Assembly (NCBI GenBank): GCA_946407465.1
Contig: CAMJOD010000006.1
Location: 1 to 36,658 of the forward strand
DNA from: an uncultured Clostridia bacterium
GTDB lineage: Bacteria; Bacillota; Clostridia; Oscillospirales; Acutalibacteraceae
Reading direction: 5' to 3'
Length of the DNA: 36,658 nucleotides
The translations under genes and the position numbers were made by a program. This document shows, piece by piece, positions 1-36,658 of this stretch (position 1 is the first letter of the stretch; every line of letters begins with the position of its first letter). Under the pieces are notes generated by a model that worked only from the letters and a program-made list of their open reading frames with translations, made no database searches and had not been told where the DNA came from.

Positions 1-58
1 TTTCGGTTATGTGCCTGTCTGTTTTTGGGGTGTTGTTTTTTCACAGCTCCTTTTTGTG

Positions 59-87
59 GTATAATCCCCTTCTCTCCTGCATATAAA
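59..87 (+). promoter_or_regulatory. Candidate sigma-E-like (mother-cell) promoter: GTATAAT-N14-CATATAAA
   Basis: GTATAAT (59-65), 14-bp spacer, CATATAAA (80-87), followed by AAAGGAG RBS and ATG at 113; partial match to the B. subtilis sigma-E consensus (KMATATT-N13/14-CATACAHT); downstream genes are sporulation genes. Confidence 0.45.
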
Positions 88-112
88 TGCGACAGAACAA
101 AACAAAGGAGAG

Positions 113-1645
113 ATGAATATGGAGTTTCATCAGGATTCACGCGCCATATGTGCGCCGCGTTTTGTGTTGGATACGGTTGCCGAACAGCTTGCGGATGTGG
201 ATTTGACCCTGCCCGATTACTGCCCGAATATTGAAAAAATACTCAAGTGCAGTCTGATTCCGAAAATTCAGTCCAAAACCCTGTCGGGCGGTCAGTTGCA
301 GGTGGACGGAGTGTGCGTGGTGAATGTGCTCTATGTGGAAAGCGAAAAAAAGACCATTCGCTGCTGCGAGCATGCCGTCAGCTTTTCACAGAGCTTTTCG
401 GTCAGAGACGCCGGCGAAGGCAATTTGATTCTAACCAAAACCAAGCCCGAATACATCAACTGCCGCGCGCTCAGTCCGCGACGGCTGGTGATTCACGGCG
501 CTTTTTCGCTGTATGCCAAGGTTATCACACCGCAGCGCACCGAGCTGTTTGCGCCGGAGCGCGAGGATTTGGAGGTGCTGCGGCAAAAAACGACGGTTTG
601 CGACCTGCGCTCCAACTGTCAGGAGCAGTTTACGGTCAGCGAGGAAATCTCCGTAGCCGACAAGCCTGCCATCGAAGCGGTTCTGTATGCAAAGGCGGAC
701 GCCGCAATCACCGACGCCAAGGCGGTCAGCGGCAAGCTCATGCTCAGCGGCGACATCAGCATCAATCTGTTTTATCTGACCGATATTGAGACCGGCGAGA
801 CGGCAAAGCTCAACTATCTGCTGCCTTTTAATCAGATTATCGACTGTGAGGGAATTGACGAAAACACCGAGAATATCTTTCATGTCGAGGTGATGTCGTT
901 TGACACAAGGCTGAAAAACGATATTCTGTCCGAAAAACCGGCGCTTGCCTTTGACGCCATGCTCTGCGTGTCGGCGGAGGGCTATGCCGCAGAGGAGCAG
1001 GAGATTATCACCGACGCATTCTGCACGGCGTTTGTCTGTACGCCGCAGTTTTCGCGGACGGATATCGCCGGCGGAGTGTGCGCGGTCAAAGAAAACTCCA
1101 TTGAAAAGCTCACCGCAAAAATCGACGGCACGGCGATTTCCAAAATTCTCGATATTTATCCCGACTCCGTTACCCTGGAGACAGGCGTTTCGGACGGGAG
1201 CTTGCATGCCAGAGGAAAAATCAACCTCTGTATTCTCGCGCTGGATGAGGACAACGCGCCTGTGTTTGTCGAAAGAGCCTGCGAATATGACCGCAAGCTG
1301 GAGACGGACGGCTGCAACCGCATGATATTTGACAATGCGCGTGTGGCGAGCGTCAGCTACCGTCTGACGGAGGACGGCGGAATTGAGACGCGCTGTGAGC
1401 TGCACATCAGCGGCGGCGCCGTCAAAAATGAGGTGGTCGACGCTGTGAGCGGGGTAGAGGTGCTCGAGGACAGACCCGTTGTGCCCGAAAAATGCGCGCT
1501 TACGCTCTATTATGCGGCGCCCGGCGAGAGTCTGTGGCAGATTGCCAAGGCGCACAACACCAGCTTGGCGCTTCTTCAGGAGGAAAACGGAATGGATGAC
1601 CTGATTCTCGACAGCGAGCGCATGCTGTTGATTCCCAGACTGTAA
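113..1645 (+). CDS. DUF3794 (SPOCS) domain protein with C-terminal LysM domain
   Basis: 510 aa; repeated SPOCS-like segments and C-terminal LysM-like 'YYAAPGESLWQIAKAHNTSLALLQEENG..LLIPRL'; RBS AAAGGAG. Confidence 0.85.
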   Translation: MNMEFHQDSRAICAPRFVLDTVAEQLADVDLTLPDYCPNIEKILKCSLIPKIQSKTLSGGQLQVDGVCVVNVLYVESEKKTIRCCEHAVSFSQSFSVRDAGEGNLILTKTKPEYINCRALSPRRLVIHGAFSLYAKVITPQRTELFAPEREDLEVLRQKTTVCDLRSNCQEQFTVSEEISVADKPAIEAVLYAKADAAITDAKAVSGKLMLSGDISINLFYLTDIETGETAKLNYLLPFNQIIDCEGIDENTENIFHVEVMSFDTRLKNDILSEKPALAFDAMLCVSAEGYAAEEQEIITDAFCTAFVCTPQFSRTDIAGGVCAVKENSIEKLTAKIDGTAISKILDIYPDSVTLETGVSDGSLHARGKINLCILALDEDNAPVFVERACEYDRKLETDGCNRMIFDNARVASVSYRLTEDGGIETRCELHISGGAVKNEVVDAVSGVEVLEDRPVVPEKCALTLYYAAPGESLWQIAKAHNTSLALLQEENGMDDLILDSERMLLIPRL

Positions 1646-1657
1646 GGAGGCGGCAAA

Positions 1658-3136
1658 ATGGAAGAAAAGAACGTTTACCGCGACATGTCCCGTCGCACGG
1701 ACGGCGATATTTATATCGGCGTGGTGGGACCCGTTCGCACCGGCAAATCCACCTTTATCAAGCGCTTTATGGACGCGCTGGTGCTGCCGAATATTCAGGA
1801 CGAAAGCGTCTATCAGCGCGCGCTTGACGAGCTGCCGCAGTCCGCGTCCGGCAAAACGATTATGACGACGGAGCCAAAGTTTATTCCCGAAGAAAGCGTC
1901 ACGGTAGATCTCGGCGACAACGTGAGCTTCAAGGTGCGCATGATTGACTGCGTGGGATATGTGGTGAACAGCGCCCTCGGTCACACGGAGGAAAACGGAC
2001 CGCGCATGGTAAAAACGCCTTGGTCGGAGGAGGCGATTTCCTTTGAGGAGGCGGCTGAAATCGGCACCAAAAAGGTCATCATCGACCACAGCTCGGTCGG
2101 CTTGGTGATTACGACCGACGGCAGCTTTTCCGATATTCCGCGCGAGGATTACATCGCCGGCGAAAGGCGTGTGATTGAGGAGCTAAAGGCAATCAACAAG
2201 CCGTTTATCGTGCTGCTCAACTCCGCGCAGCCCGAATCGGAGGATGCACGGATGCTGGCGGCGGATTTGACGCGCCGCTACGAGGTGCCGGTGCTGCCCG
2301 TAAGCTGTATGGAGCTGAGCGAGAACGAAATCAAGCGCGTGCTGGCGCAGCTGCTGTTTGAATTTCCCATCCGCGAAATCAAGGTGGATATTCCCGAATG
2401 GGTCGTCAAGCTCGACCGTGAGCACTGGCTGAAGTCCAAGGTGTTTGAGGTGATACAGGCGGCAGCACAGCCGATTGCCAAAACGCGAGAGATTCAGCAG
2501 GCGGCTATGGAGATGGCGGACTGCGACTATATTTCTTCTGCGGAACTAACCGGTCTTGATTTGGGCAGCGGCGTCGCTACGGTACAGCTTCAAATGCAGC
2601 CGGAGCTGTTCTACAAGGTGCTTTCCGAGCAGACGGGTTTGGAAATCGCCGACGAATATGCTCTGCTGAACGCCATTCAGTCGCTGGCGGAAAAGCAAAA
2701 GGAATTTGACAAAATCGCGCAGGCGTATGAGCAGGTCAAGGAGACCGGCTACGGTATCGTCATGCCGACCATCGAGGAGCTGTCGCTGGAGGAGCCGAAA
2801 ATCATCCGTCAGAGCGGAAAATACGGCGTCAAGCTCAAGGCGAGCGCGCCTTCCATTCATATGATGCGCGTTGAAACGCAAACCGAGGTCACGCCGATTG
2901 TCGGCTCCGAGCAGCAGTCGGAGGAGCTGGTCGCCTATCTGCTCAGGGAGTTCGAAGAGAGTCCCGAAAAAATCTGGGAGAGCAACATCTTCGGCAAGTC
3001 GGTGCATGAGCTCGTCAATGAGGGACTGCACAACAAGCTGACGCGCATGCCGCCCGAAGCGCGCCGCAAAATCGCAAAAACCATTCAGCGTGTTATCAAT
3101 GACGGCTGCAACGGACTCATCTGCATTATCGTGTAA
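1658..3136 (+). CDS. spoIVA: Stage IV sporulation protein A (spore coat morphogenetic ATPase)
   Basis: 492 aa; 'DIYIGVVGPVRTGKSTFIKRFMD' Walker A and strong overall SpoIVA similarity including C-terminal 'VINDGCNGLICIIV'. Confidence 0.97.
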   Translation: MEEKNVYRDMSRRTDGDIYIGVVGPVRTGKSTFIKRFMDALVLPNIQDESVYQRALDELPQSASGKTIMTTEPKFIPEESVTVDLGDNVSFKVRMIDCVGYVVNSALGHTEENGPRMVKTPWSEEAISFEEAAEIGTKKVIIDHSSVGLVITTDGSFSDIPREDYIAGERRVIEELKAINKPFIVLLNSAQPESEDARMLAADLTRRYEVPVLPVSCMELSENEIKRVLAQLLFEFPIREIKVDIPEWVVKLDREHWLKSKVFEVIQAAAQPIAKTREIQQAAMEMADCDYISSAELTGLDLGSGVATVQLQMQPELFYKVLSEQTGLEIADEYALLNAIQSLAEKQKEFDKIAQAYEQVKETGYGIVMPTIEELSLEEPKIIRQSGKYGVKLKASAPSIHMMRVETQTEVTPIVGSEQQSEELVAYLLREFEESPEKIWESNIFGKSVHELVNEGLHNKLTRMPPEARRKIAKTIQRVINDGCNGLICIIV

Positions 3137-3181
3137 GACGACATTTGTCAACGCCTGCGTTGTCTTTTTATCAAAGCCTGT

Positions 3182-3218
3182 ATAATAAGGGATGGTGTAA
3201 ACCGCCCTTATTATTTTG
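3182..3218 (+). terminator. Intrinsic terminator downstream of spoIVA
   Basis: ATAATAAGGG (3182-3191) / CCCTTATTAT (3205-3214) 10-bp stem followed by TTTTG. Confidence 0.7.
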
Positions 3219-3275
3219 TCTGCCTATCGAAAAATTGGTCATTTTGACGAAAAATGAAACCTCGCTGATTTAATA

Positions 3276-3304
3276 TTGAAAAAAAGACAGCTTTGCAGTA
3301 TAAT
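3276..3304 (+). promoter_or_regulatory. Sigma-A type promoter of the oadG-oadB pair
   Basis: TTGAAA (3276-3281), 17-bp spacer, TATAAT (3299-3304). Confidence 0.75.
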
Positions 3305-3343
3305 ATTATATGTATGCGAATATCATTGTTCGGAGGTAGTTAT

Positions 3344-3790
3344 ATGTTGCAGTCAAGTGTTATTATGTTGCAGAATATGACGGCGGAACTGAGCTTGTAT
3401 GAAAAGTCCGTCTCTGCTGCAAAGGTTATTTTGACCGGCTTTATCGTTGTGTTCGGTATGCTCTTGCTGTTGATCGGAATCATCAAGCTGTACAGCGCCA
3501 TTGTGGCAGGCGCCCAGAACGCAGCCGATAAACGCGCCAAGCGCAAGGAGCGCGTCAAGGAGCCTGTGGACGCGGACAACGGCGTTCACATCATTCAAAA
3601 GCCCGCTTATATCACCGGACCTGCCGCGGATGATGATATTCCCGAGGAGGTCGTCGCTGTTATTGCGGCGGCGGTGGCGGCAAGCATGTCGCCCGGCGCA
3701 AAGCCGCGCATCAAAAGCATCAAAAAGGCAAACGGCGGACGTTCTGCATGGGCAAATGCCGGTGTTCTTGACAACACACGCCCGTTTTAA
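3344..3790 (+). CDS. OadG-like sodium pump decarboxylase gamma subunit
   Basis: Single TM segment 'VILTGFIVVFGMLLLLIGIIKLYSAI', then a charged linker; immediately precedes the beta subunit; start chosen at MLQSSVIML after GGAGG. Confidence 0.75.
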   Translation: MLQSSVIMLQNMTAELSLYEKSVSAAKVILTGFIVVFGMLLLLIGIIKLYSAIVAGAQNAADKRAKRKERVKEPVDADNGVHIIQKPAYITGPAADDDIPEEVVAVIAAAVAASMSPGAKPRIKSIKKANGGRSAWANAGVLDNTRPF

Positions 3791-3818
3791 ATTATTACAG
3801 AAAGGAACGTAGCTGTTT

Positions 3819-5054
3819 ATGGAAATCATCCAAGGCTTTTTAGACGCCATCTACGGTATTTTTGCCGGCTCCGGTTTGACCAATCTCAACTGGCAAAACT
3901 ATATTATGATTGCCGTATCCATCTTTTTGCTGTATCTCGCCATCAAGCGACAATATGAACCGCTGCTGCTGCTCCCAATCGCGTTCGGCATGCTGCTCGT
4001 CAATCTCTATCCCGATATTATGGCAGCGCCTGAAATTTCGCTGGTGCCTGTCGCCAGCAAAACCGATCCGGCGGCAGCCGGACATGCCATGCAGTTTATT
4101 AACGGGCAGTGGTATTATGAGAATCCGCAGTACGGCGGTCTGCTCTATTATCTCTATCAGGGCGTCAAGCTCGGTATTTATCCGCCATTGATTTTCCTCG
4201 GCATCGGCTGTATGACTGACTTTGGTCCGCTGATTTCCAACCCCAAGAGCTTGATTTTGGGTGCGGCGGCGCAGATTGGTATCTTTGTCACCTTCACCGG
4301 TGCGATTTTCCTCGGCTTCAGCGAGGCGCAGTCAGGCGCTATCGCCATCATCGGCGGCGCCGACGGTCCGACCGCTATCTTTGTCACGACAAAGCTTGCT
4401 CCCAAGCTGCTCGGTTCCATTGCTATCGCCGCTTACTCTTACATGGCGCTGGTGCCGATTATCCAGCCGCCCATTATGAAGGCGCTCACCACCAAGAAGG
4501 AGCGTTCCGTCGTCATGGAGCAGCTGCGGCCTGTTTCCAAGCTGGAAAAGATTATCTTCCCGGTTATCGTTGTCATTCTGATTTCCATCTTCCTGCCCGA
4601 CGCCGCGCCGCTGGTCGGTATGCTGATGCTCGGCAATCTCTTTAAGGAGTCCGGCGTGGTGGACAGAATCGCCAAGGCGGCGCAGAACGAGCTGATGAAT
4701 ATCATCACGATTTTTCTGGGCGTCACCGTCGGCGCAACCGCCAAGGGCAGCACCTTCCTCACCTTTGACACCATCAAGATTATCGTACTCGGTCTGATTG
4801 CGTTTGCTATGGGCACCGCGTTCGGCGTGCTGTTCGGCAAGCTCATGTATAAATTTACCGGCGGCAAGGTGAATCCGCTGATTGGCTCCGCGGGCGTTTC
4901 CGCCGTCCCAATGGCTGCGCGCGTTTCGCAAAAGGTCGGTCAGCAGGAAAATCCCGGCAACTTCCTGCTCATGCACGCAATGGGTCCGAATGTTGCGGGC
5001 GTTATCGGCTCCGCAGTTGCGGCAGGCGTGCTGTTAAATGTCATTCCGCACTAA
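3819..5054 (+). CDS. Sodium ion-translocating decarboxylase beta subunit (OadB/GcdB/MmdB family)
   Basis: 411 aa; 'AIIGGADGPTAIFVTTKLAP', 'GVSAVPMAARVSQKVGQQENPGNFLLMHAMGPNVAGVIGSAVAAG' family motifs. Confidence 0.95.
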   Translation: MEIIQGFLDAIYGIFAGSGLTNLNWQNYIMIAVSIFLLYLAIKRQYEPLLLLPIAFGMLLVNLYPDIMAAPEISLVPVASKTDPAAAGHAMQFINGQWYYENPQYGGLLYYLYQGVKLGIYPPLIFLGIGCMTDFGPLISNPKSLILGAAAQIGIFVTFTGAIFLGFSEAQSGAIAIIGGADGPTAIFVTTKLAPKLLGSIAIAAYSYMALVPIIQPPIMKALTTKKERSVVMEQLRPVSKLEKIIFPVIVVILISIFLPDAAPLVGMLMLGNLFKESGVVDRIAKAAQNELMNIITIFLGVTVGATAKGSTFLTFDTIKIIVLGLIAFAMGTAFGVLFGKLMYKFTGGKVNPLIGSAGVSAVPMAARVSQKVGQQENPGNFLLMHAMGPNVAGVIGSAVAAGVLLNVIPH

Positions 5055-5163
5055 GCTGCAAGCGAAGAAAACTCTTTTTTATTCTTTTTGCGAACAATGA
5101 ATGTCAAATTTTGTCATATAATAGCAGCATGACTGTTCTTAACTATCATAAAAGGAGATAACA

Positions 5164-5895
5164 ATGCCAAAAAATATCACGATTCAGAAGATTTTAGGTA
5201 TCCTGCTTCACAGACTGCCGATGATTTTGATGGCAGGCGTGTTGGGCGGCTTGGTTTTCTTTGTCTATACCAGCTTTGCCATCAAGCCGGTTTACAGCAC
5301 CTCCGCCATGATTTATATTCAGAACTACGGCAAACAGTCTGACCAGAATGCGACAGATGATAAGCAGGCTGCGTCGGCAGGTGCAGGCACCTCGGAATCT
5401 ATTCAAAGCAACAATGCAGTGGCGCAAAAGATTTTTAACTCCGACCTTGCCGGTTCCGCGGCGCTTGCCTCCAACTGCATCACGCTCTTCAACAACTCCA
5501 ACGACATCACCCGTTACTATGACGGCTGCTCTGTGAGCATGAGTACGGCGGAGGATACATTTTATATCACGATTGAGGTCAGCGGAAACGACCCGGTCAA
5601 ATGCGCCAATGTGGCGAATATTGTCGCCGAAAAGTGCGCGCCGGTGTTCCATTCCCATTTTCCGTACGGCAGAATCGGTACCATCCGCGAGGCAGGTACG
5701 CCTTCCTCGCCTATTTCTCCCAATAAGGTGCAAAACACATTAATCGGCGTTGTTGTGGGCATCATTTTGGCATGTGTTGTTGCGATTGTGATGGAGTTGA
5801 TTGACACCACTATCAAGAGTGACGACGATTTGTCCGCTTTGTACAAGGTTCCGGTATTTGCCGAAATTCCCGATTTTGAGAATACAAGCAGGTGA
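5164..5895 (+). CDS. Wzz/YveK-family chain-length determinant / BY-kinase modulator
   Basis: Two TM segments flanking an extracytoplasmic domain; 'AGTPSSPISPNK' proline-rich motif before TM2; next to the BY-kinase. Confidence 0.88.
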   Translation: MPKNITIQKILGILLHRLPMILMAGVLGGLVFFVYTSFAIKPVYSTSAMIYIQNYGKQSDQNATDDKQAASAGAGTSESIQSNNAVAQKIFNSDLAGSAALASNCITLFNNSNDITRYYDGCSVSMSTAEDTFYITIEVSGNDPVKCANVANIVAEKCAPVFHSHFPYGRIGTIREAGTPSSPISPNKVQNTLIGVVVGIILACVVAIVMELIDTTIKSDDDLSALYKVPVFAEIPDFENTSR

Positions 5896-6626
5896 CAGCT
5901 ATGAAAATTAAACTCGGAAAAAAGAAAAACAAACGGAATAATGTTGAAACAAAGACCGAAATGATTTCGGATAACAGCAAATTCGCGATTGTGGAGTCCT
6001 ACAAATCAGCCCGAACCAACATCATGTTTTCGCTCTCGGGTGACGACGACAAGACCTTTGCCGTCACCAGCTATTCCAAGGGTGACGGAAAAAGTACGGT
6101 TTCCTCCAACCTTGCCATCTCCTTCTCGAAGATGGAAAAGCGCGTGCTGTTGGTGGACTGCGACCTGCGCCGTCCGAATCTGCATAATATTTTCAGAATC
6201 GAAAACCAACTGGGGCTGTCCAATATCATCGGAAAAATGGGCGAATTTGATGACATTGTTCATAGAAATGTATTACCGAATCTCGATATTTTGCCCTCCG
6301 GCACCATACCGCCCAACCCCTCCGAGCTGCTTTGCTCCTCCCGTTTTATTCAGCTGGTACAGCGCGCGAAGGAAGAGTATGACTACATCATCTTCGACAC
6401 ACCGCCTGTCGGTGTGGTGGCGGATGCCCTGCTCTTAAAGGATTTGGTGGCAGGCTTCGTGGTGGTTGTCCGTGAACGCAGCACGACGCACGGCGATATT
6501 CAAAACCTGCTCGAAAGCGCCAAGCTTGCCGACTGCAAGCTCCTCGGCTTTGTCAAGGTCGGCAGCTCCGGCGGCAGAAAGCGCGGCAAACGCGGCTACT
6601 ATTACTACTACTATCAGTACTATTAA
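5892..6626 (+). CDS. CpsD/CapB-family bacterial tyrosine kinase
   Basis: Walker A 'SKGDGKSTVSSNLA', Walker A' 'VLLVDCDLRRP', C-terminal Tyr cluster 'RGYYYYYYQYY'; 4-bp overlap with upstream CDS. Confidence 0.93.
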   Translation: MTAMKIKLGKKKNKRNNVETKTEMISDNSKFAIVESYKSARTNIMFSLSGDDDKTFAVTSYSKGDGKSTVSSNLAISFSKMEKRVLLVDCDLRRPNLHNIFRIENQLGLSNIIGKMGEFDDIVHRNVLPNLDILPSGTIPPNPSELLCSSRFIQLVQRAKEEYDYIIFDTPPVGVVADALLLKDLVAGFVVVVRERSTTHGDIQNLLESAKLADCKLLGFVKVGSSGGRKRGKRGYYYYYYQYY

Positions 6627-6663
6627 TAGACTGCAGCCCTGCATATTTTACAGAATACTATTC

Positions 6664-6701
6664 AACAGACTTACCGATATTTCTCCGGTGAGTCTGTTTT
6701 T
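6664..6701 (+). terminator. Intrinsic terminator downstream of the BY-kinase gene
   Basis: AACAGACTTACCG / CGGTGAGTCTGTT 13-bp stem (one G.U) followed by a T-run. Confidence 0.85.
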
Positions 6702-6742
6702 CTTGACAAAAAAGCTGAAAATGCAGGAATTGCAAAAAAGAC

Positions 6743-6771
6743 TTGCAATTCTTAGTCGTATGGTTTAGAAT
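6743..6771 (+). promoter_or_regulatory. Sigma-A type promoter of the aminotransferase gene
   Basis: TTGCAA (6743-6748), 17-bp spacer, TAGAAT (6766-6771). Confidence 0.65.
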
Positions 6772-6823
6772 AATAAGGAAAACAACGAAACAATATGCAA
6801 CCAATGGACAAGGAGAAATCAAA

Positions 6824-8104
6824 ATGAACTATTTGCAGTGCAGTAAGCAAGAGCTTGAAAAGGAATATCAGAGCTTAAAAAAGCTCTATGAGGACGAAAA
6901 GGGCAAAGGTCTGAATCTCAACATGGCACGCGGCAAGCCCGGCAAGGAGCAGCTTGACCTCTCGCTCGATATGCTCGACGTGGTGAACAGCAAGAGTGAT
7001 TTCGTCGGCGCGGATAAGATGGATTGCCGCAACTACGGTATTCTGGAGGGTATCGAGGAATGCCGCAAGCTGTTCGGAGAGATACTCGGTGTAGATTATC
7101 AAAATGTGATGGTCGGAGGCAGCTCCAGCCTGAACATGATGTTTGATACGATTTCCTGCCTGATGACAAAGCCCGTCGCCGAGGGCTGCAAGCCTTGGTA
7201 CGAGGTGGAGAACAGAAAGTTCCTCTGTCCGGTTCCCGGCTACGACCGCCATTTCGGCATCACCGGCTACTACGGCTTTGAGATGATTCCGGTTCCCATG
7301 TCCGAGGACGGTCCCGACATGGATATGATAGAAAAGCTGACGGCGGAGGATGACACCATCAAGGGCATTTGGTGTGTGCCGAAGTATTCCAATCCGCAGG
7401 GCGTCACCTACAGCGATGAAACCGTCAGACGTTTGGCGAAGCTCAAGCCTGCGGCCAAGGACTTCCGCATTATGTGGGACAACGCCTATTGCATTCACGA
7501 TATTAACGACACGCCCGACGAGCTGCTCAACATCTATGACGAGTGCGTCAAGGCAGGCAACGAGGATTTGCCGCTTTTGTTCTGCTCCACCTCCAAAATC
7601 ACCTTCCCGGGCGCCGGCGTGGCGGCCATGGCGGCGTCGCCCAACAATATGAAGGTGTTCAAGGAGCGCTACAACTTCCAGGTAATCAGCTATGATAAGC
7701 TGAATATGCTGCGCCATGTAAAGTATTTCGGCAATTATCAGGGCGTGCTCAATCACATGCAGAAGCACAAGGCGGTGCTGGCGCCCAAATTTGAGATTGT
7801 GCTCCATACGCTCGACAGCGAGCTGGTGCCTGTCGGTATCGGCACATGGACAAAGCCCAACGGCGGCTATTTTGTCAGCATTGATGTGCTCGAGGGCACC
7901 GCAAAGCGCGTTGTCGCCCTGTGCAGGGAGGCAGGTCTGGTGCTCACCGGCGCCGGCGCCACCTATCCCAACGGCTATGACCCCAAGGACGCCAATATCC
8001 GCATTGCGCCTTCGTTCCCGCCGAACGACGAGCTGCAGCTTGCGATGGATGTGTTCTGCATCTGCGTCAAGCTGGCGGCGGCTGAAAAGCTGTTAAACAA
8101 ATAA
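6824..8104 (+). CDS. PLP-dependent aminotransferase, class I/II (PF12897-type aspartate aminotransferase family)
   Basis: 'LNMARGKPGKEQLDLS' N-terminal signature, 'FCSTSKITFPGAGVAAMAAS' PLP-lysine region; start ATG 6824 preceded by AAGGAG. Confidence 0.88.
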   Translation: MNYLQCSKQELEKEYQSLKKLYEDEKGKGLNLNMARGKPGKEQLDLSLDMLDVVNSKSDFVGADKMDCRNYGILEGIEECRKLFGEILGVDYQNVMVGGSSSLNMMFDTISCLMTKPVAEGCKPWYEVENRKFLCPVPGYDRHFGITGYYGFEMIPVPMSEDGPDMDMIEKLTAEDDTIKGIWCVPKYSNPQGVTYSDETVRRLAKLKPAAKDFRIMWDNAYCIHDINDTPDELLNIYDECVKAGNEDLPLLFCSTSKITFPGAGVAAMAASPNNMKVFKERYNFQVISYDKLNMLRHVKYFGNYQGVLNHMQKHKAVLAPKFEIVLHTLDSELVPVGIGTWTKPNGGYFVSIDVLEGTAKRVVALCREAGLVLTGAGATYPNGYDPKDANIRIAPSFPPNDELQLAMDVFCICVKLAAAEKLLNK

Positions 8105-8201
8105 ACGCAAAAGCAATCGCCGTTTCCGGAAGCATGCAAGCAGATTTTATGATGGAATAGAAACGAATAAAAACTTTTCTGTGCAAATCTTCTGGTTTCT
8201 A

Positions 8202-8230
8202 TTGACAATTTCACAAAAAAATCTTATAAT
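8202..8230 (+). promoter_or_regulatory. Perfect consensus sigma-A promoter upstream of secD
   Basis: TTGACA (8202-8207), 17-bp spacer, TATAAT (8225-8230). Confidence 0.9.
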
Positions 8231-8277
8231 AACTCTGTTATGTCTGTAAGTATGCACGCACAACAGAGTTATTTTTG
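8229..8277 (+). terminator. Inverted repeat overlapping the predicted secD transcription start (readthrough terminator or operator)
   Basis: ATAACTCTGTT (8229-8239) / AACAGAGTTAT (8262-8272), 11-bp perfect arms, followed by TTTTT. Confidence 0.5.
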
Positions 8278-8294
8278 CGTGCCGTCAGATAGCA

Positions 8295-8336
8295 TAAGTG
8301 AAAAGAAAGCCGCTGCGGCGGTTTTTTTGACGCTTA
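8295..8336 (+). promoter_or_regulatory. Extended hairpin with internal terminator in the secD 5' leader
   Basis: AAAGCCGC-TGCG-GCGGTTTT core with T7 run (8322-8328); stem extendable outward to TAAGTG/CGCTTA. Confidence 0.55.
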
Positions 8337-8364
8337 CACATTAAAAAACGGAGGTTTTTAAGGC

Positions 8365-9783
8365 ATGATGAAAAGAGTTCCAAAGCCTGTGTTCTTCATC
8401 GTCGCTTTGTTGATTCTCGCCTTTGCCTTCACCGCGGTGTTCGGCGTTTCGTATTATAACGGCGACAACAAGGTGACAGTCATCAAGGGCATGAGCGACA
8501 TCCGATGGGGAATTGACATCAGCGGCGGCGTTAATGCGACTTTCAAGCCCGCAAACGACTATGACGCCTCAAAGGAAGAACTGGATGCTGCCAAGGCGAC
8601 AATCGAAACCCGTATGATATCCTCTGGTATCACGGACTATGAGCTGTACGCCGACAGTGCAAACGACAAAATTATCGTCCGCTTCCCGTGGAAGTCGGAT
8701 GAGAAGAACTTTGACGCGAGCGAGGCAATCAACGAGATTTCCGCAACCGCGCAGCTGACGTTCCGTCCGGGCAATTCCTACGAAACACAGACAGTGGATA
8801 AAAACGGCAATGTAATTCTAAAGACCGCTACCGGCGAAACGGCGGAGACTGTTCTGATGGACGGTTCCATGGTCGCCGATGCGCAGGCAGGTATGCAGCA
8901 GGAGACAGGCAAAAGTCCCGAATATGTTGTCAACCTGACGCTCACCGAGGAGGGCAAGACCAAGTTTGTCGAGATTACTTCCGAATACAACGGCAAGGTT
9001 GTCTCCATCTGGATGGATGATATCATGATTTCCGCGCCGACTGTCAACGCGGTTATCTCCGACGGCAAGGCAGTAATTTCCGGCAGCTTCACCGCTGCGT
9101 CCGCCACCGATTTGGCAAACAAAATCAAGGCAGGCGCACTTCCCTTTGAGCTGCAAACCGTCACCTACGGCAACATCAGCCCCACACTGGGACAGAACGC
9201 CCTGCTCGCCATGGCATGGGCGGCAGCCATTGCCTTTGTGATTATCATTATCATCATGATTGCGTTCTACCGTCTCCCGGGCTTTATCGCCGTGATTTCG
9301 CTTCTCGGTCAGATGGGTCTGATGGTAGCCGCTATCTCGGGCTATTTCCCGATTCTCAATTCCTTTACCATGACGCTGCCCGGTATCGCCGGCTTGATTC
9401 TGTCCATCGGTATGGGCGTTGACTGTAACGTTATCACCGCCGAGCGTATCAAGGAAGAGCTGCGCGGCGGCAGAACCCTCGACGGTGCGCTCGAAAAGGG
9501 TACCAAAAACTCCCTTGCCGCTATCATCGACGGTAACATGACCGTTATTATTGTATCTATCATCTTGATGCTGGTATTCGGTCCCTCCAACATTCTTTCG
9601 TTCATCTTCGGTGAATCCACAACGGGTACCATCTACGCGTTCGGTTACACCCTGTTGGTTGGTGTTATCGCCAACTTCATCATGGGCGTATTCTTCTCCA
9701 GACTGATGCTCAGAAGTGTTGCGGGATTGAAGCCCTTCAGAAAAACTTGGTTATATGGAGGTGCTAAGAATGGCAAAGCTTGA
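8365..9783 (+). CDS. secD: Protein translocase subunit SecD
   Basis: 472 aa; 'GIDISGGVNATF', 'GMGVDCNVITAERIKEELRGGRTLDGAL' SecD motifs. Confidence 0.96.
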   Translation: MMKRVPKPVFFIVALLILAFAFTAVFGVSYYNGDNKVTVIKGMSDIRWGIDISGGVNATFKPANDYDASKEELDAAKATIETRMISSGITDYELYADSANDKIIVRFPWKSDEKNFDASEAINEISATAQLTFRPGNSYETQTVDKNGNVILKTATGETAETVLMDGSMVADAQAGMQQETGKSPEYVVNLTLTEEGKTKFVEITSEYNGKVVSIWMDDIMISAPTVNAVISDGKAVISGSFTAASATDLANKIKAGALPFELQTVTYGNISPTLGQNALLAMAWAAAIAFVIIIIIMIAFYRLPGFIAVISLLGQMGLMVAAISGYFPILNSFTMTLPGIAGLILSIGMGVDCNVITAERIKEELRGGRTLDGALEKGTKNSLAAIIDGNMTVIIVSIILMLVFGPSNILSFIFGESTTGTIYAFGYTLLVGVIANFIMGVFFSRLMLRSVAGLKPFRKTWLYGGAKNGKA

Positions 9784-10783
9784 TAGTAAACCCGAGGCTA
9801 TGGTGACTTCTCAGGAAATCAGCGAGAGATTCAACGGCGGCAAGCGTGTGCTTGACTTCACCGGAAAGAAGAAGATTTTCTTCGGCATCTCTCTCGGCGT
9901 TATCTTAATCGGTATTATTTGTAACTTTATTTTCGGCACCACCCTCGATATTCAGTTTTCCGGCGGTGCAACCCTGACCTTCAGCTATCAGGGCGACATC
10001 AAGCAGGACGAGCTGTACGATTTCATCCAGGAAAAAACAACTGACAGAATCTCCACCGCGTTCTCCAGCGATTTGGTCGGCGGCACCGGCAACAACGTAA
10101 CCGTTCAGTTCTCCGGCAACGACGCGATTGACCAGAACATCCGTCCCACCCTGCAGGCTGCCTTGCAGGAGAAGTATCCCGAAGCAAACTTTGTTTGTCT
10201 GGAGGAGAACTCCGTTGACGCTTCCATGGGTCTGAGCTTTTTGCTCAAGTGCCTGGTAGCTGTCGCAATCGCCAGCGTTTTGATGGTGCTCTATGTCACC
10301 ATTCGTTTCAAGAAAATCGGCGGCTTGTCAGCCGGTGTGATGGCGCTGGTTGCGCTGTTCCACGACGTTGCGATGATTTATTTCCTCTACGTAATCTTCC
10401 GCTGGCCGATTGACTCCAACTTCATCGCCGTTGTGCTGATGATTTTGGGTTACTCGCTGAACGATACCATCGTTATCTACGACCGTGTGCGCGAGCAGAG
10501 AAAGCTCATGGGCAGAAAGGTCAGCATTGACGCCGTATTCAACGTCAGCTGCACCAAGACCATGAGAAGAACGATTATGACCTCTGTTACCACCCTGGCG
10601 GCTATCCTGACCGTTTATGTGGTGGCGAGCGTGTTCAACATCGCTTCCGTAAAGGGCTTTGCACTGCCCATGATGATCGGTGTCATCTCCGGTTGTTATT
10701 CCTCGCTGTGCATCGCCGGTCCGCTCTGGGTCATGTGGCGGAACCACAAGGCTGCCAAGAAGGCTGCGGCAAAGGCAAAATAA
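9770..10783 (+). CDS. secF: Protein translocase subunit SecF
   Basis: 'DIQFSGGATLTFSYQG', 'GYSLNDTIVIYDRVREQRKLMGRK' SecF motifs; overlaps the secD end. Confidence 0.96.
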   Translation: MAKLDSKPEAMVTSQEISERFNGGKRVLDFTGKKKIFFGISLGVILIGIICNFIFGTTLDIQFSGGATLTFSYQGDIKQDELYDFIQEKTTDRISTAFSSDLVGGTGNNVTVQFSGNDAIDQNIRPTLQAALQEKYPEANFVCLEENSVDASMGLSFLLKCLVAVAIASVLMVLYVTIRFKKIGGLSAGVMALVALFHDVAMIYFLYVIFRWPIDSNFIAVVLMILGYSLNDTIVIYDRVREQRKLMGRKVSIDAVFNVSCTKTMRRTIMTSVTTLAAILTVYVVASVFNIASVKGFALPMMIGVISGCYSSLCIAGPLWVMWRNHKAAKKAAAKAK

Positions 10784-11164
10784 TCAAAGAATATTTTCAA
10801 ACAACGGGTACTCGCTTCCTTTTATGGAGGCGAGTCCTTTTTTTGCGCTTGTGCTCTCGGCAAAATACATACCCGGATCGTCGTGCTCCAAGTGCGCGCG
10901 CATTTTGGAGATGGCGCCGCCGATGGCGTCCGCGTAATCGTGGCTCAGCAGGGCGTATATTTTTCCGACCTCGCGTTCCCAGTTCTGCTCCGTTTCGCGG
11001 CAAAGAGTAAGCGCCGCCTTTGTTTTGTTTTCTTTCAGCAGATCGTCGATAGCCTCGATCTGACCGGTGTAGCGGTCAGCCTGCCTGCCGACATAGCGGA
11101 CTTCCCAAAAGGAGGCGCCGAGCACAAGCGCCGTCAGTGCCAAGGCAATGAATAACCGTTTCAT
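10784..11164 (-). CDS. DUF4363 family protein
   Basis: 126 aa with N-terminal TM/signal and helical domain; 4-bp overlap with the upstream DUF421 gene, a frequent partner in spore formers. Confidence 0.75.
   Translation of the reverse strand: MKRLFIALALTALVLGASFWEVRYVGRQADRYTGQIEAIDDLLKENKTKAALTLCRETEQNWEREVGKIYALLSHDYADAIGGAISKMRAHLEHDDPGMYFAESTSAKKGLASIKGSEYPLFENIL
10810..10844 (+). terminator. Intrinsic terminator of secF located inside the convergent CDS
   Basis: ACTCGCTTCC / GGAGGCGAGT 10-bp stem (one G.U), loop TTTTAT, followed by CCTTTTTTT. Confidence 0.85.
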
Positions 11165-11838
11165 TTTTCATTCTCCCTGCGAATGATCTGACAAACGCCG
11201 TTGCCGTCCATCGTCATCAGAAATATCTCGTTCAGCTTGATTTGTTTCTTTTGAAGAATATTGTTGATTTCCTGCCTGGTGCTGCCGCACAGCCGCAGAG
11301 AGGATTCGACCCATGCGCCGTCGCTTACCACGACGGCTTCCATTTTGTTGTCCGGAATGACGATACCGCAGTCCTCCGCCTTCGGCACGCGCTTGGAGGG
11401 CTTTTCCAACACACTGAACACGCCGTTTGTCTCCACAATGCAGTACTGCACGTCCTGCAAGGAAAAGATATTTTGCTGCCGCAGCTGGGCGCAAAGCTCG
11501 TCGGTCGTCAGGCGCAGGCGTTTGAGCTGGTGCTGCAGGAGCTTGCCGTCCTCAATCACCACCACCGGACTGCCGCTGATCAGCTTGCGGAACAGGCGGC
11601 TTTTGAGCATGACGGCGCTGACGGTCAGCTCCAGCGAAACCAGCACCAACACCGGCACCACACCGCTCAAAAGCGGCTGCGCGGTATTTTGCATGGGCAG
11701 CGAGGCAATATCGGAAATCATCATGGTCACCACCAGCTCGCTCGGCTGCATGTCGCTGATTTGGCGCTTGCCCATCAGGCGAATGGCGAGAATGACAAAA
11801 ACATATAAAATGACGGTTCGGATTACCGCGATAAACAT
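11161..11838 (-). CDS. DUF421 domain membrane protein (YetF/YrbG-like)
   Basis: 'RLMGKRQISDMQPSELVVTMMISDIASLPMQ' DUF421 signature, three N-terminal TM segments. Confidence 0.92.
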   Translation of the reverse strand: MFIAVIRTVILYVFVILAIRLMGKRQISDMQPSELVVTMMISDIASLPMQNTAQPLLSGVVPVLVLVSLELTVSAVMLKSRLFRKLISGSPVVVIEDGKLLQHQLKRLRLTTDELCAQLRQQNIFSLQDVQYCIVETNGVFSVLEKPSKRVPKAEDCGIVIPDNKMEAVVVSDGAWVESSLRLCGSTRQEINNILQKKQIKLNEIFLMTMDGNGVCQIIRRENEK

Positions 11839-11923
11839 AGCATCACCTCTGTTACCATTCCCGTTCGCGTTCGGAATATGTATATTTTAAGCGGCGCAGC
11901 GCACAATAAGCGCAGGTGATAAC

Positions 11924-13381
11924 ATGTATAATTCTCTTTTGGAAATAACAAAGGATTTGCAGGAGACCTTCGACAATTCCGCCGACCTGACGGTGCGCAC
12001 ACTGATTTTGCAGTCGCCCGAACGCCGCAAGGCTGCCATTATCACGCTGGAGGGCATGGTGGACAAGGAGGGACTCGCGCAGGCGGCAATCAATCCGCTG
12101 ATGGCATACCGCTTCGGAGCCGAAACGCCTGCTCAGATGGTGGATACCATTTTATACACGGTGCTCGCGTCGTCTGATGTGACGGCGTTCGAGGGAAAGG
12201 AGCAGCTCTTGACCTTCATCTCCTCGGGCTTTGCCGTGATAACCGTGGACGGCGCCGCCAAGATGATAGCGGTCGGCGCACAGGGCTTTCCGTTTCGCGG
12301 CGTATCCGAGCCGGAGAGCGAGGTGGTGCAGCGCGGCTCGCGCGAGGGCTTTACGGAGCCGCTGCGCGTCAATATGTCGCTGATTCGCCGCCGCTTGAAA
12401 AGCCCTGATTTGGTTTTTGAGCAGGTCACGGTGGGGGAGAAGAGCCGCACGCAGCTCATGCTCTGCTACCTGCGCAGCGCAGCCTCTCCCAAGCTGGTAA
12501 AGGAGCTGCGCGAGCGGTTGGCTGCCTGCGATTTGGAGACGGTGCTCGCCGCCGGTTATCTCTCGGAATATCTGGAGGATCCGCACACAAGCCGTTTGTT
12601 TTCGGGCGTGGGCATTTCGGAGCGTCCGGACACGGTCTGCGGCAAGCTCACGGAGGGCAGAGTCGCCGTTATCGCGGACGGCACACCGGCGGTCATGCTG
12701 GTGCCGCATTTGTTTGTGGAGGAGTTTCAGGGTGTGGACGACTACTCCAACCGCACCTATTACGCTGCCTTTATCCGCACGCTCAAATATCTCTCGTTTA
12801 TGGTGTCGGTATTTCTGCCGGCGCTCTACACAGCGTTTGCGCAGTTCCATCCCGAATATTTTCCGACATGGATTCTCATCAAAACCGCTTCCTCGCTCTC
12901 TCAAACGCCCCTGCCGGTCACCTTGGAGGTGCTGCTGATCACCTTTGTCTATGAAATCATGAAGGAAGCCGGACTGCGGATTCCCAAGTCGCTCGGCCAT
13001 GCGGTCAGCATTGTCGGCGCGCTGGTCATCGGCGAAAGCGCCGTCACCGCCGGTATCATCAGCTCGTCTACCCTGATGGTGGTGGCGACCGCCGCCATTT
13101 GCAGCTATGTCACCTCGCCGCTCTATCCGCCCGTTACGATGCTGCGGTTTTTGCTGGTGATTGTCGCCGGTGTGCTCGGCTTGTGGGGCATTGTGCTGTG
13201 TACCGCCTTGGTGCTGATCAGCATGTGCTCCAAAACCTCGCTCGGCGTGCCGTATCTTTCCTCGCTGTCGCCGTTTTCTCTGCGCACCATGCGCGACGTG
13301 TTTGTGCGCGCAAGCTGGAAAAAGCTCGGCAAGCACACCATCAAGGTGCAAAATTTTGCAGAAACGGAGGAAATCAAATGA
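11924..13381 (+). CDS. Spore germination receptor A subunit (GerA/SpoVAF family)
   Basis: 485 aa; 'REGFTEPLRVNMSLIRRRLKSPDL', 'HPEYFPTWILIKTASS', 'LGHAVSIVGALVIGESAVTAGIISSSTLMVVA' motifs. Confidence 0.95.
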   Translation: MYNSLLEITKDLQETFDNSADLTVRTLILQSPERRKAAIITLEGMVDKEGLAQAAINPLMAYRFGAETPAQMVDTILYTVLASSDVTAFEGKEQLLTFISSGFAVITVDGAAKMIAVGAQGFPFRGVSEPESEVVQRGSREGFTEPLRVNMSLIRRRLKSPDLVFEQVTVGEKSRTQLMLCYLRSAASPKLVKELRERLAACDLETVLAAGYLSEYLEDPHTSRLFSGVGISERPDTVCGKLTEGRVAVIADGTPAVMLVPHLFVEEFQGVDDYSNRTYYAAFIRTLKYLSFMVSVFLPALYTAFAQFHPEYFPTWILIKTASSLSQTPLPVTLEVLLITFVYEIMKEAGLRIPKSLGHAVSIVGALVIGESAVTAGIISSSTLMVVATAAICSYVTSPLYPPVTMLRFLLVIVAGVLGLWGIVLCTALVLISMCSKTSLGVPYLSSLSPFSLRTMRDVFVRASWKKLGKHTIKVQNFAETEEIK

Positions 13382-14433
13382 ATCGTGAGGTTCCGTTTTC
13401 CTCCAAGCGCATGCTGCTGACGCTGACCCTCTGCGCCTGCGCGGTCATTCTGCTGCAAAACCATGAGCTGTCGCAGCGGCTGTCCTTTCCGCTCACGCTT
13501 GGCGCCATGGCGGCAGGTCTGGCGGTCTGCTTCCTCTTTTTTATTCCGTCCGTGCTGCTCAAATCGCGGCATAACACCGACGCGCTCACGCTGCTGCGCA
13601 GCCGCGCCAAGCCGGTCAGGGCGCTGACAGCGGCAATCTGCGGCGCCTCTTTTTTGTATATCGCCGTCTATTTCCTGCTGCCCTACACCGAGATGTTCTG
13701 CAAAAAATACTATCCCGACGCAAGCCCCTGTCTGATCGCCTTTTTGCTGCTCGGCTGTTGCGTGTATGCCGCCGTCAAGGGCGTCAACGTGATTACGCGG
13801 TTCGGAATATTCTTGTTCGTGCTCGCCATGACAACCAATCTGCTTCTGTTCGGCGGCTGCGTGTCGTCGCTGGATTTTCAAAACGGCGGCGCGTTTTTGT
13901 CGGGAAAACCGCAGGATTTTTTGCAGGACGCGCTCTATTTCGCGACGCCGTGCTTTATCGCGGCGCTCTTTGCCTGTCTTTGCGGCAGCGCCAAGCAGTT
14001 CCGCGTACGGCACGTGACTATCGCGCTGCTGATGACGGGCGTCAAATATGCGTTGGTGCTGTTTTTTATCGTCTATGCGGTCGGCGCCTACGCCGCAAGG
14101 CAGGAATACCGCACCTTTGTCTTGTCGCGTGTGGCGCATTTCGGCAGCTTTTCGGGCATTGAGAGCTTTTATATGGCGCTGAGCACCATGTCGGTTTTTA
14201 TGATACTGTCCCTCTTGCTCTGCGGCGTCACCAAATCAGTCGGCAAGCCCGGCAGCCTGCCCCTGACCGCCGCGCTGACCGGCGGTATCTTTGTGCTGCA
14301 CTGGCTGGCGGAGCAGTTTCCTTTTATCAAAGAGTGCTTCACCTGTCCGCCGGTGCTGATTGGCTTTAGCTTTCTCACTGCTGTCGTCCTGCCGGCGGTG
14401 CTGCTCATTCAAAAAAGGAGGCAACATGCGTAA
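13378..14433 (+). CDS. Spore germination receptor B subunit (GerAB-family permease)
   Basis: ~351 aa, about 10 TM segments; ATGA overlap with the A subunit; gene order A-B-C. Confidence 0.82.
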   Translation: MNREVPFSSKRMLLTLTLCACAVILLQNHELSQRLSFPLTLGAMAAGLAVCFLFFIPSVLLKSRHNTDALTLLRSRAKPVRALTAAICGASFLYIAVYFLLPYTEMFCKKYYPDASPCLIAFLLLGCCVYAAVKGVNVITRFGIFLFVLAMTTNLLLFGGCVSSLDFQNGGAFLSGKPQDFLQDALYFATPCFIAALFACLCGSAKQFRVRHVTIALLMTGVKYALVLFFIVYAVGAYAARQEYRTFVLSRVAHFGSFSGIESFYMALSTMSVFMILSLLLCGVTKSVGKPGSLPLTAALTGGIFVLHWLAEQFPFIKECFTCPPVLIGFSFLTAVVLPAVLLIQKRRQHA

Positions 14434-15004
14434 CAAATTCTTGCCGCTCTGCTGTGCGCTCTGTCTGCTGACCGGCTGCAACAACGCCCACCGCGTCGAA
14501 ACGGCGTCGGTTATCGAAAACGTCTGCGTCAGCCGTTCTGCGGACAAGCTCTGCTACACCTTCTTTCTTTTGGAGGACAGCGACAAGCCGCACGCCGTCA
14601 CGGTTCCGGCGGACTCCTTTGAGGAGGCGCGAAGGCTGGCGGAGGAGCAGTATATTCCGCACGTGACGCTCGCCAAGCTGGAGCTGCTGCTGCTGGAGCA
14701 GGAGGTGAGCGGAGAGGTCATGCGCCGCGACATCGACTATATTTCCACGCAGGCGTACTTTTCTCCGGTCGCGCATGTGGCGCTCTGCGACGAGGGCACC
14801 ATCCGCCGTCTCAAACGCGACAACAGCGCGCAGGAGCTGATTGAGCGCCAAATCGACCTGCTGCACAGTGAACAGCCGGAGGTCAAGACGGACTATTTGT
14901 CGGTTTTTAACGCCTACGCGCGCCGAAAGAGCTTTTCGGTGCCGCTGATAACCGCCGAAAAGGAGCTGCGCGTGTCGTCAAAAACCGTTATTCCCGTGCG
15001 ATAG
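14426..15004 (+). CDS. Short GerC-like spore germination lipoprotein (N-terminal domain only)
   Basis: 192 aa; lipobox 'LCLLTGCNN'; overlaps the B-subunit gene; 'HVTLAKLELLLLEQEVSGEVMRRDIDYI' resembles the GerC N-terminal domain. Confidence 0.7.
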   Translation: MRNKFLPLCCALCLLTGCNNAHRVETASVIENVCVSRSADKLCYTFFLLEDSDKPHAVTVPADSFEEARRLAEEQYIPHVTLAKLELLLLEQEVSGEVMRRDIDYISTQAYFSPVAHVALCDEGTIRRLKRDNSAQELIERQIDLLHSEQPEVKTDYLSVFNAYARRKSFSVPLITAEKELRVSSKTVIPVR

Positions 15005-15129
15005 GGCAAACTTCTGTTCAAAAACATGAAAAAAATTCATAAAAAGACTTTATTAAAATTGCCTTTTGTAGTATAATATAAACTGATTATAATCAATTAC
15101 TATACCATTTTATCAAAGGCGGTGGATTT

Positions 15130-16095
15130 ATGTCTGAATTTTCCGTACCTCTGTCCGTGATAGTCGAACGGCTCGGCTTGGACAAGGTATATGTATCCGA
15201 AAACTATGAGGAAACGAATATTTCTTCAATGGAAATAAACAGACCCGGCTTGGAGCTGACGGGTTACTTCGAATTTTTTGACAACAAGCGCATTCAGATT
15301 CTCGGCAACACGGAATTTTCCTATCTCGGTCGCTTCGGCTCCGAGGCGCAGCGCATGGTCATCGACTCCATTTTCAGCTTTGGTCCTCCGGCGGTCATCA
15401 TTTGCCGCCAAATCGAGCCTTCCAACGTTATTTTGGAGAGCGCCAAGCTGCACAAGGTTTCCATCTTCCGCACAGATGAAAACACATCCGACCTAACCGC
15501 CCGTCTGGTTCAGCTTCTCAACCGCGAGCTGGCGCCGCGCATTACGCGTCACGGCGTGCTGGTGGAGGTCTACGGCGAGGGCTGTCTGCTTGTCGGCGAC
15601 AGCGGCGTCGGCAAGAGTGAAACCGCCATTGAGCTGATCAAGCGCGGTCACCGTCTGGTCGCAGACGATGCGGTGGAGATCCTGCGCACCTCCGTCAATA
15701 CGATCATCGGACAGTCGCCCAAAAATATCCGTCATTTCATCGAGCTGCGCGGCATAGGAATAATTAACGCCCGTCAGCTGTTCGGTATGGGCGCCATCAA
15801 AACCAGTGAAAAGATTGACATGGTTGTCAATTTGGAACTTTGGGACAACACAAAGGTCTACGACCGCATGGGTCTTGACAATGAATATATGGAAATCCTC
15901 GGCGTGGAGGTGCCCACCATGCGCATTCCCGTCAAGCCCGGCAGAAACCTCGCCGTCATCATTGAGGTGGCTGCGATGAACAACCGCCAGAAAAAGATGG
16001 GCTACAACGCCGCCAAGGATTTGCTCAAGAGCCTTGGAATGGATTTGGCGGCAATGCCGGAGTCGCCAAAGGTAGTGATTGATAAGTGGGATTAA
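15130..16095 (+). CDS. hprK: HPr kinase/phosphorylase
   Basis: Walker A 'GDSGVGKSETAIELIKRGHRLVADDAVEI'; 'ELRGIGIINARQLFGMGAI' signature. Confidence 0.97.
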   Translation: MSEFSVPLSVIVERLGLDKVYVSENYEETNISSMEINRPGLELTGYFEFFDNKRIQILGNTEFSYLGRFGSEAQRMVIDSIFSFGPPAVIICRQIEPSNVILESAKLHKVSIFRTDENTSDLTARLVQLLNRELAPRITRHGVLVEVYGEGCLLVGDSGVGKSETAIELIKRGHRLVADDAVEILRTSVNTIIGQSPKNIRHFIELRGIGIINARQLFGMGAIKTSEKIDMVVNLELWDNTKVYDRMGLDNEYMEILGVEVPTMRIPVKPGRNLAVIIEVAAMNNRQKKMGYNAAKDLLKSLGMDLAAMPESPKVVIDKWD

Positions 16096-16252
16096 TACTA
16101 ATACCTAATAAAAAGTAGACAATCTTTGCGGTCTATTTTCCGCAATACTGCGTTGTCGTCCTTGCAAGGCGACAGCCTTGCGGCGTCCTCCGCCTTGTCT
16201 TGCGAAAAATATCCTCGCAAAATATTAGTCTACTTTCTATCAGGAATTAGTA
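16096..16252. mobile_element. MITE-like element (non-autonomous, palindromic)
   Basis: Terminal inverted repeats TACTAATACCTAATAAAAAGTAGAC ... GTCTACTTTCTATCAGGAATTAGTA (22/25 identical after reverse complement); possible TA target duplication; GC-rich interior with several hairpins; no transposase. Confidence 0.8.
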
Positions 16253-16297
16253 TAAAGACCGCTAAAGCTTTTATATTGATTTATGAGAGGGTAACAA

Positions 16298-17203
16298 ATG
16301 GACAAAACGGATATAATATTTAATCTTGCGGAGATTCTGGGCTGCGAGGCGCGCAAGTATGAGCCGCTGAGCAAGCACACTACCTTCAAAATCGGTGGCG
16401 TTGCCGATACATACGTAAAGGTGACCTCGCTGAGCAAGCTGAGCACGATTTTGAAGGAGTGCCGCGAATCCGACATCGACTATATGATAATCGGCAACGG
16501 CAGCAATATTTTGGCTTCGGACGACGGCTATCGCGGCGTTGTGATTCGGCTGGACGGCGATTTCCGCAAAATCGCGCTTGTGGACGACGACACCATCTAC
16601 TGCGGCGCAGGCGCCACCCTGGCGGCGCTGTGCAAGTTCGCGCTGAACAACGGACTGAGCGGCTTGGAGTTCGCGTGGGGTATTCCCGGCAGCGTCGGCG
16701 GCGCGGTGTTTATGAACGCAGGCGCCTACGGCGGCGAGATGAAGGACGTGGTCTACAGCGTCAATCACCTCACCAAAAACGGCGAGCCGGGCAGAACCGA
16801 AAAGGACGACCTGCAGTTTGGCTACCGCGCCAGCGTCTACCGCCAAAACAACGCGATTATCACCGGCGCCACCCTAAAGCTGCGCAAGGACAATCCCGAG
16901 GACATCCGCGCCAGAATGGACGACTATCTCGGCAGGCGTTCGAGCAAGCAGCCGCTGGAATATCCCAGCGCCGGCAGCGTGTTCAAGCGTCCCGAAGGCG
17001 CCTACGCAGGCGCACTGATTGAGCAGTGCGGACTAAAGGGACATTCACACGGCGGCGCACAGGTGAGCGAAAAGCACGCCGGCTTTATCATCAACAAGGC
17101 AAACGCCAACGCCAATGACGTCAAGAGCCTGATTCGCGAGGTACAGACCAAGGTCTACGACGAAACGGGCTACAATCTGGAATGTGAATTGATTATTTTG
17201 TAA
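16298..17203 (+). CDS. murB: UDP-N-acetylenolpyruvoylglucosamine reductase
   Basis: 'KHTTFKIGGVADTYVKV', 'GNGSNILASDDGYRGVVIRL', 'GIPGSVGGAVFMNAGAYGGEM', 'PSAGSVFKRPEG'. Confidence 0.97.
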   Translation: MDKTDIIFNLAEILGCEARKYEPLSKHTTFKIGGVADTYVKVTSLSKLSTILKECRESDIDYMIIGNGSNILASDDGYRGVVIRLDGDFRKIALVDDDTIYCGAGATLAALCKFALNNGLSGLEFAWGIPGSVGGAVFMNAGAYGGEMKDVVYSVNHLTKNGEPGRTEKDDLQFGYRASVYRQNNAIITGATLKLRKDNPEDIRARMDDYLGRRSSKQPLEYPSAGSVFKRPEGAYAGALIEQCGLKGHSHGGAQVSEKHAGFIINKANANANDVKSLIREVQTKVYDETGYNLECELIIL

Positions 17204-17220
17204 CCGCATTTGGGGGGAAT

Positions 17221-18084
17221 ATGGATTTTGTCATCATAACCGGCATGTCCGGCGCGGGAAAAACCTCTGCGCTGCATGTGCTGGAGGACATCGGCTACTA
17301 CAGCGTAGACAACATACCGGCTTCGCTGCTGCCCATGCTCTACACGCTCTGTTCCAAATCGGAGGATTCCAAAATGCAGCGCGTGGCAGTTGTGGTGGAC
17401 GTCAGGGGAACCGAAAACTACAAAATGATGAACGTCGGCATTGAACAGTTCAAGGCAGCGCACAAGGACGTCAAAATACTTTTTTTCGACGCCAAAAACG
17501 ACTCGATTATTATGCGCTACAAGGAGACGCGCCGCCGCCATCCGCTTGTTGACCGCCTCAAGGACGGCTCGGTCACAGAGGCGGTGGAGCTGGAGAGAGC
17601 CTTGGTCGCGTCCACCAGAAACCACGCCGACTATCTCATCGACACCACTTATATGTCCACCAAGCAGCTGCGCGAGCGCGTGCTGAGCCTGTTTTTGGAG
17701 GACACCACGCAGGCGCTCACGCTGAGCTTTATGTCCTTTGGCTTCAAATACGGCATTCCGCTCGAGGCGGATATGATTATCGACGTGCGCTGTCTGCCCA
17801 ATCCGTTCTACATAAACGAGCTAAAGCACCAAACCGGACTGGATCAGCCGGTGCGCGACTATGTGCTGGGCAGTGAAGAAACACAGCAGTTTTTGAAGCT
17901 TACGCTGAACCTGCTCGACTTTGCGGTGCCGCTCTATCTCAAGGAGGGAAAGAGCGAGCTGGTGGTCGGCGTCGGCTGCACCGGCGGCAAGCACCGCAGC
18001 GTCACACTGGCGCGCGAGCTCGAAAGCCATTTTCACCGTATGGGCTACAAGTGCGTGATTCAGCACCGCGATGTGCATCGCTGA
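17221..18084 (+). CDS. rapZ: RNase adapter RapZ / YvcJ-family nucleotide-binding protein
   Basis: 'ITGMSGAGKTSALHVLEDIGYYSVDNIP', 'SFGFKYGIPLEADMIIDVRCLPNPFY', 'VGCTGGKHRSVTLARELESHF'. Confidence 0.96.
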   Translation: MDFVIITGMSGAGKTSALHVLEDIGYYSVDNIPASLLPMLYTLCSKSEDSKMQRVAVVVDVRGTENYKMMNVGIEQFKAAHKDVKILFFDAKNDSIIMRYKETRRRHPLVDRLKDGSVTEAVELERALVASTRNHADYLIDTTYMSTKQLRERVLSLFLEDTTQALTLSFMSFGFKYGIPLEADMIIDVRCLPNPFYINELKHQTGLDQPVRDYVLGSEETQQFLKLTLNLLDFAVPLYLKEGKSELVVGVGCTGGKHRSVTLARELESHFHRMGYKCVIQHRDVHR

Positions 18085-18103
18085 CCGCAAAAGAGGAGTA
18101 ACC

Positions 18104-19051
18104 GTGTCTTTTTCATCAGATGTCAAAAAAGAGCTGTGCCAAATCCGCTGCTTTGACAGGGACATGCTCAAGGCGGAGCTGTATGGCATGCTGCTGTTCG
18201 GCAAGAGCTTTTCGCGGCAAAGCATTGTCTTTACCACCGAGAGCAGCCACGCCGTCAGACGCGCCGCCTTTTTGCTCGAAAATTTGTATATGCCGATTAT
18301 CGAACGGCAGTCGGCGCTCCGCGTTCGCACGGGCGAGAGCCGCCTTTACCGCCTGAGTGTGGTGGGCGAGGACGACTGCAGGCGTATTTTTGAGGATTTC
18401 GGTCACAGCGGCGCACAGGTGACGCTGCGCGTAAACCGCGCCAACCTGTCCGGTGAGGAATGTGCCGCCGCGTTTGTGCGCGGCGTATACCTCAGCTGCG
18501 GCTCTGTCTCCGACCCGATGAAGAGCTATCACGCCGAATTTTGCGCGCCCTACAAAAATCTCAGCGCGGATTTGTGCAAGATTCTCACCGAGGTCACGGA
18601 GTCCGCCTTTACGCCCAAAACCGTCCGGCGCAACGGCAGCTATATTGTCTATTTCAAGGGCAGCGAGCAAATCTGCGACCTGCTCACCTACATGGGCGCG
18701 CCGATTCAGGCGATGGAGATTATGGGCACCAAGGCTGTCAAGCAGGTGCGCAACAACGTCAACCGACGCATCAACAGCGAGGTTGCCAATATCACAAAGG
18801 TAGCATCCGCCTCCGCCAAGCAGCTGGAGGCGATAAAAACGATAAAAAACACCGTCGGACTGGAAGCCCTGCCCGACGATTTGAAGGAAATCGCGTATTT
18901 GCGGCTCGAAAATCCCGAAATGTCTCTGCGGACGCTCGGCGAAAACCTGACGCCGCCCATCAGCCGCAGCGGCGCCAATCACCGTATGCAGCGACTGCTG
19001 GAATATGCGCATTCCGGGGAGGAACACAATGGAACCAAACATGACGCTTGA
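18104..19051 (+). CDS. whiA: DNA-binding protein WhiA (sporulation/cell division regulator)
   Basis: 'SFSSDVKKELCQI' N-terminus, 'NRRINSEVANITKVASASAKQLEAI', C-terminal HTH; GTG start with AAGAGGAG RBS. Confidence 0.95.
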   Translation: MSFSSDVKKELCQIRCFDRDMLKAELYGMLLFGKSFSRQSIVFTTESSHAVRRAAFLLENLYMPIIERQSALRVRTGESRLYRLSVVGEDDCRRIFEDFGHSGAQVTLRVNRANLSGEECAAAFVRGVYLSCGSVSDPMKSYHAEFCAPYKNLSADLCKILTEVTESAFTPKTVRRNGSYIVYFKGSEQICDLLTYMGAPIQAMEIMGTKAVKQVRNNVNRRINSEVANITKVASASAKQLEAIKTIKNTVGLEALPDDLKEIAYLRLENPEMSLRTLGENLTPPISRSGANHRMQRLLEYAHSGEEHNGTKHDA

Positions 19052-19250
19052 ACAGGCGTACGATATGCTTGAAAAAGCTGTCAACCAACTTGAAAACGAG
19101 GCGCTGCCCATGGAAGAGAGCGTGGCGCTGTATGTGCGCGCCGGCGAACTGATGTCGTTCTGCATGGAACAGCTCAACGGCTACAACCGCAAAATCGAAG
19201 CGACCGACCGAAAGCTGGCGCATTTTTTCACGGAGGAACCCAATGAATAA
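19029..19250 (+). CDS. xseB: Exodeoxyribonuclease VII small subunit
   Basis: 73 aa; 'LEQAYDMLEKAVNQLENEALPMEESVALYVRAGELMSFCMEQLN'. Confidence 0.9.
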   Translation: MEPNMTLEQAYDMLEKAVNQLENEALPMEESVALYVRAGELMSFCMEQLNGYNRKIEATDRKLAHFFTEEPNE

Positions 19251-20118
19251 CAGCTATTTGCCTTTGATAGAAGACGCGCTCGAGCGTTATCTGCCGCGCA
19301 GCGACAGCCGCGAAAAAAAGCTGATTGATGCCATGCGCTACAGCCTGAAGGCAGGCGGCAAGCGCGTGCGTCCCATGCTGGTGCTCGAGTTCAACGCGCT
19401 CTGCGGCGGCAAGACAAAGCGCGCGCTGCCCTTTGCTTGCGCGGTGGAAATGGTACACACCTATTCGCTGATTCACGACGACCTGCCCTGCATGGACGAC
19501 GACGATTTGCGCCGCGGCAAGCCCTCCAATCACAAGGCGTTCGGCGAGGACACCGCCCTGCTTGCAGGCGACGCGCTGCAAACCCTCGCCTTTGAAATTC
19601 TCACACGCGATGACACCGCCGAGCTGACAGGCGACACGGCATGCCGCAGGGCGGCGGCAACGCTCGCCAAATATGCCGGCTGCTACGGCATGGCAGGCGG
19701 TCAGATGATAGATTTGGAGAGCGAGCAAACGCAGGCTTCCTATGAGGTCATCATGGAGCTGATAGCCAAAAAGACCGCTTGTCTGCTCCGGGCGGCGTGC
19801 GAGCTGGGCTGTATCGCGGCAGGCGCCGACGACAAGACCGTCAGGGCAGCCGGCGAATACGGCAAGGCAATCGGCTACGCGTTCCAGATTCAGGATGATA
19901 TTCTCGACTGCACCTCCACAGATGAGGTGCTCGGAAAGCCCGTCGGCAGCGATGAAGCCAACCAAAAGTCAACCCTTGTTTCGCTTTTGGGCTTGGAGGA
20001 GTGTCGCCGCATGGTGGACAAGTACACGGCACAGGCGATTGCCGCTCTCAGACAATTTGACGGCGACACCAAAACGCTCAGCCGTTTTGCCGTGAATCTG
20101 GCAAGAAGAAAAAAATAA
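19243..20118 (+). CDS. ispA: Polyprenyl synthetase (farnesyl/geranylgeranyl diphosphate synthase)
   Basis: 'GGKRVRPMLVLE', 'LIHDDLPCMDDDDLRRGKPSNHK' (FARM), 'FQIQDDILD' (SARM). Confidence 0.95.
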   Translation: MNNSYLPLIEDALERYLPRSDSREKKLIDAMRYSLKAGGKRVRPMLVLEFNALCGGKTKRALPFACAVEMVHTYSLIHDDLPCMDDDDLRRGKPSNHKAFGEDTALLAGDALQTLAFEILTRDDTAELTGDTACRRAAATLAKYAGCYGMAGGQMIDLESEQTQASYEVIMELIAKKTACLLRAACELGCIAAGADDKTVRAAGEYGKAIGYAFQIQDDILDCTSTDEVLGKPVGSDEANQKSTLVSLLGLEECRRMVDKYTAQAIAALRQFDGDTKTLSRFAVNLARRKK

Positions 20119-20134
20119 TTCTATTCTAATAACA

Positions 20135-20158
20135 GGCGGAGGAAACGCCCAGCGGCGT
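20135..20158 (+). promoter_or_regulatory. Two overlapping hairpins around the dxs Shine-Dalgarno
   Basis: GGCG(20135-20138)/CGCC(20046+100: 20146-20149) and ACGCC(20145-20149)-CAGC-GGCGT(20154-20158) share the same CGCC; SD GGAGG at 20138-20142, ATG at 20167. Confidence 0.4.
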
Positions 20159-20166
20159 GTGATACT

Positions 20167-22038
20167 ATGAGCGAGTACCCTTTACTCTCAACAATTAAAT
20201 CATCTCACGACGTCAAACGCATTGCGGACAGCGACATTGACGCGCTCTGTGCCGAAATCAGAGAAAAGCTGATTGAGGTGGTGTCGGTCAACGGCGGACA
20301 TCTGTCGCCGAATTTGGGTGTGGTGGAGCTGACGGTCGCCATGCACCGCGTCTTTGATTTTCCGAAGGACAGCGTTGTCTGGGACGTCGGTCACCAGAGC
20401 TACACGCACAAGCTCCTCACGGGCAGATTCGACAGCTTTGATACGCTGCGCACCAAGGGCGGCGTGTCCGGCTTTCCCAAAAAGGAAGAAAGCCCCTACG
20501 ACGATTTCAACACCGGCCACAGCAGCACCTCCATTTCGGCGGCGTTCGGCATCGCCAACGCCAAGGCGATGAAGGGTGACAACAGCCATACCATCGCGGT
20601 AATCGGCGACGGCTCGCTCACCGGCGGACTGGCGTTTGAAGCGCTCAACAACGCCGGCCGCTTCAACCGGAATTTTATTGTCATTCTCAACGACAACAAA
20701 ATGTCCATCTCCAAAAACGTCGGCGCCATTCCGCGCTATCTCACCACGGTGCGTATTCAGCCGTGGTACATACGCGTCAAGAAAAACACCGAGCGCGTGC
20801 TCTCCAAAATACCGCTGCTCGGCAGACTGATGAAGGCGTTTTTGCGCCGCAGCAAATCGAGAATCAAAAACATAGTCTACAAAAACACGCTGTTTGACTG
20901 CTTCGGCTTCACCTATCTGGGACCCATCGACGGCCACAATGTGGAGGAGGTCGAAAACGCGCTCGAAACGGCAAAAAAGAGCACGACGCCCGCGCTGGTG
21001 CATGTCGTCACCAAAAAGGGCAAGGGCTACCGTCCAGCGGAGGACAAGCCCGGCGAGTTCCACGGAATCGGACAATTCGACATTGATTCCGGCGAGCCGA
21101 TGTCCAGCCACAAAGGCTTTTCCGCCGAGTTTGGCAAGACGCTCTGCGAGCTGGCGGACAAGGACGACAAAATCTGCGCCATCACAGCCGCCATGACAAG
21201 CGGCACCGGCTTGACAGCGTTTGCAAAGGAGCACAAAAACCGCTTTTTTGACGTCGGCATAGCCGAGGAGCACGCCGTCACCTTTGGCTGCGGCTTGGCT
21301 TCCAAGGGCTACCGTCCGGTTTTCGCGGTCTATTCCACCTTTTTGCAGCGCTCCTACGACCAGCTTATTCACGACGCGGCGCTCGGTCAAAATCATCTGG
21401 TGCTCGCCATCGACCGCGCCGGCATCGTCGGCAGCGACGGCGAGACCCACCAGGGTGTGTTTGACGTCTCGATGCTCAACACCATTCCGAACTCCGTCAT
21501 TTATTCGCCCACCTATTTTGAGGGCATGCGCAAGTCGCTGCACACGGCGCTCTACGTGCAAAAGGGGTTGGCGGCGGTGCGCTATCCGCGCGGCGGCGAA
21601 CTGTACCGTCCCGACGATTTTGCGGAGGAGAGCATCGACTACAACACCTACGGCAACCCCAACGCGCGGCACCTGCTTGTCACCTACGGCAGACTGTTTT
21701 CCTATGCCTGCAAGGCGCAGAAGGCGCTGGCAAAACAGGGCATGGACTTTTGTCTGCTGAAGCTCTGCAAAATCAAGCCCGTCAGCCGCGACGCGGTCAT
21801 CTTTGCCTCGCGCTTTGACGAGGTATGGTTCTTTGAGGAGGGCGTCAAAAACGGCGGCATCGCGCGGAATTTTGCCGATTTAATCAGCTACAGCGGCTTC
21901 AAGGGTCACTACCATATCAAGGCAATCGGCGACGAATTTGTCCGGCAGATGACCGTCAGCGAGGCGCTGGAGCAGCTCTGTCTTGACGACAAGGGCATGG
22001 TAGAGGTCATCTTAAAGGATTTATCACAACAGGATTAA
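20167..22038 (+). CDS. dxs: 1-deoxy-D-xylulose-5-phosphate synthase
   Basis: 'GGHLSPNLGVVELTVAMHRVFD', 'GDGSLTGGLAFEALNNAG', 'GIAEEHAVTFGCGLASKGYRPV'. Confidence 0.97.
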   Translation: MSEYPLLSTIKSSHDVKRIADSDIDALCAEIREKLIEVVSVNGGHLSPNLGVVELTVAMHRVFDFPKDSVVWDVGHQSYTHKLLTGRFDSFDTLRTKGGVSGFPKKEESPYDDFNTGHSSTSISAAFGIANAKAMKGDNSHTIAVIGDGSLTGGLAFEALNNAGRFNRNFIVILNDNKMSISKNVGAIPRYLTTVRIQPWYIRVKKNTERVLSKIPLLGRLMKAFLRRSKSRIKNIVYKNTLFDCFGFTYLGPIDGHNVEEVENALETAKKSTTPALVHVVTKKGKGYRPAEDKPGEFHGIGQFDIDSGEPMSSHKGFSAEFGKTLCELADKDDKICAITAAMTSGTGLTAFAKEHKNRFFDVGIAEEHAVTFGCGLASKGYRPVFAVYSTFLQRSYDQLIHDAALGQNHLVLAIDRAGIVGSDGETHQGVFDVSMLNTIPNSVIYSPTYFEGMRKSLHTALYVQKGLAAVRYPRGGELYRPDDFAEESIDYNTYGNPNARHLLVTYGRLFSYACKAQKALAKQGMDFCLLKLCKIKPVSRDAVIFASRFDEVWFFEEGVKNGGIARNFADLISYSGFKGHYHIKAIGDEFVRQMTVSEALEQLCLDDKGMVEVILKDLSQQD

Positions 22039-22042
22039 GCAT

Positions 22043-22846
22043 ATGAAAAAAAGACTCGACATACTTGTATATGAAAAGGGCTTTGCCGAGAGCCGTGAAA
22101 AGGCAAAGGCGATTATCATGGCAGGACAGGTCTACGCCGATAACCAAAAGGCGGACAAATGCGGTGCTGCCTATGACGAAAATGTGAAGCTGGAGGTGCG
22201 CGGCAACACGCTCGCCTATGTCAGCCGCGGCGGCTTGAAGCTCGAAAAGGCAATCAAGAGCTTTGACCTTGACCTAAAAGACAAAATCACCATGGACATC
22301 GGCGCTTCCACCGGCGGCTTCACCGACTGCATGCTCCAAAACGGCGCCAAAAAGGTCTATTCCATCGACGTCGGCTACGGTCAGCTGGCGTGGAAGCTGC
22401 GCACCGACGAGCGCGTCGTCAACCTCGAACGCACCAACATGCGCAAGGTGACGCGCGAGCAGGTGCCCGACCCGATAGACTTTTTTTCGGTGGACGTTTC
22501 TTTCATTTCGCTGCGGCTGATTTTGCCGGTCGCGCGCGAGCTGATGGCGGAAGGCGCGCAGGCGGTTTGTCTGATAAAGCCCCAGTTTGAGGCAGGCAGA
22601 GAAAAGGTCGGCAAAAAGGGCGTGGTGCGCGACCCGTCGGTGCATGCCGAGGTGGTGCGGAATATCTTCGACTTCTGTCTGCAAAACGGCTTTGACGTCC
22701 TCGGGCTGGACTTTTCCCCGATAAAGGGTCCCGAGGGCAACATCGAATACCTGATTTATCTGCAAAAATCCGACGAACCGCAGGCGCACGCAACCGTGTC
22801 ACCCGAGGAGCTGGTGAAGCAGTCGCACGCGGCGCTCGACAAATAA
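22043..22846 (+). CDS. tlyA: TlyA family rRNA methyltransferase (S4 + FtsJ-like)
   Basis: N-terminal S4 domain, 'YVSRGGLKLEKAIKSF', 'MDIGASTGGFTDCMLQNGAKKVYSIDVGYGQLAWKLR'. Confidence 0.94.
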   Translation: MKKRLDILVYEKGFAESREKAKAIIMAGQVYADNQKADKCGAAYDENVKLEVRGNTLAYVSRGGLKLEKAIKSFDLDLKDKITMDIGASTGGFTDCMLQNGAKKVYSIDVGYGQLAWKLRTDERVVNLERTNMRKVTREQVPDPIDFFSVDVSFISLRLILPVARELMAEGAQAVCLIKPQFEAGREKVGKKGVVRDPSVHAEVVRNIFDFCLQNGFDVLGLDFSPIKGPEGNIEYLIYLQKSDEPQAHATVSPEELVKQSHAALDK

Positions 22847-22867
22847 CTGCCTGAAAAGGGTGAGTGT

Positions 22868-23728
22868 ATGAGAATTGCAATCGTAGTAAACTTGACAAAG
22901 AAAAAGGCAATCCGCTGTGCCGCGCAGATTATCGCCGATATGCAGGCTGCCGGCGCAGAGGTGCTCATGCCGCCGGACTGCGCGGAGCAGTTTGCAAACA
23001 GCGGCGCCGCCTTTTCCGACAGCTTGGAGCAGCTTTTTGAACTCGCGGACATGGCTGTCACCGTCGGCGGTGACGGCACCATTATCCATGCGGCAAAATA
23101 CGCTGCCTGCACCGACACGCCGCTGATCGGCGTCAATGTCGGCAGGCTCGGCTTTGCGGCGGACGTGGAGATGGACGAAATCGGCGATTTGAAAAATCTG
23201 CTCAGCGGCAGCTACTACACCGAACAGCGTCTGCTGCTCGACGTAACCGTCCAAAAGGCCGGTGAAGAAAAGCATTTTTTAGCGGTCAACGACGCTGTTG
23301 TCACCCACGGAACGCTCTCCAAAATCGTCGATTTCACCTTGTTTTTGAACGGCGAGGAGATTTCAAAATACCGCGCCGACGGGCTGCTTTTTTCCACACC
23401 CACCGGCTCCACCGCCTATTCGCTTTCGGCAGGCGGTCCTATTTTGGCGCCGCAGATGGAGTGCATTTTGATGACGCCGGTCTGTCCGCATTCGCTGTTT
23501 TCGCGCTCGGTGCTCTTTGACGTGGACAGCGAGCTGGGCGTCACGGTCAAAATTCCGCCGGGCTGCGGCTGCGTGCTGTCCATCGACGGCGAAATCAATA
23601 TCAATATCGCGGAGCAGGACGTGGTGAAGGTGCGCCGTTCCCGACAGCATTTGACGCTTTTGTCCGTCAAAAAACGCAATTTTTACCGTAAACTGAACGA
23701 GAAGCTCAAGGAGAGAGAACTGAGATGA
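22868..23728 (+). CDS. nadK: NAD kinase
   Basis: 'VTVGGDGTIIHAAKY', 'GVNVGRLGFAADVE', 'LLFSTPTGSTAYSLSAGGPIL'. Confidence 0.96.
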   Translation: MRIAIVVNLTKKKAIRCAAQIIADMQAAGAEVLMPPDCAEQFANSGAAFSDSLEQLFELADMAVTVGGDGTIIHAAKYAACTDTPLIGVNVGRLGFAADVEMDEIGDLKNLLSGSYYTEQRLLLDVTVQKAGEEKHFLAVNDAVVTHGTLSKIVDFTLFLNGEEISKYRADGLLFSTPTGSTAYSLSAGGPILAPQMECILMTPVCPHSLFSRSVLFDVDSELGVTVKIPPGCGCVLSIDGEININIAEQDVVKVRRSRQHLTLLSVKKRNFYRKLNEKLKERELR

Positions 23729-24180
23729 AAAGCGGCAGACACGCAAAAATACTCGAAATCATTTCCGAATATCCCGTCGAGACGCAGGACGAAATCATCA
23801 GTCGCCTCAAGGAGTCCGGCTACAAGGCGACGCAGGCGACCATCTCGCGCGACATCAAGGATTTGCGCCTTGTCAAAACGCTCGGCAGCGACGGAAAATA
23901 CCGCTACACCTCGGCGGCAGGCAGACGCGACGATTTGCGCTCCAGCTTTGCCCAGCTCTTTTCGAACTCCGTCACGTCCATCGACCTCGCGCAGAACATC
24001 GTGGTGATAAAAACCCTCAGCGGCATGGCGAACGCGGTCTGTGCGGCGATGGATTCCACCGACAACGCCGCCGTGGTCGGCACGATTGCAGGCGACGACA
24101 CCATTTTTGTCGCCTGCCGTTCAAGCGAAAGCGCCGCCGCGCTGACGGATTCTCTTAAACAATATATCATCAATAAGTAA
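23725..24180 (+). CDS. argR: Arginine repressor
   Basis: 'ETQDEIISRLKESGYKATQATISRDIKDLRLVK', C-terminal 'VVGTIAGDDTIFVACRS'. Confidence 0.96.
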   Translation: MKSGRHAKILEIISEYPVETQDEIISRLKESGYKATQATISRDIKDLRLVKTLGSDGKYRYTSAAGRRDDLRSSFAQLFSNSVTSIDLAQNIVVIKTLSGMANAVCAAMDSTDNAAVVGTIAGDDTIFVACRSSESAAALTDSLKQYIINK

Positions 24181-24192
24181 CAGGAACACAGT

Positions 24193-25851
24193 ATGTTAAA
24201 GACACTCTATATCGAAAATATCGCGGTTATCGAAAAAACCTCCATAGATTTCAGCGGCGGGCTGAACGTGCTCACCGGTGAGACCGGCGCCGGAAAGAGT
24301 ATCATTATCGACGCCATCAACGCCATCATGGGACAGCGCACCTCCCGGGACATCATCCGCACCGGCGAAAAGACCGCTTTTGTCAGCGCTCTGTTTGAGG
24401 ACGTCAACCCCACAGTACAAAAGACGCTCGCCGGTCTCGGCTTTGAGGCGGAGGATGGCACCCTGCTGCTGCAGCGCAGTCTGAGCCTGAGCGGCAAAAG
24501 CAGCTGCAAAATCAACGGCAGACCGGCAACTGTTTCGATGCTGCGCGAGCTGGGGAAGAACCTGATTAACATCCACGGACAGCACGAGAGCTACGAGCTG
24601 TTCTCACCCGAAACGCACCTCGGCTACATCGACAGCTACGGCGGCTGTCAGGCGTTGATTGCCGCCTATCGGGAAAAATATCATGCCTACAAAATTCTTC
24701 AAAAGAAATTAAATGAAGCCAATTCCGACGAAAGTGAACGCCTGCGCGAGATAGATTTACTGCAATTCCAGTCGCAGGAGCTGTTTGACGCGGACGTTCA
24801 GGCAGGGGAGGAGGAGCAGCTCGAAGCGGAGCGCACCTCTCTGCTGAATTTTGAAAAAATCTTCTCTCTGCTCAACAAGGCAAAAATGATGCTGGACGGC
24901 GAGGACGCCAACGGCGGCGCGGAAGCGGTGGACGTCGCCGCGACCGCCATGCAGTCGGCGGCTGCCTACAGCGCCGAGTATGAGGAGCTTGCCGATAATC
25001 TGACCGATATTTATTATAACCTCCGCGACTGCGCCGCGGCTATCGGCGACGCGATAGACAATCTTGAAAGCGATCCGCAGCGTCTGGAGGAGATTGAGGA
25101 GCGGCTTGACCTTCTCGGCAGGCTGACGCGCAAATACAACTGCACTGCCGACGAGCTGCCTGCATTGGCGGAGACCATGCAAACGCGCTTGGAGGAGCTG
25201 CTCAATTACGACAAAAACCGCGACGATTTGGAGCGTGACTGCGCCGCGGCAAAGCAGGAGGCGCTCGCGCTTGCCGCGCAACTCAGCGCCAAGCGCAGGG
25301 AAGCGGCAAAAATCTTTGCGCAGAATGTAAAAACCGAAATGCGGTTTCTCAATATGCCCAACGTGGAGCTGATTCCGCAGTTTGAAGCAGTACCGCTCGG
25401 CGCCGACGGCACCGACAAGGCGGAGCTGCTGATTTCCGCCAACCCCGGTGAAACGCCGCGTCCGGTCGCCAAAATAGCCTCCGGCGGCGAGCTGTCGCGT
25501 ATGATGCTTGCCATCAAAACCGTGCTGGCTGCCACCGAGGACGTGGACACCCTGATTTTTGACGAGGTAGACACCGGCATCTCCGGCTCCGCCGCCGAAA
25601 AGGTCGGCTTGAAGCTGCGCGAGGTCTCGCACGACAGCCAGGTGCTCTGCGTCACCCATCAGGCGCAGATTGCGGCGCTGGCGGATTATCATTATCTGAT
25701 ACAAAAGCGCGTGGAGCAGGGCAGAACCTTCACGGTTGTCAATCCGCTCGACCGCACAGCGCGAATCCGCGAGCTGGCGCGTATTATCGGCGGCGTCAAC
25801 ATCACCGAGGCGGCGTTGTCGCACGCGGAGGATATGCTGCAAAACGCCTAA
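24193..25851 (+). CDS. recN: DNA repair protein RecN
   Basis: 'ETGAGKSIIIDAINAIMGQR', 'INIHGQHESYELF', 'ASGGELSRMMLAIKTVLA', 'LIFDEVDTGISGSAAEKVG'. Confidence 0.97.
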   Translation: MLKTLYIENIAVIEKTSIDFSGGLNVLTGETGAGKSIIIDAINAIMGQRTSRDIIRTGEKTAFVSALFEDVNPTVQKTLAGLGFEAEDGTLLLQRSLSLSGKSSCKINGRPATVSMLRELGKNLINIHGQHESYELFSPETHLGYIDSYGGCQALIAAYREKYHAYKILQKKLNEANSDESERLREIDLLQFQSQELFDADVQAGEEEQLEAERTSLLNFEKIFSLLNKAKMMLDGEDANGGAEAVDVAATAMQSAAAYSAEYEELADNLTDIYYNLRDCAAAIGDAIDNLESDPQRLEEIEERLDLLGRLTRKYNCTADELPALAETMQTRLEELLNYDKNRDDLERDCAAAKQEALALAAQLSAKRREAAKIFAQNVKTEMRFLNMPNVELIPQFEAVPLGADGTDKAELLISANPGETPRPVAKIASGGELSRMMLAIKTVLAATEDVDTLIFDEVDTGISGSAAEKVGLKLREVSHDSQVLCVTHQAQIAALADYHYLIQKRVEQGRTFTVVNPLDRTARIRELARIIGGVNITEAALSHAEDMLQNA

Positions 25852-25875
25852 AAAACACGGAAAGGATGCGTCAAG

Positions 25876-27921
25876 TTGAAGCTTTGGAAGGTAGCTCCCT
25901 TAGACAAAAACGAGGCAAATGTTATTCAAAATCAATATCATCTTCCGGGCATTATCGCCATGCTGCTTCAAATCCGCGGCATCACCACGTCACGGGAAAT
26001 CGAGGATTTTCTGTACAACGACTCCGAAATTGAGCCGCCGTGGGAAATCAAGGATATGGAACAGGCGTGTGCGCGTGTGCATACCGCCGTCGAGCAGGAG
26101 GAGCTTATCTGCGTCTACGGCGACTATGACGCGGACGGCGTGACCTCCACGGCGCTGCTGTATTCGTATCTCGAAGCAATCGGCGCGCGTGTGATGTACT
26201 ACATACCCTCCCGAGAGGCGGAGGGCTATGGCATGAACAACGCCGCTGTCGATTTGCTGCACCAAAAGGGAGTCAGCCTGATTGTCACCGTGGACAACGG
26301 CATTGCCGCCATCAGCGAAATCCGCTACGCCAAGTCGCTCGGCATCGACACGGTCGTCACCGACCATCACATGCCCTTGGGCGAGCTGCCCGACGCGTGC
26401 GCGGTTGTCGATTTGCACCGCGGCGACTGCCCCAGCCGTTTCAAGCAGCTGTCGGGCGTCGGCGTGGCGTTCAAGCTGATTATGGCGCTCGAGGGAGAGT
26501 ATTGCGATGTGGATTCGCTGCTCGATATGTACGCCGACCTGCTCTGTCTGGGCACCATCGGCGATATTGTGGAGCTGAAAAGCGAGAACCGCGTGTTTGT
26601 CAAGCGCGGACTTTTGAGCATGCGCCAAACCGAGCGCACCGGCTTGTTTGCGCTGATTCGCAGCGCCGGAATGCAGGGAAAGCCCATCACCGCCGGCAGC
26701 GTTTCCTTTACGCTGGTGCCGCGCATCAACGCGGTCGGCAGGCTGGGCGCGTCGGGGCGTTCCGTGGAGCTTTTGCTCACCAATGATGAAGAGGAAGCGA
26801 ACGATTTTGCCCTTGCCATGTCCTATGACAACGCCGAGCGGCAGCAGATTGAACGCGATATTATAGAAAAAATCGACGCGCGCGTCACCGGCGACCCGCG
26901 CTTGGTGATGGACAAGGTGCTTGTGCTCGACGGCGAAAACTGGCACCAGGGCGTGGTGGGCATCGTCGCCTCCCGTATTCGCGAGATTTACGGCAAGCCG
27001 ACGATTATCATCTCGCGCGACGGCGAAAACGCAAAGGCGTCCGGCAGGAGTGTGGAGGGCTTTGCGCTCTGCGACGCGGTCGCCGCCTGCGCCGATTTGC
27101 TCACGCATTACGGCGGCCACCCGATGGCAGTCGGGCTGTCGCTGCCGTCCACCAATATAGATTTATTCCGAAAAAGAATTAACGAATACGCCGACCGGCA
27201 GGGCAGCATGCCCTTTGACACCCTGCATATCGACTGCAAGCTCAATCCGGCAGCCATTTCGCTGGATTTGGTGGGCGAGCTGAATGTGATGAAGCCCTAC
27301 GGCGCAGGCAATCCCACGCCGGTGTTTGGCTTTTTCAATATGGTATTAACCAATATTATTCCTTTATCGAATAATAAGCACCTGCGGCTGGTGCTGTCGC
27401 GCGGCAGTGTGTCGATGTCCGCCATGCTGTTTTTTACCTCCGCCGAGGAGTTTCCCTACGAAAAGGGCGAGCTGCTCGACATTGCCGCGACGCTTGAAAT
27501 CAACGAATACAACGACCGCAGCAGCGTCTCCGTCATCATCAAGGACGTCAAGGCGCATGATGAGGACGCCGAGCGGATTTTGTCGAGCGGCCGCCTGTTC
27601 GAAGCCTTTTGCAGAGGCGGCAGGCTGCGCCGTGAGGAGCTGCAAAGCATCCTGCCGAACCGCGAGGACTTCGCGCTGCTCTACCGCTATCTGCGCGACC
27701 GCGGCGGCTACAGCCTGCGCGCCGAAACGCTGGTCGGCAGGCTGCAAAACCGTCTGTCCTACGGCAAAATCCGCGTGGCGCTGGAGGCGATGAACGAGCT
27801 GGGGCTGATTCGGATACAGGAGGGACTCAAAACCAACCGTATCACGCTGTGCCCGGTTTCGCAAAAGGTCGATTTGTCCTCCGCTTCCATTATCAAAAAA
27901 CTGAAAGAGGTGACACAATGA
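25876..27921 (+). CDS. recJ: Single-stranded-DNA-specific exonuclease RecJ
   Basis: 'VYGDYDADGVTSTALLYSYL', 'VTVDNGI', 'VVTDHHMP', 'ASGRSVEGFAL', 'GGHPMAVGLSL'; TTG start; extended C-terminus (681 aa). Confidence 0.95.
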   Translation: MKLWKVAPLDKNEANVIQNQYHLPGIIAMLLQIRGITTSREIEDFLYNDSEIEPPWEIKDMEQACARVHTAVEQEELICVYGDYDADGVTSTALLYSYLEAIGARVMYYIPSREAEGYGMNNAAVDLLHQKGVSLIVTVDNGIAAISEIRYAKSLGIDTVVTDHHMPLGELPDACAVVDLHRGDCPSRFKQLSGVGVAFKLIMALEGEYCDVDSLLDMYADLLCLGTIGDIVELKSENRVFVKRGLLSMRQTERTGLFALIRSAGMQGKPITAGSVSFTLVPRINAVGRLGASGRSVELLLTNDEEEANDFALAMSYDNAERQQIERDIIEKIDARVTGDPRLVMDKVLVLDGENWHQGVVGIVASRIREIYGKPTIIISRDGENAKASGRSVEGFALCDAVAACADLLTHYGGHPMAVGLSLPSTNIDLFRKRINEYADRQGSMPFDTLHIDCKLNPAAISLDLVGELNVMKPYGAGNPTPVFGFFNMVLTNIIPLSNNKHLRLVLSRGSVSMSAMLFFTSAEEFPYEKGELLDIAATLEINEYNDRSSVSVIIKDVKAHDEDAERILSSGRLFEAFCRGGRLRREELQSILPNREDFALLYRYLRDRGGYSLRAETLVGRLQNRLSYGKIRVALEAMNELGLIRIQEGLKTNRITLCPVSQKVDLSSASIIKKLKEVTQ

Positions 27922-30113
27922 GCAAGTATTCCAATGTAGCTCACTATCAGGATTTTAACGAATTGCTGTCCATTCTGAACAAAACGGGCAACAGCTACAA
28001 TATTGCCAAGGTGGAGTCGGCGTATTATTTTGCCGAAAAGAGCCACGGCGACCAGCGCCGCGTGTCGGGCATTCCCTATATTTTGCACCCCACCTCGGTC
28101 GCCTGCATTGTGGCGGAGCTGGGCTTGGACAGCGACAGCATATGTGCGTCCCTGCTCCATGACGTGGTGGAGGACACGCCGGTCGCGCTCGACGAGGTGC
28201 GCAAGCTGTTCGGCAACGACGTGGCAAAGCTGATAGACGGTGTTACCAAGATTTCCAAGATTCCCTATTCCACACGCGAGGAGCAGCAGGCGGAGAATAT
28301 CCGCAAAATGCTGATTGCCATGGCGGACGACATCCGCGTCATCATCATCAAGCTCGCCGACCGCCTGCATAATATGCGCACGATGGACTGCATGCCCGAG
28401 CAAAAGCGCCGCGACAAGTCGGTGGAGAATATGCAGGTCTACGCGCCGATTGCGCACCGCCTCGGTATCAAAACCGTCAAGGAGGAGCTGGAGGACCGCT
28501 CCCTGCAATACCTCGACCCGATCGGCTACAAGGAAATCGAGGACGCCCTGCTGCTCAACGAGGAGGGCAGAGAGACGTTTATCGAGTCCATCAAGCAGCA
28601 AATCATCGAAAAAACCAAAGATACCATTCCGAATGTCTATATCAGCGGCAGAGTCAAGAGCATCAACAGCATCTACCGCAAAACCATTATGCGCAACCAG
28701 AGCATCAACGATATTTTTGACGTCTTTGCGGTGCGCGTGATTGTGGACAATGTGTCCGACTGCTACAACGTTTTGGGTGTGGTGCACGATATTTTCAAGC
28801 CCATTCCCAACCGCTTTAAGGATTACATTTCTATGCCCAAGCAGAACATGTACCAGAGCCTGCACACCACCGTGCTCGACAAAAAGGCGATTCCCTTTGA
28901 GGTGCAAATCCGCACATGGGAGATGCACTACACCGCCGAATACGGAATCGCGGCGCACTGGAAATACAAGCTCGGCATGAACAACGACGCCAAGGGCAGC
29001 GAGCGCGTCAGCCGCAATATCGAAAAGGTCAAGCGCATGATTCTCGACCAGCTCGAGGCGGAGGACGCCACGGATATTGCGCGCAATATCCGCAACGATT
29101 TCGGTGAAAACGACGTCTACATCTTCACCCCAAAGGGCGACGTGATGAGCCTGCCCAAGGGCTCCACACCGATTGACCTCGCCTATCTCATACACACACA
29201 GGTCGGTCACCGCATGGTGGGCGCCAAGGTCAACGGCAAGATTGTCCCGATTGACCACACGCTCAAAACGGGCGAAATCTGTGAAATTATCACCCAAAAG
29301 GAAGAACACCCCAACCGCGCCTGGATTGATATTTGCAAAACCGCCTCGGCAAAATCCAAAATCCGCCAGTGGTTCAAGCACGAAAAGCGCGACGAAAACA
29401 TTATCGAGGGCAGACAGGCGGTTGAGCGTGAGTTTAAGCGCCAGGGCATGAACCTGACCGATGAGGAAATGGCGGAGTTTTTCGGCGCGCTGACGATGAA
29501 AAAGCAGTACAACACGCTGGAGGACTTTTATGCGGCGGTCGGCTACGGCGGTATTCAGCTGTGGAAAATCATGCCGCGTCTCAAGGAGGAGTACCAAAAG
29601 CGCTACGCCGCCAATATTGAAGAAATCGTGGTGCCGCAGGCGCCTGTCAAGCGCAAAAAGGCGCGTTCGGGCGTGATTATCGAGGGCAACGACGATGTGC
29701 TCGTCAAGTTCTCCAACTGCTGCAACCCCTTGCCGGGAGACGACATCATCGGCTATATCACGCGCGGCTACGGCGTTTCCGTTCACAAGCGCGACTGCAC
29801 CAATGTTCCCAAAAATATCGCGGACAGCGAGGAGCCGGAGCGCTGGGTTTCGGCGCGCTGGCAAACCGAAACCGGCGAGGCGTTTCGCAGCACGCTGCAA
29901 ATCACCGCCACCGACCGCGCCGGTCTGCTGGCGGACGTCACCATTCAGCTCTCCAATATGCACATCTTTATTCACACCCTCAACGCGCGTGAGCTGAAAA
30001 GCGGCAAGGCGGTTGTCACGGTGACAATCGACGTCGCCGGCAAGGATCACCTGCGCGGCGTCATCTCGCGACTGTCCGACATCAACGGCATAGAGGAAAT
30101 CAAACGGCTTTAA
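27918..30113 (+). CDS. relA: RelA/SpoT family (p)ppGpp synthetase/hydrolase
   Basis: HD motif 'SLLHDVVEDTP', 'KLADRLHNMRTMD', synthetase domain, TGS, C-terminal ACT; ATGA overlap with recJ. Confidence 0.97.
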   Translation: MSKYSNVAHYQDFNELLSILNKTGNSYNIAKVESAYYFAEKSHGDQRRVSGIPYILHPTSVACIVAELGLDSDSICASLLHDVVEDTPVALDEVRKLFGNDVAKLIDGVTKISKIPYSTREEQQAENIRKMLIAMADDIRVIIIKLADRLHNMRTMDCMPEQKRRDKSVENMQVYAPIAHRLGIKTVKEELEDRSLQYLDPIGYKEIEDALLLNEEGRETFIESIKQQIIEKTKDTIPNVYISGRVKSINSIYRKTIMRNQSINDIFDVFAVRVIVDNVSDCYNVLGVVHDIFKPIPNRFKDYISMPKQNMYQSLHTTVLDKKAIPFEVQIRTWEMHYTAEYGIAAHWKYKLGMNNDAKGSERVSRNIEKVKRMILDQLEAEDATDIARNIRNDFGENDVYIFTPKGDVMSLPKGSTPIDLAYLIHTQVGHRMVGAKVNGKIVPIDHTLKTGEICEIITQKEEHPNRAWIDICKTASAKSKIRQWFKHEKRDENIIEGRQAVEREFKRQGMNLTDEEMAEFFGALTMKKQYNTLEDFYAAVGYGGIQLWKIMPRLKEEYQKRYAANIEEIVVPQAPVKRKKARSGVIIEGNDDVLVKFSNCCNPLPGDDIIGYITRGYGVSVHKRDCTNVPKNIADSEEPERWVSARWQTETGEAFRSTLQITATDRAGLLADVTIQLSNMHIFIHTLNARELKSGKAVVTVTIDVAGKDHLRGVISRLSDINGIEEIKRL

Positions 30114-30115
30114 TT

Positions 30116-30949
30116 ATGGATTATGTTATTCTGGACTTGGAGTGGAACACCGCTTACAGCAAGTCCGCACACAAATTTGTCAATGAAATTATCGAGTTCG
30201 GCGCGGTGAAGGTCGACGGCGATTTTAACGTTGTCGCCGACTTCTCGCGCCTTGTGGCGCCGCGCGTCAAAAAGCGCCTCAGCGGCAGGGTCAAGGAGCT
30301 GACGCACCTCACCAACGAGGACGTTGCCGAGGGCGGGGATTTTCTCTCTGTCAGCCGTGCGTTCACGGAATTTGCCGGCGACTGCACCCTGATGACCTGG
30401 GGCACCACCGACATTCACACCCTGATAGAAAACTATCAGCTCTTTGCGCACGACCGCCGCATACCCTTTTTGCGCCGTTACTGCGATTTGCAGGAATACT
30501 GCGAAAGGGCGATTGACCGCTACGACGAGGGCAATCAAATCGGCTTGGGGCGTTTTGCGGAGCTGATCGGCGTTCACTTCTCCGAGGAGGAGCAGCACCG
30601 CGCCGCAGCCGACGCCTATCTCAGTTTGGAATGTCTGCGCAGGGTGAAGGACGGCTATCCGCTCGAAAGCTGTGTTCTGCCTGCGGACGGCGACGCGTTC
30701 TATGAGCGCATGCTCTTCAAAAATTATTACATTACTGACCTCAGCTCGCCCGACATTGACCGCGCCCAGCTCAAATTCTGCTGTGAGGACTGCGGCAGTC
30801 AGGCAAAGCGTCTCAAAAAATGGAAGCTGCGCAACAAAAGCTTTAACGCGGACTTTTACTGCCGAACCTGCGACAGCCGCTTTTCGGCGCGTGTTTCCTT
30901 CAAAAAGCGCTATGACGGCGTCAAGGTCACACGAAAAATCATCAAATAG
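30116..30949 (+). CDS. DEDDh 3'-5' exonuclease domain protein with C-terminal Zn-ribbon
   Basis: 'VILDLEWN...EIIEFGAVKVD' (Exo I), 'HRAAADAYLSLECL' (H-x4-D), C-terminal 'CCEDCGSQ...YCRTCDSRF'. Confidence 0.85.
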   Translation: MDYVILDLEWNTAYSKSAHKFVNEIIEFGAVKVDGDFNVVADFSRLVAPRVKKRLSGRVKELTHLTNEDVAEGGDFLSVSRAFTEFAGDCTLMTWGTTDIHTLIENYQLFAHDRRIPFLRRYCDLQEYCERAIDRYDEGNQIGLGRFAELIGVHFSEEEQHRAAADAYLSLECLRRVKDGYPLESCVLPADGDAFYERMLFKNYYITDLSSPDIDRAQLKFCCEDCGSQAKRLKKWKLRNKSFNADFYCRTCDSRFSARVSFKKRYDGVKVTRKIIK

Positions 30950-31128
30950 CCTCTGCTTCAAATCCGTAAGAGCAGCGCTGCTTCTAAAACAAATGTCATT
31001 TACTTTTCAAAATAATTCAACTGTATTTCATATAGTTTTCACTTTTTGGGATTATAGTAATGACAACATAAAAAATGCACTTACCGCTAACGCAGGTTAG
31101 CTTGCTAAAGCGCAGGAGGAGGATTATT

Positions 31129-32772
31129 ATGTCAGACAAATTCTATGATTTTGAAAATTTTGAAACCAATCCCGAGACCGAAGCTAACAAAAGCAAGGAA
31201 ATCGGACAGGAATATGAAAAGACTGTTGAATCGGCAAAGACCGTGCAGCCTGAACAAACGGAGCAGCCCGCAGAGGAAAGCTCCTATGAATGGAATCCCG
31301 AAAACCCCTATCGCGGCGGCGAGTACCGTTATTCCTATATCAACGGCAACAACCAAAACGCCGCGCACAATCCCAACAACTATGAAGACGCCTATTCCTC
31401 GGTGAGAACCGAGGCGACCGCCGACAGCAGCGGCTACACCGAGCAGAGCAATCCCTACAGCAGCAGCTACACCGGCGGCGTGAACAATGACAACACGCGC
31501 GTCTATAACTACGGCACGCCTGTGCAAAAGCAGGATGTCAAGCCGCAGTCTGCCAAAAAGAAGTCCAAGCCCGCGTCACGCGGCTTTGTGGCGGCGGCAC
31601 TCGCCATTGCGGTTGTCGTTGCGGCAGGCGCAGGCTTCGGCGGCGGTTATCTGCTCAGCAAGAGCACAGGCGCCGCACCGGCTGCGTCCGGCACCATGAC
31701 CATCAACCGGGTAGCGGCGAGCAGCGGCGAGAGCACCACCAACGCGGCTTCGTCCGATACAACGCCCGTCACCACCTCCGACATTGTCAAAAAGACCGCC
31801 AACAGCGTGGTCGAGATTGCCACCGAGGGCATCAAGACCGGCACCTTTGCCCGTCAGTATGTCACCAAGGGCGCAGGCTCCGGCGTGATTATCTCGGAGG
31901 ACGGCTATATCGTCACCAACCATCATGTGATTGACGGCGCGAGCAAAATCACCGTCACCCTGCGCGACGGCTCCACCACCTACGAAGCCAAGCTGATTGG
32001 CAGCGACGAGGACAACGACATCGCGCTGCTCAAAATTGAGGCGACCGGCTTGTCGCCTGCTACCTTCGGCAACAGCAGCAATCTGGTAGTCGGTGACTAC
32101 GTTGTCGCAATCGGCAATCCGCTCGGCACGCTCGGCGGCACCGTCACCGACGGCATCATCAGCGCACTGGCGCGTGAGGTCACGATTGAAAACAAGAACC
32201 TCACCCTGCTCCAGACCAACGCCCAAATCAGCCCCGGCAACTCCGGCGGCGGTCTCTTTAACGCCAAGGGCGAGCTGGTCGGCATTGTCAATGCCAAGGA
32301 CAGCGCCACCGAGGTAGAGGGCATCGCCTTTGCCATTCCCGTCAACAAGGTTGTGGACATTATCCGCGACCTGAAGGATTACGGCTACGTGACCGGCAAG
32401 ATTGACACCGGCATGCGCTTTGTTGACATCAGCTCCTACGACACCGCCTTCTATTACAACGTCAACGCGCTCGGCGTCTATGTTCTCTCGGTAGACCAGG
32501 GCTCCAAGGCGGAGGCGGCAGGCTTCAAATCCGGCGACATGATCACCGAGGTCAACGGCACCTCCGTTTCCACCGAAGCCGAGATTGAAAAGGCGCTCGA
32601 GGGCAAAAAGGTAGGCGATACCGTCACCTTCACTGTTCTGCGCAACAACCGCCAACAGAACCTCACGCTGGAGCTGACCGAATACGTTCCCTCCGTCAAG
32701 CCCAACAACGAGGACTCACAGGAAGAATTTCATTCCAACGACAGCCTTTGGGATCAGCTTTTGAACTGGTAA
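31129..32772 (+). CDS. HtrA/DegP-type trypsin-like serine protease with PDZ domain, membrane anchored
   Basis: 'TNHHVIDGA' (His), 'DNDIALLKIEA' (Asp), 'SPGNSGGGLFN' (Ser), PDZ domain; one TM after a disordered N-terminus. Confidence 0.95.
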   Translation: MSDKFYDFENFETNPETEANKSKEIGQEYEKTVESAKTVQPEQTEQPAEESSYEWNPENPYRGGEYRYSYINGNNQNAAHNPNNYEDAYSSVRTEATADSSGYTEQSNPYSSSYTGGVNNDNTRVYNYGTPVQKQDVKPQSAKKKSKPASRGFVAAALAIAVVVAAGAGFGGGYLLSKSTGAAPAASGTMTINRVAASSGESTTNAASSDTTPVTTSDIVKKTANSVVEIATEGIKTGTFARQYVTKGAGSGVIISEDGYIVTNHHVIDGASKITVTLRDGSTTYEAKLIGSDEDNDIALLKIEATGLSPATFGNSSNLVVGDYVVAIGNPLGTLGGTVTDGIISALAREVTIENKNLTLLQTNAQISPGNSGGGLFNAKGELVGIVNAKDSATEVEGIAFAIPVNKVVDIIRDLKDYGYVTGKIDTGMRFVDISSYDTAFYYNVNALGVYVLSVDQGSKAEAAGFKSGDMITEVNGTSVSTEAEIEKALEGKKVGDTVTFTVLRNNRQQNLTLELTEYVPSVKPNNEDSQEEFHSNDSLWDQLLNW

Positions 32773-32803
32773 GCTTTCTTTAAAGAATTTTATATAGATA
32801 ATC

Positions 32804-32837
32804 AAAACCACTGCGGATTTCGGTTCGCAGTGGTTTT
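32804..32837. terminator. Bidirectional intrinsic terminator between convergent genes
   Basis: AAAACCACTGCG (32804-32815) / CGCAGTGGTTTT (32826-32837), perfect 12-bp arms, T-runs on both strands. Confidence 0.88.
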
Positions 32838-32854
32838 GGTTTTAAATAAAACAT

Positions 32855-33475
32855 TTATACACTTGTCAATAAAAAATAGGGGATAGAGGTCTCCTGCGTT
32901 TTCAGATAGGCAATCAGGCTGTTGCGGTTCTTTTTGACGTGGGGAGGCACCGGAAACGTCTCCTGATGTTCGCCGTCGTCGTAGACGATTTGCTCGTTTT
33001 GCGCGTCATAGTACGCCTGAATCATAATGTGCCGCGGCACACCGTTTGCCATGCCGTTCACGTGGTGCTCCAGCAGCAGAATATTGCCGGAGCTTTCCTC
33101 GGGCTCTTCCTGTTCCTTTGGCAGCTTTTTTTGAAACACAGCGCAAAACGCATCTTTGTCGCGCAGATTGTGAAACAACAGCTGACAGCGTGCCGACGGC
33201 AGCCGCAGCCGCACGTCTTTTGCGTTTTCCTTGCTGTACAGCCGGACGTCCTTTAGCTCAAAATCCATCGCTTCGCGTTTTGTTTGGAGCAAAAGACGGT
33301 CGTCGTCCGTCACCGTGACAACGCCCTTGTCCTTGTACTCCGCAGAGCCGTCCTTCGCGTCGCCCGACGGCATAACGGCGACCGCGCATTTGAGCTGCAA
33401 AACAGCCGCGCTGCCGGACTCCTTCATCCTATTGTCAGCCTGTCGGCTTTGTTTTCTTCTTTTTATACCAAACAT
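32855..33475 (-). CDS. Hypothetical protein, possible PH-like fold
   Basis: ~206 aa; no catalytic motifs recognised; bounded by a bidirectional terminator; start taken at MFGIKRRKQ. Confidence 0.65.
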   Translation of the reverse strand: MFGIKRRKQSRQADNRMKESGSAAVLQLKCAVAVMPSGDAKDGSAEYKDKGVVTVTDDDRLLLQTKREAMDFELKDVRLYSKENAKDVRLRLPSARCQLLFHNLRDKDAFCAVFQKKLPKEQEEPEESSGNILLLEHHVNGMANGVPRHIMIQAYYDAQNEQIVYDDGEHQETFPVPPHVKKNRNSLIAYLKTQETSIPYFLLTSV

Positions 33476-33661
33476 AAAAAACCTCAACTTTTGATTAGTG
33501 CTGAAAAACCGGCGGTAAGATTGATTAGCTGTTCAGGACAAAAACGTTGTTTCTGCATGACTCGGGATAATAGGGTGAATTAAAGGCACATATTCATACT
33601 TTATAGCTTATGCCGACAACAGTTTTTACAAATAATAACGTTATTTGTCACAAACTACTCC

Positions 33662-33862
33662 TCATTTTTTAGAATTAATCTCTCTACCGATAGCTGTTAC
33701 AAGAACTATTCCTGCTAAAGCGCCTATTCCTTCAAGAGTATTTCTAATGGCATATGCATGTTTATTTCGGCATGCTTCGCAATACCTATGTTTATAGCCG
33801 CTCGGCAGAACCTTTTGACATTTCTTATTCTTACAAACTCTTTTACCGGACTTGTTTTTCAT
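33662..33862 (-). CDS. Small zinc-ribbon plus single-TM protein (66 aa), unknown function
   Basis: 'CKNKKC...YCEAC' CX4C/CX2C pairs, TM 'LEGIGALAGIVLVTAIG'; AAGGAG RBS; ATGA overlap with upstream gene. Confidence 0.7.
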   Translation of the reverse strand: MKNKSGKRVCKNKKCQKVLPSGYKHRYCEACRNKHAYAIRNTLEGIGALAGIVLVTAIGREINSKK

Positions 33863-34881
33863 TTTTTCTTTCTCCTTTTTCGCTTATTCTCTAATAGTTT
33901 TGTATTGGGTTCACTTGGAAGTTGTTTTATCTTTTCGCTAATTTCAGGCAAGGTGTTTGACCAGTAATTTTCAGGTGAAGGATCAATCGAATCTAATCTT
34001 TGAATCAGTCCCGGAACAGATGTATATGTATCTTCGATAAAGCTCGCATAGTAAGTGAGACTCCTTTTTGCCGCCTCATGCTCTCCAAGCTCCTGATAAG
34101 CCATAGCTTCTGCAAATGAGACCATATTTACTGCACATAGACTCTCACGTATTTCACTCATTTTACTGTTGATTTCCTCAGGTTTTGCCCCAGAAAATAT
34201 CTTTTGAAAAGTATTTTCGCGTTGACCTTTGATAAAATCGACATTGCTTTTCTGGCTCAGCATTAGGAGATTTCTACTGTCCTCGGCTGCTGCAACTAAC
34301 TGTATTAGCGCTATAGCTTTCAGCTCAGGGTTTTTAATGCTAATCGCTTGTAGTAATTTCTGCTGACAGCTATATGCTGTTGCCAATCGATCATGTTCTT
34401 GTCCCATTCGCACTTCTTCGACTGCGAGTTGAACTGATTGTATAGCTTCAGCAATCTGCGCCATTTGCATTTGAGTAGAAAAATTCGTCATAGCCTGAGT
34501 AATCTCTGGTGCCACTTTTACGGATTTAAGCGGAATAGTAGCCACGATTTTTTGCGTTTTTGGATTGATAAGATTTGCCATAAGAGAGCCATCTTTTTTA
34601 GCCATTAATTTAAGGGCTCCTTTGGCAATCTGCAGTTTCTGCTTATCCGTTAACACCGCTTGCAGCGTCACATCCGGAATCGCTGCTTTTACTGCGTTAA
34701 TAAATGCCGGTGCAGTGTATAATGCTTTCTCTATTTTAGAAAAGGCTGTTTTTGCGCCTATAAACAGGGGCTTAGCAACTTCTGGTAACTGTCCAAAAAC
34801 TGCTGACAATTCTTCATTAAATTCAGATGTATCAATTATTTCTATGTTTTCAGGTGGATTGACGATTGATTCTCCGGTCAT
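33859..34881 (-). CDS. Hypothetical 340-aa predominantly helical protein with Lys/Arg-rich C-terminus
   Basis: Long uninterrupted ORF in AT-rich DNA; 'AEAIQSVQLAVEEVRMGQEHDRLATAYSCQQKLLQAI' helical core; RBS GAAAGGA; ends KRKRRKKK. Confidence 0.75.
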   Translation of the reverse strand: MTGESIVNPPENIEIIDTSEFNEELSAVFGQLPEVAKPLFIGAKTAFSKIEKALYTAPAFINAVKAAIPDVTLQAVLTDKQKLQIAKGALKLMAKKDGSLMANLINPKTQKIVATIPLKSVKVAPEITQAMTNFSTQMQMAQIAEAIQSVQLAVEEVRMGQEHDRLATAYSCQQKLLQAISIKNPELKAIALIQLVAAAEDSRNLLMLSQKSNVDFIKGQRENTFQKIFSGAKPEEINSKMSEIRESLCAVNMVSFAEAMAYQELGEHEAAKRSLTYYASFIEDTYTSVPGLIQRLDSIDPSPENYWSNTLPEISEKIKQLPSEPNTKLLENKRKRRKKK

Positions 34882-34948
34882 ATCAAAAAAATCCTTTCAC
34901 GATAGTTTTGCAGTGAAACTTATTTTTGTCTTTGTTATTCTCTATATG

Positions 34949-36310
34949 CTAATAAACTATTGACAACAGCGCAACACTCTCCACATGCGCCGTCCTCGGG
35001 AACATATCCACCGGCGTGACCTCCACCGTGCGGTAGCCGGCGGCTGCAAAATACTGCAAATCGCGGGCGAGGGTCGCCGGGTCGCAGGAGACGTAGACAA
35101 CGCGGTCGGGCGACATGCTGCCGATGGTCTGCACCAGCGTTTCGCCGCAGCCCTTTCGCGGCGGGTCGAGAATCACCACATCCGGCCTTGCGCCCTCTTG
35201 CGCAAGCTGTGCGGCGGCTTGCGGCGCGTCGGCACACAGAAAGCGCGCGTTGCATATACTGTTAACCGTGGCGTTGTGCTCCGCGTCGCGCACCGCGTCG
35301 GCGATTATCTCCACACCAATCAGGCGCTTGCAGTCCTTCGCCATGCTCAAGCCGATAGTGCCGGTGCCGCAGTAGAGGTCGAGCAGCGTTTCGGCGCCGG
35401 TCAGCGCGGCGTATTCTCTCGCCTTGGCATACAGCCGCTCCGCCTGTGCGCGGTTGACCTGCCAAAAGGAGAAAGGCGAAATCGTAAAGGTCAGTCCGCA
35501 GAGCTTGTCCGTAATCACGCCGCCGCCGTAGACGGTGCGGTTTTTTCTGCCGAGAATCACGTTTGTTTTTTCTCTGTTGGAATTAATAAGCACGGTTTTG
35601 AGGTTCGGCAAGCCCTCGCGCAGCATGCGCACCAGCAAATCCTCCTGCTTTAGTCCGTTGCCGTTGACCACATAGCAGACCATCAGCTCGTTTGTGACCT
35701 CGCCCAGCCGCATGTAGAGGTGGCGCAGTCTGCCCTTGCCGGTCTGCTCGTCATAGATGTCGTTGTCCGTCTGCGCCAGAAATTCGCGCGTGATGCGCAT
35801 CACGTCCGCAAAGCAGGCAGGCTGCAATGCACAGTCGGCGCAGTCGATAATGCGGTGGCTGTGAAAGGCAAAAAAGCCCATTACCGGCTTGCCATTCTTG
35901 CCGGTTCCGACGGGCAGCTGCGCCTTGTTGCGGTAGCGCAGCACACGCTCGCTTGCGATAATCGGCTTGACAGGCGCGTCGATGCCGCCGATACGCGCCA
36001 CGGCGTCCTGCACCCTTTGCTGCTTGACGCGGCACTCCTCCTCATAGGAGATATGCCGCCACACGCAGCCGCCGCACTGCGCAAAATGCGGACAGTCGGG
36101 CGTGATTCTCGCGGCGGCAGGGGAGAGAATGCGCTCAATCTTGCCGAATGCGTAGCTCTTTTTTACTTTTAAAATCCGCACCTCCAGCCGGTCGCCGACT
36201 GCGGAAAGCGGCACAAAGACCGCCATGCCGTCCTCGGTTTTGCCGACGCCGCTGCCTTCGGCGGTGGCGGAGGTGATGTTCAGATGAATGACGTCGTTTT
36301 TCTTGAGCAT
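34949..36310 (-). CDS. rlmD: TrmA/RlmD-family 23S rRNA (uracil-C5) methyltransferase
   Basis: N-terminal TRAM domain, Fe-S cysteines 'CPHFAQCGGCVWRH', 'LLDLYCGTGTIGLSMA', 'VILDPPRKGCGETLV', 'VYVSCDPATLARDL'. Confidence 0.93.
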   Translation of the reverse strand: MLKKNDVIHLNITSATAEGSGVGKTEDGMAVFVPLSAVGDRLEVRILKVKKSYAFGKIERILSPAAARITPDCPHFAQCGGCVWRHISYEEECRVKQQRVQDAVARIGGIDAPVKPIIASERVLRYRNKAQLPVGTGKNGKPVMGFFAFHSHRIIDCADCALQPACFADVMRITREFLAQTDNDIYDEQTGKGRLRHLYMRLGEVTNELMVCYVVNGNGLKQEDLLVRMLREGLPNLKTVLINSNREKTNVILGRKNRTVYGGGVITDKLCGLTFTISPFSFWQVNRAQAERLYAKAREYAALTGAETLLDLYCGTGTIGLSMAKDCKRLIGVEIIADAVRDAEHNATVNSICNARFLCADAPQAAAQLAQEGARPDVVILDPPRKGCGETLVQTIGSMSPDRVVYVSCDPATLARDLQYFAAAGYRTVEVTPVDMFPRTAHVESVALLSIVY

Positions 36311-36362
36311 ACAAAATTCCCTTTTAGAAATAAAGATAGATTAATTGACCGTATCTGTCTAT

Positions 36363-36391
36363 ATTCTACCATTATCGCGCCGGTTTGGCAA
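36363..36391 (-). promoter_or_regulatory. Sigma-A type promoter of the methyltransferase gene
   Basis: On - strand TTGCCA (36391-36386), 17-bp spacer, TAGAAT (36368-36363). Confidence 0.65.
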
Positions 36392-36414
36392 TAAAAGAGG
36401 TGCAAAATTAGGTA

Positions 36415-36443
36415 TTTATTTTTTTGCCGGTTTGGCGTATAAT
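36415..36443 (+). promoter_or_regulatory. Sigma-A type promoter of murC
   Basis: TTTATT (36415-36420), 17-bp spacer, TATAAT (36438-36443). Confidence 0.55.
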
Positions 36444-36470
36444 AATATTTAAAGCAGTAACAAACTGGAA

Positions 36471-36658
36471 ATGGAGTGCGTTTTTTTGGATTACGACAAG
36501 CTTTTAAACGAAATAAAAAGAATACATTTTATCGGAATCGGCGGCAGCGGCATGTGTCCGATTGCGGAAATTCTGATGAGCGAGGGCTACAAAATCTCCG
36601 GCTCCGACATGAACGAGGGCGAAACGCTCGACAAAATGAAGGGCTACGGCATTCCCGT
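36471..36658 (+). CDS. murC: UDP-N-acetylmuramate--L-alanine ligase, N-terminal fragment (runs off window)
   Basis: '[55 protein letters not shown]'; start ATG 36471 or in-frame TTG 36486 (GGAG at 36473-36476 fits the TTG). Confidence 0.9.

Follow-up and report, generated by a model that had tools for sequence, protein, structure and literature searches.

A mobile pair of overlapping genes, often found beside restriction and other defence genes, is a probable anti-phage module

Introduction

What is the role of a compact, AT-rich pair of genes that sits between GC-richer neighbours in the genome of an uncultured Clostridia bacterium? A sequence-only reading of the 36,658-nucleotide stretch of DNA that carries the pair (hereafter the window) had described it as a compact, coupled accessory module of horizontally acquired appearance and had put forward a defence, toxin-antitoxin or phage-exclusion cassette as a putative function. 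To address this question, we compared both genes and their products with family libraries, other bacterial genomes, plasmids, viral contigs and known protein structures, and we analyzed the genes that surround them elsewhere.

Results

The two genes lie on the minus strand, as had been described. The first gene, P1 (33859..34881), encodes a soluble, mostly helical protein of 340 aa, and the second, P2 (33662..33862), encodes a basic mini-protein of 66 aa that combines a zinc-type knuckle, one hydrophobic helix and a KK tail. The stop codon of P1 and the start codon of P2 overlap in the sequence ATGA (33859..33862, minus strand), which makes translational coupling likely, and comparable overlaps or abutments of both genes are found in relatives. 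On one side the pair is flanked by an rlmD-type gene (34949-36310), and on the other by an orphan ORF of 210 aa (32855-33487) for which a search of 80 genomes of the genus yielded no relative and Pfam, NCBIfam and PADLOC no match; both flanking frames are also on the minus strand. The fall in composition and codon usage below the flanks that the sequence-only reading reported is borne out by our values. GC content is 0.396 in P1 and 0.363 in P2, compared with 0.603 in rlmD, 0.571 in htrA and 0.54 in the window, and third-position GC is 0.326 and 0.269, compared with 0.775 and 0.749 in rlmD and htrA.

DNA similarity to relatives spans positions 33712-34907, which corresponds to both genes and a leader of about 26 bp immediately upstream of P1 (34882..34907, minus strand), and stops there. 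Because the similarity is confined to this segment, the module consists of the two genes and the short leader only, and its conservation in relatives argues against a chance pair of ORFs. No flanking direct repeats marking an integration site of the cassette were found, and an Rfam scan returned no RNA element. The AT-rich palindrome that had been pointed out downstream of P2 (33628..33648) does exist, as a perfect repeat with 8-bp arms and a shuffle frequency of 0.017 in that intergenic stretch, but it is not a T-tailed terminator and lies outside the conserved segment, so that we give it little weight and regard it as probably outside the module. Relative to rlmD, htrA is found on the side of the cassette in the window and, in four relatives, on the opposite side, beyond murC; the stretch 31075-36658 thus appears to be rearranged near the cassette.

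The presence of the pair is sporadic. P1 was found in only 2 out of 60 genomes of the genus (the window's own included), compared with 50 out of 60 for rlmD, and the pair is therefore not vertically conserved at this locus. In drawn samples that also include the window's own genome, P1 occurs in 8 of 391 class genomes and 4 of 399 phylum genomes. A scan of species genomes yielded 29 loci with best segments of 59-83% identity; most of them belong to Lachnospiraceae, other Clostridia and lactic acid bacteria, and the closest relatives (83%) are found in Lachnospiraceae. A tree likewise places the window's P1 beside the Lachnospiraceae copies and not beside the other copy of the genus, with deep forks that are weakly supported. 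Although an rlmD-type gene also lies upstream of the pair at one other locus (L011), the neighbourhood of rlmD was considered as an ancestral home and rejected, since the Lachnospiraceae copies to which the window copy is closer lack rlmD and since other members of the genus carry rlmD without the pair. The start of murC is divergent from rlmD at nearly all loci examined.

Copies of the pair are further carried by plasmids, with homologues in Lactococcus, Lactiplantibacillus and Enterococcus, and by viral or prophage contigs. Scans of viral contigs with the distant lineages added one new full pair (L054). Prophage-type surroundings were seen for the copy at L033, which follows lysis genes, and for that at L020, which has a terminase gene as its neighbour. 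The phage GenBank collection contained no direct P1 match; one distant match (H6) lies in a record that is labelled as phage and carries bacterial-looking genes. In the record OR846597.1 ('Enterococcus phage Efs 1-1-1', locus L053), the stretch read includes a GmrSD-Pycsar defence cluster and bearers of a bacterial look, namely a ClpB-like gene and the end of a GTPase that resembles an elongation or release factor; the record may therefore derive from a bacterial contig and not from a phage. Judging from the sequence comparisons, the pair is an accessory cassette that has spread horizontally among gut and dairy bacteria, in line with the earlier view of the locus.

P1 and P2 form an obligate, overlapping pair. 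In all intact loci that we examined, P2 comes immediately after P1 or overlaps it, so that the conserved co-occurrence for which the sequence-only reading had called is found well beyond the window. In the class sample of 391 genomes, all six strong matches to P2 fall in genomes that carry P1, and the weaker P2 matches of this sample lie mostly within larger frames. The pairing is retained in P1 homologues down to about 20% identity, and L124 and even the very remote homologue L126 (E = 4e-4) are followed by a small gene with zinc-type Cys/His residues and a hydrophobic stretch. The lineage of L040-L043 and L054, which has an extra N-terminal zinc ribbon, likewise has a small P2 downstream. 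The copies without an intact pair are broken: that of genome G377 is truncated and lies beside a transposase-like gene (L039), and that of L025 is interrupted. In spirochaete assemblies (L026-L030), a truncated P1 that comprises the C-terminal half occurs together with P2. At L026 this half is fused in frame to P2 in a single frame of 240 aa, which counts for little because the copy has decayed. At two loci, a gene of about 510 aa from a shared family directly follows the pair (L010:7205-8758 and L014:7206-8729) and may be an occasional third gene; that of L010 has no Pfam or PADLOC match.

The cysteine pattern and single hydrophobic helix that had been noticed in the 66-aa protein are real and conserved in relatives. 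The knuckle of the window's P2, CKNKKC...CEAC (residues 10-31, 33770..33835, minus strand), follows a pattern of CX4C or CX2C and then CX2[CH] that is kept in all lineages, although in L034 and L035 the first knuckle Cys lies upstream of the annotated start. The Cys/His spacing alone suggests that the knuckle binds zinc. Searches of P2 against families returned zinc-finger matches only, all sub-threshold, and among the PADLOC-DB 2.0.0 models PDC-M24A alone was matched (0.026), over the zinc region. The Gly/Ala-rich hydrophobic helix (residues 41-59, 33686..33742, minus strand) has a 19-residue Kyte-Doolittle mean of 1.51, and the corresponding stretch ranges from 1.2 to 2.6 across 28 P2s, some of which (1.2-1.5) are borderline in hydrophobicity for a membrane helix. 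All 28 P2s carry a net charge of +8 to +16. P1s are mostly acidic (n = 15), and none of the 15 contains a segment of transmembrane grade (best 19-residue Kyte-Doolittle mean of the window's P1, 1.28). The hydrophobic stretch and positive charge of P2, together with the absence of such a segment from P1, suggest that P2 is the likely membrane component of the pair, and P1 and P2 may bind each other by charge.

P1 belongs to no family in Pfam, NCBIfam or PADLOC. It gave a sub-threshold match to TPR_8 in Pfam and a weak match to the PHROGs family phrog_31650 (E = 1.7e-7 over residues 50-287), which is itself without assigned function. Neither P1 nor 15 of its homologues matched a PADLOC-DB 2.0.0 HMM at E <= 0.01 or an anticodon nuclease or NTPase domain in Pfam, and scans of Pfam, NCBIfam and the PDB assigned P1 to no known housekeeping family. 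A PDB sequence search with P1 returned nothing significant. A wide P1 profile resembled PDB entry 9wwz, 'Dandelion', in three weak colinear stretches (E = 0.039, not significant), a likeness that we treat as a lead only; a literature search for a paper on 'Dandelion' found none.

Conservation extends over almost the whole of P1, with a mean column identity of 72% in a 24-row alignment of close homologues. The basic tail KRKRRKKK that had been highlighted is present in the window's P1, but it is confined to the closest relatives and is no feature of the family. We modelled the window's P1 and the approximately 21% identical P1 of L054 with AF2; both models are of low confidence (pLDDT 61 and 60, respectively) and predict the same order of elements. 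Helices are followed by a predicted three-stranded beta element (residues 90-117, 34531..34614), in which a TGE...TGK-like motif is kept across lineages in an alignment of distant homologues, then by a long helix predicted with low confidence (residues 125-161, 34399..34509), and finally by a helical C-terminal part (residues 165-320, 33922..34389; all on the minus strand). The C-terminal part, seen in the alignments and in the models, is the better modelled half and contains a conserved [DN]R.A...S motif and a TPR-like AY.ELGE.EAA stretch.

When we searched these models against 350,542 PDB chains with Foldseek, JukB (9jht) ranked first for both, with E 0.009 and prob 0.99 for the window's P1 and E 0.055 and prob 0.84 for the L054 P1, neither of which is significant, and with TM values of 0.26-0.37. 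JukB is a defence effector that assembles into tetrameric pores on the vesicle of early phage infection (PMC13282480). Because the two models have most of their alignment rows in common and the scores are not significant, we consider this likeness a lead. No sequence similarity between P1 and JukB was found, and the partners of the two proteins differ: that of JukB is JukA/YaaW (DUF3944), whereas that of P1 is the 66-aa zinc/transmembrane protein, which has no DUF3944/YaaW match in Pfam. A fold search against BFVD gave low-TM matches only. Three plasmid-borne neighbours of YaaW were tried as JukB candidates, and none of them matched 9jht.

The genes that surround the pair in other genomes lend independent support to the putative defence role that had been proposed from the window. 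A recognised defence gene adjoins the pair in about 19 out of about 36 independent contexts (hand count). The neighbours were scanned against Pfam and PADLOC, with the first 20 genes picked by eye; 32 unpicked neighbours gave only a few more matches to candidate families (e.g. PDC-S15 and PDC-S48) as well as generic ones. In a control, 32 other genes gave only cross-hits in PADLOC, the strongest at 3.8e-35, compared with about 1e-38 to 0 for the defence neighbours. Type I restriction-modification (RM) genes adjoin the pair on plasmids (L034 and L035, and with DUF262 at L049), and at L040 the genes for the type I specificity and restriction subunits, hsdS and hsdR, enclose the pair. Type III RM genes are found at the plasmid loci L050 and L051, and the end of a type III Res gene precedes the pair at L126. 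McrBC occurs at L121, a type II RM system with an IS in between at L122, and at L124 an McrC gene overlaps P1 by ATGA. The plasmids on which distant copies of the pair adjoin RM genes include lactococcal ones.

Beyond these, the pair is preceded by HEC-05 / GmrSD at L010, has Gabija GajA/GajB upstream and two GmrSD genes downstream at L006, and has HEC-05 (GmrSD) upstream and Pycsar PycC/PycTM downstream at L053. Other neighbours are Tiamat TmtA (L016), mREase_IV (L014), the Mrr-type PDC-S02 (L005), PDC-S11 (L012), AbiU/AIPR after a ResIII gene (L054), AbiEi/AbiEii (L022) and a gene with an FRG domain (L033). The window copy adjoins no recognised defence gene, its neighbours being rlmD, the orphan ORF and htrA, and about half of the contexts elsewhere have no recognised defence neighbour. 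By eye, a macrodomain-like gene lies directly upstream of the pair at two related loci (L015:4885-5892 and L017:4947-5942), and a downstream gene at L043:2879-3774 looks TIR- or DUF4062-like, with no match in Pfam or PADLOC.

Discussion

Given that known defence genes lie beside the pair in about half of its contexts, we consider it probable, judging from gene content and neighbourhood, that P1 and P2 constitute a mobile two-gene anti-phage module that the family libraries searched do not describe. If the role is indeed defence, a membrane is the somewhat favoured target; for action through a membrane overall, we see even chances. We propose that P2 would be the membrane component and P1 a partner that responds to infection and binds P2, controlling or recruiting it. 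As long as the cell is uninfected, P2 would be kept harmless by P1, although we hold such restraint to be slightly less probable than its absence. Once infection is sensed, or once a restriction system beside the pair is found to be disabled, the complex would permeabilise a membrane and halt the infection, probably as abortive infection. The order of these events is a guess, and the membrane step draws on the features of P2 and on the JukB lead; P1 itself might also enter the membrane, by analogy with JukB. Taken as a whole, this best explanation, a mobile anti-phage module whose P1-P2 complex permeabilises a membrane, may be right or wrong with roughly equal probability.

Two alternatives partly refine this explanation, and the confidences that we attach to the various readings therefore overlap when summed. 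One is that the pair acts as a fail-safe for restriction, staying silent while the adjacent restriction enzyme works and firing when a phage disables that enzyme. PrrC, an anticodon nuclease, acts in this way beside the type I system EcoprrI, and prrC sits in the type I operon between hsdS and hsdR, which is the slot occupied by the pair at L040. The pair also directly follows type III genes (L051, L126), McrC (L124), McrBC (L121), GmrSD (L010, L053) and mREase_IV (L014). In contrast to PrrC, no nuclease or nucleotide-binding domain was found in the pair, and its partners are unrelated enzymes that span all restriction types (I-IV) as well as Gabija, Tiamat and Pycsar, a diversity that speaks against a single specific contact between proteins. 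Moreover, many copies have no restriction neighbour, and the embedding in or beside an RM operon that is seen at L040 and other loci is not seen in the window. We thus regard the fail-safe as unlikely, and we hold equally little confidence in its broadest form, a widespread, undescribed defence family that would pair a zinc-knuckle membrane mini-protein with a soluble helical sensor, serve as a general fail-safe for every class of restriction-type system and convert failed DNA restriction into membrane collapse. The other refinement would make P1 a JukB-like pore-forming effector on a phage-derived or cell membrane, with P2 as its membrane recruiter. The first rank of JukB for two such divergent models speaks for it, and the non-significant scores, the low TM values, the lack of a PDB sequence match and the lack of a match between P2 and the JukA sensor family speak against it, so that on the modelling we give it a similarly low probability.

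In a plain toxin-antitoxin system, P2 would be a small membrane toxin and P1 its antitoxin, addiction would maintain the pair, and any effect on phages would be incidental. A compact, overlapping and mobile pair that resides on plasmids, with an obligate adjacent small gene encoding a basic, Gly/Ala-rich hydrophobic mini-protein beside a mostly acidic soluble partner, fits this description; however, the conservation of P1 over nearly its full length in 24 homologues goes beyond the apparent need of an antitoxin, and the association with defence islands is strong. We therefore think that this explanation, too, is improbable. Least probable in our estimate is superinfection exclusion, in which the pair would act at the membrane to keep incoming DNA out, in the service of the prophage or plasmid that carries it. 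The copies in prophage-type stretches (L033, L020) and on plasmids would suit such a role, but many copies are chromosomal, and many have restriction and Abi genes, not lysogeny modules, around them. Only a little more credible is an accessory function outside defence, with the pair as a mere passenger of hypervariable islands: such islands gather unrelated genes, and the window copy has ordinary neighbours, yet hitch-hiking alone could hardly account for about 19 independent cases of a defence gene next to the pair, often in an operon-like layout.

The pair is undescribed relative to Pfam, NCBIfam, the PADLOC release of 2023 and PHROGs, and the term is valid for these sources only, because the comparison covers systems up to the PADLOC release of 2023. 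The pair may be identical with a system published later, notably with one of seven lactococcal plasmid systems of 2024 (Rhea, Aristaios, Kamadhenu, Flidhais-2, Audmula, Rugutis and Hesat, as cited in PMC13335696), which share with the distant copies of the pair a location on lactococcal plasmids.

If P1 and P2 do act in phage defence, they would represent a new family that is spread over the genomes, plasmids and prophages of Firmicutes and occurs in decayed form in assemblies of gut spirochaetes. The pair is found on dairy and enterococcal plasmids, where phage resistance is of practical importance. The 66-aa P2 would bring a zinc/membrane protein of very small size into the range of known defence components, and the repeated siting of the pair beside all restriction types raises the question of whether it may serve as a general back-up when restriction fails.
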